DNA of 64,000 nt. It comes from Actinoplanes octamycinicus. Its GTDB lineage: Bacteria > Actinomycetota > Actinomycetes > Mycobacteriales > Micromonosporaceae. This document shows, in pieces, positions 1 to 64,000 of the stretch. Every line of letters begins with the position of its first letter. Position 1 is the stretch's first letter. The notes under the pieces are model-generated. The model was given only the letters and a program-made list of their open reading frames with translations, made no database searches and was not told the origin of the DNA. A program made the translations under genes and the position numbers. Location of the stretch: positions 9,963,501-10,027,500 of the forward strand of contig NZ_JACHNB010000001.1 of the NCBI RefSeq assembly GCF_014205225.1, in the 5' to 3' direction.

Positions 1-703
1 CGGTCTCGGCGAGGTGGGTGTGCAGCCGCACGCCCTTGCGCCGGGCCAGCACCGCGGCCTCCGTCATCAGCCGGGTGGTGACCGAGAACGGCGAGCAGGG
101 GGCGACCGCGATCTGCAGCGTCGCCGCCGGTGACGGGTCGTGCCAGCGGTCGATCGCCGCCTCGGTCGCGGCCAGCGCCTCGTCGGTGTCCTCGACCACG
201 TGGTCCGGCGGGAGCCCGCCGTCCTTGCGGCTCAGGTCCATCGACCCGCGGGTCGGGTGGAAGCGCAGGCCGATCTTCCGCGCCGCCTGGATCTCGGCCT
301 CGAGGACGTCGCCGCCGTCGCGGGGGAACACGTAGTGGTGGTCCATGCTGGTGGTGCAGCCGGAGAGGGCGAGCCAGCCGAGCCCGGCGCCGGCCGCCGC
401 CCCGACGATCTCCGCGTCCAGCCGGCCCCAGATCGGGTAGAGCGTGGTGAGCCAGCCGAAGAGGGTCTCGTCGAGCGCGAGTCCTCTGGTCGCCCACTGG
501 TAGAGGTGATGGTGGGTGTTGACCAGTCCCGGCGTGACCAGGTCGCCGCCAGCATCGATCTTGGTGCATGGATCGGAGATGTCCGGCACGCCCGGGCCGA
601 CCGCGGCGATCCGGCCGTCGTCACCGACCACGACATGGCCACCGGTGTACTCGGTGCCGCGCGCGTCGACGGTCGCCACGGTCGCGTTCTCGATGACGAT
701 CAC
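1..703 (-). CDS. Amidohydrolase, probable 8-oxoguanine deaminase (3' end beyond window)
   Basis: Metal-dependent amidohydrolase of the guanine/8-oxoguanine deaminase type, which would deaminate an oxidised purine to urate and feed the uricase encoded just upstream. Visible: an N-terminal strand start VIVIENATVATVDARG, the metal-binding NTHHHLYQ motif near residue 65, and LSGCTTSMDHHYVF near residue 115, all typical of this family. The gene runs off the left edge, so only about 234 residues are seen and the C-terminal metal ligands are missing. The GTG start at 703 overlaps the uricase stop by 4 bases (GTGA), so the genes are translationally coupled. Known of the family: the closest alternatives are hydroxydechloroatrazine ethylaminohydrolase and guanine deaminase. 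The substrate is inferred from the neighbouring urate genes. Confidence 0.8.
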   Translation of the reverse strand, partial: MIVIENATVATVDARGTEYTGGHVVVGDDGRIAAVGPGVPDISDPCTKIDAGGDLVTPGLVNTHHHLYQWATRGLALDETLFGWLTTLYPIWGRLDAEIVGAAAGAGLGWLALSGCTTSMDHHYVFPRDGGDVLEAEIQAARKIGLRFHPTRGSMDLSRKDGGLPPDHVVEDTDEALAATEAAIDRWHDPSPAATLQIAVAPCSPFSVTTRLMTEAAVLARRKGVRLHTHLAET

Positions 704-1560
704 AGGTACCACTCCGAAGCCGCCGGAGGCACGTCGTCGCGGGTCACGGTGCCCTCGATCAACCCATACGGCCGGTCCCCCGCGATGAACACCTCGTTCT
801 CGTTCTCCAGGCCGAACGGCGACAGATCCACCAGGTAGTGATGCTTGTTCGGCAGCGCCAGCCGGATCTCCGCGATCTCCGGCCGGGCGGTGAGCGCCAT
901 CGTGCCCATCGACAACAGCGTCTGCTGCAGGGACAGGCTGTACGTGTTCACGAACGCACTCGTCATCGCGTCGAGCGCGCCCTGGAACGACTTGCCCCAG
1001 TCGGCCTCGTCGCTCAGGTGCCGCCATTTCGCGTCCACCGCGGTGGCCAGGATCCGGTCTCTCGTCTCCGGCAGGGTCGTATAGCGGTCCTTGACGAACC
1101 CGTGGAACTCCGACGCGGTGGTGTTCATCAGCACCAGCCCGGTGACGCCGGAGACCACCTGGACGGCCTCCCGGGTCACGGTGACCGCGGTGGTCCGGGT
1201 GTGGTCGCCACGTCGCTGGAAGGAGTGCGGGCCGAGCCGGTCCCAGGCGAACGACTCGACGGTCACCCGGGCCGAGTCCAGGTGGCCCTGGGTCCGGACG
1301 AAGTGCCGGGCCAGCAGCAGGGCGAACTCCTCCGGCTCGCCGACGCCGTGCTGCTTGGCGAACGCGTACACGGTGTTCTTCATCGTGTCGGTGGGCAGCA
1401 CGCCGGAGTTGTCGCCGGTCTGGTGGGTGGCGGTCAGATCGCCGGCCAGGGCGACGCTGACATTGAGGTCCACCAGGCCGTGCGTGTCACCGTCGCGGTG
1501 CACCCGGACCAGCCGGGTCTCCGCCTTGCCGTAACGATTGGGTCCGAGCACGATCGCCAA
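700..1560 (-). CDS. Uricase (urate oxidase)
   Basis: Cofactor-free urate oxidase, urate + O2 to 5-hydroxyisourate and H2O2, first step of the ureide pathway. The 286-residue product has the usual family length and shows the N-terminal LGPNRYGKAETRLVRV, the TDTMKNTVYAFAKQ motif carrying the catalytic Thr-Lys region, and the C-terminal LPNKHHYLVDLSPFGLENENEVF segment. Start choice: a TTG at 1560 lies 8 nt downstream of a good GAGGGAG Shine-Dalgarno sequence inside the end of uraH, and translation from it gives LAIVLGPNRYG, the expected N-terminus; the frame is open further upstream, but that sequence is not uricase-like. It sits third in the uraD-uraH-uricase-amidohydrolase operon, 4 nt after the uraH stop. 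Confidence 0.95.
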   Translation of the reverse strand: MAIVLGPNRYGKAETRLVRVHRDGDTHGLVDLNVSVALAGDLTATHQTGDNSGVLPTDTMKNTVYAFAKQHGVGEPEEFALLLARHFVRTQGHLDSARVTVESFAWDRLGPHSFQRRGDHTRTTAVTVTREAVQVVSGVTGLVLMNTTASEFHGFVKDRYTTLPETRDRILATAVDAKWRHLSDEADWGKSFQGALDAMTSAFVNTYSLSLQQTLLSMGTMALTARPEIAEIRLALPNKHHYLVDLSPFGLENENEVFIAGDRPYGLIEGTVTRDDVPPAASEWYL

Positions 1561-1564
1561 CGAG

Positions 1565-1927
1565 TCAGCTCCCTCGATAGGTGGTGTAGCCGTAACGGCT
1601 GAGCAGCAGCGGCACGTGGTAGTGCCGCTCCGGGTCGTGGACGTGGAAGGCGACCGTGATCTCCGGGAAGAAGCACTCCGCGCCGAGGTAGGGCTCGACG
1701 TAGAAGAACAGCCGGTAGCCACCGGCCTGCCAGTCGCGCATCGGCACCTGGCAGCGCAGCCGGCCGTCGTCGTCGGTGCGGCCCTCGGCCACGGTCTGCC
1801 AGCCGTCCGTGTCGCGGCGCTCCAGCCGCACATAGACGTCCCGGGCCGGGTCGCCGGTGACGGTGTCCAGGATGTGGGTGGAGATCCGGGCGTGGAACTC
1901 GGCGGTGGTGCCGTCGTCAGAGGGCAT
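1565..1927 (-). CDS. uraH: 5-hydroxyisourate hydrolase (transthyretin-like)
   Basis: Hydrolyses 5-hydroxyisourate, the uricase product, to OHCU. The 120-residue protein has the transthyretin-fold signatures: ISTHILDTVTGDPARDV at the N-terminus, the LFFYVEPYLGAECFFPE centre, the HYHVPLLLS strand, and the diagnostic C-terminal tetrapeptide YRGS (the active-site tail of HIU hydrolases). The ATG at 1927 overlaps the end of uraD by 11 bases in another frame, suggesting coupled translation. The usual family length is about 110-120 residues, so it is complete. Confidence 0.96.
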   Translation of the reverse strand: MPSDDGTTAEFHARISTHILDTVTGDPARDVYVRLERRDTDGWQTVAEGRTDDDGRLRCQVPMRDWQAGGYRLFFYVEPYLGAECFFPEITVAFHVHDPERHYHVPLLLSRYGYTTYRGS

Positions 1928-2423
1928 CGAGCACCCGCTCCAGCCGCAGCCCGGCGATCTTGCGCAGCTCGTCGGCGACGATCGCCCGCTCGGTCGCCTC
2001 GTCGTGGTCCAGCCGCTCGCGCGCGGCGGCCAGGATCTCGGCCTGGCTCCGGCCGCTCGCGAAGATCAGGAACACGTGGCCGAACCGCTCCTCATAAGCT
2101 CGGTTGGCCTCAACCAGCGCGGCCTTGGTGGTGTCGTCGGCACTCCGCGCCGCGGCCGACTGCTCGGCGCGGGACCAGGCCGCCTCCCGCGAGGCGCCGG
2201 CCGCCCGCTCGCCGATCCGCGGGTGCGCGGACAAGCCCTGCAGGACCTCGTCCCAGGTCAGCGCACGGGCCGCGGCATCGGCCTCGGCCACGATCGCGGC
2301 CCGGTCGGGAAACGGCCGCTTGGCGGCGATCGCGGCGCCCCAGGCCGGCGCGGCCAGGCAGGCGAGCAACTGCTCCCGCAGGCGCTGGGCCGGCAGCGCG
2401 TTGAACACGTCCACCGCGCTCAT
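1917..2423 (-). CDS. uraD: OHCU decarboxylase
   Basis: 2-oxo-4-hydroxy-4-carboxy-5-ureidoimidazoline decarboxylase, which completes urate conversion to S-allantoin. The 168-residue product has the HPRIGE motif (catalytic His in this family), the FNALP start region and the FGHVFLIFASGRS segment that binds the substrate. The ATG at 2423 was chosen because it follows a GGTGAGG sequence and gives MSAVDVFNALP, the normal beginning; an in-frame upstream start would add 11 unconserved residues. It is the first gene of the urate operon. The leader region upstream carries a 30-bp palindrome at 2549-2578. Confidence 0.93.
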   Translation of the reverse strand: MSAVDVFNALPAQRLREQLLACLAAPAWGAAIAAKRPFPDRAAIVAEADAAARALTWDEVLQGLSAHPRIGERAAGASREAAWSRAEQSAAARSADDTTKAALVEANRAYEERFGHVFLIFASGRSQAEILAAARERLDHDEATERAIVADELRKIAGLRLERVLDAL

Positions 2424-2548
2424 CGCCTCACCCCTCTTTCCGTGTCGATCAGTCAAGCAGTCGGCGCCCGCCTCTGGCGCCGGCGGAGCGAAGAATTAAC
2501 ACGGCCACCCTGCCACGAACCTCCGACGGAAACACGGCCGATCGGCGG

Positions 2549-2578
2549 GCCTGTGGACAACCGCGGTTGTCCACAGGC
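2549..2578. repeat. 30-bp perfect palindrome made of two opposed DnaA boxes
   Basis: Bases 2549-2578 are a perfect inverted repeat with no loop, centred on CCGCGG. Each arm holds TTGTCCACA, the actinobacterial (Streptomyces) DnaA-box consensus, read outward on opposite strands. It lies in the 193-bp space between divergent uraD and hrpB. It could bind DnaA, act as a regulator site for either promoter, or form a hairpin in either transcript. Confidence 0.7.
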
Positions 2579-2616
2579 TCCGAAAAGTTGTCGGTGGGAT
2601 CGGCAAGACTGGGCGC

Positions 2617-5115
2617 GTGCTGATCCCCGCCGACACCCTTCCCGATCTCCCGGTCCGCGACCTGCTGCCGGAGGTGACCGCCACGCTGGCCGAGTCCGGC
2701 GCGGCGGTGCTGGTCGCGCCGCCGGGCACCGGCAAGACGACGCTGGTCCCGCTGGCCCTGGCCGGCGCGGGCCGGGTCATCGTGGCCGAGCCGCGCCGGG
2801 TCGCCGCGCGGGCCGCCGCCCGGCGGATGGCCGCGCTGCTCGGCGAGCCGGTCGGCGAGCGGGTGGGTTATGCGGTGCGCGGCGAGCGCCGCGTCTCCCG
2901 CCGCACCGTCGTCGAGGTGGTCACCACCGGGTTGCTGGTCCGCCGCTTGCAGCGAGATCAGGAGCTGTCCGGTACGACGACCGTGGTCCTCGACGAGTGC
3001 CACGAGCGACACCTCGACTCCGACCTGGCCCTCGCCTTCCTGGTCGAGGTGCGCGGAGTGCTCCGCCCGGAGCTGCGCCTGCTGGCGACGTCGGCCACCG
3101 CGGACGCGGAGCGCCTGGCCGAGGTGCTCGACGGGCCGGTGCTGACGGCGTATGCCCGCACCCACCCGGTCGAGACGGTCTGGACGCCACCACCCGGCCC
3201 GGTCGCGCCGCCGCACGGGCTGCGCGTCGATCCGAAACTGCTCGACCACGTGGCCGCCACCACCCGCCGCGCGCTCGCCGAGGGCGACGGTGACGTGCTG
3301 GTCTTCCTGCCCGGCGCCCGGGAGATCGAGACCGTCGCCGGCCGGCTGCGCGGGGTGGACGCCGAGGTGCTGACGCTGCACGGCCGCCAGTCCGGGACGA
3401 CGCAGGACGCCGCGCTGCGCCCCGGGCCGGGCCGCCGGGTGGTGCTGGCCACCGCGATCGCGGAGAGCAGCCTGACCGTGCCCGGGGTGCGCGCGGTGGT
3501 CGACTGCGGGCTGAGCCGGGTCCCGCGGATGGATCACGCCCGCGGCCTGGGCGCGCTGGCCACCGTGCCGGTGTCCCGGTCGTCGGCCACCCAGCGCGCC
3601 GGGCGGGCCGGCCGTGAGGCGCCCGGGCGCGCCTATCGATGCTGGTCCGAGGCGCAGCACGAGCGGTTGCCGGCTCAGCCGGAGCCGGAGATCGCGGCGG
3701 CCGACCTGACCGGGTTCGCGCTCGACCTGGCCCTGTGGGGCGATCCGGAGGGCAGCGGTCTGGCGTTGCCCGACGCCCCTCCGCCGGGTGCGCTGCGGGC
3801 CGCGAGCGCGACGCTGCACGACCTCGGCGCGATCGACGCCGCGGGCCGGGTCACCGCTCGCGGGCGGGCCCTGGCCGGCGCGGGCCTGCATCCACGGCTG
3901 GCCCGCGCGCTGCTCGACGGCGCGCCGCTGGTCGGCGCCCGCCGCGCCGCCGAGATCATCGCCGTCTTCGACGACCCCCGGTCCGCGGGCGACGACCTGG
4001 TCGCGGCAGTCCGCCGGGCCCGGGCCGCGGGTGATCCCGGGTGGCGTGCCGAGGTCCGCCGCCTCACCGCCGCCACCGACCCGTCCCCCGAGCCTCCCGT
4101 CGCCTCGTCCTCCGCCCCGCCCGCCGGCGGGAGCCGGATCCCCGACGACCTGGCCGTCGGCCTGGTGGTCGGGCTCGCCTATCCGGAGCGGGTCGCCCTG
4201 GCCCGGGAGCCCGGCGGCCGGGCCTACCTGATGGCCGGCGGCACCGCGGCCGATCTGCCGGCCGAGAGTTCGCTGGCCGGGACCCGGTGGCTGGCGGTCG
4301 CCGCCGCCGACCGGGCGCCGGGTGCCCGCACCGCGCGGATCCGCAGCGCCGCCCCGCTCGACGAGGAGACCGCCCGCGAGGTGGCCGGCCCGCTGCTCAC
4401 CGAGGAGACCGAGATCGGCTGGATCGACGGCGACGTGGTGGCCCGCCGGGTGCGTCGCCTCGGCGCGATCACGCTGGCCGGCGTCCGGCTGACCGACCCC
4501 GATCCGGCCGCGTTGCGCGAGGCCCTGCTGACCGGCCTGCGCACCGCCGGGCTGGGCCTGCTCACCTGGAGCCGGACGGCCGAGGAGCTGCGGGCCCGGC
4601 TGGCGTTCGCCCACGCGGCGCTCGGTGACCCGTGGCCGGACGTCTCGGACGCCGCCCTGCTCGACCACGTCGAGGAGTGGCTGGACCTCGGGTCCGCCCG
4701 GCGCCGCGCCGACCTGGCGAGACTCGACGTGGCGTCGGCCCTGCGCCGGCTGCTGCCCTGGTCGGTGGCGGGCCGGCTCGACGAGGTCGCCCCGGAGCGG
4801 CTGCCGGTGCCGAGCGGCTCGCAGATCCGGCTGGACTATTCCGACCCGACCGCCCCGGTGCTCGCGGTGAAGGTGCAGGAGGCGTTCGGCTGGCGGGACG
4901 CCCCGCGGCTGGCCGACGGCCGGATCCCGGTCCTGCTGCACCTGCTCTCCCCGGCCGGCCGGCCGGTGGCCGTCACCCGCGACCTGGCCTCGTTCTGGCA
5001 GCAGGGCTATCCGCAGGTCCGGGCCGAGATGCGCGGCCGCTACCCGCGCCATCCGTGGCCGGAGGACCCGCTGACCGCCGCGCCCACCCGCCGCGCCAAC
5101 CCCCGCTCCCGCTGA
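2617..5115 (+). CDS. hrpB: ATP-dependent helicase HrpB
   Basis: DEAH-box superfamily 2 helicase of the HrpB type, 832 residues, the normal full length. Visible motifs: Walker A GTGKT at residues 36-40, the DECH box at 126-129, ATSATAD (motif III), ATAIAESSLTVPGVRAVVDCGLSR (motif V region) and QRAGRAGREAPGRAYR (motif VI), followed by the long HrpB C-terminal domain ending in a Trp/Arg-rich segment. The start is a GTG with a weak upstream ribosome site. It is followed after 17 bp by the methyltransferase at 5133. HrpB's cellular substrate is not firmly established in most bacteria. Confidence 0.95.
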   Translation: MLIPADTLPDLPVRDLLPEVTATLAESGAAVLVAPPGTGKTTLVPLALAGAGRVIVAEPRRVAARAAARRMAALLGEPVGERVGYAVRGERRVSRRTVVEVVTTGLLVRRLQRDQELSGTTTVVLDECHERHLDSDLALAFLVEVRGVLRPELRLLATSATADAERLAEVLDGPVLTAYARTHPVETVWTPPPGPVAPPHGLRVDPKLLDHVAATTRRALAEGDGDVLVFLPGAREIETVAGRLRGVDAEVLTLHGRQSGTTQDAALRPGPGRRVVLATAIAESSLTVPGVRAVVDCGLSRVPRMDHARGLGALATVPVSRSSATQRAGRAGREAPGRAYRCWSEAQHERLPAQPEPEIAAADLTGFALDLALWGDPEGSGLALPDAPPPGALRAASATLHDLGAIDAAGRVTARGRALAGAGLHPRLARALLDGAPLVGARRAAEIIAVFDDPRSAGDDLVAAVRRARAAGDPGWRAEVRRLTAATDPSPEPPVASSSAPPAGGSRIPDDLAVGLVVGLAYPERVALAREPGGRAYLMAGGTAADLPAESSLAGTRWLAVAAADRAPGARTARIRSAAPLDEETAREVAGPLLTEETEIGWIDGDVVARRVRRLGAITLAGVRLTDPDPAALREALLTGLRTAGLGLLTWSRTAEELRARLAFAHAALGDPWPDVSDAALLDHVEEWLDLGSARRRADLARLDVASALRRLLPWSVAGRLDEVAPERLPVPSGSQIRLDYSDPTAPVLAVKVQEAFGWRDAPRLADGRIPVLLHLLSPAGRPVAVTRDLASFWQQGYPQVRAEMRGRYPRHPWPEDPLTAAPTRRANPRSR

Positions 5116-5132
5116 TCGGAAGGAGAAACACC

Positions 5133-5906
5133 ATGACCAGCACCTTCACCCCGGGCGAGAAGACCTGGCTGGCTCATCTCGGCACCCTGCGCCAGGTGGT
5201 CCGCCAGGAGTTGGTCGCCAGGCAGCTGGCCGAGCGCCTGAGACCGGATCCGCAACGGGTCCTCGACGTCGGCTGCGGGCAGGGCAGTCAGGCGCTCCGG
5301 CTGGCCCGGCTCGGCCACGAGGTGACCGCGCTGGACTCCTCCGAGCCGATGCTGGCCGAGCTGACCCGCTCGCTGGAGCGGGAGCCCGCCCAGGTCCGTG
5401 ACCGGGTGCAGGTGGTCCGGGCGGATGCGAGCCGGCTCGCCGGGACGTTCTCGCCGGGCTGCTTCGACGTGGTGCTCTGCCACGGCGTGCTGATGTACTT
5501 CGCGGATCCCGGCCCGCTGCTCACCGACCTGGCCCGGATGCTGGCACCGGGCGGCACGCTGTCGCTGCTGGTTCGCAACGGCGACGGCCTCGCGATGCGC
5601 CCCGGACTGCTCGGCGACTGGGCGGCGGCGGGGGAGGCGTTCGACTCCTCGGCGTACCGGAACCGGCTCGGCGTGGCCGCCCGGGCCGACCGCCTGGCCG
5701 ACCTCACCGCGGCCCTGGCCGGCCGTGGTCTCGAGGTCTTCGCCTGGTACGGCGTCCGCGTCCTCACCGACACCGCCGCCGACGACGCGCCCCTGCCCAG
5801 CGCCACGGAGCTGAACCGGATCCTCGACTGCGAGACCCGGGCCGGCGCCACCGATCCGTACCGCGGCGTCGCGGCCCTGACCCATGTCTTCGCCCGCCGT
5901 CCGTGA
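5133..5906 (+). CDS. Class I SAM-dependent methyltransferase (CmoM/SmtA-like)
   Basis: 257-residue Rossmann methyltransferase. Motif I is VLDVGCGQGSQALRLA near residue 38, the acidic residue after strand 2 is in VTALDSS, and motif IV is FDVVLCHGVLMYFADP, followed by MLAPGGTLSLLV. The CHGVLMYFADP region and overall length resemble CmoM-type tRNA methyltransferases, but cmoB is not in view, so the substrate is uncertain. A strong GGAAGGAG lies 7-8 nt before the ATG at 5133. It sits 17 bp after hrpB and is probably co-transcribed. The stop codon is the first base group of a tandem repeat block (5905-6054). Confidence 0.85.
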   Translation: MTSTFTPGEKTWLAHLGTLRQVVRQELVARQLAERLRPDPQRVLDVGCGQGSQALRLARLGHEVTALDSSEPMLAELTRSLEREPAQVRDRVQVVRADASRLAGTFSPGCFDVVLCHGVLMYFADPGPLLTDLARMLAPGGTLSLLVRNGDGLAMRPGLLGDWAAAGEAFDSSAYRNRLGVAARADRLADLTAALAGRGLEVFAWYGVRVLTDTAADDAPLPSATELNRILDCETRAGATDPYRGVAALTHVFARRP

Positions 5907-6054
5907 CCTCGGCGCGGCCGGCAGAAGGCCGCCCGCCCCTGACCCCGGAACGGCCGACAGAAGGCCGCCCGCCGGCCCCGACCTCAGCGCGGCCGGCAGA
6001 AGGTCGCCCGCCGCCCCTGACCTCGGCGCGGCGGAGAGGAGGTCGCACGCTGCC
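5905..6054. repeat. 36-39-bp tandem repeat, four degenerate copies
   Basis: Units begin at 5905, 5941, 5980 and 6019 with the pattern GACCTCGGCGCGGCCGGCAG followed by AAGG(C/T)CGCCCGCC. The first three are 36-39 bp and well conserved; the fourth is diverged. The block fills the space between the convergent methyltransferase (plus) and GGDEF-EAL gene (minus), starting inside the former's stop codon. It probably arose by replication slippage. Confidence 0.75.
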
Positions 6055-6063
6055 GAGACCGCG

Positions 6064-8781
6064 CTAGGCGGTCGGCTCGGTCCGGCCGCCGGGCTGGTTC
6101 AGGTCGGTCAGGCGGGCCGGGGGCCCGAAAAGGTACCCCTGGCCGAGCGGGCACCCGAGGTCGTTCAGGGCCGCGGCGCGCTCCTCCGTCTCGATGCCCT
6201 CGCCGACCACCGTGATGCCCAGGCCGGCGCAGATGGCGAGGACCGAGCCGCACAGCGCGCCGGCACGCTCCGGGGCGGTGTCCACGTCGGTCAGCGTCGA
6301 GTCGAGCTTGACCGTGTCCACCGGGAGGCCGTGCAGCTGGGCGAGCGCGTGGTAACCGCTGCCGAAATCGTCCAGGGCGACGCGGACGCCCCGGGCGCGG
6401 AGGCGTTCGACCATCGCGGCGGCGCGCGGCAGGTCCGGGATCCGCAGGGTCTCGGTGATCTCGATGACCAGGCGTTCCGGCGGCATCGCGTGCCGGGCCA
6501 GGGCGGCGTCGACGGCGTCCTCCAGACCCTGCTGGCCGAGGCGGCCGGCCGAGACGTTGACGTGCACGTCGATCGGCCGGCCGTACCGTTCGGCCAGCGC
6601 GTGGGCGTCGGCGCAGGCCTGGTTCAGCACGAAGTCGTCGATCGCGGCGACCAGGCCGGTGCGCTCGGCCATGGTGACGAAGACGTCCGGGTGGACCGGA
6701 CCGGCGACCGGGTCGGTCCAGCGGGCGAGCGCCTCGACGGCCACCGTGACGCGGTCGCTGAGCCGGACGATCGGCTGGTAATGCACCTGGAAACCGGCCG
6801 CGGCCGGGCTGCCGCCGGTGAGCGCGCCGGCCAGCAGCTGCGGGAGGTCGGCGTTCGGGCCGTGGACCGGGCCGGTGTAACGGATCAGGGCGCCCTTGCC
6901 GCGGCGCTTGACCGCGTACATCGCGGCGTCGGCGCGGCGCAGCAGCAGGTCGGCGGAGAGCTGGTCGCCCGGCTCGGCGGTGACCAGGCCGATGCTGGCC
7001 CCGACGCTGACCGAGCGGCCGTCGATCAGGTACGGCTCGCGGAGGGCGGCCAGCACCCGCTCGCCGACCCCTTCCGCCTCGGCCACCCACTCCCGGTCCG
7101 CCTCCGACGTGGGGAAAGCGGCCGCACCCACCGGGGCGGCGGCCGACAAGGCCGGGGCGGAGGAATCCGCGGAAGGCGCGGACACCAGGGAGGCCGACGG
7201 CGCGGCGGAGGCGGGCACCCCGTCGAGCGACGAGGCCGGACGCGGCGCGGGCACCGAGCTGACCGGCGCGCCGGACAGCACCGTCCCGGCCGCCAGGAAA
7301 TCGGTGCGCCGACGCAACTGGGCCGGCGGCCGGGCCCGGTCCCCCGGCCAGCGCCCCGCCCCACCCGGCCGGGCGTCCTCGGACACCCGGATCCCGGCCG
7401 CGGACAGCACGTACCGTCGCTGTCTGCCGACCACCCGGCGCAGTGCGGAGACCGCACCCCCGCGCGGTCGCGGCGCCGGCGGTGGAACCGCCGCGTCGCT
7501 CTGGTCCAGCACCACCGCGAACTCGTCCCCGCCGAGCCGGGCCACCAGGTCCTGCGGCCGCACCGAGGCCCGCAGCCTCTCGCCGATCGCGTGCAGCACC
7601 CGGTCGCCCATCGCGTGCCCGTAGGTGTCGTTGATCAGCTTGAAGTCGTCGAGGTCCGCGAAGATCACCGCGACCGGGGTGCCCCGGTGCTCGTTCGAGT
7701 CCAGTGCCAGCACCAGGCGCTCGCGGAACAGGGCACGGTTCGCCAGCCCGGTGAGCGGGTCGTGGTAGGCCTGGTGGTGCAGCCGCCGCTGGGTCTCGGC
7801 GACCCGCCCGAGCAGCACCGTGTTGTCCAGGATGGTGATCATCTGCCGGGTCACCACCAGCCCCAGGCCGAGCCAGCCGAGGTATGCCTGGAAGGACGTC
7901 AGCGGATGCCCGGTCACCGTCCGGGCCAGCAGCACCACCCCGGCGACCAGCACCGGCACGTAAGGCAGCAGCAGGTGGAACCAGTCCCGGGGCAGCGCGG
8001 TCAGGTCCGGCGGGACCGGCGCCGGGCGCGGCGGGCTGAGCGCGGCGAGCGCGATGCAGGCCGGCCCGAGCAGGTGCCCGGTGGCCTCCAGCCAGGAGGG
8101 GCCGAGTTCGAAGAGCCGCATGGTGTCGGCCACTCCGAAGGCCAGCAGCCCGGCCCCGATCAGCGCCAGGGGCCGCCGCCCGGCCGGCGAGTCGGGCCGG
8201 GTGGTCAGCAGCAGCACCACCATGGTGACCAGCACCAGGTCGGCGATCGGGTAGGCGACCGTCCACCAGGTCAGCGAGTCCCACTCGGTGACCGCGTTCA
8301 GGAAGGACGAGGACCAGCCCAGCGCCAGCACCGACCCGGTGATCAGGACGCTGTCGATGAGCAGGGCGATCTGGTCGCGCCGCGGCGAGGTGGGGATCGG
8401 CCGGAGGCGGGTCCGGGTCACGCCGAGCAGGCCGACCAGCATGCAGACCGGCAGCACCACGAACCCGATGTCGAAGATGCTCCGGTGCGCCAGCCGGTCC
8501 TGCCCGGTCAGCTCCTGGATCACCCACCAGAGCCGGACCGCGGACCAGGCGGCCAGCCCGCCGGCCGCCAGCCACCGCCAGTTGCGCGGGATGCCGGTGC
8601 GGCGGCGCGCCGCGACCAGGCAGGCCCAGGCCGCGATCGCGCCCGCGGCGAGTTGCGCGGTGTCGGTGTAGAGCCGGGGCGCGCCCACGAGCTCACCGAC
8701 CGCGACCACCGCGAGGGCGAGCGCCAGAGTCCCGATCAAGCGCGCCGTCGTGATCACCACCAGTGTCCGGGCCGTGGTCAA
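6064..8781 (-). CDS. Membrane GGDEF-EAL protein (c-di-GMP synthesis and hydrolysis)
   Basis: 905-residue bifunctional cyclic-di-GMP protein. Residues 1-330 hold about eight to ten hydrophobic membrane segments (a MASE-like sensor). The diguanylate cyclase domain starts at about 336 (HDPLTGLANR), with catalytic GGDEF at 417-421 and a product-inhibition I-site RPQD exactly five residues before it. The EAL domain follows: EALARW at 683, LVIEITET, ALDDFGSGY, VGEGIETEE, all intact, so both activities look possible. Odd: about 140 low-complexity Ala/Ser/Pro/Arg residues (429-570) interrupt the GGDEF domain before its C-terminal half resumes at GVGERVLAALREPYLIDG. The start used is a TTG at 8781 with a weak ribosome site; a GTG at 8760 is an alternative. 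Confidence 0.93.
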   Translation of the reverse strand: MTTARTLVVITTARLIGTLALALAVVAVGELVGAPRLYTDTAQLAAGAIAAWACLVAARRRTGIPRNWRWLAAGGLAAWSAVRLWWVIQELTGQDRLAHRSIFDIGFVVLPVCMLVGLLGVTRTRLRPIPTSPRRDQIALLIDSVLITGSVLALGWSSSFLNAVTEWDSLTWWTVAYPIADLVLVTMVVLLLTTRPDSPAGRRPLALIGAGLLAFGVADTMRLFELGPSWLEATGHLLGPACIALAALSPPRPAPVPPDLTALPRDWFHLLLPYVPVLVAGVVLLARTVTGHPLTSFQAYLGWLGLGLVVTRQMITILDNTVLLGRVAETQRRLHHQAYHDPLTGLANRALFRERLVLALDSNEHRGTPVAVIFADLDDFKLINDTYGHAMGDRVLHAIGERLRASVRPQDLVARLGGDEFAVVLDQSDAAVPPPAPRPRGGAVSALRRVVGRQRRYVLSAAGIRVSEDARPGGAGRWPGDRARPPAQLRRRTDFLAAGTVLSGAPVSSVPAPRPASSLDGVPASAAPSASLVSAPSADSSAPALSAAAPVGAAAFPTSEADREWVAEAEGVGERVLAALREPYLIDGRSVSVGASIGLVTAEPGDQLSADLLLRRADAAMYAVKRRGKGALIRYTGPVHGPNADLPQLLAGALTGGSPAAAGFQVHYQPIVRLSDRVTVAVEALARWTDPVAGPVHPDVFVTMAERTGLVAAIDDFVLNQACADAHALAERYGRPIDVHVNVSAGRLGQQGLEDAVDAALARHAMPPERLVIEITETLRIPDLPRAAAMVERLRARGVRVALDDFGSGYHALAQLHGLPVDTVKLDSTLTDVDTAPERAGALCGSVLAICAGLGITVVGEGIETEERAAALNDLGCPLGQGYLFGPPARLTDLNQPGGRTEPTA

Positions 8782-8808
8782 GATCCACGGCCGGATGAAA
8801 ATACCGGG

Positions 8809-9531
8809 TCAATCCCCGTCGGTCACGTCGGCGATGACAACCGTGACGTTGTCCGGACCCCCGCCGCGCAGCGCGAGATCGACAAGCCTCTCCGCGCACG
8901 CCTTGGGGTCGGGGACGATCCGCATCTCTTCCTCGATGGTCGCATCGTTCACCACCCCGGTGAGACCGTCGCTGCAGAGCAGCCACCGATCGCCGCCCTG
9001 CGGCTCGACGATCACGTAGGCCGGGCTGACCGGCTCGCCCTGCAGGACCCGGGTGACGACCGCCCGGCGTGGGTGGCCGGCCGCCTCCTCCGGCTTGATC
9101 AGCCCCTGGTCGACCAGCATCTGAACGTACGTGTCGTCCTTGGTCAGCTGGTTGAGCCGCCCGTCGCGGAGCAGGTAGGCCCGGGAGTCGCCGACGTGCG
9201 CCATCGCGGCCCGCTCGCCGTTGAAGAGCACCGCGGTCAGCGTGGTGCCCATTCCCTGCAGCGAGGGGTCGGCGGCGACCGTCTCGGCGATCCGCCGGTT
9301 CGCCAGTTCCAGCGCCTGGTGCAGCGCGTCCATCTGATGTTCGGTGTCGATCGGGGCGTCGAGCGAGACCATGGACTCCACGGTGATCCGGCTGGCCAGA
9401 TCCCCGGCGGCCATGCCGCCCATGCCGTCCGCGACGACGAGAAGCCGATCACCGGCGTAGTGACAGTCCTCGTTGTTGCTCCGGACGTGTCCTTGGTCGG
9501 TGACGGCCGCCCACCGCAGGTGCAAGGTCAT
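8809..9531 (-). CDS. PP2C-family Ser/Thr protein phosphatase
   Basis: 240-residue cytosolic PPM phosphatase, near the minimal length for bacterial PstP/PrpC enzymes. Metal-binding and catalytic motifs are all present: RSNNED, VADGMGGMAAG, GTTLTAVL, HVGDSRAYL, LCSDGLTG and GGPDNVTVVIADV. The ATG at 9531 is preferred because the protein then begins MTLHLRWAAVTDQGHVRSNNED; a GTG at 9612 directly after the upstream stop would add 27 unconserved residues. It is the last gene of a three-gene unit after the solute-binding and membrane proteins, so it probably reverses a Ser/Thr phosphorylation linked to that sensor. No kinase gene is in view. Confidence 0.94.
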   Translation of the reverse strand: MTLHLRWAAVTDQGHVRSNNEDCHYAGDRLLVVADGMGGMAAGDLASRITVESMVSLDAPIDTEHQMDALHQALELANRRIAETVAADPSLQGMGTTLTAVLFNGERAAMAHVGDSRAYLLRDGRLNQLTKDDTYVQMLVDQGLIKPEEAAGHPRRAVVTRVLQGEPVSPAYVIVEPQGGDRWLLCSDGLTGVVNDATIEEEMRIVPDPKACAERLVDLALRGGGPDNVTVVIADVTDGD

Positions 9532-9612
9532 GGCGTGCAGCCTGCCAGGTCGATGGCTGGCTGTCTGCACGTGGTGGGCGGCATGTCGCACATGTCGTCG
9601 ATGAAAATACAC

Positions 9613-10638
9613 TCAGGCCGGGTCATGGGGCCGCCCCAGGCATCTAGGATCGATTTCGGTCACCTTCCGTGTCGGCGCGATCCACTCCAGCGCCGATGTC
9701 TCGATCGGCCAGCCGCGGACGTCCACGGCGCTCTCCGGCGGGCGCACCGGCTCCGGGCAGAGCGTCTTCGACCGTACCTCGTCGTTCGGGATGAACGTCA
9801 CGTCGCCCAGGCTGTCCAGCATGGTCGTCGCGGTGTCGTCGACCGCGATCAGCTGACCGCGCACCACCTCGCGGACCGGGCCGTCCTTGGGTCCCACCTC
9901 GACCGCGCTGCTGGGCAGCACCGGCGCGCGCAGGAAGACCACGCCGACCACGATCGGCAGGGTCATCGCGGCGCCGATCGCCGGCCAGTGGGTGACCAGC
10001 CGGGCCCAGCGGGCCGGGACCGGGCCGGTGAGCAGCGGGCCGAGCAGCGGCGGCACGGCGAGCAGCAACGCGGTGCCGTACTCCCCCTCGCGCACCGCGG
10101 TGACCACGCCCGGCCAGACGAAGATCCAGGTGAGCAGGCCGACCAGCACCGGGACGCCGATCGTGATCCAGAGCATCACCGGGCGCCGGGCCCGGAGCCG
10201 TTGCACCGCGGTCAGCCCGAGCACCGCGACGACCAGCATCTCCAGCGTCGGGAGCATCCGCAGCTGCCAGGTGAAGCCGGCGATCAGCACCGCGATCAGC
10301 ACCACCCAGTCCGGCATCCGCAGCGCGGCCACCGCGACCATCGACCGGCCGGCGTCGCCCGGCTTGCTCACCAGCAGGATCCCGCCGAGCACCCGCAGGG
10401 CCAGGATCACCGCCGGCACCGCCCAGGTCAGCGTGATGAAGAGGGCGCTGATCATGCCAAGCGGGTTGATGTACTGGACCAGCAGCAGCATGGTCGGCAG
10501 GTCCTGCCGGCTGAGGTACCACAACCGCAGTACCAGCAGCATCAGTGGGAACGCCGGCAGGACGGTGAGCAGCCAGTTCAGCTGCGCGCGCCGCCGGCGC
10601 GGGGCGATCACCGGGCCCTTCACGAAGATGTCGGTCAC
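9613..10638 (-). CDS. Polytopic membrane protein, partner of the anchored binding protein
   Basis: 341 residues with about seven hydrophobic segments across residues 20-255, followed by a roughly 85-residue, probably extracytoplasmic C-terminal part containing Cys and many charged residues. No transporter family signature was recognised. The GTG at 10638 overlaps the stop of the solute-binding gene by 4 bases (GTGA), a sign of tight co-expression. By position it recalls GlnX, the membrane protein that links the amino-acid-binding GlnH to the kinase PknG in mycobacteria and corynebacteria. That comparison is from gene order only; sequence homology was not shown. Confidence 0.75.
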   Translation of the reverse strand: MTDIFVKGPVIAPRRRRAQLNWLLTVLPAFPLMLLVLRLWYLSRQDLPTMLLLVQYINPLGMISALFITLTWAVPAVILALRVLGGILLVSKPGDAGRSMVAVAALRMPDWVVLIAVLIAGFTWQLRMLPTLEMLVVAVLGLTAVQRLRARRPVMLWITIGVPVLVGLLTWIFVWPGVVTAVREGEYGTALLLAVPPLLGPLLTGPVPARWARLVTHWPAIGAAMTLPIVVGVVFLRAPVLPSSAVEVGPKDGPVREVVRGQLIAVDDTATTMLDSLGDVTFIPNDEVRSKTLCPEPVRPPESAVDVRGWPIETSALEWIAPTRKVTEIDPRCLGRPHDPA

Positions 10639-11975
10639 TTCAGCAGGTCCTCCCAGGGGAGCTCCCGCACGTCCGGCCGGATCACCCGGGGCTGCTGGGC
10701 GACCGCGATCGGCACCTTCCCGTTGGCCGGCACCTCGGTCTGGAAGTTCGTCTCGAACGCCTTCTCCCAGCGCTCGTCGTTCGGGTCGGCGTAGGAGCGC
10801 CACAGGGTGAGGTCGACCAGCTTCTTCAGAGCCGGGTTGTCGCCCACGTTCACCCCCCACCGCTCGGTGCCGTCCAGCCCGAGATCCCAGTGGTCGTACT
10901 TGCCCGGATATCGCGCTTTCCACCCCGCGAGGATCGCCGCGTCGGTGCTGACCGCGTCCACCCCCTCCGCCCCGCCCTGGTTGAGCAGCGCGAAGCACTC
11001 GCGGACCCGGTTCTTCGAGATCACGATCGCACCGGCCGCCTTGGGCGCGGTGAGGCTGGTCGAGGTGGACAGGGTGCAGACCCTCTTGCCGGCGAAGTCG
11101 TCCAGCGAGGCGACCGGCTTGTGTCCCCTCAGCGTCATCACCGACTGCTCGGTGTACAGATAGGACTGCGAGAAGTTGACCTTGTCGGCGACCCGCTTCG
11201 GGGTGATGCTGTAGCTCGCGATCACCAGCTGGACCGGCACCCGGTTGCCGTTGACGTCGGTGGCCTGCATCCGCGCCCGGTCCTCGGACTCCATCCCGTA
11301 GAACTTGACCTCGCTGCGCCGGAACCCGAGATCCTCGGCGATCATGTAGGCGATGTCGATGTCGAAGCCGGACCAGATCTTGGTCGCCGGGTCGAAGTAG
11401 GCCGTCCCGAACTGGTCGTCCTTGACCCCGATGGCCAGCTCGCCCCACGAGTCGACGCCGGACTGCGCGCGCAGCTCATCCACCGACGGCGGCCCGCCGA
11501 CGAACAGCCGCATCATGGTCAGCGCGACCGCCAGCACCAGCCCGGCACCCAGCCCGGCCAGCCGCAACGCGGCCATGTTGAACCGCTCTGGCGGATCCGG
11601 CAGCACCTCCGGCTGCTCCAGCGGCACCGGCTCGGTCTGCGGCGGCAACCGCCCCTCGTCGACCGCCTCCTGCACCGCGATGTCCCGCGCCGCGATGTCC
11701 TCCACGGTCCGCCGCTTCAGCGGCCAGACCCGCCTGAGCTGCGGCGGCAGGTCACCGCGCAGGGCGTCGCCGAGCCGGCTGGCGGCATCCCGCTTCGGCG
11801 GGCCCGCCGGGCTCCGCGTCGCGTCCCGCTTCGAGGCGTCCCGTCTCGGTTGATCCGCCGAGCCCCGAGGCGCGTCCCGTTTCGACTGATCCGGGACGGT
11901 GTGCGGGGCTTCGGAAGTGTCCGAGGCCGGCACCCGCCCACCCAGCGGCGTCCCCTCCGTCGAGCTCTCCCCCAT
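10635..11975 (-). CDS. Membrane-anchored solute-binding protein (SBP family 3) with cytoplasmic tail
   Basis: 446 residues. Residues 1-130 are hydrophilic, rich in Arg, Asp, Pro and repeated KRDA, and would lie in the cytoplasm. One membrane helix is at about 134-158 (AALRLAGLGAGLVLAVALTMM). The rest is an extracellular amino-acid-binding fold: LAIGVKDDQFGTAYFDPATKIWSGFDIDIAYMIAEDLG, then VQLVIASYSITPKRVADKVNFSQSYL, both typical of glutamate/glutamine-binding proteins. Usual binding proteins have a lipobox or signal peptide instead; the anchored form with a long cytosolic tail suggests sensing rather than uptake, and no ABC permease or ATPase lies nearby. The ATG at 11975 follows a strong GGGGAGGG. 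Confidence 0.85.
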   Translation of the reverse strand: MGESSTEGTPLGGRVPASDTSEAPHTVPDQSKRDAPRGSADQPRRDASKRDATRSPAGPPKRDAASRLGDALRGDLPPQLRRVWPLKRRTVEDIAARDIAVQEAVDEGRLPPQTEPVPLEQPEVLPDPPERFNMAALRLAGLGAGLVLAVALTMMRLFVGGPPSVDELRAQSGVDSWGELAIGVKDDQFGTAYFDPATKIWSGFDIDIAYMIAEDLGFRRSEVKFYGMESEDRARMQATDVNGNRVPVQLVIASYSITPKRVADKVNFSQSYLYTEQSVMTLRGHKPVASLDDFAGKRVCTLSTSTSLTAPKAAGAIVISKNRVRECFALLNQGGAEGVDAVSTDAAILAGWKARYPGKYDHWDLGLDGTERWGVNVGDNPALKKLVDLTLWRSYADPNDERWEKAFETNFQTEVPANGKVPIAVAQQPRVIRPDVRELPWEDLLK

Positions 11976-12020
11976 CGGCCCTCCCCACTTCTCCCGGTCG
12001 GGCCATCGTGCCCCATCCCG

Positions 12021-12413
12021 TCAGGGAACGGGGTCCCCGGTACCGAACGGGACCCGCGGACCACACCTGCGAAGCCTGGCCGCCGCCAGCCGCAGCCCTT
12101 TGCCCAGCCCATACCGTTCGATCGCGGTCAATGCGTAGGCGCTGCAGGTCGGCTGATAACGACACCGGGTCGGCAGCCGCGGAGACACCTTCCGATATCC
12201 GCGGATCGCCCCGGTCACCATCCGCTCCGTCGGCCGCGCGGTCGATCGATGCCCGAGCAGTGCCACGATCGTCAGCAGCGTGCTCAGCCGGAACAGGTCA
12301 CAGCCGAGAAACCCGAGATCGCAGCATCCGCCATCACAGTCGCATGCGTCGTACCAACGGTCTTTCTTCTGCTCCTCCGGCTGCGGATCATCGGGCACGC
12401 TTTCCACCGGCAC
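12021..12413 (-). CDS. yidD: YidD membrane protein insertion efficiency factor with Cys-rich N-terminus
   Basis: The C-terminal 70 residues are a clear YidD domain: GAIRGYRKVSPRLPTRCRYQPTCSAYALTAIERYG then KGLRLAAARLRRCGP, including the three conserved cysteines. YidD assists insertion of membrane proteins together with YidC. Odd: residues 20-55 add DACDCDGGCCDLGFLGCDLF and a hydrophobic stretch, so this is a longer paralogue (130 residues) rather than the compact protein of the rpmH-rnpA-yidC locus, none of which is nearby. A GTG at 12413 was used as start; a GTG two codons later is equally possible. Confidence 0.85.
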   Translation of the reverse strand: MPVESVPDDPQPEEQKKDRWYDACDCDGGCCDLGFLGCDLFRLSTLLTIVALLGHRSTARPTERMVTGAIRGYRKVSPRLPTRCRYQPTCSAYALTAIERYGLGKGLRLAAARLRRCGPRVPFGTGDPVP

Positions 12414-12617
12414 ATCGTGCCCGATGGATTCAACCCCGCCGTCAGCCGAAACGGCATGATTTCAGCCGCGACCCCGAGATCACATCAAAGATCTTCGGAT
12501 ACGCGCGTCCGCTGGGGTACGGATCGCATGCTCCCGCGCGGGGCGGGTGCGGCGATCAGGACGCTGGCGCGTCCCTAACAATCGCCGCACCCTTCACGGT
12601 CCGCGGCTGGTCACCGA

Positions 12618-12722
12618 AACCCGGTTGTCCACACCACCGCGTCATCCACAAGCCCACCCCCGAGCCCCTGGAAAACCCGCCACACTGTCCGAGGACGGCC
12701 TCCCCCTTGGGGAGGGCGGGCG
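12618..12722 (+). repeat. Dispersed intergenic element, copy 1 (paired TCCACA boxes plus GC-rich hairpin)
   Basis: In the 394-bp gene-free stretch 12414-12807. It holds TTGTCCACA at 12625-12633 and TCATCCACA at 12642-12650 (TCCACA cores exactly 17 nt apart), then AGCCCCT, CCCGCCACA, and a short stem CCTCCCC/GGGGAGG ending in GGGCGGG. The same order and spacing recur at 60752-60858. The boxes match actinobacterial DnaA-box consensus in 8-9 of 9 positions. Confidence 0.65.
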
Positions 12723-12790
12723 GTGAGCGCGTCGGGGAAGACGGGCGGTGAGCGCGTCGGGGAGGGCGGACTGTGAGCGCGTCGGGCAAG
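12715..12790. repeat. 25-bp tandem repeat, three copies
   Basis: Three near-identical units of 25-26 bp (GGGCGGTGAGCGCGTCGGGGA core) directly follow dispersed element 1 and end 18 bp before the treZ stop. They lie in the remaining part of the gene-free stretch 12414-12807, where no credible ORF was found. Confidence 0.75.
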
Positions 12791-12807
12791 GAGACGAGCC
12801 GGCCAGG

Positions 12808-14541
12808 TCAGCGGGAGGTGCGGACCACCACAGCGCTCTCCGGGGGGAGGACGACGCGGTCGCGTTCGAGGACCACGCCCTCGGCGGTGGCCAGCAGGAC
12901 GGCGGACGGGACGGCTCGGAGGCTGACGGTCTGGGCGGTGTCGGCCAGGTTGGCGGCGACGGCGTGGCGGCCGCGGCGGATCACCACGAACTGGTCGCCG
13001 TGCCAGACCTCGACCTCGGAGAGCCAAGGGTCGGTCAGGTCCGGGATCTCCCGGCGCAGCCGGATCAGTTTCCGGTAGAGCGCCAGCATCTCCGCGTGGC
13101 CCGGTTTGCCCAGCTCGGACCAGTCCAGCTTGGAGCGCTCGAAGGTCTGCGGGTCCTGCGGGTCGGGCACGTCGGCCTCGTCCCAGCCGTGCCGGGCGAA
13201 CTCGCGCCGCCGCCCGGTCTGCACCGCGGCCGCCAGGTCCGGCTCCGGGTGGCTGGTGAAGAACTGCCACGGGCTGCTCGCCGCCCACTCCTCTCCCATG
13301 AACAGCATCGGGGTGAACGGCGAGGTGAGCAGCAACGTCGCCGCGACCTTGAGCAGGCCCGGGGACAGGGTGGCGGTGAGCCGGTCGCCGACCGCGCGGT
13401 TGCCGATCTGGTCATGATTCTGCAGGAAGGCGACGAACCGGTGGCCGGGTGTGCGCTGCCGGTCGACCGGCCGCCCGTGCCGCCGGCCGCGGAACGACGA
13501 CCAGGTCCCGGCGTGGAAGAACGCGCCCTCGAGCACCGTGCGCAGACAGTCCAGCGAGCCGAAGTCGCCGTAGTAGCCCTGCCGCTCGCCGGTCAGCAGG
13601 CTGTGCAGGGCGTGGTGCACGTCGTCGTCCCACTGCGCGTGCAGGCCGTAGCCACCGGCCTCGCGCGGGGTGATCAGTTTCGGATCGTTCAGGTCCGACT
13701 CGGCGATCAGCGAGAGCGGCCGGCGCAGCGCGGTGGACAGCGACTCGGCCTCCACCGCGAGCTGCTCCAGCAGGTGCACGGCGCCCTCGTCGTGCAGCGC
13801 GTGCACGGCGTCCAGCCGCAACCCGTCGACGTGGTAGTCGCGCAGCCACATCAGCACCGAGTCGGTGATGTAGCGCCGGACCTCGCCGGAGTCCGGGCCG
13901 TCCAGGTTCAGCGAGCTGCCCCAGGTGTTCGACGAGGACGACAGGTAGGGCGCGAACATCGGGGCGTAGGCGCCGGACGGGCCGAAGTGGTTGTAGACCA
14001 CGTCGAGCACCACGCCCAGACCCTTGCGGTGCGCGGCGTCGACGAACCTCTTCAGGCCGTCCGGGCCGCCGTAGGCCTCGTGCGGGGCGAACCAGCAGAC
14101 GCCGTCGTACCCCCAGTTGTACTCACCGTTGAACGCGTTCACCGGGAGCAGCTCGACCAGGTCGACACCGAGGTCGACCAGGTGGTCGAGGCGCTCGATG
14201 GCGGCGTCGAAGGTGCCCTCCGGGGTGAACGTGCCGATGTGCAGCTCGTAGAGCACCGAGCCGGGCACCTGGCGGCCGGTCCACGCCTGGTCGGTCCAGG
14301 CGAACGCGTCGTGGTCGTAGACCCGGCTCGGGCCGTGCACGCCGTGCGGCTGCCAGGCCGAGCGCGGGTCGGGCACCGGATTGTCGGCGTCGGGCAGCAC
14401 GTAGGAGTAGTCGGTGCCGGGGCCGGCCGACGGCACGTCCAGGCGCCACCAGCCACCGTCGCCCGGCTCCATCGGGTGCTCGTCGTCACCCAGGCGCAGC
14501 TTGGGCGACTTCTCCGGCGCCCATACCTCGAAGGTCGTCAT
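12808..14541 (-). CDS. treZ: Malto-oligosyltrehalose trehalohydrolase
   Basis: GH13 enzyme that releases trehalose from maltooligosyltrehalose made by TreY. 577 residues, normal length. An N-terminal CBM48-like domain (FEVWAPEKSPKLRL, residues 1-85) precedes the barrel. Catalytic set: nucleophile Asp244 in GLRLDAVHAL, acid Glu281 in AESDLND and the transition-state Asp376 in QNHDQIGN; region I is DVVYNHFGPSG, the GPSG extension being typical of TreZ. It is the last gene of treX-treY-treZ, starting 1 bp after the treY stop. Confidence 0.97.
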   Translation of the reverse strand: MTTFEVWAPEKSPKLRLGDDEHPMEPGDGGWWRLDVPSAGPGTDYSYVLPDADNPVPDPRSAWQPHGVHGPSRVYDHDAFAWTDQAWTGRQVPGSVLYELHIGTFTPEGTFDAAIERLDHLVDLGVDLVELLPVNAFNGEYNWGYDGVCWFAPHEAYGGPDGLKRFVDAAHRKGLGVVLDVVYNHFGPSGAYAPMFAPYLSSSSNTWGSSLNLDGPDSGEVRRYITDSVLMWLRDYHVDGLRLDAVHALHDEGAVHLLEQLAVEAESLSTALRRPLSLIAESDLNDPKLITPREAGGYGLHAQWDDDVHHALHSLLTGERQGYYGDFGSLDCLRTVLEGAFFHAGTWSSFRGRRHGRPVDRQRTPGHRFVAFLQNHDQIGNRAVGDRLTATLSPGLLKVAATLLLTSPFTPMLFMGEEWAASSPWQFFTSHPEPDLAAAVQTGRRREFARHGWDEADVPDPQDPQTFERSKLDWSELGKPGHAEMLALYRKLIRLRREIPDLTDPWLSEVEVWHGDQFVVIRRGRHAVAANLADTAQTVSLRAVPSAVLLATAEGVVLERDRVVLPPESAVVVRTSR

Positions 14542-14542
14542 C

Positions 14543-16810
14543 TCACTCTTTCACCAGGAGAGCGACGGGATAGGTGTGCAGCAGCTCGGCAACGGCCAGG
14601 CGATCTCCACCGTAGCTGGCGTTCGTGAACACTTCCGTCCAACTGTGTCCGTCGAGTGACAGCGTGGTGTCGTGCCATCCGCCGTGGCGTGACAATCCGA
14701 CCGGCAGCCGGGTGGCGACCACCACCACGCCGCCCCGGTCGAACGCCAGCACGTGCTCGCCGACCCGTCCTTCGGCGAACACCGGCCGGTACGAGGTGAA
14801 CAGCTCCGGCCGCTGCCGGAGCAGCCGCAGCGTACGGCTGACCACGAGCAGCTTGGCCGCCCCGGTGTCGTCCACCGGCGGCTGCCAGCCGTCGTCGAGC
14901 CGGCCGAGCAGCTCGCGGCGGGCGGCGAAGTCGACCGGCCGCCGGTTGTCCGGGTCGACCAGCGAGTAGTCCCAGAGCTCGGTGCCCTGATAGACGTCCG
15001 GCACCCCGGGCATGGTCAGCTGCACGAGTTTCTGACCCAGCGAGTTGACCCAGCCGGGCGGCGTGATCGAGGCAGCGAAATCGGTCACCTCGCGGTGCAG
15101 CGCCGGGTCGTCGTAGATCTTGTCGACCATCGCCCGCAAGGCCGTCTCGAACGCCTCGTCCGGCTGGTACCACGTGGTGACGACAGCCGACTCACGGGCG
15201 GCCTTCACCGCGTACGCGAAGAGCCTGTCCCGGTCGATCGGCCAGGCGCCGACCGCGACCTGCCAGATCAGATGGGCCAGCGACGGATCCGGGAGCGGAG
15301 CGACCCGGACCCAGCGGCGAACCACCTCGGTCCAGTCGCCGGGCACCTCGGAGAGCACCGCGAGCCGGGCCCGGACATCCTCGCCGCGCTTGGTGTCATG
15401 GGTGCTCAGCGCGGTCATCGTGGCCGGCCAGTCCTGCTGCCGGGACTCGGCGCACTCGTGGAACTCGTCCACCGAGACGCCGAACTTGAGCGGGTCGTTG
15501 CCCACCTCGTTGCGGGCCGCGAACCGGGTCCAGCGGTAGAACGCGGTGTCCTCCACACCCTTGGCCATCACCGCGCCGGTGAACTGCTGGAACCGGGCGG
15601 CGACCTCCTCGGCGGGGTTGCGGAGCCGGGCGGTGAGCTGGTCCAGCGTGCTGATCAGCTGCGGACGCCGGCGGCCCGCCTCGGCCCGGGCCTGGGCGAG
15701 GTAGCGCGCGCCACCCGGCAGGTAGGAGCGGTAGACCGGGAAGCAGGCGGCCAGCTCGGCGAGGCCCTGCGGCGCGGCCTCGATCTCCGGCACGAGCCGG
15801 GACAGCCGCCCGAGCTCGGCGGCGAGCAGCTTGGTGGCGACCGTGCGCTTGGTCTCGTGGACGAGGTTCTGGAAGCTGGTCGTGCCGCCGGTCAGGTAGT
15901 GGTCGAGCGTGTCGAAGAACGCCTCCGTGCCGGCGTCCACGAACACGCCGTTCACCTCGGCCATCGCGTCGTACCCGGTGGTGCCGTCGATCGGCCACCG
16001 GGGCAGCTGCTCGCCCGGCTCGAGGATCTTCTCGATCACCAGCCAGGCCTCCGGCGCGGCGTCCCGCAGCCGCCGCAGGTAGTCCCCCGGGTCGCGCAGC
16101 CCGTCCGGATGGTCGACCCGGATGCCGTCGACCAGCCCCTCGCGGACCCAGCGCAGGATCTCGGCGTGGGTGGCCTCGAAGACCTCCGGGTCCTCGACGC
16201 GCAGCCCGGCCAGCTCGGTGATCGCGAAGAACCGCCGGTAGTTGATCTCGGAGTCGCCGCGGGTCCAGTTGACCAGCTCGTAGTGCTGCCGGTCGTGCAC
16301 CTCCCGGGGCGAGCCGCCGCCGGTCCCCTCGGCGATCGGGTACCGCTTGTCGTAGTAGACCAGCTCGTCGCCCTCGACCTGGAGCTGGTCCAGCGCGTCC
16401 GGATCGTCGGCCAGCACCGGCAGCAGGATCCGGCCGCGGGACCAGTCGATGTCGTAGAAGCTCGCGAACTTCGACTCCCGCCCGTGCTTGAGGACCTCCC
16501 ACCAGGTCGGGTTGACCTTGGGGACGGCCACCCCGGCGTGGTTCGGGACGATGTCGACGACCAGGCCGAGCCCGGCGTTCTTCAGCGCCGCGGACAGGGC
16601 GCGCAGCCCGTCCGGGCCACCCAGGTCCGGGCTGACCTGGGTGTGGTCGACGACGTCGTAGCCGTGCTGGGAGCCGGGCGCCGCGGTCAGCAGCGGGGCC
16701 GAGTAGAGGTGGCTGACGCCGAGGTCGGCCAGGTAGTCGGCCAGCTCGGCGGTGGCCTTGAGCGGGAAGTCGGGGCGGACCTGGACTCGATAAGTGCTGC
16801 TGGGGCGCAT
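14543..16810 (-). CDS. treY: Maltooligosyl trehalose synthase
   Basis: 755-residue GH13 isomerase that converts the reducing-end alpha-1,4 bond of a maltodextrin to alpha,alpha-1,1. Begins MRPSSTYRVQVRPDFPL as usual. Catalytic residues: Asp233 in GIRVDHPDGLRDP and Glu260 in VIEKILEPGE, with SAPLLTAAPGSQHGYDVVD at the start of the barrel and the late motifs KGVEDTAFYRW and MPGVPDVYQGTELW. The ATG shares one base with the treX stop (TGATG), so translation is coupled. The frame is open further upstream inside treX, but that part is not TreY-like. Confidence 0.98.
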   Translation of the reverse strand: MRPSSTYRVQVRPDFPLKATAELADYLADLGVSHLYSAPLLTAAPGSQHGYDVVDHTQVSPDLGGPDGLRALSAALKNAGLGLVVDIVPNHAGVAVPKVNPTWWEVLKHGRESKFASFYDIDWSRGRILLPVLADDPDALDQLQVEGDELVYYDKRYPIAEGTGGGSPREVHDRQHYELVNWTRGDSEINYRRFFAITELAGLRVEDPEVFEATHAEILRWVREGLVDGIRVDHPDGLRDPGDYLRRLRDAAPEAWLVIEKILEPGEQLPRWPIDGTTGYDAMAEVNGVFVDAGTEAFFDTLDHYLTGGTTSFQNLVHETKRTVATKLLAAELGRLSRLVPEIEAAPQGLAELAACFPVYRSYLPGGARYLAQARAEAGRRRPQLISTLDQLTARLRNPAEEVAARFQQFTGAVMAKGVEDTAFYRWTRFAARNEVGNDPLKFGVSVDEFHECAESRQQDWPATMTALSTHDTKRGEDVRARLAVLSEVPGDWTEVVRRWVRVAPLPDPSLAHLIWQVAVGAWPIDRDRLFAYAVKAARESAVVTTWYQPDEAFETALRAMVDKIYDDPALHREVTDFAASITPPGWVNSLGQKLVQLTMPGVPDVYQGTELWDYSLVDPDNRRPVDFAARRELLGRLDDGWQPPVDDTGAAKLLVVSRTLRLLRQRPELFTSYRPVFAEGRVGEHVLAFDRGGVVVVATRLPVGLSRHGGWHDTTLSLDGHSWTEVFTNASYGGDRLAVAELLHTYPVALLVKE

Positions 16811-18921
16811 CACACCGTCCTGTCGAGCACGATGAGGGAACGATCCGGCACCCAGATCTTGTGGCCGGCCTCCACGACCGACGGGCGATCCGGGGACGGC
16901 TCGGCGGTTTCGATGACTTTCTCCCACTTCTCCCCGTACTCCGCGGGAGGCGTGGCGAACTCGATGGGCGCGTCGTGCGCGTTGAAGAAGAGCAGGAACG
17001 AGCTGTCCACGTGGCGCTGGCCGTACTGGCCACGCTCGCGGATGCCCTCGCCGTTGACGAACAGGGCGACCGCCCGGCCGAAGTCGTTGCCCCAGTCGTC
17101 GCCGGCCATCTGCCGGCCGTCCGGGGTGAACCACTCCAGGTCGGGCAGCGGGTCGCCGCCGCCGCGGGCGGTGACCGGCAGTCCGGTGAAGAACCGGCGG
17201 CGCTGGAACACCTGGTGCCGGTGCCGGAACGCGGTCAGCTTGCGGGCGAAGTCGAGCAGCTGCTCGTCGGCGTTCTCCCAGTCGATCCAGCTGATCTCGT
17301 CGTCCTGGCAGTACGCGTTGTTGTTGCCCTGCTGGGTGCGGCCCAGCTCATCGCCGTGCGAGATCATCGGCACGCCCTGGCTGAGCATCAGCGTGGCCAG
17401 GAAGTTGCGGCGCTGCTTGGCGCGCAGCTCGAGCACCTTCTCGTCGCTGGTCGGGCCCTCGATGCCGCAGTTCCAGGACCGGTTGTGGCTCTCGCCGTCC
17501 CGGTTCTCCTCGCCGTTCGCCTCGTTGTGCTTGTCGTTGTAGCTGACCAGGTCGTTGAGCGTGAACCCGTCGTGCGCGGTGACGAAGTTGATCGAGTGGA
17601 ACGGCTTGCGGCCGTCGTCCTGGTAGAGGTCGGCGGAGCCGGTGATCCGGCTGGCGAACTCGGCCAGGGTGGCCGGCTCGCCGCGCCAGAAGTCACGGAC
17701 CGTGTCCCGGTACTTGCCGTTCCACTCGGTCCAGTTCGGCGGGAAGTTGCCGACCTGGTAACCACCCGGGCCGACATCCCACGGCTCGGCGATCAGCTTC
17801 ACCTGGCCGACCACCGGGTCCTGCTGGACCACCTCGAAGAAGGTGGAGAGCCGGTCCACGTCGTAGAACTCCCGGGCCAGCGTCGAGGCCAGGTCGAAGC
17901 GGAAGCCGTCGACGTGCATCTCGGTGACCCAGTAGCGCAGTGAGTCCATGATCAGCTGCAGGCTCTGCGGGGAGCGGACGTTCAGGCTGTTCCCGGTGCC
18001 GGTGTAGTCCATGTAGAACTGCGGCTGGTCGTCGACCAGCCGGTAGTAGGTCCGGTTGTCGATGCCCTTGAGGCTGAGCGTCGGCCCGAGGTGGTTGCCC
18101 TCCGCGGTGTGGTTGTAGACCACGTCCAGGATGACCTCCATCCCGGCCGCGTGCAGCGCCTTCACCATCCCCCGGAACTCCTGGGTCTGCTGGCCGAGCG
18201 TGCCGGTCCCGGAGTACCCGTGGTACGGCGCGAAGAAGCCCAGCGTGTTGTAGCCCCAGTAGTTGCGCAGGCCCAGGTCGTGCAGCCGGTTGTCGTGGAC
18301 GAACTGGTGCACCGGCATCAGCTCGACCGCGGTCACGCCGAGGCCCTTCAGGTGCTCGATGATCGCCGGGTGGCCGATCGCCGCGTAGGTCCCGCGCATC
18401 TCCCGGGGGATCTCCGGGTGCCGCTGGGTGAGCCCCTTCACGTGCGTCTCGTAGATCACCGAGTGGTGGTACGGGATGTCCGGCCGGCGGTCGTTGCCCC
18501 AGTCGAAGTACGGGTTCACCACCACGCCCTTGGGCATGTACGGCGCCGAGTCCAGGTCCGACATCTGGTCCGGGTTGTCGAAGTCGTACGCGTACAGCGA
18601 CGGGTGCCAGTCGATGTCCGAGTCGACCGCCCGCGCGTACGGGTCCAGCAGCAGCTTGTGCGGGTTGCAGCGCAGCCCGCGGTGCGGCTCGTAGGGACCG
18701 TAGACCCGGTAGCCGTACCGCTGCCCCGGCTCCACGCCGGGTAAGTAGGCGTGCCAGACGAACGCGTCCTGCTCGTGCAGGAGCACCTTGCGCTCGTTCC
18801 CGGAGGCGTCGAAGAGGCAGAGTTCGACCGCCTCAGCCACCTCGGAGAAGATCGCGAAGTTGGTACCCGTCCCGTCGTAGGTCGCCCCCAACGGATACCG
18901 GTGACCAGGCCAGACCTGCAT
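16810..18921 (-). CDS. treX: Glycogen debranching enzyme TreX/GlgX
   Basis: 703-residue GH13 isoamylase-type enzyme that cleaves alpha-1,6 branches of glycogen and supplies linear dextrins to TreY. Begins MQVWPGHRYPLGATYDGTGTNFAIFS (CBM48 domain, 1-150). Catalytic residues: Asp343 in VDGFRFDLAST, Glu379 in LIAEPWD and Asp451 in TAHDGFTLND; the region around 460-485 is Asn/Glu-rich as in GlgX proteins. First gene of the treXYZ operon; a GAGGGGGG ribosome site lies 11-18 nt before the ATG. It is divergent from the debranching-like gene at 19124, with a 202-bp shared upstream region. Confidence 0.97.
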   Translation of the reverse strand: MQVWPGHRYPLGATYDGTGTNFAIFSEVAEAVELCLFDASGNERKVLLHEQDAFVWHAYLPGVEPGQRYGYRVYGPYEPHRGLRCNPHKLLLDPYARAVDSDIDWHPSLYAYDFDNPDQMSDLDSAPYMPKGVVVNPYFDWGNDRRPDIPYHHSVIYETHVKGLTQRHPEIPREMRGTYAAIGHPAIIEHLKGLGVTAVELMPVHQFVHDNRLHDLGLRNYWGYNTLGFFAPYHGYSGTGTLGQQTQEFRGMVKALHAAGMEVILDVVYNHTAEGNHLGPTLSLKGIDNRTYYRLVDDQPQFYMDYTGTGNSLNVRSPQSLQLIMDSLRYWVTEMHVDGFRFDLASTLAREFYDVDRLSTFFEVVQQDPVVGQVKLIAEPWDVGPGGYQVGNFPPNWTEWNGKYRDTVRDFWRGEPATLAEFASRITGSADLYQDDGRKPFHSINFVTAHDGFTLNDLVSYNDKHNEANGEENRDGESHNRSWNCGIEGPTSDEKVLELRAKQRRNFLATLMLSQGVPMISHGDELGRTQQGNNNAYCQDDEISWIDWENADEQLLDFARKLTAFRHRHQVFQRRRFFTGLPVTARGGGDPLPDLEWFTPDGRQMAGDDWGNDFGRAVALFVNGEGIRERGQYGQRHVDSSFLLFFNAHDAPIEFATPPAEYGEKWEKVIETAEPSPDRPSVVEAGHKIWVPDRSLIVLDRTV

Positions 18922-19123
18922 TTCTCGTGGACCCCCCTCGGCCTTCGGTCAGTGCGACCGGCCCGCGGTTCATGCCCGTCCGCGGGGTGGCTCAATCCTG
19001 TCCGGCCGCGTCATCGCCCATTCTCGCGGAGAGGACTGATACCGTCGGCCCGACTGTCCGATTAGGCGCTGATTTATCCCCTTACGGGGGTTTAGCGTGT
19101 GCCAAAACGAGCATAGAGGCGAC

Positions 19124-20923
19124 GTGCCGCGGATTGATCCTCTGACCTTCGGGCCCCAGGTGTGCGCCGTCCACACGGAGGACGCCGGAGCCGGCCGGGA
19201 ATGGCTGGTCACCGACGGTCTCGGCGGCTGGGCCAGCGGCACCGTGAGCGGCCTGCGGACCCGTCCGGAGCACGCGCTGCTGACCGTCGCCGGGCCGGGC
19301 CGGACGCCGCACGTCGCGCTGGCCGCGCTCGACCTGACCGTGACGCTCCCCACAGGCACGAAAGTGCCGCTGTACACCCATGCCTGGGAATCCGGCGTGC
19401 TCGACCCGGCCGGCCACCGCTTCCTGGAGACCTTCACGCTGGCCGCCGGGCTGCCGCGGTGGCGCTGGCGGATCGGCGACGTGGTGATCGAACGCGAGCT
19501 GGCGATGCGCCCCGGCCTCGCGGTGGTCCACCGGGTGCTCAGCGCGCCCGGCCCGGTCGGCCTGTCGGTCGCCGCGATGTGCACCTGGCGGGAGGCGGCC
19601 GGCAGCCGCCGCGCCGACGGCCCCGGGCTGCGGATCGAGCGGGTCGCCGACGGGGTGCTCGTGGAGAACGCGTACCGGCTGGCCGGCCCCGGCTGGCAGC
19701 CCGCCGGGCAGTGGCACATGGGCGCCCGGACCGGCGACCGGGCCGAGGACCTGTGGCTGGCCGGCACCTTCGGCAAGCAGGCCGCAGCCGGGGAGAGCCT
19801 GGAGATCTCGGCGTGGGCCGGGAACCTCGCCGACCGCCCGCCGGCGCCGCCGGTGGTGCTGGCCGCGGCGCGCGAGCGGGCTCATCGGCTGGTCACCGCG
19901 GCGAAGGCGGAGGGGTACGCCGGGACGCTCGCGCTCGCCGCCGACACGTTCATCGTCCAGGCCGCCGACGGGCCGGTCATGGTCGACGGGTACCCGTGGG
20001 GCGGACGGCCGGCGTCGCTCGCCGCGTACGAGGGGCTGTTCCTCGACACCGGGCGGGCCGACGAGGGCCGGGAGCTGCTCCGCGCCCTGGTCGACCGGCC
20101 GGCCGACGCGCTGGACTTCCCGCTCTGGCTGGTGCACGCGGTGGACCGGCACGTCACCCGGACCGGGGACAGCGACCTGGCCCGGGCGCTCGGCGTGCCG
20201 CTCGGCCGGCTGCTGCGCCAGAGCCTGACCGGCGACGGGCCGCTCGCCGTCGACCCGGCCGACGGCCTGCTCGCGCTCGCCCCCGGCCCGGATCGGCCAC
20301 GGGTCGGGAAGCTCGTGGAGATCAACGCGCTCTGGGTTAACGCGCTCGCCGCGCTCGGCGACCTGCTGGCCGAGGGCGGGCGGGTCGACACCGAGCCGCG
20401 CGACCGGCACGCGCTGGCCTGGGAGTCGTTCCGGCGGCGGTTCCCGGCGCCCGAGGGGTGGCTGCACGATCTGGTCGAGGGGCCCGCGGCGCCCTACCCG
20501 CTGGGGGCCGGGACGCAACACGACGATCCGACGCTGCGGCCGTACCAACTGCTCGGCTGGTCGCTGCCGCACGCGCCGATGCGGGGCAGCGCCGGCCGCA
20601 CGGTCCGGGCCGCCGGGGAGTCGCTGCTCACCCCGGTCGGGCTGCGCACCCTGGCCCCGGACGAGTACGGGTACGACGGCGCCGGCCCCGAGCAAGGCCT
20701 GGTCCGGCCGTGGCTGATCGGGCCGTACGCGGACGCCTGCGCGGCCACCGGGCACCCGGTCGACGGGCTGCTCGACGGGCTCGCCGCCCACCTGACCGAA
20801 TGGGGCGTCGGCTCGGTCGGCGAGGCCGCGCACGGCGACGCCCCGCACCGCGCCGTGGGCCGCCCGTTCGACGCGCTGGCCGTCGCCGAGATGCTACGAG
20901 TGGAAACGAGGTACGCGCCGTGA
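19124..20923 (+). CDS. GH133-like glycogen debranching protein, catalytic motif altered
   Basis: 599 residues with the two-domain layout of bacterial/archaeal amylo-alpha-1,6-glucosidases: an N-terminal beta domain starting EWLVTDGLGGWASGTVSGLRTRPEHALL and a C-terminal (alpha/alpha)6-type region with VEINALWVNALAALGDL and GLVRPWLIGPYADA. Odd: family members normally carry a DWGRDT motif after GYPW; here residues 287-300 read GYPWGGRPASLAA, without that Asp, and the late H-N/Q-G-T-V-W-P-W motif reads EQGLVRPW. It may be a divergent or non-catalytic paralogue. The start GTG at 19124 follows AGAGG by 4 nt; a GTG at 19097 is possible. It overlaps the following glycosyltransferase by 4 bases. Confidence 0.8.
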   Translation: MPRIDPLTFGPQVCAVHTEDAGAGREWLVTDGLGGWASGTVSGLRTRPEHALLTVAGPGRTPHVALAALDLTVTLPTGTKVPLYTHAWESGVLDPAGHRFLETFTLAAGLPRWRWRIGDVVIERELAMRPGLAVVHRVLSAPGPVGLSVAAMCTWREAAGSRRADGPGLRIERVADGVLVENAYRLAGPGWQPAGQWHMGARTGDRAEDLWLAGTFGKQAAAGESLEISAWAGNLADRPPAPPVVLAAARERAHRLVTAAKAEGYAGTLALAADTFIVQAADGPVMVDGYPWGGRPASLAAYEGLFLDTGRADEGRELLRALVDRPADALDFPLWLVHAVDRHVTRTGDSDLARALGVPLGRLLRQSLTGDGPLAVDPADGLLALAPGPDRPRVGKLVEINALWVNALAALGDLLAEGGRVDTEPRDRHALAWESFRRRFPAPEGWLHDLVEGPAAPYPLGAGTQHDDPTLRPYQLLGWSLPHAPMRGSAGRTVRAAGESLLTPVGLRTLAPDEYGYDGAGPEQGLVRPWLIGPYADACAATGHPVDGLLDGLAAHLTEWGVGSVGEAAHGDAPHRAVGRPFDALAVAEMLRVETRYAP

Positions 20924-22170
20924 GCCGGATCCTCCTGCTCTCCTGGGAGTACCCGCCGCTGCTGGTCGGCGGGCTGGGGCGGCACGTGCACGCGCTGGCC
21001 GGCGCGCTCGCCGCCGCCGGGCACGAGGTCACCGTGGTGACCCGGCAGGCGCCCGGCGCGCCGCCGGTGGAGCACGTCGAAGGCGTCCGGGTGATCCGGG
21101 CCGCCGAGGACCCGCCCGCCGTGGACGTCACCGGCGGCAACCTGCTCGGCTGGACGCTCGCCTTCAACCACGCGCTGACCCGGGCCGCCCTGCGCGCGGC
21201 GCGCGGTCACCGGTACGACCTGGTGCACGCGCACGACTGGCTGGTCGCGCACACCGCGGTCACCCTGCGCGACCACCTGGACGTGCCGCTGGTCGCGACG
21301 ATCCACGCCACCGAGTCCGGGCGGCACCAGGGCTGGCTGCCGGCCGCCCACAACCGGACCATCGACGACGTCGAACGCTGGCTGTGCGCCGAGGCGGACC
21401 GGGTGATCGTCTGCTCGGAGTACATGCGCGCCGAGGTGATCCGCCTCTTCGGAGTGCCGGCCGAGCGCACCGAGGTGGTGCACAACGGGGTGGACGCGCT
21501 GCGCTGGCGGGCCCGGCCGCGGGCGGTCGCGGCGGCCCGGGAACGGTACGCCGGCAGCGACGGTCCCCTGGTCAGCCTGGCCGGCCGGCTGGTCTACGAG
21601 AAGGGCGTGCAGCACCTGCTCGCGGCGGAACCGCTGTTGCGCGAACGGTTCCCCGGCCTGCGGATGGTGATCGCGGGCGACGGGCCGTACCGGGCGGAGC
21701 TGGAACGTCTCGCCGGGCCGGCCGTGACCTTCGCCGGGTTCCTGACCGGCCACGATCTCACCGCCCTGATGGCGGCCTCGGACTGTTACGTGGTGCCGAG
21801 CATCTACGAGCCGTTCGGGATGGTCGCGCTGGAGGCGGCGGCGGCCGGGACGCCGGTGGCGGTGGCGGCGACCGGCGGGCTGGCCGAGATCGTCGAGGAC
21901 CGGGTGACCGGGGTGAAGTTCCCGCCCGGCGACCCGGAGGCCCTGGCCGGCGCGGTGGCCGGGGTGCTCGCGGACCGGGACCACGCGCGGGCGCTGGCGT
22001 GGCGGGCCCGGCAGCGGGTGGTCGACGACTACAACTGGCCGTCGATCGCGGCCCGCACCGCCGCGGTCTACGACAGCACCCGGCCGCCCGGGTCGTCGCT
22101 GCTGGCCAACGAGCCGAAGTTCCTGCTCAGCGGCCGTCCCGGGATGCCGATGGCGGTCCCGGTCGGGTAG
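20920..22170 (+). CDS. Glycosyltransferase family 4 (glycogen/glucan synthase-like)
   Basis: 416-residue GT-B enzyme. N-terminal donor/acceptor fold begins MSRILLLSWEYPPLLVGGLGRHVHALA, the SWEYPP..GGLGRHV pattern of bacterial glycogen-synthase-like GT4 proteins; HAHDWLVA follows. The nucleotide-sugar site shows VSLAGRLVYEKGVQHLL and VPSIYEPFGMVALEAAAAGTPVAVAATGG (the E-x7-E motif). The GTG overlaps the debranching gene stop by 4 bases. With treXYZ alongside, a role in alpha-glucan synthesis or priming is inferred; the acceptor is not known. A short Leu/Pro/Gly tail follows the fold. Confidence 0.88.
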   Translation: MSRILLLSWEYPPLLVGGLGRHVHALAGALAAAGHEVTVVTRQAPGAPPVEHVEGVRVIRAAEDPPAVDVTGGNLLGWTLAFNHALTRAALRAARGHRYDLVHAHDWLVAHTAVTLRDHLDVPLVATIHATESGRHQGWLPAAHNRTIDDVERWLCAEADRVIVCSEYMRAEVIRLFGVPAERTEVVHNGVDALRWRARPRAVAAARERYAGSDGPLVSLAGRLVYEKGVQHLLAAEPLLRERFPGLRMVIAGDGPYRAELERLAGPAVTFAGFLTGHDLTALMAASDCYVVPSIYEPFGMVALEAAAAGTPVAVAATGGLAEIVEDRVTGVKFPPGDPEALAGAVAGVLADRDHARALAWRARQRVVDDYNWPSIAARTAAVYDSTRPPGSSLLANEPKFLLSGRPGMPMAVPVG

Positions 22171-22195
22171 CTGCCGGCGCGCCTCGCCCCGGACC

Positions 22196-22292
22196 GCCGC
22201 GCGCCTCGCGGTAGTCGGCTGGGCGTGGCGGGTGCCTCGAAGGAGTCGAGACACCCGCAGGGACCAGCCCGACCACCGCGAGGCGCGCCGCG
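22196..22292. terminator. Large imperfect palindrome between convergent genes (element A)
   Basis: Between the glycosyltransferase (plus, stop 22170) and the reductase (minus, stop 22304). Outer arms GCGCCTCGCGGTAGTCGGCT and its near-complement at 22265-22288 enclose an inner stem CGGGTGCCTCGA/TCGAGACACCCG around 22229-22253. It can fold in both transcripts and so may act as a bidirectional terminator. It shares sequence blocks with the palindrome at 47488-47632. Confidence 0.7.
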
Positions 22293-22303
22293 ACGCCGGC
22301 CGG

Positions 22304-23218
22304 TCAGTCGGCCTCGCGGGTGGCCTGGTAGATCGACAGGGCGGTCCAGGCGGCGGACAGCAGCGGGACCGGCACATCGTGGCGGCCGGCCTCGGCGACC
22401 AGGTCGCCCACGATCGCGTCGGCCTCGACCGGGTGGCCGGCGATCAGGTCGCGGTACATCGACGAGGTGGTCGGCTCGGTGCTGGCCATCGTGTCGCGGA
22501 GCATGGTCAGCGCCTGCGGGCGGGGCGGGAACCCGGCCGCGGTGGCGACGGCGACCGTCTCGGCGGTCAGGGCCCGGTTGAACTCCGGGCCGCCGGGCGC
22601 CGCGTTGATCGCGCCGATCGAGCCGCGCTGCAGCGTGGTGGCGCCGCCGATGGTGGCCAGCAGCACCCACTTCTCCCACATCTCGGCCCGGATGTGCCGG
22701 GACGCCCGGGAGTCGAAGCCGGCGTCGCCGAGCGCCGCGGTGACCTTGTCCAGGCGGTCGTCGGGGCCCTCGCCGAACGGGCCGAAGACCAGGCGGTGCA
22801 GGGCGGACATCTGGACGACGTCACCGTGGTCGTCCAGCGTCCCGTGGATCATGCAGAGGCCGCCCCAGACGTGGCCGGGCCCGAACGCGCCGGTCAACGT
22901 GTCGACGTGGCGCATCCCGTTGAGCAGCGGGATCACCACGGTACGGTCGCCGACGGCCGGGCCCAGCGCGGCGATCACGGCGTCCAGCGCGTAGCTCTTG
23001 ACGGCGATCAGGACCAGATCGTACGGACCGTCGACGGTGGTGACGGTCCGCGGCGTCAGCCGGGTCTCGCCGGTCGGCGACGTGATCCGCAGACCGCGCT
23101 CGGCCAGCCGGGCCTGCCGCCCCGGCCGGACCAGGAACGTGACGTCCCGCCCGGCCTGGGCGAGCCGGCCGCCGAAGTAGCCACCGGTCGCGCCGGCGCC
23201 GGCCACCAGGATCCGCAT
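22304..23218 (-). CDS. Ketopantoate reductase family protein
   Basis: 304-residue NAD(P)-dependent 2-hydroxyacid reductase of the PanE/ApbA family. N-terminal Rossmann motif MRILVAGAGATGGYFGGRLAQAG, then the LIAVKSYALDAV segment with the family Lys, the conserved LLNGM, and the C-terminal helical domain with EMWEKWVLLATIGG (catalytic Lys region) and a Ser/Tyr motif TSSMYRDLIAGHPVEAD. The function could be 2-dehydropantoate reduction, but many actinobacterial paralogues exist and no pan gene is nearby. The ATG at 23218 shares one base with the stop of the zinc-finger gene (TGATG). Confidence 0.85.
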   Translation of the reverse strand: MRILVAGAGATGGYFGGRLAQAGRDVTFLVRPGRQARLAERGLRITSPTGETRLTPRTVTTVDGPYDLVLIAVKSYALDAVIAALGPAVGDRTVVIPLLNGMRHVDTLTGAFGPGHVWGGLCMIHGTLDDHGDVVQMSALHRLVFGPFGEGPDDRLDKVTAALGDAGFDSRASRHIRAEMWEKWVLLATIGGATTLQRGSIGAINAAPGGPEFNRALTAETVAVATAAGFPPRPQALTMLRDTMASTEPTTSSMYRDLIAGHPVEADAIVGDLVAEAGRHDVPVPLLSAAWTALSIYQATREAD

Positions 23219-23481
23219 CAGCCCAGCTGCTCGTCGTCGAAGCACCAGCGCCAGGTCTCGCCCGGCTCGAACGAGCGCATCACCGGGTGGCCGGACTCGG
23301 CGTGGTGGGCCGACATGTGCTGGCGCGGCGACGAGTCACAGCACGCGACCACCCCGCAGGTGAGGCAGAGGCGCAGGTGGACCCAGTCGTCGAAGCCGGC
23401 GGCCACGCACTGCGGGCAGCCGTCGGCGTAGCGGCTCTGCGGTTCCGGGTCGCCGGATTCCTTGAGATGCTGGCAGATCAC
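23218..23481 (-). CDS. Small UBP-type zinc finger protein
   Basis: 87 residues forming one zf-UBP domain: CQHL near the start, DGCPQCVAAGFDDWVHLRLCLTCGVVACCDSSP and HMSAHHAESGHPVMRSFEPGETWRWC. The Cys and His ligands (C22, C25, C39, C42, H55, H59/H60, H65) are in the expected order. In eukaryotes this fold binds the free C-terminus of ubiquitin; its bacterial role is unknown. The GTG start overlaps the antiporter stop by 4 bases (GTGA). In many actinobacteria this finger is fused to the C-terminus of the antiporter, so the pair probably works together. Confidence 0.88.
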   Translation of the reverse strand: MICQHLKESGDPEPQSRYADGCPQCVAAGFDDWVHLRLCLTCGVVACCDSSPRQHMSAHHAESGHPVMRSFEPGETWRWCFDDEQLG

Positions 23482-25055
23482 TCGTCACTCCGGTGCAGCT
23501 GGGACTCTTCCAGGTCGAGCTCGCGCTGGGCGCGGACCAGCACCTCCTCCGGGATCCGGCCCTCGTTCCGGGCGATCTTGAAGACGTGCCGCTCGGCTCT
23601 GATCATCTCGCGGCGCAGCCGGCCGTACGCAGCCGAGGGGGTTTCCTGCTGCTGGCTGCCCAAACGCTCCCACGCGTTGTTGGACCGGCTCTCCACCAGC
23701 CCGCGCAGCCGGTCGACCACCGAGGCGGGCGCGCCGTCCGCGTGCTCGTCCAGCGCGGCCAGGGCGGCCCGGCCGGCGGCGTGCTGCACCCCGGCCTCGG
23801 CGAGCGCGTCCTGCGCGCTGTTGTCCTCGCGCACCCCGAGACGGCGGGCCATGGCCGGCAGCGTGGTGCCCTGGATCAGCAGGGTGAGCACGATGATCGC
23901 GAAGGCGATGAAGACGAACAGCTCGCGCGGGTAATAGGGCACGCCGGTCTCGTCGCTGGGCGGCGGCAGGGTCTGCGCGGCGGCCAGGGTGACAACGCCG
24001 CGCATCCCGGCCCAGGCCAGCACGGTCACCGCGGCGGCCGGCGGGCGCGCCTCCCGGGCCCGGACCCGCGGGAGCAGCCGGGCCAGATAGGTCGCCGGGT
24101 ACATCCACAGGAAGCGGACCAGCACCAGGGTGCCGAAGACCGCGGCGGTCACCGTGAGGGTGGTGGCCATGTCGGTCTCGATGCTGCTCACCACCATCCG
24201 CAGCTGCAGGCCGACCAGCAGGAACACCACGCCCTCCAGGAGGAACGTGGTGAGCCGCCAGACCGCGTCCATCTGCAGCCGGGAGGTGGCCGAGAGCAGG
24301 TAGGGCATCCGGTGGCCGAGATAGAGCCCGGCGATCACCACGGCCACCACGCTGGAGGTGTGCAGCTCCTCGGCGACGATCACCACGACGAACGGGGTGA
24401 GCAGCGAGACTGCGTCGTCGAGCAGCGGATCGTCGATCCACCGGTGCAGCTTGGCCGCGCCGACCGCGGCCACCATGCCGATGATCAGGCCACCGCCGGC
24501 TTTCAGCGCGACCTCGCCGGCGATCTCCCAGAACCCGACCGCGGCGCCGGCCAGCGCGCCCACCGCCACCCGCACCAGCACCAGTGCGGTCGCGTCGTTG
24601 AGCAGGCTCTCGCCCTCCAGGATGGTGACCACCCGGCGGGGCAGGCCGACCCGGCGGGCGATCGCGGTGGCGGAGACCGCGTCCGGCGGGGCGACGATGG
24701 CGCCGAGCGCCACGCAGGCGGCCAGCGGCGCCGCCGGGACCAGCCAGTGCACCACGAAGCCGACCGCGAACGCGGTGACCAGCACCAGCCCCACCGCGAG
24801 CAGCAGGATCGGGCGCAGCGCGTGCCGGAAGGCGGGCACCGAGGTCTGCAACGCGGCCACGTAGAGCAGCGGCGGCAGGATCCCGATCAGCACCAGCTCC
24901 GGCTCCAGGTGCGCCTCCGGGAAGCCGGGAAGGTACGACAGACCGAGCCCGGCGACCAGCAGCACCAGGGGCGCCACGAACCCGAGCCGGCGGGCGAGGG
25001 CCGCGCCGACGACTGCGATCGCCACGAACACGACCGTCTCGACGATGCTCTCCAT
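23478..25055 (-). CDS. Na+/H+ antiporter, CPA1 (NhaP/NHE) family
   Basis: 525 residues with about twelve membrane segments in the first 410. The diagnostic transport motifs are visible: LPPLLYVAALQTSVPAFR, GAIVAPPDAVSATAI and LEGESLLNDATALVLVRVA (the ND pair of cation/proton antiporters), and AWAGMRGVVTLAAAQTLP. The hydrophilic C-terminal tail (410-525) is charged and helical, probably regulatory. It is co-transcribed with the UBP zinc finger that overlaps its stop codon. Confidence 0.93.
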   Translation of the reverse strand: MESIVETVVFVAIAVVGAALARRLGFVAPLVLLVAGLGLSYLPGFPEAHLEPELVLIGILPPLLYVAALQTSVPAFRHALRPILLLAVGLVLVTAFAVGFVVHWLVPAAPLAACVALGAIVAPPDAVSATAIARRVGLPRRVVTILEGESLLNDATALVLVRVAVGALAGAAVGFWEIAGEVALKAGGGLIIGMVAAVGAAKLHRWIDDPLLDDAVSLLTPFVVVIVAEELHTSSVVAVVIAGLYLGHRMPYLLSATSRLQMDAVWRLTTFLLEGVVFLLVGLQLRMVVSSIETDMATTLTVTAAVFGTLVLVRFLWMYPATYLARLLPRVRAREARPPAAAVTVLAWAGMRGVVTLAAAQTLPPPSDETGVPYYPRELFVFIAFAIIVLTLLIQGTTLPAMARRLGVREDNSAQDALAEAGVQHAAGRAALAALDEHADGAPASVVDRLRGLVESRSNNAWERLGSQQQETPSAAYGRLRREMIRAERHVFKIARNEGRIPEEVLVRAQRELDLEESQLHRSDE

Positions 25056-25088
25056 GGCGGGAAGCTTATTGCCCGCCGGATCCCGGCA

Positions 25089-25685
25089 TCAGGTGGTGCT
25101 CACCACCCCGGAACGCGCCACGGTCCGGGCCCAGGTGCCCTCCATGCCCTTGCGGGTGCGGACCACGTCGACCGAGAACTCGTACGGCGTGCCGGGCAGC
25201 AGCCCGGTGACCGTCGCGGTCATCCAGCCGCAGCCGCCCGGCGGGACGGTCAGCCAGCCCGGCGACTCCGGCTGCGAGCCGGCCTGCAGGTCGTGGCTGA
25301 CCGCGATGATCCGGTACTCCACCAGGTCGGCGCCGCCCGGGTTGAACCAGGAGACCACCGCGCTGGTGGCGCCCGGCGTGACGTCCATGCCGTTGATCGC
25401 GCCGCCCTTGAACCCGGTCGTCCCGCACGGCGCGCTGCGGCTCGGCGCCGGGGTGGCCGGCGGCTTGACGGTCGGCGACAGGGTGGCGGCGGCCGGCCGG
25501 GCCCGCGGCCCGAAACTGGTGGTCGGCGACGGCGTGACGCTGCCCGCCGTCATCCACAGCCACGGGCTGGTGCCGGACGGGCTGGGCTGCGCCTGCGCGG
25601 TCCCGGAGGAGGCGCAGGCGGCCAGCAGCAACGGCCCGGCGAGCATGGGCAGGACGACGGCGGCAGCTTTCCGAATCCCCAGCAC
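25089..25685 (-). CDS. Lipoprotein with fibronectin type III domain
   Basis: 198 residues. N-terminal signal MLGIRKAAAVVLPMLAGPLLLAAC with lipobox LLAAC, a Ser/Pro/Thr-rich linker (residues 27-80), then one FN3-like beta sandwich: GAINGMDVTPGATSAVVSWFNPGGADLVEYRIIAVSHDL through GLLPGTPYEFSVDVVRTRKGMEGTWA. Surface-attached binding domain; the ligand is unknown. The GTG at 25685 lies only 2 nt after GGAGG, so the GTG at 25694 remains possible; both keep the Arg-Lys before the hydrophobic core. It ends 33 bp before the antiporter start. Confidence 0.8.
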   Translation of the reverse strand: MLGIRKAAAVVLPMLAGPLLLAACASSGTAQAQPSPSGTSPWLWMTAGSVTPSPTTSFGPRARPAAATLSPTVKPPATPAPSRSAPCGTTGFKGGAINGMDVTPGATSAVVSWFNPGGADLVEYRIIAVSHDLQAGSQPESPGWLTVPPGGCGWMTATVTGLLPGTPYEFSVDVVRTRKGMEGTWARTVARSGVVSTT

Positions 25686-25717
25686 GTCCTCCACGTTCGG
25701 GCCGGGGCGCCGGGTCC

Positions 25718-26398
25718 TTAGCCGTTCCGGTAATGGTCCCCGGCACGCCGGGCCAGATCCTTGGTGGCCGCCGAGTTGACCCAGGTGCCGAGCACCACGC
25801 CGGCACCCGGGACCAGCTTGGCGAACACCTTGCGGGCGGCGCGCACCCCGGCCATCCGGGCCAGGTTGACGGTGAGCTTGACCAGCGCGCCGCCGAGCGG
25901 GCCGCCCTGCGGGCCGGTGAAGATCCGGCTGGCACGCTCCCGGCCGGCCGCCACGCCGAGCGCGGTACGGGCGGTCTCGGCGACCCGGTGCACCCGCTGC
26001 AGGACGAGCAGGTCGGTGGCGCGCTCCGCGGCGACCGGGTCGGCGCCGTGCGCGGCCGCGATGTGCAGCACCATCCGGGCCTGGGTCCAGGCCAGCACGC
26101 CGACGTCGAGGACCGCGCCGGGCAGGCCGGCCACGCCGGAGATGGCGCCGGAGAGGCGGGCCAGGGTGGTGAAGTTCCGGACGGCCAGGGCGGCCAGCTC
26201 GTCCGGGGTGATCCCGGGACGGTCGGCGCGGACCCGGGCGGCCCACTCGGCGGCCTCCGGGCCGAGGCGGCGGACCGCGTCCAGGGCGAGGTGCTCCGGG
26301 GCGTACTGCGGGTCGGCCTTCATCCGGGCCCAGAGGGAGCCGGGTGGGACGGCGGCGTCGCCGGTCGCGGCGGGAAGGGGTAGTGGCTGGTGGCTCAA
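25718..26398 (-). CDS. EcsC-family-like protein
   Basis: 226 residues. The layout matches EcsC-family proteins: a charged N-terminal part, a helical centre AGLPGAVLDVGVLAWTQARMVLHIAAAHG, then LVLQRVHRVAETARTALG and a C-terminal Gly/Val-rich amphipathic segment KLVPGAGVVLGTWVNSAATKDLARRAGDHYR. Function in actinobacteria is unknown. The start is a TTG at 26398 supported by a GGGAG ribosome site 7 nt upstream. It is the first gene before the lipoprotein and antiporter on this strand. Confidence 0.7.
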   Translation of the reverse strand: MSHQPLPLPAATGDAAVPPGSLWARMKADPQYAPEHLALDAVRRLGPEAAEWAARVRADRPGITPDELAALAVRNFTTLARLSGAISGVAGLPGAVLDVGVLAWTQARMVLHIAAAHGADPVAAERATDLLVLQRVHRVAETARTALGVAAGRERASRIFTGPQGGPLGGALVKLTVNLARMAGVRAARKVFAKLVPGAGVVLGTWVNSAATKDLARRAGDHYRNG

Positions 26399-26637
26399 CG
26401 ATCACTCCCGAGGGGGGCGAGACGGCGATCTACCCCCATAGTGGCGTCCGGGCGCACGCCGGTTGCCCGGGTGCGCCGACTTTTCGTGGTGACTGTCACA
26501 GCCGGGTGCTTGCCGTGCCGAGGTCGTACGTCAAGATTTGGAACATGGACCACGGCGGGCCGGAATGTTCCGGGCGGCCTGGCTGTTGTCGGCGGAAAGC
26601 CCGCGTCGCCGGGCGATGTCTTGAGGAGGTCCGCAGC

Positions 26638-27543
26638 GTGCTCGACCCACACGGGCTCTACGAGGTGGCCGGGGAACTGCCGGCCCTGGACGGCCCGGTG
26701 CTCATCCAGGCGCTCACCGGGTTCGTCGACGCGGGCAGCGCCATCCAGCTCGCCCGCGAGCACCTGCTGGAGGAGCTGGAGAGCGAGGTCGTCGCGACCT
26801 TCGACCTGGACCAGCTCCTCGACTACCGGTCCCGCCGCCCTCCGATGATCTTCGTGGCCGACCACTTCGAGAGCTACGAGGACCCGGTGCTCGCCCTGCA
26901 CCTGGTGCGCGACCAGCTCGGCACGCCGTTCCTGCTGCTCACCGGCCCGGAGCCGGACCTGCAGTGGGAGCGGTTCATCGCGGCGGTGACCCAGCTCATC
27001 GAGCGGCTCGGGGTCAAGGTCACGATCGGGCTGAACGCGATCCCGATGGCGGTGCCGCACACCCGCCCGGTCAGCGTCACCGCGCACGCCACCGACCGCG
27101 GCCTGCTCGGCGAGCACGAGTCCTGGCTGCAGCGGGTGCAGGTGCCGGCCAGCGTCGGCAACCTGCTGGAGTTCCGGCTCGGGCAGAACGGGCACGACGC
27201 GCTCGGGTACGCCGCGCACGTCCCGCACTACCTGGCCCAGACCGGTTACCCGGCGGCCGCCGAGCTGCTGCTCGACTCGGTCTCCGGCAACACCGGGCTG
27301 GCGCTGCCGACCGGCAAGCTGCGCGAGTCGGCCAAGCAGGTCCGCGAGGAGGTGGACAAGCAGATCGCCGAGGACGAGCAGGCGGCCCGGCTGGTCACCT
27401 CGCTGGAGGCGCAGTACGACGCGTTCCTCCGCGGCCGGCAGAACAACCTGCTGGTGGACTCGGACAGCCCGCTGCCGACCGCCGAGGAGCTCGGCGCGGA
27501 GCTGGAGCGCTTCCTCGCCGAGCAGACCCGCGACGAGGGCTAA
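26638..27543 (+). CDS. PAC2 family protein (proteasome-assembly-chaperone-2-like)
   Basis: 301 residues. PAC2 signatures: LIQALTGFVDAGSAIQLAREHLLEEL near the start, VVATFDLDQLLDYRSRRP, FLLLTGPEPDLQWERF, GLNAIPMAVPHTRP and AAELLLDSVSGNTGL. The C-terminal third is a charged helical region (ESAKQVREEVDKQIAEDEQAARLVTSLEAQYDAFL). A GAGGAGG ribosome site 8 nt before the GTG at 26638 fixes the start. Actinobacteria with proteasomes usually carry this gene; its bacterial role is not established. The stop codon overlaps the stop of the convergent esterase gene. Confidence 0.92.
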   Translation: MLDPHGLYEVAGELPALDGPVLIQALTGFVDAGSAIQLAREHLLEELESEVVATFDLDQLLDYRSRRPPMIFVADHFESYEDPVLALHLVRDQLGTPFLLLTGPEPDLQWERFIAAVTQLIERLGVKVTIGLNAIPMAVPHTRPVSVTAHATDRGLLGEHESWLQRVQVPASVGNLLEFRLGQNGHDALGYAAHVPHYLAQTGYPAAAELLLDSVSGNTGLALPTGKLRESAKQVREEVDKQIAEDEQAARLVTSLEAQYDAFLRGRQNNLLVDSDSPLPTAEELGAELERFLAEQTRDEG

Positions 27544-28286
27544 CGCTTGCGCATCAGGAAGTCGATGACGGCCGGGAGCTGCGCGTCCCAGTAGTCCCAG
27601 GCGTGCTCTCCCGGGCCGAAATCGGCGTCCAGCTGCACCCCGGTGGCCTGGCAGGCGGCGACGAACCGCCGGTTCTGCGCCAGCAGATGATCCTCGGTGC
27701 CGCAGCGCAGCATCAGCCGGGGCAGCCGGGCCGGGTCGCCGGCCCGCAGCAGGTGCAGCAGATCCTCGTCGCCGCCGGCCACCACCCGGTCGGCGAAGAC
27801 CCGCTCGACCAGGGCCCGCATGTGCGGCCGCCGGTCGTGCTCCTGGATGTACGCCAGATCGAGCGCCCCGGACAGCGTCGCCGCGGCGGCGAAGCGCTCC
27901 GGCTCGCGCAGCGCCCACTTCATCGCGCCGTAGCCACCCATCGACAGGCCGGCCACGAAGGTGTCCTCGCGGCGCTGGGAGACCCGGAAGAACTGCCGCA
28001 CCGTGGCCGGCAGCTCGGCCGAGAGAAAGTCCCAGAACCGCATGCCGCTCGCCTCGTTGGCGTAGAAGCTGCGGTGCACCTGCGGCATCACCACGGCCAG
28101 GCCGTGCGCGGCGGCGTAACGCTCGACCGAGGTGAACCGGCTCCAGGCGGAATGGTCGTCGGTCAGGCCGTGTAGCAGGTAGAGAACCGGGGGCGGGTCG
28201 CCGGAGTCGTGGTCGGGGAGAAGCACGGTCATCGAGGTACGCAGCTCGAGCACCTCGGAGTCGAAGTCACATCGGATCAGGGCCAC
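27540..28286 (-). CDS. Alpha/beta hydrolase, esterase D / S-formylglutathione hydrolase type
   Basis: 248 residues. The nucleophile elbow is GLSMGGYGAMKWAL (Ser115), the oxyanion region is LYLLHGLTDDHSAW, and the catalytic His lies in GEHAWDYWDAQLP near the C-terminus; the acid is probably in LRCGTEDHLLAQN. Close to tributyrin esterases and FrsA-like putative esterases; no signal peptide, so cytosolic. The GTG at 28286 follows GAAGGA. Convergent with the PAC2 gene, with overlapping stop codons. Confidence 0.9.
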   Translation of the reverse strand: MALIRCDFDSEVLELRTSMTVLLPDHDSGDPPPVLYLLHGLTDDHSAWSRFTSVERYAAAHGLAVVMPQVHRSFYANEASGMRFWDFLSAELPATVRQFFRVSQRREDTFVAGLSMGGYGAMKWALREPERFAAAATLSGALDLAYIQEHDRRPHMRALVERVFADRVVAGGDEDLLHLLRAGDPARLPRLMLRCGTEDHLLAQNRRFVAACQATGVQLDADFGPGEHAWDYWDAQLPAVIDFLMRKR

Positions 28287-28305
28287 GTGGCCATCCTTCC
28301 CGGTC

Positions 28306-28698
28306 TCAGCCGGCCGGGCACCGTCCGTCCAGGACTGTCACCGAGGGGAAGACCGGCTCGGTGCTCCGCAGCAGCGCGGCGCTGTCCACCACGACGACCA
28401 GGCAGGCCGGGCTGCCACCGGACGGGTTGGTCACCTCGAACTGATGGTCGCCGGCGGCCCGCACGCTGATCCGCACCCGGCTGCCCCGGGCGGCCTCGGC
28501 GAGCGCCTCCTCGACCTCGAAGGACGAGACGTTGATCCCGCTGACCGGGGCGGCCCGCAGCTGCTCGGCGGCTCGCTCGGCGACCGCGGAGACGGTCTGC
28601 GGGCCGGCGTTGCCGCGCTCGTGGAGCACGACCGCGACGAGGCCGATCGCGCCGAGGATGCCAAGACCGGCGACGACCGCGCGGCGGGGGTTCTGCAT
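28306..28698 (-). CDS. Small membrane-anchored protein of unknown function
   Basis: 130 residues, not recognised. N-terminus MQNPRRAVVAGLGILGAIGLVAVVL is a single membrane anchor with positive-inside charge, followed by an extracytoplasmic region predicted as helix then strands: AERAAEQLRAAPVSGINVSSFEVEEALAEAARGSRVRISVRAAGDHQFEVTN, with two cysteines (PACLVVV and DGRCPAG). The ATG at 28698 gives a clean signal-anchor; an upstream in-frame start adds 12 residues. It lies 19 bp upstream of the esterase gene on the same strand. Confidence 0.65.
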   Translation of the reverse strand: MQNPRRAVVAGLGILGAIGLVAVVLHERGNAGPQTVSAVAERAAEQLRAAPVSGINVSSFEVEEALAEAARGSRVRISVRAAGDHQFEVTNPSGGSPACLVVVVDSAALLRSTEPVFPSVTVLDGRCPAG

Positions 28699-28756
28699 GC
28701 CCCGGAGCGTGCCGATCCGAGGCGTCCGGCGCAAGCCCCGGTCGATGGGTGAGCGG

Positions 28757-28785
28757 TTGGGAATGTCGTACCCGTCGATTAGAAT
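28757..28785 (+). promoter_or_regulatory. Candidate sigma-70 promoter for the SOS-box gene
   Basis: TTGGGA at 28757-28762, a 17-bp spacer, and TAGAAT at 28780-28785 (5 of 6 matches to TATAAT). This would start transcription near 28792, upstream of the LexA-like box. Confidence 0.5.
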
Positions 28786-28830
28786 GTATGTACGAAAGAG
28801 GGGCCCTGAGCTGCTGATCTTCGACCGGGT

Positions 28831-28846
28831 TAGAACGCCTGTTCGA
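28831..28846 (+). promoter_or_regulatory. LexA/SOS-box-like operator
   Basis: TAGAACGCCTGTTCGA differs at one position from the actinobacterial SOS consensus TCGAACnnnnGTTCGA. It lies 28 bp before the GTG at 28874 and just downstream of a plausible promoter. A weaker relative, TAGAATGTATGTACGA, sits at 28780-28795 and overlaps that promoter's -10 hexamer. Confidence 0.65.
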
Positions 28847-28873
28847 GGCTATGCGGCGAGTGAGGAGACCGAC

Positions 28874-29554
28874 GTGACCACGTCCACCATGTCCACGATC
28901 TCGACCACCCCCGTGCCCGTCATCCCGCCCTACGCCACGATGCTCGGCTTCACTCGGTACGTCTCCCGCACCGGCCCCGCGAAGGCCACGTTCGTCGGCG
29001 GCCTGCGCAAGCAGCGGGAGCGGCGCAGCGGGTTCAACCCGCACGGCCAGCTGGTCAAGGCACTGAAGGCGGACATCGCGTTCCGCACCGGCGGCAGCTA
29101 CCTCGGTGGCGTCGTCGATCTGGTGAAAGAGCGGTGGAAGCCGCTCTACGAGTCGCTGCGGGCCGGCGGCCGCACCTATCTGGCGTCGCTCGGCGACCCC
29201 GAGCAGATCACCCTGGTCCAGACCCGGGACGCGCTGGCCAGCGTCGGCCCGCTCGCCGTGAAGATCAACCCGCACTTCGGGCTGCGGTTCGGCGACGGGC
29301 ACCGGGAGGCGGTCCGGCTGCACTTCGACGAGGAGCCGCCCAGCCCGGAGCTGGTCACCGCCATGCTGCACCTGATGGCCCGGCACATGGAGCAGATCCT
29401 GCCGGACGCCGACCCGGTCCTGGTCGACCTGCGCCGCGGCGTGACCCACCGGCTGAACCCGGCGACCCGGCCGGCCGACGTGGAGAGCTGGCTGGCCGGG
29501 GAGGCGGCGGCCTTCACGGCGATGTGGTCGGCCACCGCCAGCCCGGCGGCCTGA
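28874..29554 (+). CDS. Uncharacterised protein under a probable SOS operator
   Basis: 226 residues, family not recognised. Visible: a Thr/Ser-rich start (MTTSTMSTISTTPVPVIPP), a basic region TFVGGLRKQRERRSGFNPHGQLVKALKADIAFRTGGSY, and a folded-looking rest with LASLGDPEQITLVQTRDALASVGPLAVKINPHFGLRFGDGHREAVRLHFDEEPPS. No signal peptide or membrane segment, so cytosolic. The GTG at 28874 has GAGGAG 6-7 nt upstream. The frame is open further upstream, but that part would cover the promoter and operator. The operator suggests DNA-damage induction; the function is unknown. A strong terminator follows. Confidence 0.75.
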   Translation: MTTSTMSTISTTPVPVIPPYATMLGFTRYVSRTGPAKATFVGGLRKQRERRSGFNPHGQLVKALKADIAFRTGGSYLGGVVDLVKERWKPLYESLRAGGRTYLASLGDPEQITLVQTRDALASVGPLAVKINPHFGLRFGDGHREAVRLHFDEEPPSPELVTAMLHLMARHMEQILPDADPVLVDLRRGVTHRLNPATRPADVESWLAGEAAAFTAMWSATASPAA

Positions 29555-29570
29555 TCGCCCGATGCTCCGT

Positions 29571-29608
29571 CTGACCGGCCCGGCCGCTCCCCCGGCCGGG
29601 CCGGTCAG
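29571..29608 (+). terminator. Strong GC hairpin after the SOS-box gene
   Basis: Perfect 16-bp stem CTGACCGGCCCGGCCG with its complement, 6-nt loop, 17 nt after the stop at 29554. No T-tract, as usual in actinomycetes. Confidence 0.8.
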
Positions 29609-29758
29609 CGGTCCCTCGGCCGCTCACCACCGCGCGGCGCCACCCTCGCGTGGCTCCCACCCCCCACCGCGGTCCCGTTCCCCGGCGCGCTGCCCCGCGT
29701 CGGGGAACGGCCCTCCGCTCGGGTCGGGATGGCCGCCGATGGGGTCGGCTAAGGTGGC

Positions 29759-29889
29759 GGGGTGAGTCCGTTTCCCGGCGTTCTACCGCCGCCGCGCTCC
29801 TGAGCGGAGCGTGAGCCGCGCCGTCTGAGCCCCGCTCGGACGGCCCTGTCGCGATGCGTTCCGCAGCCGGTCCGACACCGACTCACCCC
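29759..29889 (+). promoter_or_regulatory. Structured leader with possible leader peptide before the EamA transporter
   Basis: Within the 349-bp gene-free stretch 29555-29903. A perfect 10-bp closing stem joins GGGGTGAGTC (29759-29768) to GACTCACCCC (29880-29889), ending just before the EamA start codon. Inside are two further hairpins: GCTC/GAGC near 29795-29805, and CCGTCTGAGC/GCTCGGACGG at 29821-29843. A 13-codon frame from the GTG at 29762 (MSPFPGVLPPPRS, stop 29801-29803) has AAGGTGG upstream and three consecutive Pro codons. It may be an attenuator or an RNA switch; no known riboswitch class was recognised. Confidence 0.45.
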
Positions 29890-29903
29890 TCCGCGGAGCG
29901 CGC

Positions 29904-30827
29904 ATGTTCTCGTCCTCACCCTCGGCCGCCGCACGGCTGAGCCTCGTCCACCTGTCCATCGCCGGGGTCCTCTGGGGCACGGCCGGCGTCGTCGTCCAAG
30001 TGGTCGCCGGCCGGACCGGGCTCGGCGCCGTCGCGATCGGCTTCTACCGGCTGCTCTTCGCCGCCGGGACCATGCTGATCCTCGGCTTCCCGGCCCGCCG
30101 GCGGATCGGGGCGGCGTTCCGCTCGGCACCCGCCGCGATCGTCGCCGCCGGGACCGGGCTCGCCGCCTACCAGGCGCTCTACTTCGTCGCCGTCCGCCTG
30201 ACCGGCGTCAGCATCGCCACCGTGGTCAGCCTCGGCCTGGCCCCGCTCCTGCTCAGCACCTGGGAGACGATCCGCACCCGCCGCCGCCCGGCCACCGCCG
30301 AACTCGGCGCCTCAGCCGCGGCGATCCTCGGCCTGGCACTGATCTCCGGCGTGTCAGCGCACGGCGCGGGCACGCTCGGGCTGCTGGCGGCGATCGCGTC
30401 GGGCACCGTCTACGCGGCTTCCACCGCGCTCAGCCGCCGCACCGCCCAGGGTGTGCCCCCGCTGATCCTGACCACGCTGTCCTGCACGATCGGCGCGATC
30501 ACCCTGGCCCCGATCGCCCTGACGCAGGGCGTCACCTTCGCGCCGGCGCCGGGGTCGATCGGCCTGCTCGCCCACCTGGGCGCGGTGACCACGGCGCTCG
30601 CCTACGCCTGCTTCTACACCGGCCTGCGCCACACCACCGGCAGCGTCGCCGTCGTGGTCACCCTGCTGGAACCGCTGACCGCCGCCGTGCTCGCGGTCCT
30701 GCTGATCGGCGAACCCCTCCCCCTGACCACCATCATCGGCGGCCTGCTCCTCCTCGGCGCGGTGACCACCCTCTACCTGGACGCCGCGCGACCGAGCAGC
30801 ACCCCCGAACCGAGCCTGACCACCTGA
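29904..30827 (+). CDS. EamA/DMT-superfamily transporter
   Basis: 307 residues with ten predicted membrane helices in two EamA repeats: repeat one around 13-145 (GVLWGTAGVVVQVVAGRTGLGAVAIGFYRLLFA) and repeat two around 155-290 (GLLAAIASGTVYAASTALSRRTAQGVPPLILTTLSCTIGA through VTLLEPLTAAVLAVLLIGEPLPL). The EP pair in the last helices is typical. The family exports amino acids, nucleosides or other small metabolites; the substrate here is unknown. The ATG at 29904 is preceded by GGAG. The structured leader upstream suggests post-transcriptional control. Confidence 0.93.
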   Translation: MFSSSPSAAARLSLVHLSIAGVLWGTAGVVVQVVAGRTGLGAVAIGFYRLLFAAGTMLILGFPARRRIGAAFRSAPAAIVAAGTGLAAYQALYFVAVRLTGVSIATVVSLGLAPLLLSTWETIRTRRRPATAELGASAAAILGLALISGVSAHGAGTLGLLAAIASGTVYAASTALSRRTAQGVPPLILTTLSCTIGAITLAPIALTQGVTFAPAPGSIGLLAHLGAVTTALAYACFYTGLRHTTGSVAVVVTLLEPLTAAVLAVLLIGEPLPLTTIIGGLLLLGAVTTLYLDAARPSSTPEPSLTT

Positions 30828-31198
30828 TCCGGCCGGGCAAGGAGGCGACCCCCGAGCGGTTGGATCCGATTTTTGTACGCTTCCGTCCCGCCGCACCCCC
30901 TGCCCGCGCGAGGTCGCCGGACCCCACGGCCGCGGCGCGCCGCCGGCCCGGCGACCCGCACGGCCGCTTCCCGCAGCCCGCCACGGAGCCAGCACCAGCC
31001 AGGACTCCCCGCCGAGATCGAGACCAGGCCGAGACCGACGCCGTCAGCAGCCGGACGGCCGCACCGAGACCCGGTGAGCACGGCCGGCGCGGCGCGGCGA
31101 CCGTACCGAAAAACGGCGAAGCCGGAGAAAAGCGAACCGGAGGGAGAAGAAAGGGGAGGGAAAGCGGACCGGGAGGCGACAGCGGATCGTGGGGCGGG
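30828..31198. other. Gene-free stretch between convergent genes
   Basis: 371 bp between the EamA gene (plus) and the membrane protein gene (minus). Open frames here are Arg/Pro-rich shadows with no credible start. A purine-rich run (31124-31167) lies near the minus-strand gene end. No clear hairpin terminator or known RNA was found. Confidence 0.6.
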
Positions 31199-31834
31199 TC
31201 AGGTGGTGAGGGCGATGGTCAGGGCGCCGGCGGCCACCAGGACACCGGCCCACAGGCGGTCCACGTTGAACCAGGCGCGGCGGAGGATCTTGACGCCGAG
31301 GAACTCGTAGACGAGGAGGGCGCAGGCGGCCATCACGGTGAACATCGCGATGGTGTGGACGCCGGCGGCGGCCAGACCGGTCAGGGCTCCGGCCGGGGAG
31401 CCGGACATGGCGTGGCCGGCGTGGGTGACCGGGACCGGGGTGGTGGCGAGCACCGGCAGCAGCATCAGGCCGGCGCCGTGGGCCGACGACATGAGGAACG
31501 ACCAACCGGCCAGCTGGGCCGCGGAGAGCCGCATCCCGGCCCAGCGGAAGTGGCGGTCGGAGAGCAGCCGCCACAGTCCGAAACCGACCAGCAGCACGCC
31601 GCCCGCGATCCCGACCACGTTCGCCGCGACCACCGAGCGGGTGGCCGAGATGATCGCGGCGACGATCGCGACCGAGGCGAGATGCCCGGCCGCGATCGGG
31701 GGCAGGGAGCGCAGCAGCACCGCGCGGCTGCGCTCCTGCATGCCCCGGGCCACCGCGAACAGCCAGCCCATCGCCGGGTTCAGCCCGTGGAAGGCGCCCA
31801 GCGCGACCAGCGCCGCATAAGAGCCCCAGGTCAC
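31199..31834 (-). CDS. Polytopic membrane protein with conserved-looking histidines
   Basis: 211 residues, about six membrane helices. Histidines and glycines sit inside the hydrophobic segments: GAFHGLNPAMGWLF near residue 15, AAGHLASVA near 50, SSAHGAGLMLLPVL near 117, HAGHAM and GVHTIAMF. Such His-in-helix patterns occur in Ni/Co and other metal permeases (HupE/NicO type), but no family was recognised with certainty. It follows the SBP56 gene by 66 bp on the same strand and is probably co-transcribed. The GTG at 31834 has a weak ribosome site. Confidence 0.7.
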   Translation of the reverse strand: MTWGSYAALVALGAFHGLNPAMGWLFAVARGMQERSRAVLLRSLPPIAAGHLASVAIVAAIISATRSVVAANVVGIAGGVLLVGFGLWRLLSDRHFRWAGMRLSAAQLAGWSFLMSSAHGAGLMLLPVLATTPVPVTHAGHAMSGSPAGALTGLAAAGVHTIAMFTVMAACALLVYEFLGVKILRRAWFNVDRLWAGVLVAAGALTIALTT

Positions 31835-31900
31835 GGCGCGACCATCGCCGCGCGGGAGGGCCCGGTCACGGCGCGGCCAGGGGTGGGTGGGAGGGCTGGG

Positions 31901-33304
31901 TCACGACGGGAAGCAGTAGGAGTCGGAGGAGGCGTCGCCGCCCTGCAGCCGGGTCTGGTGGACCCGCCGCCCGCGGAACTCGTCGCCGTGCGGGAAGAAG
32001 CGCTCGTCGAGCGTGAACGTGGTGTCCGTGACGTCGACCTTGGCGAGCCAGGCGCCGACGCCGTCCGGGTAGAACTGGTCGTCCCAGGAGCCGTAGAGCG
32101 AGTTCGTCACGTAGACCCGCTCGCCGTCCCGGGACACCTCGACCATCTGCGGACCGCCGGCCAGCCGCTCGTCCGGGAAGGCCGGGTGCGGGGTCCGCCG
32201 GACGATCCCGCCCAGGTGCACCGAGTCCAGGAAGATCGGGTGGAACGGGTCGCTGACGTCGTACCGGCGCAGCTCGCCGGTGCCCCAGCAGGAGACGTAG
32301 AGGTACTTGTCGTCGACGCTCAGGTCGATGTCGGTGACCAGCGGCGGCACCGCGCCGAACGGCTGCAGCGCGGGCGGCAGCAGCGCCGGGTCGGCCGGCT
32401 CGGCCGGGATGTCGATGACCTTGCGGACCTCGAAGCCGCCACCGGACCGGTGCCACACCCAGATCGAGGCGGACAGGTCCTCCACCGAGATCACCACGCC
32501 GAGGAAGCCGTGCGAGGCGGTCGGGTCGTGGGCCGGGCGCAGCTCCAGCGTCATCTGGTACTGGTCGCCGAGGTCGACCGTCTGCACCAGGGTGCGCTTG
32601 GCCAAGTCCCAGAAGTGGATCCGGTGCCCGTACTCGCGCCCGAGCAGCAGCTCCGGCACGATCCCGTCCTCGATCATGTCGGGCGTGCCCCACTCCGAGG
32701 TGACCAGTACGTCCTGGGTGAGGTGCCACCAGAAGTCGTACGCCAGGTGCTGGTCGCCGCGGTCGGCCTCCCACTGCCCGCGCACGTCGAAGGTCTGGTG
32801 GTCGAGGATCGCGATCCCGCCCGGGCCGTCGCCGCCCTGCCCGGCGCCGAGCGCGGAGACGTAGATCCCGTCCGGGCCGCAGTGGATCGTGTGCGGGCGC
32901 GAGTAGTCCGCCTTGGCGGCCAGCTCGGCGGCCGGGATCTCCTTGACGAGCCGCGGGTTGCGCGGGTCGTCCTTGGTGTCCAGCACGTAGATCCGGGACG
33001 ACCGCAGACCGGGAACGATCAGGTAGCGCCGCTCCACGTGCGGGTGCGGCGCGGTCGGGCAGAGCGCGCTGCTGCACGCGTTCCAGCCGAAGTGATGCAG
33101 CTCGTCACCGGTGTGCGGCAGGTCGGTCCAGCCGACCACGGTGCCGTACCCGGCCGACGCCGGATCGGTGTCGATCACCGCGATCGCGTCGGGCTGCTCG
33201 GCCGCCCGATCGAAAGCGGCCACATAGGCCAGTTTCTCCGCCGGGGCACCGGCCGCGTCGCTGGGCGAGGGGTAGAACGTCGGATCCGGTGTCCATCGCG
33301 TCAT
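31901..33304 (-). CDS. Selenium-binding protein 56 family (methanethiol oxidase type)
   Basis: 467-residue SBP56 beta-propeller. Diagnostic pieces: DPTFYPSPSDAAGAPAEKLAYVAAFDR at the start, HHFGWNACSSALCP (the family Cys motif), SRPHTIHCGPDGIYVSALG, WEADRGDQHLAYDFWWHLTQDVLVTSEWGTP, DIDLSVDDKYLYVSCWGTGELRRYDVSDP and GGPQMVEVSRDGERVYVTNSLYGSWDDQFYP. Human SELENBP1 and bacterial MtoX oxidise methanethiol to H2S, H2O2 and formaldehyde with a metal centre, so a similar reaction is likely. No signal peptide is seen. The ATG at 33304 (MTRWTPDPTF) was chosen; in-frame starts at 33313 and 33319 are possible. Confidence 0.93.
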   Translation of the reverse strand: MTRWTPDPTFYPSPSDAAGAPAEKLAYVAAFDRAAEQPDAIAVIDTDPASAGYGTVVGWTDLPHTGDELHHFGWNACSSALCPTAPHPHVERRYLIVPGLRSSRIYVLDTKDDPRNPRLVKEIPAAELAAKADYSRPHTIHCGPDGIYVSALGAGQGGDGPGGIAILDHQTFDVRGQWEADRGDQHLAYDFWWHLTQDVLVTSEWGTPDMIEDGIVPELLLGREYGHRIHFWDLAKRTLVQTVDLGDQYQMTLELRPAHDPTASHGFLGVVISVEDLSASIWVWHRSGGGFEVRKVIDIPAEPADPALLPPALQPFGAVPPLVTDIDLSVDDKYLYVSCWGTGELRRYDVSDPFHPIFLDSVHLGGIVRRTPHPAFPDERLAGGPQMVEVSRDGERVYVTNSLYGSWDDQFYPDGVGAWLAKVDVTDTTFTLDERFFPHGDEFRGRRVHQTRLQGGDASSDSYCFPS

Positions 33305-33395
33305 GCCGCTCATCGTCACCCGGCCGGGCGGCCACGAGAAGGTTTACATCTGTCAAGTTTGATAACCTCCGGCCCGACACAGGGGGAGATCATCA

Positions 33396-33884
33396 ATGCG
33401 TTACGACACCGGCTCCGGCCATACCCACCGGACGGCCGCCTGGAACCGGGCCACCTGGGCCTTGCTCGGCCTGCTCGGCGCCGTTCTGGTCACTGACCTG
33501 ATCAACGGCGGGCTGCGGCTCTCCGGCGCCGGCTACCCGACTCTGCTCGCGACCGGCCTGCTGTGGGTGGCCGCGGTCGTCGGCACCATCGGCATGGTCT
33601 TCGTCTGGAACAACCAGACCCGGCTGCTGGCCGAGGCGCACCACGCGAACCCGAAGAGCTACGTCTGGAGCCTGAGCTGGCACCTGGTCGCCGTGGTCCC
33701 GATGCTGACCGCGATCCTCACCCTGGGCCGCGACGCCGACGACCGCGCGACCGTGCTCGGGCTCGCCCTGCGGGCGGTGGTCATCCTGGTGGTGCTCGCC
33801 GGCGTACTGGTCAGCCGGGCCAGGGTGCTGCGCCTGGTCCGCGACTCGGCCGGCGTCCAGGGATCAGCACAGACAACCATGTGA
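33396..33884 (+). CDS. Four-helix membrane protein of unknown function
   Basis: 162 residues with four hydrophobic segments (22-40, 48-70, 92-111, 121-142), short loops, and a polar C-terminus. No family recognised. The ATG at 33396 follows AGGGGGAG. It is divergent from the SBP56 gene and convergent with the histidine kinase, ending only 7 bp from it. The short upstream region is AT-richer than average and contains TCAAGTTTGA, a small inverted repeat that may be an operator. Confidence 0.65.
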   Translation: MRYDTGSGHTHRTAAWNRATWALLGLLGAVLVTDLINGGLRLSGAGYPTLLATGLLWVAAVVGTIGMVFVWNNQTRLLAEAHHANPKSYVWSLSWHLVAVVPMLTAILTLGRDADDRATVLGLALRAVVILVVLAGVLVSRARVLRLVRDSAGVQGSAQTTM

Positions 33885-33890
33885 AGCCGT

Positions 33891-36119
33891 TCATCGTACG
33901 TCCAACGGCAGCCGCACCAGCACGGTCGTCCCGTCGTCGTCCCCGGTCAGCTCGATGCTGCCGTGGTGACGCTCGACCACCGCCCGGCTCAGCGTCAGCC
34001 CGAGCCCGCTCCCGGGCAGCACCCGGTCGTGTCCCCGGCTGGTCCGGTACCGCCCGGTGAACAGCTGCTCCCGCTCGATCCGCGGGACGTCCGTGGCGGC
34101 GTCCGAGACGGCCAGCTCGGCCGCCCGCCCGGCCCGGCGCAGGCTGACCTCGACGTGCCCGCCGTCCGGGCTGTACCGGATCGCGCTGCCCAGCAGGTTC
34201 TCCACGATCTGCCGCAGCCGGTCCCGGTCACCCGGCACGATCAGCTCGGCCGGCAGGTCGGTGTCGATCACCACCGGCGCCGCGCCGATCGCCACCCGGG
34301 TCCGGTCCACCACGTCCCGGACCACGGCGGCCAGGTCCATCGGCGTCCGCCGCACGTCGGCGTGCCCGGCGTCCAGCGCGGACAGCTCCAGCAGCTCGTT
34401 GATGATCTCCCGGAGCTGCAGCGCGTTGCGTTCCACCACGGCGATCAGCCGCGGCCCGTCCCGGACCAGCGTCGCCTCGTCCGCCTCGCGCAACAGCTCG
34501 GTGTACGCGCTGATCGAGGTCAGCGGCGTGCGCAGCTCGTGCCCGATCAGCGCCAGGTACTCGTTCTTGCTGCGCACCAGCTGCCGCTGCAGGTCGTCGA
34601 CCCGGCGCCGCTCGACGAACTGGCCCAGGTGCGCGGCGATCCCGGACATCAGCGCGACCAGCTCGTCCTCCGGGTCCTCGACCGCGTCGGCGAAGACGGT
34701 CAGCACCCCGATCGTCCCGGTCCCGTCGTGCACCGGGATGGCCAGCGCGGTGTGCAGGCGCTCGGCGGCGGTGTCCGCGGAGATCAGGCTCTGCGGGCGG
34801 CCCACGTCCCGGATCCACAGCGGCTTGTCCACCTGCCAGGCCCGGCCGGCCAGCCCCTGCCCGTAGGCCAGGTCGTCGGGCACGGTGATCCCGGTCGGCC
34901 AGCCCGGGGTGCTCCACCGCGCCACCGCCCGGATCACCTCGGCCGGCGCGTCGACCAGCCACAACTCGGCGTGCACCCAGTCCAGCGTGGCGACCACCGC
35001 CTCCAGCACCCGCGGCCCGGCCGCCTCGATGCTGGGCGTCTCGGCGAGCGCCGTGGTGACCGCCAGCTCGCAGGAGCGGAACCGCTCGGCGCGCCGCTGC
35101 CGGGTGACGTCCTGCACCGCCTGGACCGCGCCGACCACCTGGCCGTCCGGGCCGAGGATCGGTTGCGCGTCCATCAGGTAGTGCCGGTTGCGCCGGACCC
35201 GGCCGGGCCGGGCGAGCGGCTCGTCGCGGACCCGTTCGCCGCGCAGCGCCCGGAAGAGGCCCTGCTCGGGGGTGCCGTCCGGGTCGTCGGCCCAGAGCCG
35301 GCGCATCCGCTCGTTGGCGAAGACCACCTGCCCGTCGGCGTCGCACGCGGTCACCCCGTCGTGCAGGCTGTCCAGCACCGCGTCCAGGAACCGGTGCTGC
35401 TGCTCCAGCTCGTGCCGGGCCAGCTGCTCGCCGATCAGCAGGGTGGCCACCTCGGCTGCCTCGGCGACCGCGCTGATCTGCTCCGGCGACCACTCCCGCG
35501 GCCGCAGGTCGTAGGCGCAGCACACACCGAGCACCTGCCCGTGCCGGTCGTGCACCGGATAGCCGAGATAGGCGCCGCCGTGCTGGCGGACCACCCCGGG
35601 CGGCACCCGGTCGTCGGCGGTCGCGTCGTCGACGATCACCGCCCCGCCGCCGGCCACCACCATGCCGCCGAGCGAGCGGTCCAGCGTGGTGTCGTTGATC
35701 GCGTCCCAGTCGGCGGTCACGCCCCAGCTGCCGTAGAGCCGCAGCCGGTCGCCCTCGACGAACTGGATGCAGGCGCTCGGGGTCTGCGCCCCGCGCGCGG
35801 TCAGCGCGGCGAGCTGGTCGGCGGTGCCGGTGGCCAGCACCCCGCGATGCCGGGCCGGACCGGCCGCCGCGTCGGCCAGCACGTCGCGGAGCAGACTTGA
35901 GCCGGTGGCCGGCGCGGGATGGTCGCCGATGGCGCCCGGGTGGTCGCCCGCGACCGCGGGCCGGCCCGGGCGGTCGGCGGTGGCGGCCGCCGGCAAGCCT
36001 GGGTGCTCGTCGACGGCCGTCCCCCCGTGAAGCTCGGCCGGGCGTGCGAGAGCCGCGGCATCCGCCGCCCGTGTCCTTCCGGACCGCCCAGCGCCACTGC
36101 CGGGACCTTCTCGCCGCAT
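33891..36119 (-). CDS. GAF-PAS-GAF sensor histidine kinase
   Basis: 742 residues, no membrane segment, so a soluble sensor. Order: variable Ala-rich N-terminus (1-90), GAF (about 100-235), PAS (about 240-345, DSLHDGVTACDADGQVVFANERMRRLW), GAF (about 360-500), HisKA with phospho-acceptor His527 in YLALIGHELRTPLTSISAY, and HATPase_c with N box Asn641 in VENLLGSAIRYSPDGG. Odd: the G1 box, normally DxGxG, reads DAATD (673-677) while G2 GSGLGLTLSRAVVERHHG is intact, so ATP binding or turnover may be altered. No response regulator is adjacent. The ATG at 36119 follows GGAGG. Confidence 0.92.
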   Translation of the reverse strand: MRREGPGSGAGRSGRTRAADAAALARPAELHGGTAVDEHPGLPAAATADRPGRPAVAGDHPGAIGDHPAPATGSSLLRDVLADAAAGPARHRGVLATGTADQLAALTARGAQTPSACIQFVEGDRLRLYGSWGVTADWDAINDTTLDRSLGGMVVAGGGAVIVDDATADDRVPPGVVRQHGGAYLGYPVHDRHGQVLGVCCAYDLRPREWSPEQISAVAEAAEVATLLIGEQLARHELEQQHRFLDAVLDSLHDGVTACDADGQVVFANERMRRLWADDPDGTPEQGLFRALRGERVRDEPLARPGRVRRNRHYLMDAQPILGPDGQVVGAVQAVQDVTRQRRAERFRSCELAVTTALAETPSIEAAGPRVLEAVVATLDWVHAELWLVDAPAEVIRAVARWSTPGWPTGITVPDDLAYGQGLAGRAWQVDKPLWIRDVGRPQSLISADTAAERLHTALAIPVHDGTGTIGVLTVFADAVEDPEDELVALMSGIAAHLGQFVERRRVDDLQRQLVRSKNEYLALIGHELRTPLTSISAYTELLREADEATLVRDGPRLIAVVERNALQLREIINELLELSALDAGHADVRRTPMDLAAVVRDVVDRTRVAIGAAPVVIDTDLPAELIVPGDRDRLRQIVENLLGSAIRYSPDGGHVEVSLRRAGRAAELAVSDAATDVPRIEREQLFTGRYRTSRGHDRVLPGSGLGLTLSRAVVERHHGSIELTGDDDGTTVLVRLPLDVR

Positions 36120-36627
36120 GGCCGACCTCCACCGTCCAGCCTAGGTGCACGAAAGGGCTGAAAGCGGCAATTCGCCCTACAGATTTCCTGGTGGGCGGCG
36201 CGCGCCGGCCGAACAACGGGCGGCCGGACTCCCCGGGCGCATCCGGGGTCGCCGTGCGGCCGCCGGCCGGCAGCGGGGCGCCGCCCCAGCACGATTTCGC
36301 TTTCGATGGGAAACGACCACCCGCGCACCGGTCGTGCCACCGAATAACCATTCCGCCCGGGGTCACCGGCCGGGTGGATTGGGCGCCTTTCCTCCTTAAT
36401 GACTCGGTGGTAGGCACGTTTGGCCTGGCCCAGGGCCCGGACGGAAGCGCAGGCGGACGCCTGAGCGCCCGGTTCGCCCGGGGATGGCGATTAGTTCGGG
36501 AACGGCACGGGCATCACCGCTGACCACATAGAAAACAATAGAAGTTTCATTTCGATAACATGAATTCCGTCTATCGAATCGATATCTCTACAGTCGCGTC
36601 ACGCGCGCCGCCGGCCGCGGAAAAGGC
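36120..36627. other. 508-bp gene-free region ending in an AT-rich island
   Basis: Divergent spacer between the histidine kinase and the Lys/Ala/Glu-rich gene. Bases 36522-36592 are about two-thirds A+T, strikingly low in GC for this genome, and include ATCGAATCGAT (36573-36583), an inverted repeat. This island probably holds the promoter of the downstream gene and could be a target of the AT-binding protein Lsr2 encoded at 55.9 kb. No known riboswitch was recognised in the GC-rich part. Confidence 0.5.
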
Positions 36628-36936
36628 ATGGCGAAGGGAACACCCGTGGGTAAGAAGAAGTCCACTCTGGTCGAGGACGTCGCGCCGGTCGAGGAGACCG
36701 TCGCGGTGGAGGAGACCGTCGAGGCGGCGCCGGCGGAGCCGAAGAAGTCCAAGAAGGACAAGAAGGCGAAGAAGGCCGCGGCGGCCCCCGCCGAGGAGCC
36801 GGCCGCCGAAGAGGCGGCCGCTGCGGAGCCGGCTGAGGAGGCCCCGGCCGAGGAGCCGGCCGCTGAGGAGGCCCCGGCTGAGGAGGCCGTCGCCGAGGAG
36901 GCCCCGAAGAAGGCGAAGAAGTCCAAGAAGAAGTGA
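36628..36936 (+). CDS. Low-complexity Lys/Ala/Glu/Pro-rich small protein
   Basis: 102 residues in charge blocks: basic ends (VGKKKS; KKSKKDKKAKK near 40; KKAKKSKKK at the end) flank acidic runs of repeated PAEE/AAEEA. Codons follow the genome's normal third-position GC pattern, and the frame ends in AAG-rich codons, so coding is likely. Similar tails occur on histone-like and ribosome-associated proteins in actinomycetes, but no fold is recognisable and the function is unknown. The ATG at 36628 was used; a GTG at 36646 (MGKKKSTLVED) with AAGGGA upstream is equally plausible. A hairpin terminator follows. Confidence 0.65.
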   Translation: MAKGTPVGKKKSTLVEDVAPVEETVAVEETVEAAPAEPKKSKKDKKAKKAAAAPAEEPAAEEAAAAEPAEEAPAEEPAAEEAPAEEAVAEEAPKKAKKSKKK

Positions 36937-36942
36937 CGCCGC

Positions 36943-36973
36943 CGGGCCGTCGCGCACCCCGCGCGGCGGCCCG
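36943..36973. terminator. Bidirectional hairpin terminator
   Basis: 13-bp stem CGGGCCGTCGCGC / GCGCGGCGGCCCG (one G-T wobble) with a 5-nt loop, between the convergent Lys/Ala/Glu-rich gene and trmB. Confidence 0.7.
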
Positions 36974-36993
36974 TCCCGTACCGAAAAAGGGTG

Positions 36994-37710
36994 TTAAAGA
37001 CGCTCGTAGCGGAGGTCGGCGATCGGGCGGCCGGCAGCCGCGCCGCGGCGCTCGAACTTGGTCTCCGGGCGGGCGTGCGGGGTCGGCGGCAGGCGGCGCA
37101 GGCCCGGATCGGCGTCCAGGGTCGCGGCCATCGCCTCGGCATAGTCCGGCCAGTCGGTGGCGCAGTGCAGCACCCCGCCCGGCCGCAGGCGGTCGCGGAG
37201 CAGGGCGACGCTCGCCGGCTGGATCAGGCGGCGCTTGTGGTGCCGGGCCTTCGGCCACGGGTCCGGGAAGAAGACGTGCACCGCGGCCAGCGCGCCCGGC
37301 GCCAGGCGGTGCACCAGCTGCATGGCGTCGCCCTCGGCCACCCGCACGTTGGTCAGGCCCCGCTCGCCGACCAGGGCCAGCAGGTTGCCGATGCCCGGGG
37401 TGTGCACCTCGACGCCCAGGTAGTCGCGGTCCGGGTCGGCGGCGGCCATCGCGGCGGTCGCGTCACCCATCCCGAAGCCGATCTCGAGAACCCTGGGCGC
37501 CTCCCGGCCGAACAGCTCTCCCAGGTCGAGCGGGGTGCGGTCGCCGTCGACGACGGTGAACCCGAAGCGGGGCCAGAGGGCGGCGTGCGCGTCGGCGTGC
37601 CGGGTGCTCATCCGGCCGCGGCGCGGGTGGAAGGTCCGGATCGGCCGAGCGTCGGGGCTGGCGGTGTCGGTGATGGCGGCGCTGGTCGCGGGCACGGCGG
37701 TGTCAGTCAT
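36994..37710 (-). CDS. trmB: tRNA (guanine-N7)-methyltransferase
   Basis: 238-residue TrmB, which makes m7G46 in the tRNA variable loop. Family motifs: RTFHPRRGRMSTRHADAHAALWPRFG at the N-terminus, VLEIGFGMGDATAAMAAADPDRDYLGVEVHTPGIG (SAM site), VHVFFPDPWPKARHHKRRLIQP (the DPWPK(x)RHxKRR signature) and the C-terminal TKFERRG. The first 20 residues are a variable extension. It starts 18 bp after the beta-propeller gene stop and is probably co-transcribed with it. Confidence 0.97.
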   Translation of the reverse strand: MTDTAVPATSAAITDTASPDARPIRTFHPRRGRMSTRHADAHAALWPRFGFTVVDGDRTPLDLGELFGREAPRVLEIGFGMGDATAAMAAADPDRDYLGVEVHTPGIGNLLALVGERGLTNVRVAEGDAMQLVHRLAPGALAAVHVFFPDPWPKARHHKRRLIQPASVALLRDRLRPGGVLHCATDWPDYAEAMAATLDADPGLRRLPPTPHARPETKFERRGAAAGRPIADLRYERL

Positions 37711-37728
37711 GGCGGCGCCAACGATACG

Positions 37729-38649
37729 TCAGCGGGGGCGGACCGACGGCTGCGAGCCGGGGCGCAGCGGGGTCCGGGCGCCGGTCGCCAGGTCCACCGA
37801 GATGATCCACGAGCCGTTCCGGTACTGGCCGGTGACCAGGGCGTGGGTGGCGTCCCGGTAGCTGGGCTCGCGGTCCAGCGGGGCACCCACGGTGCGCTTC
37901 CTGCCGGTCTTGAGGTCCAGCTCGGTGACGTGCAGCGGCTCGTTCTGCGCGGCGGTCTCGCCCTCCTGGTACGCCGTGAAGGCCAGCCGGGTGCCGTCCG
38001 GGCGCCAGGCCGGGAGCACCGCGAATCCCCGGTTCTGCAGGCTGCCGCCACCGTAGGCGGCGACCATCCGCTCCGCGCCGGAGCTGATCGTGCCGATGCT
38101 CATGCAGGCGTCGTAGACCGCGTCGCACTCGCCGCCCCGGTAGGCGATCTGCTTGCCGTCCGGCGACCAGGCCACCGCGTCGTCGGCCCGCAGCCGCTCG
38201 GTGAGCACCCCGGTCGCGGCCTGCGGCTGCTCCGGCTCGGGCAGCTCCTCGCCCCGGCAGTCCCGGGGGAAGAGCACCTCGGGCTGGGCGGCCGCGCCGC
38301 TCGCCGGGATCCGGTAGACGCCCGGGCCGCCGGTGCAGGAGAGCGACCCGAAGGCCAGCCACTTGCCGTCCGGTGACCAGGACGGGCCGGCCGCCGCCCG
38401 GGTGGTCAGCCGGCGCTGCCCGGTGCCGTCCGCTTTCATGGTCCACAGCTGGCCGCCCTTGAGCACGGCGAGCTGCTTGCCGTCCGGCGACCACCGGGGG
38501 CGGGAGTATCCGCCCCCGGTGGTGAGCCGCTTCTCGGCCGGTCCGGTGCTGACGTAGACGTCACCGGCGCGGACGTAGGCCACCGGGTCCGGCGCCGCGG
38601 GCGCCGGGGTGAGGGCCAAACCGACCAGTAGTGCCGCCGTCGTGATCAT
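37729..38649 (-). CDS. Secreted TolB/WD40-like beta-propeller protein
   Basis: 306 residues. N-terminal signal peptide MITTAALLVGLALTPAPAAP; no lipobox. The rest is a six-bladed-propeller-like array of WSPDGK repeats (RWSPDGKQLAVL, SWSPDGKWLAFG, AWSPDGKQIAYR, AWRPDGTRLAFT), as in TolB and DPP6-like proteins. Cysteines at SCTGG, RDCRG, ECDAVYDAC may form disulfides outside the cell. Role unknown; probably protein or ligand binding on the surface. It is upstream of trmB on the same strand. Confidence 0.85.
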   Translation of the reverse strand: MITTAALLVGLALTPAPAAPDPVAYVRAGDVYVSTGPAEKRLTTGGGYSRPRWSPDGKQLAVLKGGQLWTMKADGTGQRRLTTRAAAGPSWSPDGKWLAFGSLSCTGGPGVYRIPASGAAAQPEVLFPRDCRGEELPEPEQPQAATGVLTERLRADDAVAWSPDGKQIAYRGGECDAVYDACMSIGTISSGAERMVAAYGGGSLQNRGFAVLPAWRPDGTRLAFTAYQEGETAAQNEPLHVTELDLKTGRKRTVGAPLDREPSYRDATHALVTGQYRNGSWIISVDLATGARTPLRPGSQPSVRPR

Positions 38650-38718
38650 GGCTGACCGCCCCCCGATGGTCCCTGCCTGCGCTTACGTCCTGCACCATCG
38701 TCGCAACCGGCCGACAAC

Positions 38719-40491
38719 TTAAGAGGTTGGGTGCACTACCGCCGCCGAACCGCTCCCCCGCCGCACCGGCTCGGCCACGGCGATCTGGCCGCCGTGCCGG
38801 GTGAACTCGATCGCGGTGGCCGCCCCGATCTCCGGGGCGTCCGGGCCGAAGACGTGGCCGAGCGCGGTGAGCTGCGGCCCGTACGTCGTGTGGAAGGCCG
38901 GCTCGGCCTGGATCCCGGCGGTGTTGCGCTGCGCGGCGCGCGGCGCGGCGAGCGCCTGCGGCAGGGTCAGCCCCAGCTCCAGCCGGCCGTAGATGATCTG
39001 CAGCACGGTGGTGATGATCGTCGAGCCGCCGGGCGCGCCGACCGCCAGGAACGGCTTGCCGTCCTTGAGCACGATCGTCGGCGACATCGAGCTGCGCGGC
39101 CGCTTGCCCGGACCGGGCAGGTTCGGGTCGTCGAAGGCGCCCTGGGTGCCGGTGAAGTTGAAGTCGGTCAGCTCGTTGTTGAGCATGAAGCCACGGCCGG
39201 GGACGACCATCCCGTTGCCGCCGAACTGCTCCAGGGTCAGCGTGTACTCGACGACGTTGCCCCACTTGTCGGCGACGGTCAGGTTGGTGGTGCTCATCCC
39301 GTTGTCCGGGGTCGCCGCCGTGGTCGCCGGGGTGCAGCTGGACGGGCCGGGGGCCACCGGCTTCACCAGCGCCTTGTCCGGATCGATCTGACACGCGCGG
39401 CCGGCTGCCCACTTGTCGGAGATGAGCTTGCGCAGCGTCGACGGAGGTGTGTAGGCGCCGACGTAACGGCCCCGGTCCGCGAAGGAGAGCGCGGAGGCCT
39501 CCAGGTAGTAGTGCAGCTTCTCGACCGTCGACGCCGAGTCGATCGGGGACGCCTCGAGGATGTTCAGCGCCTCCCCGACCGCGGTGCCACCGCTGGACGG
39601 GGTCGACATGCCGTAGACGGTCAGTCCCTCGTAGTCCGACCTGGTGGGCGCGGGGTGCCGCACCCGGTACGCGGCAAGGTCCTTGGCGGTCAGCTGACCC
39701 GGGCGGATCGGATGGGCCCACGGCGAGGTGGGACTCTCCGAAACCTGCGGATCCCGCACCGTGGCGAGCAGGTCCCGGCCCACCTCGCCGCGGTAGAAGA
39801 CCCCGGTCCCCCGCTTCGCGATCAGCCGATAGGTGTCGGCCAGGTCCGGGTTCCGGATCGTGGTGCCCACCGCCGGCGGCGCGCCGCCCGGCAGGTACAG
39901 CGCCTTCGTCGCGTCGAACTGCCCGAAGGCGGCCGCGTTGTCGGTCACCTGCCGCCGGAACTCGGCGTCCACCGTGTACCCCCGGTCGGCCACCCGGGCG
40001 GCGTCGGTCAGCGCGCTGGACAACGACCGCGTCCCCCACTGCCGGGCCGCCGACTCCCAGGTCGCCAGCGTGCCGGGCACCCCGACCGACAGGCCGCTGA
40101 CCCGGGCCTCGTCGAACCCGTACGGCTGCCCGGTCGCCGGGTTGATGAAGTACGTCGAGGTCATCGTCGCCGGGCCGGTCTCCCGCCCGTCGATGGTGTG
40201 GACCTGGCGCCGGCGCGCGTCGTAGTAGACGAAGAACCCGCCGCCGCCGATCCCGGAGGCGAACGGCTCGGTCACGCCGAGGGTGGCGGCGGCCGCGACC
40301 GCGGCGTCCACCGCGTTGCCGCCCCGGCGCAGCACCTCGAGCCCGGCCGCGGTGGCGTCGGCGTCCACCGTGGCGATCGCCCCGCCGTACCCCCGCGCGG
40401 TCGGCGTCTTCGGCGTGGCGGCCGCCGCGGCCGGGGTGGCGAACCCCAGGGTGGTCAGGGAAAGCGCCGCTAGTGCTGATAGGAACCGCAT
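38719..40491 (-). CDS. ggt: Gamma-glutamyltransferase (secreted)
   Basis: 590-residue Ntn hydrolase that cleaves gamma-glutamyl compounds such as glutathione. A signal peptide (MRFLSALAALSLTTLGFATPAAAAA) leads to the large subunit with GGNAVDAAVAAAATLGVTEPFASGIGGGGFFVYYDA. Autoprocessing would occur before Thr401 in GMSTTNLTVADKWGNVVEYTLT; the small subunit shows the oxyanion motif PRSSMSPTIV and VGAPGGSTIITTVLQ. The ATG at 40491 follows GGAGGG by 4 nt. Its upstream neighbour, the secreted hydrolase, is on the same strand. Confidence 0.96.
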   Translation of the reverse strand: MRFLSALAALSLTTLGFATPAAAAATPKTPTARGYGGAIATVDADATAAGLEVLRRGGNAVDAAVAAAATLGVTEPFASGIGGGGFFVYYDARRRQVHTIDGRETGPATMTSTYFINPATGQPYGFDEARVSGLSVGVPGTLATWESAARQWGTRSLSSALTDAARVADRGYTVDAEFRRQVTDNAAAFGQFDATKALYLPGGAPPAVGTTIRNPDLADTYRLIAKRGTGVFYRGEVGRDLLATVRDPQVSESPTSPWAHPIRPGQLTAKDLAAYRVRHPAPTRSDYEGLTVYGMSTPSSGGTAVGEALNILEASPIDSASTVEKLHYYLEASALSFADRGRYVGAYTPPSTLRKLISDKWAAGRACQIDPDKALVKPVAPGPSSCTPATTAATPDNGMSTTNLTVADKWGNVVEYTLTLEQFGGNGMVVPGRGFMLNNELTDFNFTGTQGAFDDPNLPGPGKRPRSSMSPTIVLKDGKPFLAVGAPGGSTIITTVLQIIYGRLELGLTLPQALAAPRAAQRNTAGIQAEPAFHTTYGPQLTALGHVFGPDAPEIGAATAIEFTRHGGQIAVAEPVRRGSGSAAVVHPTS

Positions 40492-40569
40492 CGGCCCTCC
40501 AGACAGGACAGTGTCGGTTGTCAATCCCTGCCTACCGCTGAAGGCGGCCGGGCACAACCGCTACAACGA

Positions 40570-42039
40570 TCACCCGACACCGAACGGTTCGGGTTCCACC
40601 GCCGGGCAGCTGGCGCCGGCCGCCGGCAGGGTCAGGTCGATCAGGTAGCGCTCGACCGCGGTCTTCACACAGGGGCTGTGCGAGTACGCGATGTGCCCCC
40701 AGCCCTGGTAGGTCAGCAGGCGCGCGTTCGGCCCGAGCTGCGCCGCCACCTGCCGCGCCCAGGCGTGCCCGGTGGCCGGGTCGTGCAGCGCGTTGACCAG
40801 CAGCATCGGCAGCTTCGCCGGGGACAGCACACGCTGCGGGCTGGCCGGCGGCACCGGCCAGCCGACGCAGCCGGCGGCCGCGGACAGGGCCAGCGGCGAG
40901 GCCCGGACCTGCGGCGCGAGGGCCGCCAGGACATCAAGACGTCTCCGGTACGCGGTGAAGTCCCCGACCGGCAGCGCCCAGTCCCCGCAGAACACCGCCG
41001 GGAAGCTGTTCGGGGTCAGGTCGATCGGCGGCACGTCCCGGCCCCGTCGCCCGGCCGCCGCCGCGGGCTGGGCGGCGTCCTGCAGGTAGTGCGCGAAGGA
41101 GAACCACTGCGGGTCGTAGAACGCGCTGAACGCCGCCGAGATCAGCTCCCAGACGCCGAGCTTGGCCGGCGGGTCGTACGGATCCTCCAGGGTCCCGGCC
41201 GCGGCCCGGGCCATCAGCGTTCCCCAGAGTCGCGGGATGTCCTGGCCGCGCAGCACGCAGCGGGCATCCCGGGCGCACCACTTGACGAACTCGTTGAACG
41301 AGTCCTGCACCGCGGCGGTCTCCTGGGCCAGGAAGGTGTCCACGTCCACGCTGTGGTCCATCACCGAGTCCAGCACCACGGCGCGCAGCGTGCCCGGGTA
41401 GGTCTCGCCGTAGAGCTCGCCGATCAGCGAGCCGTAGGACGCGCCCAGGATGCTGATCCGCGGTTCGCCGAGCGCGACCCGCAGCGCCTCCACGTCCCGG
41501 ACCACGCTGCCGGTGTCGGCGTGCTCGACCACCGGCCCGCTGCGGGCGGTGCAGTCGGCGGCCAGCTTGCGGTTGTACTCGGCCAGCGCGCGGAACGCCG
41601 CCTCGTCCGGGACCAGCGGCGACGGCTTCGCGTCGACCAGGGCCTGGGAGCAGAGCACCGGCGCGCTGCGGCCCACCCCGCGCGGGTCGAGCCCGATGAT
41701 GTCGAACCGGCGGCGCAGCTCCGGGGTGAACAGCTCGCCGTCCAGGGCCATGTTGACCGCCGAGCCGCCGGGGCCGCCCGGGTTCACGATCAGCACGCCG
41801 ATCCGCCGCGCCGGGTCGGTCGCCTGCCGCCGGGCCATCTGCAGCTCGATGGTCGGCCCGTACGGATCACCCCAGTCCGCCGGCACCCGCATCACGCCGC
41901 ACTGCACCTGCTCGTCCTCGGGGCAGACCTTCCAGCTGACCGGCCCGGCCGCGGTGGCCGGCCGGACGAACCCGAGAACGGTGGCCAGGGTGAGGATCGC
42001 GGCCATGACCGGCCGTCGCAGCGCTCGCAAAACCCACAT
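40570..42039 (-). CDS. Secreted alpha/beta hydrolase, tripeptidyl-aminopeptidase type
   Basis: 489 residues with an N-terminal signal (RRPVMAAILTLATVLGFVRPATAA). The fold matches the Streptomyces SlpD/SlpE and TAP family: NPGGPGGSAVNMALDGELF (oxyanion), LDPRGVGRSAPV, nucleophile in ILGASYGSLIGELYGETYP, acid in LLVNALHDPATGHAWA and His in YQGWGHIAYSHSPCV, followed by the C-terminal TAP-like domain. It would release N-terminal peptides outside the cell. The ATG at 42039 was chosen because it gives a normal signal peptide and follows AGGGCGG. It lies 78 bp upstream of ggt, so the two may form a peptide-scavenging pair. Confidence 0.92.
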   Translation of the reverse strand: MWVLRALRRPVMAAILTLATVLGFVRPATAAGPVSWKVCPEDEQVQCGVMRVPADWGDPYGPTIELQMARRQATDPARRIGVLIVNPGGPGGSAVNMALDGELFTPELRRRFDIIGLDPRGVGRSAPVLCSQALVDAKPSPLVPDEAAFRALAEYNRKLAADCTARSGPVVEHADTGSVVRDVEALRVALGEPRISILGASYGSLIGELYGETYPGTLRAVVLDSVMDHSVDVDTFLAQETAAVQDSFNEFVKWCARDARCVLRGQDIPRLWGTLMARAAAGTLEDPYDPPAKLGVWELISAAFSAFYDPQWFSFAHYLQDAAQPAAAAGRRGRDVPPIDLTPNSFPAVFCGDWALPVGDFTAYRRRLDVLAALAPQVRASPLALSAAAGCVGWPVPPASPQRVLSPAKLPMLLVNALHDPATGHAWARQVAAQLGPNARLLTYQGWGHIAYSHSPCVKTAVERYLIDLTLPAAGASCPAVEPEPFGVG

Positions 42040-42171
42040 CTCCGCCCTGCGCGGCGGGACTCGGCCGCGCGGCACCATCTTCGGTCGCACTCAGGCAACG
42101 ATTCTGGAGAATGCCCGTTATTGCATCGTATGGGGCATTTCTCGGTGAAATCGGCGTGGCAGGGTGGGACC

Positions 42172-43272
42172 ATGCCGACCACACGCCTGGCCATCGCCGC
42201 CGTCGGAGCCGTCGGGGCCGTCCTGCTGACCGCCTGCTCGGCCGAGGAGTCCGCCGCCCCGCCGCTAGTCGATCCGGTCCCGTCGGTGTCGGCGCCCGCG
42301 CCGTCGACGGAGACGAGGAAGGGCCCGGATCTGACCGCCACCCCGGAGACCGTGGCGACCGGGATCCAGGTGCCCTGGGGGCTGGCGTTCCCCGGCGACG
42401 GCAGCGCGCTGGTCGCCGAGCGCCAGACCGGCGACGTCTACCGGATCGAGCCCGGCGCGGCGAAGAAGAAGGTGTTCACCGTGCCCGGCGTGCGGGCGGG
42501 CGGCGAGGGTGGCCTGCTCGGCCTGGCCGTGCGGGGCGACTGGGTCTACGCGTACTTCACCGGCGACGACGACAACCGGATCGTCCGCTTCAGGCTCGCC
42601 GGCGGCACCCCCGAGGTGATCTTCAAGGGGCTGGACCGCGGGTCGCGGCACAACGGCGGGCGGATCGCCTTCGGCCCGGACGGGATGCTCTACGTGGGCA
42701 CCGGCGACGCCGGCGACGAGCCGCAGTCGCAGGACCGCGACGACCCGAACGGGAAGATCCTGCGGCTCACCCCGACCGGCCAGGCGGCGCCGGGCAACCC
42801 GTTCCCGGGCTCGCCGGTCTGGAGCCTCGGCCACCGGAACGTGCAGGGCCTGGCCTGGGACGCGCAGGGCCGGATGTACGGCATCGAGTTCGGCCAGGAC
42901 ACCTGGGACGAGGTGAACATCATCCAGCCGGGGAAGAACTACGGCTGGCCGGAGGTGGAGGGCAAGGCCGGCGACGCGAAGTACACCGACCCGATCGTGC
43001 AGTGGCGCACCGACGAGGCGTCGCCCAGCGGGGCGGCGGTCGCCGGCGACACGCTCTACGTCGCGGCCCTCAAGGGCGAGCGACTGTGGACCGTCCCGCT
43101 GACCGGCGGGACCGCGCGGGCCGAGCTGACCGGGAAGTACGGCCGGCTCCGCACGGTCGCCGTGGCCGCCGACGGTTCGCTGTGGCTGACCACCTCGAAC
43201 ACCGACGGCCGCGGCGACCCGCGGGACTCCGACGACCGGGTGCTGCGCTTCCCGCCCCTACCTGGGGGGTAG
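42172..43272 (+). CDS. Soluble glucose/sorbosone dehydrogenase-like lipoprotein
   Basis: 366 residues. Signal and lipobox MPTTRLAIAAVGAVGAVLLTAC, Pro/Ser linker, then a six-bladed propeller of the GdhB/sorbosone dehydrogenase family: IQVPWGLAFPGDGSALVAERQTGDVYRIE, GEGGLLGLAV, HNGGRIAFGPDGMLYVGTGDAGD, DPNGKILRLTPTG, WSLGHRNVQGLAWDAQGRMYGIEFG and NYGWPEVEG. These enzymes use PQQ; cofactor synthesis genes are not in view. The 3' end overlaps the convergent gene by 15 bases. Confidence 0.92.
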   Translation: MPTTRLAIAAVGAVGAVLLTACSAEESAAPPLVDPVPSVSAPAPSTETRKGPDLTATPETVATGIQVPWGLAFPGDGSALVAERQTGDVYRIEPGAAKKKVFTVPGVRAGGEGGLLGLAVRGDWVYAYFTGDDDNRIVRFRLAGGTPEVIFKGLDRGSRHNGGRIAFGPDGMLYVGTGDAGDEPQSQDRDDPNGKILRLTPTGQAAPGNPFPGSPVWSLGHRNVQGLAWDAQGRMYGIEFGQDTWDEVNIIQPGKNYGWPEVEGKAGDAKYTDPIVQWRTDEASPSGAAVAGDTLYVAALKGERLWTVPLTGGTARAELTGKYGRLRTVAVAADGSLWLTTSNTDGRGDPRDSDDRVLRFPPLPGG

Positions 43273-43596
43273 CTCCGGCAGGGCGGATATCGCTTTGGCG
43301 TAAATCGCCATCTGCTTGGCGTTGGGCACCACACCGTAGACCCGCAGCTGGTCCTGGAGGGCTTGTTTGACCTGGTCCTCGGACTGACCGCGGTGGGTCG
43401 TGGCGACCCGGTTGACGACGTAGTCGACCCGGAGCTGCGCCTGCCAGCCAGCTGCGCGCTGGCCGCCGGATCTGCCGAGGCTGCTGATTGAGGCGAGGGG
43501 TTCCATGCCCCGGTTATCGGTCGCACAGGTAGCTGTCTTGAAGATATGCGGACCCTGTGCACCACGATGGCAACCGGGGCACACCACTGCGGACAT
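43258..43596 (-). CDS. Hypothetical protein coupled to the symporter subunit
   Basis: 112 residues, not recognised. The ATG at 43596 shares a base with the stop of the small membrane gene (TGATG), supporting coupling, and gives an N-terminus with CPGCHRG and a second Cys pair, perhaps a partial zinc ribbon. A second ATG at 43506 would yield an 83-residue form starting MEPLASISSLGRSGG. The C-terminal part QLRVDYVVNRVATTHRGQSEDQVKQALQDQLRVYGVVPN looks helical and folded. It overlaps the glucose-dehydrogenase-like gene end by 15 bases. Confidence 0.55.
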   Translation of the reverse strand: MSAVVCPGCHRGAQGPHIFKTATCATDNRGMEPLASISSLGRSGGQRAAGWQAQLRVDYVVNRVATTHRGQSEDQVKQALQDQLRVYGVVPNAKQMAIYAKAISALPELPPR

Positions 43597-43862
43597 CAGG
43601 CCGGCGGGGCGTCCGTTCCGCCGGGCTGCTCCTCGGGCTGCTCGGCGACCGGTTTCGGCGGGTTCAGCCGCAGCCAGAGCAGCATCAGCCCGCCCAGGGC
43701 GAGCATCGCCAGCCCCATCCACAGGTTGATCCGCACACCCTGCGCCTTGTCGATCTCCTCCGGGCTGTCGAAGAGCCCGATCACCGTGACGATCACTCCG
43801 TAGACGACGAACATGCCGCCGATGACCGCGCGTACGTCGAAGAGCCGGGACTTGTCAGGCAT
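43596..43862 (-). CDS. Small two-helix membrane protein, symporter partner
   Basis: 88 residues with two membrane segments (10-30 and 47-65) and a Pro/Glu tail. Sequence: FDVRAVIGGMFVVYGVIVTVIGLF then INLWMGLAMLALGGLMLLWL. Such proteins sit directly after sodium:solute symporter genes in many actinomycetes. The ATG at 43862 lies 7 bp after the symporter stop, with GAGGT just upstream, so they are co-translated. Role inferred as an accessory subunit. Confidence 0.8.
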   Translation of the reverse strand: MPDKSRLFDVRAVIGGMFVVYGVIVTVIGLFDSPEEIDKAQGVRINLWMGLAMLALGGLMLLWLRLNPPKPVAEQPEEQPGGTDAPPA

Positions 43863-43869
43863 GTCAACC

Positions 43870-45525
43870 TCACCAGAAGGGGACGTAGAGGAGGGCGGCC
43901 AGGATCAGCGCGACGGTGCCGAGCACCACCGGGTTGCGCCACCAGACCTTCTCGCCGGTGATCACCACGTCGGCGCCGGTGCTCGGGCCGGCCAGGCCGT
44001 AGACCAGGCCGCGCAGCTCGTTCTCCGGCTTGCTCGGGGTGAACGGGGTGACGATCCCGGCCACCACCACGGCCACCACGAACGCGGCGCCGGCACCCCA
44101 GAAGCTCTCCTCCAGGTCGGAGTTGAACTTGAGTGTCTCGGTCAGGTGCAGGACGTAGAGCGTGAGCGAGGCGAGGAAGCCGAGCAGCAGCGACCAGAAG
44201 CCGGCCCAGGCGGACATCCGCTTCCAGAACATGCCGACGATGAAGGTGGCGAACAGCGGCGCGTTGAACAGCGAGAACAGCGCCTGGATGTAGTTCATGA
44301 TGTTGTTGAAGTCGGCCGCGATGAACGCGGTGCCGATCCCGATCAGCACGCCGACGATCGTGGCGATCCGGCCGACCCGCAAGTAGTACCCGTCCGGGCG
44401 GTCCTTGCGGATGTAGGACTGCCAGATGTCGTAGGTGAAGACGGTGTTGAAGCCGCTCACGTTGGCCGCCATGCCGGCCATGAACGAGGCGACCAGACCG
44501 GTCACCGCCACCCCGAGCACGCCGTTCGGCAGCAGGTCGCGCATCAGCAGCGGGATCGCGTAGTCGTACTTCAGGGCACCCTCGTCGGCGCCCAGCCCCT
44601 GCACGGTGACCAGGGCGATCAGGCCGGGGATCACGGTGACCACCGGGATCAGCAGCTTCGGAAAGGCGCCGATGATCGGCGTACGCCGGGCCGCGTTCAT
44701 GTCCTTGGCACTCAGCGCCCGCTGCACCTCGGCGAAGTTGGTGGTCCAGTACCCGAAGGACAGCACGAAGCCGAGACCGAAGACGATGCCGATCCAGCTG
44801 GCGCCGAGCGGGTTGTCGGTGCTGCCGGTGTTCGAGAAGGTGTGCAGCGCGGCGTCACCCAGTTCGCTGCTCTGCACCTTGTCCACCAGCCCGTTCCAGC
44901 CGCCGACCTTGACCAGGCCGATGATGGTGATCGGGAGCAGCCCGGCGAGGATCACGAAGAACTGCAGCACCTCGTTGTAGATCGCCGAGGAGAGCCCGCC
45001 GAGGGTGATGTAGCCGAGCACGATCGCGGCGCCGATCACGATGGAGAGCCAGAGCGGCCAGCCGAGCAGGGCCTGCAGGATCAGTGCCAGGGCGTAGAGG
45101 TTGACGCCGGCGATCAGCACCTGGGCCACCGCGAAACTGACCGCGTTGAACAGGTGGGTCGGCCGGTTGAACCGCAGCCGCAGGAACTCCGGGACGCTGC
45201 GCACCTTGGAGCCGTAGTAGAAGGGCATCATCACGATGCCGAGGAAGACCATCGCCGGGACCGCGCCGACCCAGTAGTAGTGCAGGGTCATCATGCCGTA
45301 CTGGGCGCCGTTGGCAGCCATCCCGATGATCTCGAGGGCGCCCAGGTTCGCCGAGATGAAGGCGAGACCGGTCACCCAGGCCGGCATCGACCGGCCGGAG
45401 AGGAAGAAGTCGGCGCTGTTGCGGATCGCCCGCCGGGCCGCGAAGCCGACGCCAAGAACAGTGACGAAGTAGATCGCCAGAATCAGATAGTCGACGAAAT
45501 CCACGTCGAGCCGGAGACCGCTCAC
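43870..45525 (-). CDS. Sodium:solute symporter (SSS family, SglT-like)
   Basis: 551 residues with about fourteen membrane helices. SSS signatures: DYLILAIYFVTVLGVGFAARR, NSADFFLSGRSMPAWVTGLAFISANLGALEIIGMAANGAQYG, GGLSSAIYNEVLQFFVILAG and FGYWTTNFAEVQRALSAKDMNAARRTPIIGAFPKL. The solute is probably a sugar or related polyol by similarity to SglT-type members; not proven. Start choice: a GTG at 45525 has GGGAGG exactly 7 nt upstream, whereas the ATG at 45540 overlaps that ribosome site, so the GTG is preferred. Confidence 0.93.
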   Translation of the reverse strand: MSGLRLDVDFVDYLILAIYFVTVLGVGFAARRAIRNSADFFLSGRSMPAWVTGLAFISANLGALEIIGMAANGAQYGMMTLHYYWVGAVPAMVFLGIVMMPFYYGSKVRSVPEFLRLRFNRPTHLFNAVSFAVAQVLIAGVNLYALALILQALLGWPLWLSIVIGAAIVLGYITLGGLSSAIYNEVLQFFVILAGLLPITIIGLVKVGGWNGLVDKVQSSELGDAALHTFSNTGSTDNPLGASWIGIVFGLGFVLSFGYWTTNFAEVQRALSAKDMNAARRTPIIGAFPKLLIPVVTVIPGLIALVTVQGLGADEGALKYDYAIPLLMRDLLPNGVLGVAVTGLVASFMAGMAANVSGFNTVFTYDIWQSYIRKDRPDGYYLRVGRIATIVGVLIGIGTAFIAADFNNIMNYIQALFSLFNAPLFATFIVGMFWKRMSAWAGFWSLLLGFLASLTLYVLHLTETLKFNSDLEESFWGAGAAFVVAVVVAGIVTPFTPSKPENELRGLVYGLAGPSTGADVVITGEKVWWRNPVVLGTVALILAALLYVPFW

Positions 45526-45572
45526 GGGCCCACCTCCCATGTCGGCCCGGGACTACCCGAATCGAAGATCTT

Positions 45573-46217
45573 TCACACTCGCTGGGTGAGCAGCGTCTCC
45601 AGTCCGTCGAGGATGCGCTCCAGCCCGAAGGAAAAGGCCTGGTCCTGTCCACCCTGGGCGGCCATGTCGGCGAGCGCCGCGGTGACCGCCGGGAAGCGGG
45701 CGGCATGCTCGGTCAGCGCGGTGATCATGCTGGACTCGTCGGGCTGCACGGCGAGCGCCCGAGCCTGCCCGGCGAGGACCGCGACGGTGTCCATCCGCTC
45801 GGCTCCGGTCAGCCCGGCCGGCAGCGCGGCCAGGGCCACCTCCATCCAGCCGATCTCGTGGGGGCCGACCGGACGCTTCCCGGTCGACGCCTCCAGCGCC
45901 CAGGGGTGAGCGACGAACACCGACAGCAGGCGATCAGCCCAGACGGTCAGCGCGTCGCGCCAGCCCTCCGAGGGCAGCACCGGAGGGGCACCCATCGCCC
46001 GCTCCAGCATCACCGCGACCAGTTCCGTTTTGCCGGGTAGATACCGATATAAGGCCATCTTGGTGTATCCGAGATCGGTGGCCACCCGCTGCATCGACAC
46101 CGCGGCCAGCCCCTCAGCGTCGGCCACCGCGATCGCCGCGTCCGCGATCGCCTCCAAGGTCAGCGCCGGCTTGGGCCCACGCCGGCCACCGGCTCGCTCC
46201 TGCCAGAGGAAATCCAT
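45573..46217 (-). CDS. TetR-family repressor
   Basis: 214 residues. The N-terminal helix-turn-helix is around 20-60: ALTLEAIADAAIAVADAEGLAAVSMQRVATDLGYTKMALYRYLPGKTELVAVM. The C-terminal part (75-205) resembles the TetR_C ligand domain of drug-type repressors (WRDALTVWADRLLSVFVAHPWALEAST). Divergent from the FAD monooxygenase gene, with two similar 19-bp inverted repeats between them, the usual arrangement for a repressor that controls both genes. The ATG at 46217 follows GGGGAGGG. Confidence 0.93.
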   Translation of the reverse strand: MDFLWQERAGGRRGPKPALTLEAIADAAIAVADAEGLAAVSMQRVATDLGYTKMALYRYLPGKTELVAVMLERAMGAPPVLPSEGWRDALTVWADRLLSVFVAHPWALEASTGKRPVGPHEIGWMEVALAALPAGLTGAERMDTVAVLAGQARALAVQPDESSMITALTEHAARFPAVTAALADMAAQGGQDQAFSFGLERILDGLETLLTQRV

Positions 46218-46234
46218 CTTGCCCTCCCCTCGAA

Positions 46235-46278
46235 CTGCGTCTACCGTACACAGAAATAACTGAGTCCGATGGACACAG
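46235..46278. promoter_or_regulatory. Two-site TetR operator
   Basis: CTGCGTCTACCGTACACAG (46235-46253) and CTGAGTCCGATGGACACAG (46260-46278) share the pattern CTGnGTC-n8-ACACAG and are 25 bp apart, both with dyad symmetry. They lie between the divergent TetR and monooxygenase starts. Confidence 0.65.
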
Positions 46279-46297
46279 TTTCACGGAGGGAACCACC

Positions 46298-47461
46298 ATG
46301 GACGTCCTGATCTCCGGCGCGAGCATCGCCGGCCCCGCCCTCGCCCACTGGCTGGCCCGCGCCGGCCACCGCCCGACGATCGTCGAGGTCGCCCCGCGGC
46401 TGCGCACCGGCGGCCAAGCCGTCGACTTCCGCGGCGACCTGCACATGGGCATCCTCGACAAGATGGGCGTGCTACCCGCGCTGCGCGAGGTGCAGACCCA
46501 CGGCAAGGCGATGCGGTTCGTCGACGAGCACGGCGAGCGGCAGATGGAGTGGCCGGCCGAGATGGCCGGCGGCGACCTGGAGGTGTTCCGCGGCGACCTG
46601 GCCCGGATCCTCTGCGACGCGTCCGACAGCACCGAGTACCTGTTCGGCGACCGGATCGCCGCGATGGACGAGACCCCGGACGGCGTCGACGTCACCTTCG
46701 CCTCCGGCCGGCAGCGCACCTTCGACCTGGTGGTCGGCGCCGACGGGGTGCACTCCGGGGTGCGCCGGCTGGCCTTCGGGCCGGACGAGCAGTTCGTCAA
46801 GCACCTCGGCTACTACGTCGCCACCTGGGCCATCCCGAACGAGTGGGGGCTCACCCCGGACCACCGCTGGCACAGCGCACCCGGCCGGATGATCGGGGTC
46901 AGCGGCAACCACCGCGATCCGGGCGCGGCCGACGTGCTGGCGATGTTCGCCTCCCCGCGGCTGCGCTACGACCGCCACGACCCGGAGGCGCAGAAGGCGA
47001 TCCTGCGCGACCGGCTCGGCGGGATGGGCTGGCTCGCGCCGCGCTTCCTGGCCGAGCTGGACGAGGTCGACGACCTCTATTTCGACCAGATCTGCCGGGT
47101 CGACGCCCCAGAGTGGTCCCGCGGCCGGATCGCCCTGCTCGGCGACGCGGCCTGCGGCGCCACCATCGGCGGCCAGGGCACCGGCACCGCGGTGGTCTGC
47201 GCCTACGTGCTGGCCGGCGAGCTGGCCGCGGCCGGCGGCGACCACCGCGTCGCCTTCCCGAGCTACGTGCAGCGGATCGCCAAGTTCGCCCGCGGCACCC
47301 AGAAGGGCGGCGACACCACGGGCCGGTTCATGGCCCCGAAGACCGACCGGGGCATCCGGATGCGCAACTACCTCAACAACCAGAAGTGGTTTCTCAATCT
47401 CACCTTCAAGATCGCCTCGGGCCGCAGCACCAACCTGCGGCTCCCCGACTACCCGGTTTGA
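46298..47461 (+). CDS. FAD-dependent monooxygenase (PHBH/TetX type)
   Basis: 387 residues, class A flavoprotein hydroxylase. FAD-binding GxGxxG variant: MDVLISGASIAGPALAHWLARAG; the DG motif is LVVGADGVHSGVRRLAFG; the GD motif is GRIALLGDAACGATIGGQGTGTAVVCAYVL. These enzymes hydroxylate aromatic or antibiotic substrates using NAD(P)H and O2. The GGAGGG site lies 7 nt before the ATG. The TetR operator pair upstream suggests induction by the substrate, perhaps a drug or aromatic compound. A large palindrome follows the stop. Confidence 0.93.
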   Translation: MDVLISGASIAGPALAHWLARAGHRPTIVEVAPRLRTGGQAVDFRGDLHMGILDKMGVLPALREVQTHGKAMRFVDEHGERQMEWPAEMAGGDLEVFRGDLARILCDASDSTEYLFGDRIAAMDETPDGVDVTFASGRQRTFDLVVGADGVHSGVRRLAFGPDEQFVKHLGYYVATWAIPNEWGLTPDHRWHSAPGRMIGVSGNHRDPGAADVLAMFASPRLRYDRHDPEAQKAILRDRLGGMGWLAPRFLAELDEVDDLYFDQICRVDAPEWSRGRIALLGDAACGATIGGQGTGTAVVCAYVLAGELAAAGGDHRVAFPSYVQRIAKFARGTQKGGDTTGRFMAPKTDRGIRMRNYLNNQKWFLNLTFKIASGRSTNLRLPDYPV

Positions 47462-47487
47462 GGACAGGACCGCTTTCCGGTACGCCG

Positions 47488-47632
47488 CAAGGCCCGCCGT
47501 GGTCCGGACCGCGGCGCGCGCCCACTCCCGGCTGGGTGTCAGGGGTGTCTCAACGGCGTTGAGACACCCCTGACACCCAGCCCACAACCGCGAGGCGCGT
47601 TGCGGTCCGGACCACGGCGCGCCTCGCGGTCT
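47488..47632. terminator. Very large palindrome between convergent genes (element B)
   Basis: The core 47530-47582 is a perfect 24-bp inverted repeat with a 5-nt loop (arms begin GGCTGGGTGTCAGGGGTGTC). Outside it, GCCGTGGTCCGGACCGC on the left pairs with GCGGTCCGGACCACGGC on the right, so about 145 bp could form one long hairpin or cruciform. It lies between the monooxygenase stop (47461) and the HAD phosphatase stop (47642) and would terminate both. Blocks GCGCCTCGCGGT, GGCTGGG and GAGACACCC are shared with element A at 22196-22292. Confidence 0.8.
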
Positions 47633-47641
47633 GACGGACTG

Positions 47642-48298
47642 TCAGCGCAGGGCGGCGACCGCCTCCGGGGTCACCTCGGTGACCGCCTCGACCACCAGCG
47701 ACGCCTGGGCGAGCGCGTCCGGGGCGGCCGGATAGACACCGTGCGGGACGGCGATCACCGCGAGACCGGCCGCCCCGGCCGCGCGCAGGCCGTTGCTGGA
47801 GTCCTCGACCGCGGCGCACACCTGCGGGGTCAGGCCCAGCTTGGCGACCGCGGTCAGGTAGACGTCCGGCGCCGGCTTGCCCCGGGCCACCTCCTCGGTG
47901 GAGAGCGTCACCTCGAACTCGCCGGTCAGCCCGGCAGTCGCCAGCACCTGGTCGATCAGGACCCGGGCGGACGAGCTGGCCAGCGCGAGACGGTACCGCT
48001 CGCCGAGCGCCCGGACCGTCTCCACCGCGCCCGGGATCAGCGGCAGCGACTCCCGGTACCGCCCGGCCATCCGGGTCAGCACGTCCTCGGCGACCCGCGC
48101 CGGCGGCAGCGGGACGCCGACCTCCTCGGCCAGGTGGGTGGACCACTCGACGGTGCTCATCCCCATCATCCGGTCCTGGCTGTCCGGCAGGAACTCGCGG
48201 CCGTGCTCGGCCACGTAGGCCCGGCGGACCTCCTCCCACACCTCCTCGGTGTCGATGATCACGCCGTCCAGGTCGAAGACGACCGCCTCGATGCTCAC
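47642..48298 (-). CDS. HAD-superfamily phosphatase (beta-phosphoglucomutase-like)
   Basis: 218 residues. Motif I VVFDLDGVIIDTEEVWEE (nucleophile Asp and acid Asp), motif II LASSSARVLIDQVL, Lys in RGKPAPDVYLTAVAKLG, and motif III/IV VEDSSNGLRAAGAAGLAVIAVPHG. The cap helices between 15 and 85 place it in the subfamily of phosphoglycolate phosphatase and beta-phosphoglucomutase; the substrate is probably a sugar phosphate but is not resolved. The GTG at 48298 has GGAGG 4 nt upstream; the longer frame upstream starts with unconserved residues. Confidence 0.92.
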   Translation of the reverse strand: MSIEAVVFDLDGVIIDTEEVWEEVRRAYVAEHGREFLPDSQDRMMGMSTVEWSTHLAEEVGVPLPPARVAEDVLTRMAGRYRESLPLIPGAVETVRALGERYRLALASSSARVLIDQVLATAGLTGEFEVTLSTEEVARGKPAPDVYLTAVAKLGLTPQVCAAVEDSSNGLRAAGAAGLAVIAVPHGVYPAAPDALAQASLVVEAVTEVTPEAVAALR

Positions 48299-48479
48299 CG
48301 TGCCTCCGCCGCGGGGATGTCCGGCCGGCTGATGGTCGAGATGTGGAGCCCCAGGTTCATCACGGGACAAAACACTACCTTCAAACCCTATTTGTACGGA
48401 CGGTGACGGCCGCTGAGATGATCACGATCCACCGGTCGGGCGAGTTGCCAGTCGGTTGCCGGCCGGTAGCGTGCGGCGC

Positions 48480-49757
48480 ATGCCCGTGCCGCCCCACCGC
48501 CCCTCGTCACCGTCCGTGAGCGTCGTGATCCCCGCCGGAACGGCCGCCCTGCCGGTCCTGCTCGCCGCGCTGCCCGCCACGGCCGAGGTGATCGTGGTGG
48601 CCGCCCGGGACGACGACACCACCGCGGCCGCGGTGCCGCCCGCCGTCCGGGTGGTCCGGCAGACCCGCGACGGCGTCGGCAACGCGCTGGCCTGCGGTGT
48701 CGCCGAGAGCACCGGCGACGTCGTGGTCACCCTGGCCGGCGACGGCTCGTGCGACCCGGCCGAGATCCCCCGGCTCCTGCAGGCGCTGCGCGACGGCGCC
48801 GACGTGGCGCAGGGCTCGCGGTTCCGCGACGGCGGGCGCGACCTGTCCGGCGGCCGGTTCGCCCGGATCGGGGCACGCGTGCTGCTCTGGCTGATGGCGG
48901 TGCTATTCGGCTGCCGGCGTACCGACCCGGGCTTCGGGTTCCGGGCGTTCTGGCGGGACGTGGCCGGCTCGGTCGGGCTGCCCCGGGTGTCCGGGATCGA
49001 CCCGGTGCGCGGCGACGGCGCCGAGATCGAGCCGCTGCTGACCGTGCGGGCCGCGGCGAACGGGCTGTTCGTGACCGAGGTGCCGGCGGTGGCGTACCCG
49101 CGGACCACGCCGGCGACCCGGCCGGGGGTGCTGCCGGCGGTGTGGGCGCTGGCCGGGGAGCATGTCGACCGGCGGCGGGCGGCGCGCGGAGGCGAGGCGG
49201 AGAGCATCGTGGTGCTGACCGGGCGGACGGCTCCCGCGGCTTCGGCGGCTTCGGCGGCTGTGCCCGGGGTGCTCGGACGGACCGGGACCGACACCCGGCT
49301 GATCAACGCGGGTGGGCTGGGCGGCGGCGCGGACCGGAGGCCGGCCGGGGACGAGCCCGGGGCCCGGTGGCCGGCGACCAACCCGCGGGGCGGGCGCCTG
49401 CCGGAGCCCGGGGTGGACCGGCGGCAGGGTCCGCGGCGGGCCGGCGGCTCCGCCTCCGGGCTGTCGTTCGGCTCGCCGGGTATTTCGGGCGGGCGGGTGG
49501 TCGGCTCGGCGGGTGCTTCGGGCGGGTTGTCGTTCGGCTCGGCGGGCGCTTCCAACGGGCAGGCGGGCGGCGACGGTGCCACGGCGCGACGGCCGTGGCG
49601 GGACAACGCGGGCGGGGCGGCGGCTCGCGAGGTGGGCGCCGGGCGACGGCGGATGCAGGGGCGGCCCAACCTTCGCGTGATCAATGGCGAGGGGGGCGGG
49701 GGCGGTGGGCGTACCGGGAAACTGCGGGCCGTGCCGCGGCCGGACCTGAACGAATAA
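48480..49757 (+). CDS. Family 2 glycosyltransferase with long disordered tail
   Basis: 425 residues. Residues 10-215 are a GT-A fold of the dolichol-phosphate-sugar-synthase type: VSVVIPAGTAALPVLLAALPATAEVIVVAARDDD, VRQTRDGVGNALACGVAESTGDVVVTLAGDGSCDPAEIP, GSRFRDGG, RTDPGFGFRAFWRDV and GDGAEIEPLLTVRAAANGLFVTEVPAVAYPR. The usual metal-binding DxD reads GDGS. From about 260 onward the protein is Gly/Ala/Arg-rich and includes tandem repeats of GSAGASGGLSF type encoded by 33-bp repeats. No membrane helix is seen. Acceptor unknown. Confidence 0.85.
   Translation: MPVPPHRPSSPSVSVVIPAGTAALPVLLAALPATAEVIVVAARDDDTTAAAVPPAVRVVRQTRDGVGNALACGVAESTGDVVVTLAGDGSCDPAEIPRLLQALRDGADVAQGSRFRDGGRDLSGGRFARIGARVLLWLMAVLFGCRRTDPGFGFRAFWRDVAGSVGLPRVSGIDPVRGDGAEIEPLLTVRAAANGLFVTEVPAVAYPRTTPATRPGVLPAVWALAGEHVDRRRAARGGEAESIVVLTGRTAPAASAASAAVPGVLGRTGTDTRLINAGGLGGGADRRPAGDEPGARWPATNPRGGRLPEPGVDRRQGPRRAGGSASGLSFGSPGISGGRVVGSAGASGGLSFGSAGASNGQAGGDGATARRPWRDNAGGAAAREVGAGRRRMQGRPNLRVINGEGGGGGGRTGKLRAVPRPDLNE
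49468..49566 (+). repeat. 33-bp coding tandem repeat, three copies
   Basis: Units start at 49468, 49501 and 49534 with TCGGCTCG(C/G)CGGG followed by a Phe/Ala-Ser-Gly-Gly stretch. They keep the frame and encode the variable tail of the GT2 protein. Confidence 0.75.
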
Positions 49758-49762
49758 GCGAC

Positions 49763-49796
49763 GAAGCACCGCCCGGACCGTGCCGGGCGGCGCTTC
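49763..49796. terminator. Bidirectional hairpin terminator
   Basis: 14-bp stem GAAGCACCGCCCGG / CCGGGCGGCGCTTC (one mismatch), 6-nt loop, directly after the GT2 stop and facing the convergent FGD gene. On the plus strand a short T-run (GGGGTTTTCGGG) follows. Confidence 0.75.
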
Positions 49797-49839
49797 GCGG
49801 AATTCTGCTGGGGTTTTCGGGCCCCCCGGGTTCAGTAGC

Positions 49840-50844
49840 TTACGCCTGGGCTCGGTTGCGGAGGCGGGGCAGGATCTCGGTCGAGTAGAGGCGCAGGAAG
49901 CGTTCCTGGTCCGGGCCCGGGGCGTGGAAGACCAGGTGCTTGAAGCCCATGTCCAGGTACTCGGTGACCTTGGCGGCGTGCTCGTCCGGGTCGGAGGAGA
50001 CGATCCAGCGGGTGGCGGTCCGCTCGACCGGCAGGGCGTCGGCCAGGCGCTGCATCTCGACCGGGTCCTCGACGCCGGTCTTCTCCTCCGGGGAGAGCGC
50101 GAGCGCGCCCCAGTAGTGGGTGTCGTTGCGGGCGCGGTCCAGGTCGTCGTCGAAGGAGACCTTGACCTCGATCATCAGGTCCAGGTCGTCGAGCTTCTTG
50201 CCACCTTTCTCGGCGCCCTCCTTGACCGCCGGCAGCAGCGTGTCGGTGTAGAGCCCGTGGCCCTTGCCGCTGGTGGTGATGAAGCCGTCGGCGATCCGGC
50301 CGGCCAGCCGGGTCGCGGCCGGGCCGGACGCGCCGATGTAGATCGGCACCGGCTGGTCCGGCTTGTCGTAGATGGTGGCGTTCTCCGTTCGGTAGAACTG
50401 CCCCTCGTAGGTCACCCGGTCCTCGGCCCACAGCTTCTGGATCAGCAGGACCGCCTCCTTGAGCCGGGCGAACCGCTCCTTGCCGTCCGGCCACCGGGTG
50501 CCGAGCAGCACCTCGTTGAGCGACTCGCCGGAGCCGACGCCGAGGATGGCGCGGCCCGGCGCGAGGCAGCCCAGAGTGGCGAAGGCCTGCGCGACCACGG
50601 CCGGGTGGTAGCGGAAGGTCGGGGTCAGCACGCTGGTGCCGACCAGGACCTTCTCGGTACGCGCGGCGAGCGCCCCGAGCCAGGGCAGCGCGGCCGGGGC
50701 GTGCCCGCCGTCGTGCCGCCACGGCTGCAGGTGATCGCTGACGAAGACCGAGTCGAAGCCCAGCTCCTCGGCGAGAATGCCGTATCTGAGCAGTTCAGCC
50801 GGAGCGAACTGCTCCGCCGACGCCTTGTACCCGAACCGAATCAT
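49840..50844 (-). CDS. fgd: F420-dependent glucose-6-phosphate dehydrogenase
   Basis: 334-residue luciferase-like flavin/F420 enzyme that oxidises glucose-6-phosphate to 6-phosphogluconolactone and reduces coenzyme F420. It matches mycobacterial FGD1 in many stretches: GYKASAEQFAP at the N-terminus, SDHLQPWRHDGGHAP with the active-site His38 (FGD1 His40), GTSVLTPTFRYHPAVVAQAFATLGCL, GVGSGESLNEV, KERFARLKEAV, TTSGKGHGLYT, ALPVERTATRWIVSSDPDEH and LVFHAPGPDQERFL. This supplies F420H2 for other LLM-type reductases, such as that at 54974. It begins 10 bp after the sigma-glucanase gene ends, on the same strand. Confidence 0.96.
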   Translation of the reverse strand: MIRFGYKASAEQFAPAELLRYGILAEELGFDSVFVSDHLQPWRHDGGHAPAALPWLGALAARTEKVLVGTSVLTPTFRYHPAVVAQAFATLGCLAPGRAILGVGSGESLNEVLLGTRWPDGKERFARLKEAVLLIQKLWAEDRVTYEGQFYRTENATIYDKPDQPVPIYIGASGPAATRLAGRIADGFITTSGKGHGLYTDTLLPAVKEGAEKGGKKLDDLDLMIEVKVSFDDDLDRARNDTHYWGALALSPEEKTGVEDPVEMQRLADALPVERTATRWIVSSDPDEHAAKVTEYLDMGFKHLVFHAPGPDQERFLRLYSTEILPRLRNRAQA

Positions 50845-50854
50845 GAAACCGAGC

Positions 50855-52666
50855 CTAACCCGCCGCGCGGTACGCCTTGCCCGCCTCGGTCGGGCTGTCG
50901 CCGTCCCGGTAGAGCCCGAAGTCGACGCTGTCCCCGACGGCGGGCAGGCCGAACCAGGCGTACCGCTCGACGAACGAGCGTTTCTCCAGGCCGGCGGTGG
51001 CGCCCTTGATGAAGGTGACCTTCTGGGCGTCGTTCGGGTACTTCGGCGAGCCGGAGAAGTTCATCAGGCCGAACTCGGTGATCCAGATCGGCTTGCCGTA
51101 CCGCTGGTGCACCGCGTCGACGTAGCCGAGGAACTGGTCGACGGCGGCGGCGCTGAAGTCCGAGCCGTACCAGTGCAGGGCGATCGCGTCGACCCGCAGC
51201 CCCTTCGCCTTCGCCCCGGCCATGAACCGGTCCAGCCAGCCGCCCGCGGTGTCCCCGCCGAACGCGACCGCCGGGCTGACCAGCCGCATCCCGGTCGCCT
51301 CCAGCTGCGGCCAGGCCGCGAGGGCGTCCTCGACGCTCATGTTCGCCTGCCCGCCCATGTCCGGCTCGTTGAAGCCGAGCAGCACGTCCCCCTCGGCCTT
51401 GGCCTGCTTCAGGGTCGCGCCGGTGACGTTCTGCTTCCCCCAGATCATCGGGACGAACTCGACGCCGGCCGGGCCGGGGATCTCGTCGTTCTGCGCGGCC
51501 CAGTCGTAGTACCAGCCGGCTCCGACGTTCTTCAGGGCCGCCTTGGACCCGTCGAACTTCCAGACGCCGACACCCTTCTTGGCCGAGGCCTGCTTGGCCG
51601 GCACGGCCGGCTTCGCGGACGGGGATGCCGAGGTACGCGACGGCGCCGGCTTGCTCGTCGGGGCGATCGACGGCGGCAGTGACGGCGGCCGGCTGACCGT
51701 GGCCGGCGACGGGGCGACGACGGCCTGCGGGACGGCCGGCTCGGCCGGCTCGTTCAGCGTGTAGGCGGCCGCGGCGCCACCCCCGGCGACGGTCACCGCG
51801 AGCGCGGTGGCCAGCAGTTTCTGGGTGGCGCTCAGGCCCGCCTTGACGGCCAGGGCCTTGACCCCGCCGCCGGCGCCGGCACCCAGCCCGCCCGCGCTCA
51901 GCCCGGCGGCCAGCGACGGCGCCGGCACCACCAGGGCCATGCCGGCCAACAGCCGTTCCGCGGCGACCAGGTCCTGCCAGGCCGGCGCGCAGTGCCGGCA
52001 CTCCCGGGTGTGCCGGGCGATCCGCTTGCGCCACAGCGCGTTCGGCCGGCCGTCCCACGGCTCGATCAGCACCGCCAGCTCCGGGCAGAGCGGCTGCCGG
52101 TGCAGCGCCCGGACCACCGCGCGGGCGGTCTCCAGCTGCCCCTTCATCCGCTGGATGCGGACCGCGGCGTGCTGCCGGCCCACCCCGGTGCCCTCGACGA
52201 TCTCGTCGCGGGTCAGCTCGCCGGAGGCCTCCAGCCACCAGAGCGCGAGCAGCTCCCGGTTCTCCTCGTCCAGCCAGCGGGTCGCCTCGGCGGTCTCCCG
52301 GCGCTGGCCGGACAGCTCCAGCCGGGTGATCGCCAGGTCGGTGAAGTCGGCGCCCGGGTCGCGCAGGTCCGGGTCGAGCAGGGCGTGCTCGCCGGCCTGC
52401 CGGGCGCGGAACCGGTCCCGCACCTGGCGCACCGTGATCGCCACCAGCCAGGAGCGGAACGCCTCCGGCTCGCGCAGCTCGCCGAGGTTCCGCAGGACCC
52501 GGATCATCGTCTCCTGCACCACGTCGTCGACGTCCGCGTGCCCCTCCAGGGCCCGGCCCACGATGGTGTAGACCAGCGGAAGGTAACCGGCCACGAGCCG
52601 GTCGATCGCGGCCGGGTCGCCGGCGCGCGCGGCCACCACGGTGGCGGTGTCGGGTTGGTTCGCCAT
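50855..52666 (-). CDS. ECF sigma factor fused to anti-sigma motif, membrane helix and GH128-like glucanase domain
   Basis: 603 residues in one frame. Sigma region 2 spans about 25-88 (LPLVYTIVGRALEGHADVDDVVQETMIRVLRNL, FRSWLVAITVRQVRDRFRAR). Region 4 spans about 132-185 (ELTRDEIVEGTGVGRQHAAVRIQRMKGQ). A zinc anti-sigma motif H219-x3-C223-x2-C226 lies in a ZAS-like helix pair. One membrane helix is at about 281-303, then a Pro/Ser/Lys linker (305-363). Residues 365-600 form an Asl1-like GH128 fold with probable catalytic Glu434 (GFNEPD) and Glu531 (WITEFG). Topology: sigma inside, glycosidase outside. The ATG at 52666 has AAAGGG upstream. GH128 members act on beta-1,3-glucans, so a glucan signal is inferred. 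No frameshift or stop separates the parts. Confidence 0.9.
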   Translation of the reverse strand: MANQPDTATVVAARAGDPAAIDRLVAGYLPLVYTIVGRALEGHADVDDVVQETMIRVLRNLGELREPEAFRSWLVAITVRQVRDRFRARQAGEHALLDPDLRDPGADFTDLAITRLELSGQRRETAEATRWLDEENRELLALWWLEASGELTRDEIVEGTGVGRQHAAVRIQRMKGQLETARAVVRALHRQPLCPELAVLIEPWDGRPNALWRKRIARHTRECRHCAPAWQDLVAAERLLAGMALVVPAPSLAAGLSAGGLGAGAGGGVKALAVKAGLSATQKLLATALAVTVAGGGAAAAYTLNEPAEPAVPQAVVAPSPATVSRPPSLPPSIAPTSKPAPSRTSASPSAKPAVPAKQASAKKGVGVWKFDGSKAALKNVGAGWYYDWAAQNDEIPGPAGVEFVPMIWGKQNVTGATLKQAKAEGDVLLGFNEPDMGGQANMSVEDALAAWPQLEATGMRLVSPAVAFGGDTAGGWLDRFMAGAKAKGLRVDAIALHWYGSDFSAAAVDQFLGYVDAVHQRYGKPIWITEFGLMNFSGSPKYPNDAQKVTFIKGATAGLEKRSFVERYAWFGLPAVGDSVDFGLYRDGDSPTEAGKAYRAAG

Positions 52667-52800
52667 CTGCACTGCCCTTTCCTCCGGCGCCGGGGCGCCA
52701 CAAGGGGAGACGGGCGCGAGGACCATGGATAACACGAATCGGCGACCGGGTCTCGGGCCCGGCACGGTTAACTCTCGGACCGATCGGGCACAGAAACGGC

Positions 52801-53193
52801 ATGCGCATGTCGGTTCGGCTCAGCCTTCCCCGCGAGGTAGACAGTGTTCCCGCCGTGCGCCGGCTCCTGCGTTGCGCGTTGACGACGCTCCGAGTGGACG
52901 ACCAGGCCGGCGCCGATCTGGAGATCGCCCTCACCGAGGCCTGTGCCAACGTGGTGAAACACGCCTCCGGAGCGGACGGCTACGAGGTCCGCCTGGACGT
53001 CGGCCACGATCATTGCTCGATCGACGTGGTCGACGACGGCACCGGGTTCGACCCGGCCGCCGGGACGGCGCCCGCGGCGACCAGCGAGCGCGGCCGCGGC
53101 CTGTTCCTGATCCGGGCACTGGCCGAAAACGTACGCATGCAGTCCAGCCCGCGCACCGGCTCGTTGATCCACTTCGAGAAGTCCTTCGCCTGA
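52801..53193 (+). CDS. HATPase anti-sigma / RsbW-like ATP-binding protein
   Basis: 130 residues, GHKL ATPase of the RsbW/SpoIIAB-like group. N box: LEIALTEACANVVKHA; G1: VDDGTGFDP; G2: RGRGLFLIRALAENV. Such proteins phosphorylate an anti-anti-sigma factor or hold a sigma factor. Here the protein lies divergent from the sigma-glucanase gene and directly upstream of a SpoIIE-type phosphatase. The ATG at 52801 gives MRMSVRLSLP; an ATG at 52807 is possible. No STAS-domain partner was found nearby. Confidence 0.92.
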   Translation: MRMSVRLSLPREVDSVPAVRRLLRCALTTLRVDDQAGADLEIALTEACANVVKHASGADGYEVRLDVGHDHCSIDVVDDGTGFDPAAGTAPAATSERGRGLFLIRALAENVRMQSSPRTGSLIHFEKSFA

Positions 53194-53234
53194 CACGCCC
53201 TGACGGGCCGGTGCCCTGCATCCGCAGACCGTTT

Positions 53235-53252
53235 ATTTGTCGTATAACAAAT
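53235..53252. promoter_or_regulatory. 18-bp inverted repeat with TATAAC, candidate promoter/operator
   Basis: ATTTGTCGTATAACAAAT: 6-bp arms ATTTGT/ACAAAT around CGTATA. It lies 24 bp before the GTG of the SpoIIE-type gene, and its AT-richness stands out here. TATAAC (53243-53248) could be a -10 hexamer; no good -35 was seen. Confidence 0.4.
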
Positions 53253-53275
53253 GTCGGTCCTGGAGAGGAGCACTG

Positions 53276-54415
53276 GTGTCCGACCACCCGGTCCCCATCG
53301 GCGCGCTGCTGCGTGCCGCGGCACCCGACCGCCTGCCCGAGGTGATCGCCGAGCATCTGCGCCGGCACTTCGCGGCCGAGCAGGTCGAGGTGCTCGTCGC
53401 CGACCTGGCGCTGCGCCAGTTCGCCCCGCTGCTCGGTCCGCCGGGGGCGGACACCGACCCGGCCGCGCTGCGCTGCCTGGGCAGCCAGCAGCCGGCCACC
53501 ACCACCGGTCCGGCCGGCGCCCGGCTGCACCTGCCGCTGTCCTGCTGGGGCGAGCGGCTCGGGGTGCTGCGCGTCGACCTGCCCGGCCGGCCGGACACGG
53601 AGCAGGCCGACCAGCTGCGCCTGGTCGCCGACGAGCTGGCGGTGGCGTTGCGCGCCGCCGACCGGATGACCGACCGGTACCGCAAGGCGCAGTGCCTGCA
53701 GCGGCTGACCATGGCCGCCGAGCTGCAGTGGGACCTGCTGCCCGGCCGTTCGCTGGGCGACGAGCGGTTCCTGCTCGCCGGTCAGCTGGAGCCGGCGTAC
53801 GAGGTGCGCGGCGACCACTTCGACTGGGCGCTGGCCGGCGACCGGCTCACCCTGACCGTGCTCAACGGTGCCGGCGAGGGCATGGACGCGGCGCTGCTGA
53901 CCGCGACCGCGGTGAACGCGATGCGCAACGCCCGGCGCTGTGGCGCGGACCTGGTCGAGCAGGCCGAGCTCGCCTCGGACGCCCTGCACTCCCGGTACGG
54001 CGGCGGCCTGCACGCCGCCACCCTGCTGCTGGAGATCGATCTGGTCGGCGGCTGGGTGGACGCGGTCGACGCCGGGTCGCCGCACTGCATGATCGGCCGG
54101 GGCGGCGAGATCAGCCAGGTCCGGCTGGAGCAGCAGCTGCCGCTGGGCATGTTCGGCGAGGCCCGGTACGAGATCGAACGGTTCCGGCTGGAGCCGGGTG
54201 ACCGGCTGCTCGTGGTCAGCGACGGGGTGCACGCGGCGGCGCCCGGCGGTGGTACCACCTTCGGGGAGTCCGCCCTGTTCACGGCGTTGCGCAGGACTAG
54301 GTTGCAACCGGCCACCGAGGCGGTCGGTACGGTGATGCGGGGTCTGCGGGAATTTCACGCCGGCTCCGAGCCGGAGGACGACGCGGTGACGGTCTGCCTG
54401 GATTGGCGCCGTTGA
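53276..54415 (+). CDS. SpoIIE-type PP2C phosphatase with N-terminal GAF-like domain
   Basis: 379 residues. The N-terminal 150 residues look like a degenerate GAF domain (RLHLPLSCWGERLGVLRVDLPG, LRLVADELAVALRAADRM). The C-terminal SpoIIE domain starts RLTMAAELQWDLLPGR and keeps the metal and catalytic pattern: RGDHFDWALAGDRLTLTVLNGAGEGMDAALLTATAVNAMR, DAVDAGSPHCMIGRGGEI, LVVSDGVHAA and EDDAVTVCLDWR. Partner-switch phosphatases dephosphorylate anti-anti-sigma factors. Start GTG at 53276 has GGAGAGGAG 5 nt upstream; the longer upstream frame would cover the promoter-like palindrome. Confidence 0.9.
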   Translation: MSDHPVPIGALLRAAAPDRLPEVIAEHLRRHFAAEQVEVLVADLALRQFAPLLGPPGADTDPAALRCLGSQQPATTTGPAGARLHLPLSCWGERLGVLRVDLPGRPDTEQADQLRLVADELAVALRAADRMTDRYRKAQCLQRLTMAAELQWDLLPGRSLGDERFLLAGQLEPAYEVRGDHFDWALAGDRLTLTVLNGAGEGMDAALLTATAVNAMRNARRCGADLVEQAELASDALHSRYGGGLHAATLLLEIDLVGGWVDAVDAGSPHCMIGRGGEISQVRLEQQLPLGMFGEARYEIERFRLEPGDRLLVVSDGVHAAAPGGGTTFGESALFTALRRTRLQPATEAVGTVMRGLREFHAGSEPEDDAVTVCLDWRR

Positions 54416-54487
54416 CCGGTTTACGGCGACCTCGGGCGGGGTACACATCAGGCCTTTGAGGCTCGTGACTTCGCGACGGGAAACGCC

Positions 54488-54946
54488 ATGGAGCACGCCA
54501 CCGATGTCGCCGCGGCGATCGACACGTCGCTGGAGTCGCTGGTGGCTGTCCTGGAACGGGCCCGTCTCGCGCAGAGCCCGGCGATCCCGCCCGCGCAACT
54601 GCGGGTGCTGACCATCGTCGCGGAGAACCGGCACACCAACATGAGCCGCCTCGCCGAGGCGCTCGCCGTGGTGCCCTCCTCGGCCAGCCGGCTCTGCGAC
54701 CGGCTGGAGGCGACCGGGCTGCTGCGCCGGGTGGCCGACCCGCGGGACCGGCGCGAGGTGCGGCTGCTGCTCACCGCCGCGTCCCGCCGGCTCCTGGCCG
54801 ACCTGCGGGAACGCCGCCGGGAGGCGCTCGCCGAGGTGCTCGAGCGGATGCCGGTCACCGCCCGGCAGGACCTGGTCCGGGCGCTGCGCGCCTTCGAGGC
54901 GGCCGCGGCCGACGCCACCGCCGGCGACGATCTCCGGACCGCCTGA
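54488..54946 (+). CDS. MarR-family transcriptional regulator
   Basis: 152 residues. The winged helix-turn-helix is MSRLAEALAVVPSSASRLCDRLEATGLLRRVADPRDRREVRLLLTAASRRLL, preceded by a helix with LRVLTIVAENRHTN. The DxRD wing motif is present (DPRDRREV). The role is likely control of stress or efflux genes; the neighbouring LLM oxidoreductase at 54974 may be a target, since they are close and co-directional. The ATG at 54488 gives MEHATDVAAAID. Confidence 0.92.
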   Translation: MEHATDVAAAIDTSLESLVAVLERARLAQSPAIPPAQLRVLTIVAENRHTNMSRLAEALAVVPSSASRLCDRLEATGLLRRVADPRDRREVRLLLTAASRRLLADLRERRREALAEVLERMPVTARQDLVRALRAFEAAAADATAGDDLRTA

Positions 54947-54973
54947 TCCGCCCGCACCCCCTAGTCTGGAGCG

Positions 54974-55855
54974 ATGCGTTTCGGCATCGTTATTCTTCCT
55001 GACCAGCGCTGGGCGGAGGCGAGCCGGCGGTGGCGGCTCGCCGAGGAGTTCGGCTTCGACCACGCCTGGACCTACGACCACCTGGGCTGGCGTGACCTGA
55101 TCGACGGCCCGTGGTTCGACGCGGTGCCGACCCTCACCGCGGCCGCCACGGTCACCGAGCGGATCCGGCTGGGCACCTACGTCGCCTCGCCGAACTTCCG
55201 GCATCCGGCACACTTCGCCCGCGAGGCGATGGCCCTCGACGACATCTCGGCCGGCCGGCTGATCCTCGGGCTGGGCGCCGGCGGGATCGGCTTCGACTCG
55301 GCCGTGCTCGGCCGCCCGGAGCTGAGCCCGCGCGAGCGGGTCGACCGGTTCACCGAGTTCCTGGAGCTGTTCGACACCATCCTGCGGTCGCCGTCGACCA
55401 CCTGGTCCGGGTCCTGGTTCTCGGCGGTCGACGCGCGCAGCCTCCCGGGCCCGGTGCAGCAGCCCCGGCCGCCGTTCGTGGTGGCCGCCAACGGCCCGCG
55501 CGCGCTGCGACTCGCCGCGAAGTACGGCGACGGCTGGGTCACCACCGGCCCGCAGTCCGAGACCCTCGAGGAATGGTGGCGCGCGGTGGCCGAGATCCGG
55601 GACCGATTCGAGACCACCCTGGCGGCCGCCGGCCGGGCGCCGGAATCGGTCGACCGATACCTCAATCTGGACTCGTCACCGGTCTTCTCGATGAGCAGTC
55701 TGGACGCGTTCCAGGAAGCCACCGGGCGGGCCGCCGAGCTGGGATTCACCGATGTGATCACGCACTGGCCCCGCCAGGCCAGTTGGTATGCCGGCGACGA
55801 GAAGACACTCGAAGCCGTGGCCGCGGAACTGCCCCGGCTGCGCCGAATTCTTTGA
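54974..55855 (+). CDS. LLM-class flavin/F420-dependent oxidoreductase
   Basis: 293 residues, luciferase-like TIM barrel. Signatures: MRFGIVILPDQRWAEASRRWRLAEEFGFDHAWTYDHLGW, RIRLGTYVASPNFRHPAHFAREAMALDDISAGRLILGLGAGG and RPPFVVAANGPRALRLAAKYGDGWVTTG. The cofactor could be FMN or F420; the presence of FGD at 49.8 kb makes F420 plausible. The substrate is unknown. It follows the MarR gene by 27 bp and is convergent with lsr2. Confidence 0.9.
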   Translation: MRFGIVILPDQRWAEASRRWRLAEEFGFDHAWTYDHLGWRDLIDGPWFDAVPTLTAAATVTERIRLGTYVASPNFRHPAHFAREAMALDDISAGRLILGLGAGGIGFDSAVLGRPELSPRERVDRFTEFLELFDTILRSPSTTWSGSWFSAVDARSLPGPVQQPRPPFVVAANGPRALRLAAKYGDGWVTTGPQSETLEEWWRAVAEIRDRFETTLAAAGRAPESVDRYLNLDSSPVFSMSSLDAFQEATGRAAELGFTDVITHWPRQASWYAGDEKTLEAVAAELPRLRRIL

Positions 55856-55877
55856 CGCCGTCCGATGTGGAACGAGG

Positions 55878-56225
55878 TCAGCGGCCGTGCGCGGCCCGAT
55901 AGGCGTTGCTGACCTCCTGCGGAATGCGGCCCCGCTCGGAGATTTTGTGCCCGTTGCGGATAGCCCACTCGCGGATCAGCCGGTTCTCGTCGCGGGAGCC
56001 GGCGGTCCGGGCCGGCGCGGCGCCCCGGGCCGGGATGCGCGCGGCGGAGCGACCCAGCCGCGTTCCCGCGTTGATGTACGGGTCCAGGGCTTTGCGCAGC
56101 TTTCCGGCATTGGCCTCGGAAAGGTCGATCGTGTAGCTGACTCCGTCGAGACTGAACTCGACGGTGCGATCCGCCTTCTTGCCGTCCAGATCGTCGATCA
56201 GGGTGGTGATTACCTGCCGCGCCAT
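55878..56225 (-). CDS. lsr2: Lsr2 nucleoid-associated protein
   Basis: 115 residues. The N-terminal dimerisation domain begins MARQVITTLIDDLDGKKADRTVEFSLDGVSYTIDLSEANAGKLRKALDPYI, and the C-terminal AT-hook-like DNA-binding domain is LIREWAIRNGHKISERGRIPQEVSNAYRAAHG (RGR contacts the minor groove). Lsr2 is the actinobacterial xenogeneic silencer that binds AT-rich DNA. The central linker is Ala/Arg-rich. The ATG at 56225 follows GGGAG. The 199-bp region to the divergent gene is somewhat AT-richer, consistent with self-regulation. Confidence 0.97.
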   Translation of the reverse strand: MARQVITTLIDDLDGKKADRTVEFSLDGVSYTIDLSEANAGKLRKALDPYINAGTRLGRSAARIPARGAAPARTAGSRDENRLIREWAIRNGHKISERGRIPQEVSNAYRAAHGR

Positions 56226-56424
56226 AACGACTCCCGAGAGAATTTAATCGCCCGCGCACAGTCTGGCCCCCGAACGGCATCCCGCGCAACTCCCCGGCGC
56301 GATCCGGCAATTCTTTTTTCGCCGATCGGCAGGTCCCTTATCAGAATGGGCTGTGGGTATTCGCACCGAATCCTGAGAAAGCCAGGTTGACCTCCGCCCC
56401 GGGTCTCACGTTAGGGTCGGCGCC

Positions 56425-56856
56425 ATGCAGGACGAGCACGCCGCCTGGCTGGCGCAGCACCGGCAGGCCGTGGCCGGCCGCGCCGCCGCGCTGGAGGCCG
56501 GGCGCACCGCCGAGGCCCGGCGCGCCGCCGCGCTGCTCGAGGAGTTCGTCCGCCGCGCCGGGGAGCGCGGGCTGGTCCCGCACCCGCTCGCCGCGACCAG
56601 TTACGACGGCCGGTGGACCTACAAGACCCGGCTCCGCGGGTGGTACCTGAAGTCGAACCGGACCGTCGCCGTCGGCGAGGACGGGGAGTACTACGTGCTG
56701 ACCGTCCCGGCCTCGCTCCGCGCCCGGTTCACCGGCGCCGAGCCGTCCCCGAGCATGCCCCGGCTGATCGTCGGGGCCGGCGGCGGCGACGGCGAGCCGA
56801 TCCCGCTGGAGCACCTCCTGGACCGGCGGCTGGAAGCGGGAGCACGCTGGCCGTGA
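56425..56856 (+). CDS. Conserved-looking hypothetical protein
   Basis: 143 residues, family not recognised. The N-terminal half is an Ala-rich helix pair (residues 1-50); the rest has strands with YDGRWTYKTRLRGWYLKSNRTVAVGEDGEYYVLTVPASLRARFTG, and ends PIPLEHLLDRRL. The aromatic, regularly spaced centre suggests a real fold. The stop overlaps the start of the carboxypeptidase gene by 4 bases (GTGA), so the two are co-translated. No membrane segment. Confidence 0.75.
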   Translation: MQDEHAAWLAQHRQAVAGRAAALEAGRTAEARRAAALLEEFVRRAGERGLVPHPLAATSYDGRWTYKTRLRGWYLKSNRTVAVGEDGEYYVLTVPASLRARFTGAEPSPSMPRLIVGAGGGDGEPIPLEHLLDRRLEAGARWP

Positions 56857-58133
56857 CGGTTACCCGGATCACCGCCGCCCTGGCCTTGGTCGCCGCCCTC
56901 GTCACCGTTCCGCAAGCCGCCGCCGCGCCCGCCGCCGCCTCGCGGGCCACCGCCGCCTCGCGGACCGCCGCCGTGGCCGCCGAGATCCCCTGCCCCAAGC
57001 CGAAGATCGCCAAGCCGAGCGCGCCGCCGCGCCCGATCCCGCCGGCCGACGACCCGCTCGCCATGAAGGTCGGCGGCGACGCCCTGGCCACCCACGGCCT
57101 GATCATCCCGGCCGGCGCGAAGCAGCCGCCGGCGGTCACCGCGACCACCTGGATGGTCTCCGACCTGGACACCGGCGAGGTGCTCGGCGCCTGCGGCCCG
57201 CACGTCCACCAGACCCCGGCCAGCGTGCAGAAGACGCTGCTCGCCGCGACCGCGATCGACCGGCTCGACCCGAACCAGAAGATCAAGGTGGTGCCGAGCG
57301 ACCTGGACATCGAGGTGAACAGCTCGGCGGTCGGGATCGTGGTGGGCGGCACCTACTCGATCTCCACGCTCTGGCTCGGGCTGCTGCTCAACTCCGGCAA
57401 CGACGCGGCGAACGCGCTGGCCCGGATGGCCGGCGGCGGGGGCGCCGACGGCGTGGCCACCACGGTGGCCGCGATGAACGCCAAGGCCAAGGCGATCGGC
57501 GCCTTCCAGACACACGCGGTCACCCCGTCCGGACTGGACGGCAAGGGGCAGTTCACCAGCGCGTACGATCTGGCGCTGATCGCCCGGGTGTGTTTCGCCA
57601 ACGCCGACTTCCGCAAATACGTGCTCACCAGGAGCGCGCAGATGCCGGCCCAGCCCGCCAAGAAGGTCAAGGGCTTCCAGTTCCAGAACGAGAACAAGCT
57701 GATCTACAACTACCCGGGCGCGATGGGCGGCAAGACCGGATTCACCACGGTGGCCCGGCACAGCTACGTCGGCGCGGCACAGCGCAACGGACGGCGGCTG
57801 GTGGTCACCCTGCTCGGCGCCGAGGCCCGGCCGATGCGCGGCTGGCAGCAGGGCGCGGCGCTGCTCGACTGGGGGTTCGCCCAGCCGGCCGGCGCCGCCG
57901 TCGGGCACCTGGTCACCCCGCAGGAGGTGGCCGCCTCGGCACAGGCGGCCGCGCCCGGCTCGGCCACCGCGGAGAAGGCCACCGCGGGCGCACCCGGGGT
58001 CAGCGCGGCGCCGGCCGGCCGGTTCAGCGGGCTGTCCGTGGTGGCGGCCGGGACGGTGGCGGTGGTGCTGACCGCGATGCCGCTCCTGCTGCTGCTCACC
58101 CAGCGGCGCCGCCGCCGGATCGGCAAACCCTAG
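56853..58133 (+). CDS. D-alanyl-D-alanine carboxypeptidase (class C low-mass PBP)
   Basis: 426 residues, peptidoglycan-trimming serine peptidase S11. Signal peptide MTVTRITAALALVAALVTVPQAAA; active-site S124-V-Q-K127 (TPASVQKTLLAATAID), SGN at 181-183 (LLLNSGNDAANALA) and KTG in AMGGKTGFTTVARHSY. The C-terminal end has a single helix (SVVAAGTVAVVLTAMPLLLLL) followed by basic QRRRRR, so it is anchored in the membrane with the enzyme outside. The GTG at 56853 overlaps the previous gene by 4 bases. A Pro-rich linker follows the signal. Confidence 0.94.
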   Translation: MTVTRITAALALVAALVTVPQAAAAPAAASRATAASRTAAVAAEIPCPKPKIAKPSAPPRPIPPADDPLAMKVGGDALATHGLIIPAGAKQPPAVTATTWMVSDLDTGEVLGACGPHVHQTPASVQKTLLAATAIDRLDPNQKIKVVPSDLDIEVNSSAVGIVVGGTYSISTLWLGLLLNSGNDAANALARMAGGGGADGVATTVAAMNAKAKAIGAFQTHAVTPSGLDGKGQFTSAYDLALIARVCFANADFRKYVLTRSAQMPAQPAKKVKGFQFQNENKLIYNYPGAMGGKTGFTTVARHSYVGAAQRNGRRLVVTLLGAEARPMRGWQQGAALLDWGFAQPAGAAVGHLVTPQEVAASAQAAAPGSATAEKATAGAPGVSAAPAGRFSGLSVVAAGTVAVVLTAMPLLLLLTQRRRRRIGKP

Positions 58134-58173
58134 GCCGTCGCCCCCCCCTGCCCCGCCGGGGCGGCCGGACCGG

Positions 58174-58674
58174 TCAGGCGGCGATCAGCCCGGCCACCCA
58201 GACGACCGCGATGCCCAGCGCGGCGGCGAACTCGACCAGCATCGACAGGCCCACCGCGGCGACCGCGCGCCGGGTCGACGGCCAGGCCTGATCCCGGCCC
58301 AGCCGGCCGGCCTCGGCCGCCCACACGCCGAGCAGGAACCCGAGCACCAGGCCGACCACCGGGACCACGAAGAAGCCGATCAGGCCGAGCACCCCGCCGG
58401 CCAGCAGGCTGGTGGTCGGCACCCCGGCGCCCTTCAGCTTCCGGCCCGGCCAGAGGTACTTGACGACCGTCCCGGTCGCGGCGATCGCCGTGGCCACCGC
58501 CAGGACCGGCCACCGCACCGCGGCGGACGCGTCCGAGAGCAGCGCCCAGAGCAACACCCCGGCCCAGCTCAGCAGCAGCCCGGGAAGCACCGGCAGGAAC
58601 ACGCCGAGGGCACCGGCGGCGATCACCAGCCCGGCGATCAGGTTCACCGACGTCGCGCTGTCGCTCAGGTCCAT
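58174..58674 (-). CDS. DUF456 membrane protein
   Basis: 166 residues with about five membrane helices. DUF456 pattern: LIAGLVIAAGALGVFLPVLPGLLLSWAGVLLWALL, then VKYLWPGRKLKGAGVPTTSLLAGGVLGLIGFFVVPVVGLVLGFLLGVWAAEAGRL (the GxxxGxxxGFFxxPxxG motif). Role unknown. The ATG at 58674 was preferred over an upstream start that adds 25 charged residues. Convergent with the carboxypeptidase gene. Confidence 0.88.
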   Translation of the reverse strand: MDLSDSATSVNLIAGLVIAAGALGVFLPVLPGLLLSWAGVLLWALLSDASAAVRWPVLAVATAIAATGTVVKYLWPGRKLKGAGVPTTSLLAGGVLGLIGFFVVPVVGLVLGFLLGVWAAEAGRLGRDQAWPSTRRAVAAVGLSMLVEFAAALGIAVVWVAGLIAA

Positions 58675-58823
58675 CCCCTCACCGTGCCCCGGCACACCCC
58701 CGCGGGAAACCCTCAAGCGGGCCCGCGCGCCGCCGATCGACTCCGGCAACGCGGACAGCCAGCCCGGTTCTCAAGCAACCGGGAGGCAACTGTCCGTGAC
58801 CTTTTCCCGCACCTTCCGGGCTT

Positions 58824-58849
58824 CAAAGTTTCTCCCTGTCAGCCGGTGC
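58824..58849 (+). promoter_or_regulatory. Candidate FliA (sigma-28) type promoter
   Basis: CAAAGTTT (58824-58831, 7 of 8 to TAAAGTTT), 10-bp spacer, GCCGGTGC (58842-58849, 5 of 8 to GCCGATAA), 42 bp before the ATG of the FliA-like sigma gene. It suggests self-activation. The spacer is 1 bp shorter than the E. coli consensus. Confidence 0.4.
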
Positions 58850-58891
58850 CCACCCAGCCAACGGGCGCCGACAACAACCGGGGGAAACGAC

Positions 58892-59812
58892 ATGACCAGC
58901 ACCGTGACGACCGCTGCCGACCTCGCCGCCGACACCGCTTCCGCCACGCCGGTGCTCACCGCCCGCGAGCAGGAGGAGCTGATCCGCGCGCACATGCCGC
59001 TCGTCGGCCACCTGGTGCGGGACATGCTCAGCCGGATCCCCAACCACATCCACCGCGACGACCTGACCAGCGCCGGCCTGCACGCCCTGGTCACCGCGGC
59101 CCGCGGCTGGGACCCGGAGCGCGGCGTGCCGTTCCACCGCTTCGCCGGCACCCGGATCCGCGGCGCCCTGCTCGACGAGCTGCGCTCGCTGGACTGGGCG
59201 ACCCGCTCGGTGCGGTCCAAGGCCCGCAACACCGACACCACCCGGCAGAACCTGACCACCGCCCTGGGCCGCACGCCGACCCCGGAGGAGCTGGCCCAGG
59301 CGCTCGGCACCACCACCAGCGACCTGCACCAGACCGACACCGACGTGCAGCGCGCCACCGTCCTGTCGCTGCAGGGCTTCACCACCAGCAGCGCCGACGA
59401 CCTGGTCACCGAGCGCGACCCGGGCCCGGAGGAGATGCTGCTGCGCCGCGAGCAGATCGGCTACCTGCACCACGCCATCGACTCGCTGCCGGACCGCCTG
59501 CAGACCGTGGTCACCGAGTACTTCCTGCAGGAGCGCCCGATGGCGGAGATCGCCAAGGACCTCGGCGTCACCGAGTCCCGGGTCTCCCAGCTGCGCGCCG
59601 AGGCGCTGTCGCTGCTCCGCGACGGTCTCAACACCCACCTCGACCCGGAGCTGGCCCCGAACCCGGAGAACCCGGAGAGCATCACCGCGCGCCGCCGGGC
59701 CTCCTACTACGCCACCATCGCGAACAACACCACCATGCAGAGCCGGCTGGCGATGACCAACGCGCACGGCCACACCGCCCTGGGCCGGGGCATGCGTACC
59801 GCGGCTGCCTGA
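58892..59812 (+). CDS. fliA: FliA/WhiG-type sigma factor
   Basis: 306 residues. Region 2: LTAREQEELIRAHMPLVGHLVRDMLSRIPNHIHRDDLTSAGLHALVTAARGWDPERGVPFHRFAGTRIRGALLDELRSLDWATRSVRSKAR, the core of sigma-28. Region 3 carries LGRTPTPEELAQALG. Region 4: AIDSLPDRLQTVVTEYFLQERPMAEIAKDLGVTESRVSQLRAEALSLLRD. The family drives flagellar genes in Actinoplanes zoospores and sporulation as WhiG in Streptomyces. No flagellar gene is near, so it is probably one of several FliA paralogues. A 45-residue C-terminal tail is unusual. The ATG at 58892 follows GGGGAAA; a strong terminator ends the gene. Confidence 0.92.
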   Translation: MTSTVTTAADLAADTASATPVLTAREQEELIRAHMPLVGHLVRDMLSRIPNHIHRDDLTSAGLHALVTAARGWDPERGVPFHRFAGTRIRGALLDELRSLDWATRSVRSKARNTDTTRQNLTTALGRTPTPEELAQALGTTTSDLHQTDTDVQRATVLSLQGFTTSSADDLVTERDPGPEEMLLRREQIGYLHHAIDSLPDRLQTVVTEYFLQERPMAEIAKDLGVTESRVSQLRAEALSLLRDGLNTHLDPELAPNPENPESITARRRASYYATIANNTTMQSRLAMTNAHGHTALGRGMRTAAA

Positions 59813-59826
59813 TTGTGCGAGCACTC

Positions 59827-59883
59827 CCGGAAGGGCTCGGCGTCTCCGGACGCCGAGCCCTTCCGGCATTACCGCGTTTTTTC
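59827..59883 (+). terminator. Intrinsic terminator after the FliA-like gene
   Basis: Perfect 18-bp stem CCGGAAGGGCTCGGCGTC with its complement, loop TCCG (59827-59866), followed by a T-tract GTTTTTTC. One of the few with a classic U-run here. Confidence 0.9.
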
Positions 59884-59897
59884 ATTAAGGTCGCAAT

Positions 59898-60752
59898 ATG
59901 GGCGAATTCGTGGTGGCACCCGCCAGCATCGACGACATGGGACTGCTCGCGGAATGGGCGACCGCCGAGGGCTGGAATCCGGGCACCGGTGACGAACGGA
60001 TCTTCTTTCCGGTCGACCCCGGGGCATTTCTCGTCGGCCGCCTCGACGGGCACCCGATCACCTCGATCTCGGTGGTCCGCTATGGCGCCGGGCACGGGTT
60101 TCTCGGCTTCTACCTGACCGTTCCGGACCACCGCGGCCGGGGATACGGGCTGCGCACCTGGCAGACCGGGCTGGACCGGCTCGCCGGCCGGGTGATCGGA
60201 CTCGACGGCGTGGTCGCCCAGCAGGACAACTACCGCAAATCCGGCTTCCAGCCCGCCTGGACCAACCTGCGTTTCCAGGGCGTCCCCCGGCTCGACCCGA
60301 ACACGTCCGGCGCCACGCTGGTCGACGCGCGCGGCCTCAGCTTCGCCGACCTGGCCGCGTACGAGCGCCGCTTCGTCCCGGCGGACCGGGACACGTTCCT
60401 GGCCCTGTGGATCTCCGCGCCGAACCACCACGCGCTGGCCGCCCTGCAGGACGGTGCCCTGGCCGGCCTCGCCGTCCGCCGCCCCGCGGCCGAGGGCGCC
60501 CGGATCGGCCCGCTCTACGCCGCCACCCCGGAGATCGCCGCGCAGCTGCTGGACGCCCTCGCCCACGACGAGGACGACGACCGGCTGTCCGAGATCGCCC
60601 TCGACGTTCCCACCATCAACCCGGCTGCCGTGGCCCTCGCCGAACGGGCCGGCCTGACCCCGGCCTTCGAGACCGCCCGGATGTACACCACCGCCCGCCC
60701 CGACATCGACGTCTCCGGCTACTACGGGGTGGCCTGCCTGGAACTGGGCTGA
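59898..60752 (+). CDS. GNAT-family acetyltransferase with second C-terminal GNAT-like domain
   Basis: 284 residues. The first GNAT domain has the acetyl-CoA loop in LTVPDHRGRGYGLRTWQTGLDRL and the ending DNYRKSGFQPAWTNLRFQG. The second half (about 130-284) resembles Acetyltransf_18-type domains: FALW-like ISAPNHHALAALQDGALAGLAVRRPAAEGARIGPLYAATPEIAAQLLDAL, LDVPTINPAAVALAERAGLTPAFETARMY. These proteins are usually annotated as YitH-like. The substrate is unknown. The ATG at 59898 has AAGG upstream. Confidence 0.9.
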   Translation: MGEFVVAPASIDDMGLLAEWATAEGWNPGTGDERIFFPVDPGAFLVGRLDGHPITSISVVRYGAGHGFLGFYLTVPDHRGRGYGLRTWQTGLDRLAGRVIGLDGVVAQQDNYRKSGFQPAWTNLRFQGVPRLDPNTSGATLVDARGLSFADLAAYERRFVPADRDTFLALWISAPNHHALAALQDGALAGLAVRRPAAEGARIGPLYAATPEIAAQLLDALAHDEDDDRLSEIALDVPTINPAAVALAERAGLTPAFETARMYTTARPDIDVSGYYGVACLELG

Positions 60753-60858
60753 CGCGGTTCTCCACATTCCGGCGCCGTCCACAGGCTCGCCACACGATCA
60801 AGCCCCTCCCCGCCACAATGATCAGCGGGGGCGCCCCCAAGGGAAGGGCGGGGTCTGA
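60752..60858 (+). repeat. Dispersed intergenic element, copy 2 (paired TCCACA boxes)
   Basis: TTCTCCACA (60758-60766) and CCGTCCACA (60775-60783), TCCACA cores 17 nt apart, then AGCCCCT, CCCGCCACA, the palindrome GGGGGCGCCCCC (60827-60838) and AGGGCGGG. Order and spacing match copy 1 at 12618-12722. Confidence 0.65.
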
Positions 60859-60927
60859 CGATCTTGCGTTTTGGCTGGTAGCGAATATCTGGCGGCGTAC
60901 GCAGCGGATCGGTCATACATTTTTGGG

Positions 60928-61965
60928 ATGCCTGACGCGCTCTTCGCACATCCTCGGCTGGCACTGGTCTACGACGCGTTCGACGCGGACCGCGGGGATC
61001 TTACGGCTTACCTACGGATGGTGGACGAGTTCGGGGCGGGCACCGTTCTCGACGTGGGGTGCGGGACCGGCACGCTGGCCGGGTTGCTGGCCGCGCGCGG
61101 CCTCGCCGTGATCGGGGCGGATCCGGCGGCGGCGTCGCTGGGGGTGGCTCGCCGAAAACAGGAGGCGGCCGGGCAGGAACAGGAGACGCCCCGGCACGAA
61201 CAGGAGACGCCCCGGCAAGAACAGGAGGCGGCCCGGCAGCAACAGCAGGCGGCCCCGCAAGAACAGGCCCGGCAGCAACAGCAGGCACCCCAGCAAGAAC
61301 AGGCCCGGCAGCAACAGCAGGCACCCCAGCAAGAACAGGCCCGGCAAGAACAGCAGGCACCCCGGCAAGAACAGGCGGCCCGGCAGGAACAGCAGGCGGC
61401 CCGGCAGGGACAGGTGACGGCCCGGGGAGAACGGGAACCGGCTCGGGGGAAGGCTGCCGGTTCGCGGGTTGAGTGGCTGCACGCCGGGGCCGGGGAGTTG
61501 CCCACGGTCTGGGGTGACCGGATACCCGTCGATCTGGCGCTGATGACCGGGAACGTCGCTCAGGTCTTCGTCACCGAGGACGAGTGGGTGGCCGCGCTCC
61601 GGGGAATCCGGGCGGTGCTGCGGAGCGGGGGCCACCTGATCTTCGAGAGCCGGCGGCCGGAGTTCCGGGACTGGGAGCGGTGGCCGGCCGAGAACGTGAC
61701 GACCACCCTGGACGTTCCCGGGGTGGGGGCGGTGGAGCGGCGGTTCACGCTCGGGGAGGTTCGGCTGCCGCTGGTCTCCTTTCGGTACGAGTACCGGTTC
61801 CTCGCGGACGGGGCGGTTCTGACGTCGGACTCGACGTTGTGCTTCCGGTCGCGGGAGGAGATCGAGGAGTCGCTGGCCGGGGCGGGCTTCGACGTGCTCG
61901 AGGTGCGGGACGCGCCGGACCGGCCGGGGCGGGAGAACGTCTTCGTCGCCCGGGCGGCGGGCTGA
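60928..61965 (+). CDS. Class I SAM methyltransferase interrupted by a Gln-rich repeat insert
   Basis: 345 residues. Methyltransferase core: ALVYDAFDADRGDLTAYLRMVDEFGAGTVLDVGCGTGTLAGLLAARGLAVIGADPAAASLGVARRK (motif I and the strand-2 acid), then, after the insert, VEWLHAGAGELPTVWGDRIPVDLALMTGNVAQVFVTEDEWVAALRGIRAVLRSGGHLIFESRRPEFRDWERW. Between them about 105 residues (77-180) of repeated QQQQAPQQEQAR type split the fold at the loop after helix C. The ATG at 60928 is used. The substrate is unknown. The insert keeps the frame, so selection for a full-length protein is likely. Confidence 0.88.
   Translation: MPDALFAHPRLALVYDAFDADRGDLTAYLRMVDEFGAGTVLDVGCGTGTLAGLLAARGLAVIGADPAAASLGVARRKQEAAGQEQETPRHEQETPRQEQEAARQQQQAAPQEQARQQQQAPQQEQARQQQQAPQQEQARQEQQAPRQEQAARQEQQAARQGQVTARGEREPARGKAAGSRVEWLHAGAGELPTVWGDRIPVDLALMTGNVAQVFVTEDEWVAALRGIRAVLRSGGHLIFESRRPEFRDWERWPAENVTTTLDVPGVGAVERRFTLGEVRLPLVSFRYEYRFLADGAVLTSDSTLCFRSREEIEESLAGAGFDVLEVRDAPDRPGRENVFVARAAG
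61234..61377 (+). repeat. 36-bp minisatellite in the methyltransferase gene
   Basis: Units at 61234, 61270, 61306 and 61342, each starting CGGCAGCAACAG or CGGCAAGAACAG, period 36 bp. Units two and three are nearly identical; flanking diverged units extend the Gln/Glu/Ala-rich region to about 61156-61435. Confidence 0.9.
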
Positions 61966-62054
61966 GGCGATTCACCGGTGGCGGAGAGCGGCTCGGCGGT
62001 GCTGACGGCGTACGCGAAAGGAGCGGTCGGGCGCACAGCGAGCCGTGAGCGAAG

Positions 62055-62168
62055 CGCGGGGAGCGCAAGCACAGCGGACCGGGAGCGGACCGCGGGGAGC
62101 GCAAGCACAGCGGACCGGGAGCGGACCGCGGGGAGCGGAAGCACAGCGGATCGGGAGCGGACCGCGGG
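62055..62168. repeat. 36-bp GC-rich tandem repeat, three copies
   Basis: Units start at 62055, 62091 and 62127 (CGCGGGGAGCGCAAGCACAG then CGGACCGGGAGCGGAC), with a partial fourth at 62163. They lie between the convergent methyltransferase and HelD-like genes; the frame across them is judged non-coding. Confidence 0.85.
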
Positions 62169-62174
62169 GGAAGG

Positions 62175-62201
62175 CCGGCCCCGCCGCAACGGCGGGGCCG
62201 G
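62175..62201. terminator. Bidirectional hairpin terminator
   Basis: Perfect 12-bp stem CCGGCCCCGCCG with its complement, loop CAA, just beyond the HelD-like gene stop at 62208. Confidence 0.75.
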
Positions 62202-62207
62202 GATCGG

Positions 62208-64000
62208 TCAGGACAGTGCGGCGAGGACCGGCGGGAGCGGCTCGGTGTGCAGGACGCCGAGGCGCTGGGTGGCGCGGGTGACGGCGACGTAGAGGTCGGA
62301 CAGGCCGCGCGGGCTCTCCGCGATGATCTCGTCGGGGCAGACCACCAGGACCGAGTCGAACTCCAGGCCCTTGGCCTGGCGGACGGTCATCAGGACGACG
62401 TGGTTGAGCAGGTCGGGCTGCTCCCCCACGGCGGCGCCGGGGACCGCGTCGACCAGGGCGGCGCCCAGCGACGGCTCCAGGCGGGCCGGGACCAGGACGC
62501 CGACCCGGCCGGACTCGACCGCGGCGGCCTCCTTGCGGACGTCGGCGATCAGCTCCTCGGCCAGGGTGCCGGCCGGCACCCGGCGGGCCCACGGGGTGAC
62601 GCCGGCCGAGCGGACCGAGCGGGGCGGGCGCAGCTGCGGGTCGACGGCGGCCAGCACGTCGGCCGCGACCGCCATCACCTCGGCCGGGGTGCGGTAGTTG
62701 ACGCTCAGCTCGACCAGCCGCCAGCGCTGTCCGACGTAGGGCTCGAAAACCTGGTCCCAGGTGGTGCTGCCGGACAGCTCGGAGGTCTGCGCGACGTCGC
62801 CGACCACGGTCATCGAGCGGCTCGGGCAGCGGCGCATCAGCAGCCGCCAGGCCATCGGCGACAGCTCCTGCGCCTCGTCCACGATCACGTGCCCGAAGAC
62901 CCAGGTACGGTCGGCGGCGGCCCGCTCGGCCGCGGTTCGGGTGTCGATCACCTCGTGCCGCTCGACGAAGGCGCTCGCGTCGACCACGTCGATCGCCGAG
63001 AGGATCTCCTCCTCGACGTCCTCGAAGTCCAGCGAGCGGGAGCCCTCGACGATCTCCAGCACGCCCTCGGCGTACTCGATCGCGGCCTCCCGCTGCCGGG
63101 CCGCCTCCCGCTTCTTCAGCGTGTCGTCCACGCCGAGCAGCTCGGCCAGCTCGTCGAGCAGCGGCACGTCGGCCGGCGTCCAGCCGTGCTCCCGGTCGCG
63201 CAGGAACGACGCCGGCAGCCCGGCCGACTCCAGCCGGCCGGCGTCGGTGAGCAGGTCGCGCAGCACCTGGCGTGGGGTGAGCACCGGCCAGAACTCGAAC
63301 AGCGCCTGCTGCACGTCGACGTCCTCGCGCAGCTCCCGGCGGGTCTCCGCCAGGTCGGCCTCGGAGAGCAGGTTGTCGCCGCCCAGCGGGTCGGCGCCGA
63401 TCCGCTCGGCGATCTGCTGGGACAGCTGGTGGATCGCCTCGGTCACGAAGATCGCCCGGGCCACGTTGTGCGGGCGCTCCGACCTGCGGGCCGCGGCCCG
63501 GGCGTCCTCCAGGACGGCGCGGTCGATGCGCAGCGGGTAGCCGTCGTGGTCGACCTCGACGAAGTCGTCCGGCACGGTCTGCCGGTCGGCGACGGCGTTC
63601 TCCAGGGCCGGCAGCATCAGGTCGAGATCGCCCTTGAGCGCGGCGATCGCGGCCGGCTCGGCGGCTCGGGCGCGCACCCCGGGGAACATGTCGCCGAGCG
63701 TGGCCAGCAGCACGCCGGTCTCGGCGAGCGACGGCAGCACCTGGGAGATGTAGCGCAGGAACGTGGTGTTCGGCCCGAGGATCAGCACGCCGGACCGGGT
63801 CAGCTGCTGACGGTAGGTGTAGAGCAGGTAGGCCGCCCGGTGCAGGGCGACCGCGGTCTTGCCGGTGCCCGGCCCGCCCTGCACCACCAGGGCGCCGGCC
63901 AGCCCGGAGCGGATCACCTCGTCCTGCTCGGCCTGGATGGTCTCGACGATGTCGCGCATCCGGCCGGTCCGGTTCGCGGTGAGCGCGGAGAGCAGCGCCG
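62208..64000 (-). CDS. HelD-like UvrD/Rep-family ATPase (5' end beyond window)
   Basis: About 597 residues seen; the N-terminus is cut by the right edge. Motifs: GGPGTGKTAVALHRAAYLLYTYR (Walker A), GVLILGPNTTFLRYISQVLPSLAE, VIVDEAQELSPMAWRLLMRRCP (Walker B, DEAQ), TVVGDVAQTSE, LSVNYRTPAEVM, LMTVRQAKGLEFDSVLVVCP and LYVAVTRATQRLGVLH. The ALxSALTANRTGRMRDIVETIQAEQDEVIRS region is characteristic of actinobacterial HelD, which recycles stalled RNA polymerase, rather than of UvrD/PcrA. It needs the missing N-terminal arm for certainty. Confidence 0.9.
   Translation of the reverse strand, partial: ALLSALTANRTGRMRDIVETIQAEQDEVIRSGLAGALVVQGGPGTGKTAVALHRAAYLLYTYRQQLTRSGVLILGPNTTFLRYISQVLPSLAETGVLLATLGDMFPGVRARAAEPAAIAALKGDLDLMLPALENAVADRQTVPDDFVEVDHDGYPLRIDRAVLEDARAAARRSERPHNVARAIFVTEAIHQLSQQIAERIGADPLGGDNLLSEADLAETRRELREDVDVQQALFEFWPVLTPRQVLRDLLTDAGRLESAGLPASFLRDREHGWTPADVPLLDELAELLGVDDTLKKREAARQREAAIEYAEGVLEIVEGSRSLDFEDVEEEILSAIDVVDASAFVERHEVIDTRTAAERAAADRTWVFGHVIVDEAQELSPMAWRLLMRRCPSRSMTVVGDVAQTSELSGSTTWDQVFEPYVGQRWRLVELSVNYRTPAEVMAVAADVLAAVDPQLRPPRSVRSAGVTPWARRVPAGTLAEELIADVRKEAAAVESGRVGVLVPARLEPSLGAALVDAVPGAAVGEQPDLLNHVVLMTVRQAKGLEFDSVLVVCPDEIIAESPRGLSDLYVAVTRATQRLGVLHTEPLPPVLAALS

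Follow-up and report, generated by a model that had tools for sequence, protein, structure and literature searches.

A one-piece sigma factor with a GH128 outer domain in Actinoplanes octamycinicus, a candidate beta-1,3-glucan sensor

Architecture and conservation of the fusion gene

The window, a 64,000-nucleotide stretch of DNA from the soil bacterium Actinoplanes octamycinicus (genome G000), carries one gene in which an ECF sigma factor is joined to a glycoside hydrolase domain (Table 1). The sigma part matched the ECF profile TIGR02937 with 60.7 bits (cut-off 42.9) and the Pfam profile Sigma70_r2 above its cut-off; region 4 is assigned from TIGR02937 and from its conservation. No zinc-finger or anti-sigma Pfam profile matched the window protein at E ≤ 1, and the putative anti-sigma module carries an H-x3-C-x2-C motif that recurs in 79 of the 80 proteins of our first scan, among the matches listed. 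The hydropathy of the candidate membrane helix is marginal in the window protein. The linker is 38–66 aa long across the aligned rows, with a median P+S+T+A content of 76%. When the full chain was used as the query, the matches of the structure search were all taken up by the GH128 part. Sequence and fold assign this part to GH128 subgroup I with the catalytic Glu pair present, and glucanase activity is predicted from this. The reference enzyme AmGH128_I is a subgroup I endo-beta-1,3-glucanase from Amycolatopsis mediterranei (6uaq). A gene 100% identical to AmGH128_I is a stand-alone frame of 296 codons, which excludes that enzyme as part of a sigma fusion. GH128 catalysis is treated in the available portion of PMC10956234.

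Table 1. Features of the sensor gene and its surroundings in the window
Feature	Position	Strand	Remarks
One-piece gene: ECF sigma, zinc anti-sigma module, hydrophobic segment, linker, GH128	50855..52666	-	603 aa
Sigma region 2	52391..52609	-	residues 20-92; Pfam E 4.6e-15; conserved
Sigma region 4	52112..52291	-	residues 126-185; TIGR02937 spans 20-179; conserved; helical
H219-x3-C223-x2-C226 motif	51989..52012	-	in anti-sigma module, residues about 186-245; in 100/99/99 of 100 rows
Candidate membrane helix	51737..51802	-	residues 289-310, by hydropathy; low-confidence helix 282-294
Linker, Pro/Ser/Thr/Ala-rich	51593..51736	-	residues 311-358
GH128 domain	50858..51592	-	residues 359-603; sequence and structure searches
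E434	51365..51367	-	aligns with E102 of AmGH128_I
E531	51074..51076	-	aligns with E199 of AmGH128_I
GTTATC-N16-GTCTCC, candidate -35 and -10 boxes for the sensor gene	52706..52733	-	conserved upstream
RsbW-type ATPase-, SpoIIE-type phosphatase- and MarR-like genes	52801..54946	+	named by eye; divergent from the sensor gene

The first scan of genome contigs found at least 80 loci among the matches listed. Forty-one of these group with the window protein by their C-terminal part, and the rest have the head alone in common with it. All 80 listed records are actinobacterial by title. The original prediction had described a single fused protein ending in a GH128-like domain with two candidate catalytic Glu, and had named a consistent split of the homologues into two genes, or a C-terminal domain without a glycosidase fold, as grounds for dropping it. 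Fusion, fold and Glu pair are all confirmed. The same domain order was found across many genera, which rules out a fusion or sequencing error, and only one of the 41 GH128-type first-scan loci (L030, among the matches listed) is split into two frames; a second reading of a contig matching that one in length (L206/L208) has a long masked or unread run at the split. Elsewhere in the family, two copies are frame-split, with two head pieces each (L112, of the CAP type described below, at G225:C77, and another at G509:C21), and L243 and L251 stop shortly past the hydrophobic part.

We then compared 100 GH128-type rows, which include near-copies and the window itself (99 dereplicate to 28 by head identity). 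H219, E434 and E531 are invariant in 100/100 and C223 and C226 are present in 99/100; H498-W499-Y500-G501 is nearly invariant, with Y500 replaced by F in five. Mean column identity is highest in sigma regions 2 and 4 (0.78 and 0.79), compared with 0.71 for GH128. These rows bear on the question of whether the outer domain serves as a binding sensor only, its catalysis being weak or irrelevant. This has been reported for RsgI6-GH10, a xylan binder of very low activity that was read as a converted enzyme (in the accessible part of PMC4711584), and in sister paralogues of the window protein the same head bears a lectin or an AbfB domain. A pure binder should, however, lose the Glu residues in places, so their invariance is what would be expected if catalysis is selected; the near-invariant H498-to-G501 stretch likewise speaks against a binding-only role, which we regard as possible but not favoured.

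The divergent genes upstream of the sensor belong to a flanking block of ATPase, SpoIIE-type phosphatase, MarR, two luciferase-like oxidoreductases and HAD genes (named by eye). This block recurs in 15 of the 41 GH128-type first-scan loci (among the matches listed; one of the 15 lacks the ATPase), all of them from Actinoplanes or near genera, and the other 26 have only distant oxidoreductase matches (32–33%) within flanks of about 6 kb. The block therefore looks like plain synteny, and we disfavour its genes as functional partners.

One head with varied outer domains

The head is shared by proteins with different outer domains (mean column identity of the head 66% in 20 diverse rows). BLAST grouping of 249 proteins gave GH128 (100), CAP (39 + 7), AbfB (34), CL3 (21), Pel9A-type (20) and smaller groups, an uneven sample because many regions were hand-picked. 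Pfam was run on group representatives and named 8 of the 12 labelled groups, GH128 included. The other matches above cut-off were to CAP (L044, L043, L060), AbfB (L051, L068), a Pel9A-like beta-helix (L247), pectate lyase (L192), GH99 (L174), Lcl_C (L220) and a ricin-type lectin (L241, where the domain is cut by the end of the fetched region). The remaining groups have no Pfam name or fall below cut-off: CL3, L047/L052 (lysozyme-like by eye), CL10 (L218) and DUF4185 (L230). L230 and the CAP protein L190 are below the Pfam cut-off. The CL3 proteins (L040, L055, L073 and 18 others) have a conserved C-terminal domain of about 200 aa on the same head and a promoter spacer of 17; Pfam scans of L040 and L055 gave no match to this domain.

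At E ≤ 1e-35, heads were detected in 24/296 genomes sampled across the class and 157/250 sampled within the family, the window's own genome counted. A quick head tree of 112 dereplicated rows, built with a simple model, requires 16 label changes, close to the minimum of 11 for 12 labels and far from the mean of 69.2 for shuffled labels. We therefore reject frequent reshuffling; for the most part, an outer domain remains within one lineage of heads. Ten of the 249 rows are outside the tree: L062, L110, L158, L206, L208, L225, L243 and L251 are cut, masked, short or unlabelled, and L030 and L112 have no readable motif.

A promoter-like element and the genes behind it

The original prediction had proposed a search for ECF-type promoters near the gene, and this yielded a promoter-like element that ties the gene to beta-1,3-glucanase genes. 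In an upstream alignment of 15 Actinoplanes-like genes (the window's included) and a Cellulomonas gene, GTTATC and GTCTCC separated by 16 nt are common to all with few changes; near relatives share more than the element and far ones little else. An unguided gapped-word count over dereplicated upstream regions ranked the same word first for GH128 (46/75) and CAP (23/31), and first with one extra spacer base for CL3 (8/15), while the best word of shuffled sequences reached 3–4. We did not find an ordinary sigma-70 promoter in window positions 50600–53400.

With a spacer of 16, at most one mismatch and 250 bp of upstream sequence, the element is present at 79/100 GH128-type and 32/39 CAP-type genes, and it was not found at 34 AbfB, 20 Pel9A-type beta-helix, 21 CL3 or 249 shuffled regions; rows and genomes are related by kinship, so such counts are not independent. 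The other 21 GH128-type genes are without it within one mismatch. The CL3 result reflects the spacer of 17 in that group, and a looser pattern recovered 10/21 CL3 and 1/34 AbfB genes. Since CAP-type sensors also have the element, it is not glucan-specific, and since AbfB and Pel9A-type heads are without it, it is no general mark of the head family.

We next searched whole genomes. In G000 the exact pattern (spacer 14–16) occurs in two places, with none for the backwards control. One is the window gene and the other a GH16/ricin-lectin gene (413 aa) with the element 70 bp before its ATG; the frame just before that gene matches CBM5/12 and, over a short stretch, GH16. The exact predicted site thus precedes only the sigma–GH128 gene itself and the gene of a predicted secreted glucan-cutting enzyme. 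A draw of genomes from the genus gave 125 matches (spacers 14–16) in 55 of 60 genomes against 4 for the backwards control, and 46 of the matches precede a sensor (42 by coordinates and 4 more by reading). The 59 other N16 matches precede 17 GH16, 1 GH64, 12 DUF1996 and 18 BTAD regulator genes, with nothing recognised at 11; Pfam searches with one to three representatives named each family, and BLAST grouping assigned the remaining members. Fourteen of the GH16 proteins are, like those with ricin-lectin domains, about 413 aa long and three have F5/8C domains, and the predicted GH64 target is a GH64 + CBM6 beta-1,3-glucanase gene divergent from the sensor in G469. The 20 matches whose spacer is 14 or 15 yielded no relative of the GH16, GH64, DUF1996 or BTAD candidates.

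The DUF1996 proteins (L324 and 11 relatives) have an N-terminal hydrophobic stretch and possibly a glucan-related role. The BTAD/AAA regulators (L325 and 17 relatives) also lie behind the element, and most of their matches have a nearly fixed spacer, CATTGACACCCGGCCC, which itself contains TTGACA. We know of no tie of either gene to glucan.

In a draw of 250 genomes of the family, 157 have a head and 82 of these have the exact N16 element; of the 93 in which no head was detected, 13 do (Fisher p 6.6e-10, kinship ignored). The backwards control matched six times. We fetched 20 hand-chosen matched regions other than sensors from this draw. In genus g2, probably Micromonospora, 8/9 precede a membrane-anchored GH128 without a sigma part, with 51% identity to the window protein over 301 aa (one compared) and 65–68% to the sensor of its own genome (three compared). 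All four fetched genomes of genus g120 (L411–L414) have the element before a membrane protein of 182–183 aa, for which the one scanned gave no Pfam match. The two fetched regions from the window's genus again showed GH16 (L430) and BTAD (L429). The remaining six, in which no recognised target was found, are L423, L424 and four regions (including the ninth from g2) whose genomes have no detected head. Outside the family, in 21 genomes chosen for a long GH128 frame (not all of them read), 13 have a match and 13/20 matches precede a sensor by frame or coordinates, with none of the 20 before a recognised glucanase. The stand-alone GH128 of the Saccharothrix family was discarded as a target, as 0/30 mostly stand-alone GH128 genes have the element.

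The anchored g2 enzymes raise the question of whether the window protein is itself mainly a surface-anchored glucanase with the sigma part as a relic membrane anchor. We consider this very improbable, as sigma regions 2 and 4 are the best-conserved parts of the protein and the promoter-like element is kept. It is also improbable, though less so, that another factor reads the element and controls the glucanase genes and the sensor gene alike. The AbfB and Pel9A-type heads without the element would fit such a factor, but the element is common to GH128, CAP and CL3 heads (the last with spacer 17) and is commoner in family genomes with a head. Promoters of ECF sigma factors, moreover, typically consist of two blocks, the second containing GTC.

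Proposed mechanism, known systems and sister paralogues

We propose that the protein is a membrane-tethered, autoregulated beta-1,3-glucan sensor that acts as its own sigma factor, released on contact with glucan and directing a GTTATC-N16-GTCTCC regulon, and we give this reading a probability of about 0.6. The fused zinc anti-sigma module would keep the sigma part inactive inside the cell while the GH128 domain samples extracellular beta-1,3-glucan, such as that in the walls of fungi or oomycetes. Once the domain engages or cuts this glucan, proteolysis at the membrane would follow, and the freed sigma part would read its own promoter together with promoters of beta-1,3-glucanase genes whose products are secreted or sit at the surface (GH16 in the window's genome; GH16, GH64 and anchored GH128 in relatives). 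Because inhibitor and sigma factor would share one chain, proteolysis of the anti-sigma part would have to halt before it reaches the sigma part. The original prediction that the outer enzyme or a bound glucan controls release of the sigma part has gained support in part, from the architecture, domain order, fold, Glu pair and promoter-like element; release on glucan binding or cutting is the proposed step, and catalysis may or may not be needed for it.

The sensor might instead monitor an envelope or development polymer of the bacterium itself rather than food or prey. We think this unlikely, because secreted beta-1,3-glucanases of GH16 and GH64, equipped with lectin or CBM6 modules, are among the predicted targets, and to our knowledge these bacteria have no beta-1,3-glucan of their own. 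On the other side, a BTAD regulator is among the predicted targets, and the ECF52 protein SCO4117 controls differentiation and antibiotic production (in the accessible part of PMC5826349).

By layout (fused zinc finger, membrane helix judged from hydropathy only, long C-terminal extension), the window protein resembles the actinobacterial ECF52 and ECF53 groups. As far as the available text of three sources goes (PMC8999054, PMC10766802, PMC5826349), these have a sigma factor, a zinc finger, one or two membrane helices and a C-terminal extension, some of the fused forms carry predicted glycosyl hydrolase or carbohydrate-binding domains, and proteolytic release is expected. Section 3.5.3 of PMC8999054 extends that expectation to ECF48/52/53 and describes release as demonstrated for IutY. 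In the available text of the three sources, the GH-bearing forms appear without a stated ligand or target, whereas for the window protein a promoter-like element and candidate targets can be named, and its GH128 domain has retained the active-site residues. In PMC10766802, enzyme-bearing one-piece transmembrane sigma factors of actinomycetes are reviewed without experimental validation. IutY of Pseudomonas putida (ECF243) is likewise a sigma factor fused to a membrane anti-sigma factor and subject to regulated proteolysis (PMC8999054, same portion), but it responds to a siderophore and has no glycosidase.

In Clostridium thermocellum, RsgI6 and RsgI5 present an extracellular GH10 or CBM42, respectively, on an anti-sigma factor, and the targets of SigI6 include its own gene and xylanase genes (accessible part of PMC4711584). 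That system differs in having two proteins, a SigI-family sigma factor, an autocleaving RsgI domain and a GH10 of very low activity; RsgI release proceeds by autocleavage, RseP and ClpXP (excerpt of PMC12203970). The window protein falls outside the RsgI family, being one chain with an ECF sigma part and giving no RsgI-type Pfam match at E ≤ 1. The circuit had been called unusual. The fusion of a glycosidase to a sigma factor is real, but with fused ECF52/ECF53 proteins, some bearing predicted GH domains, and RsgI6-GH10 already published it is less unusual than supposed. Among the top-ranked matches in the open-licence literature, no report of a GH128–sigma fusion, its promoter or its regulon was found. 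The text available from PMC8103513 names neither ECF52 nor ECF53, and that of PMC12691653 concerns two other glycoside hydrolases of Actinoplanes. PMC10061750, a metatranscriptome study, is among the listed matches for GH128 together with sigma factor.

The locus combines a single candidate class of ligand, beta-1,3-glucan, with a single element and two exact predicted promoters genome-wide, and the two Glu residues could tell whether glucan is sensed through binding or through cutting. If the proposed reading holds, the same head with other outer domains would provide a ready-made set of polysaccharide sensors. G000 has four heads: the GH128 form of the window, two AbfB forms and one beta-helix form. 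One AbfB form (L388:3435-4733, plus strand) is divergent from a GH10 xylanase gene and the other (L389:3425-5877, minus strand) lies beside GH43 + CBM6 and alpha-galactosidase-like genes, a neighbourhood that suggests arabinoxylan-type sensors. More tentatively, the outer domain could be a functional duplicate of the enzyme or surface protein induced by the sigma factor, so that both read the same polymer in a kind of plug-in kit; for GH128, the signal would then be cutting of the glucan rather than its mere binding, and in the beta-helix pairs gene conversion between inverted copies would keep the two identical.

The beta-helix domain was found in 2 of the 67 genus genomes searched, G000 and G430, both assembled as single contigs, and every copy is paired. 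The G000 pair consists of the beta-helix sigma factor and a divergent lipoprotein (lipobox by eye), at L390:1175-2614 (minus strand) and L390:2855-5050 (plus strand), whose beta-helices form an inverted repeat with 99.92% DNA identity over 1194 bp. G430 has two pairs (L432/L434 and L435/L436), and in all three pairs the beta-helix sigma factor is divergent from a stand-alone protein that carries the inverted copy. Within-pair identity is 99.92%, 99.83% and 100% over 1177–1249 bp in the three pairs, compared with 81.5% between G000 and the nearest G430 pair and no blastn match to the other. Sensor and effector thus seem to be homogenised within pairs, likely by gene conversion or inversion between the inverted copies.
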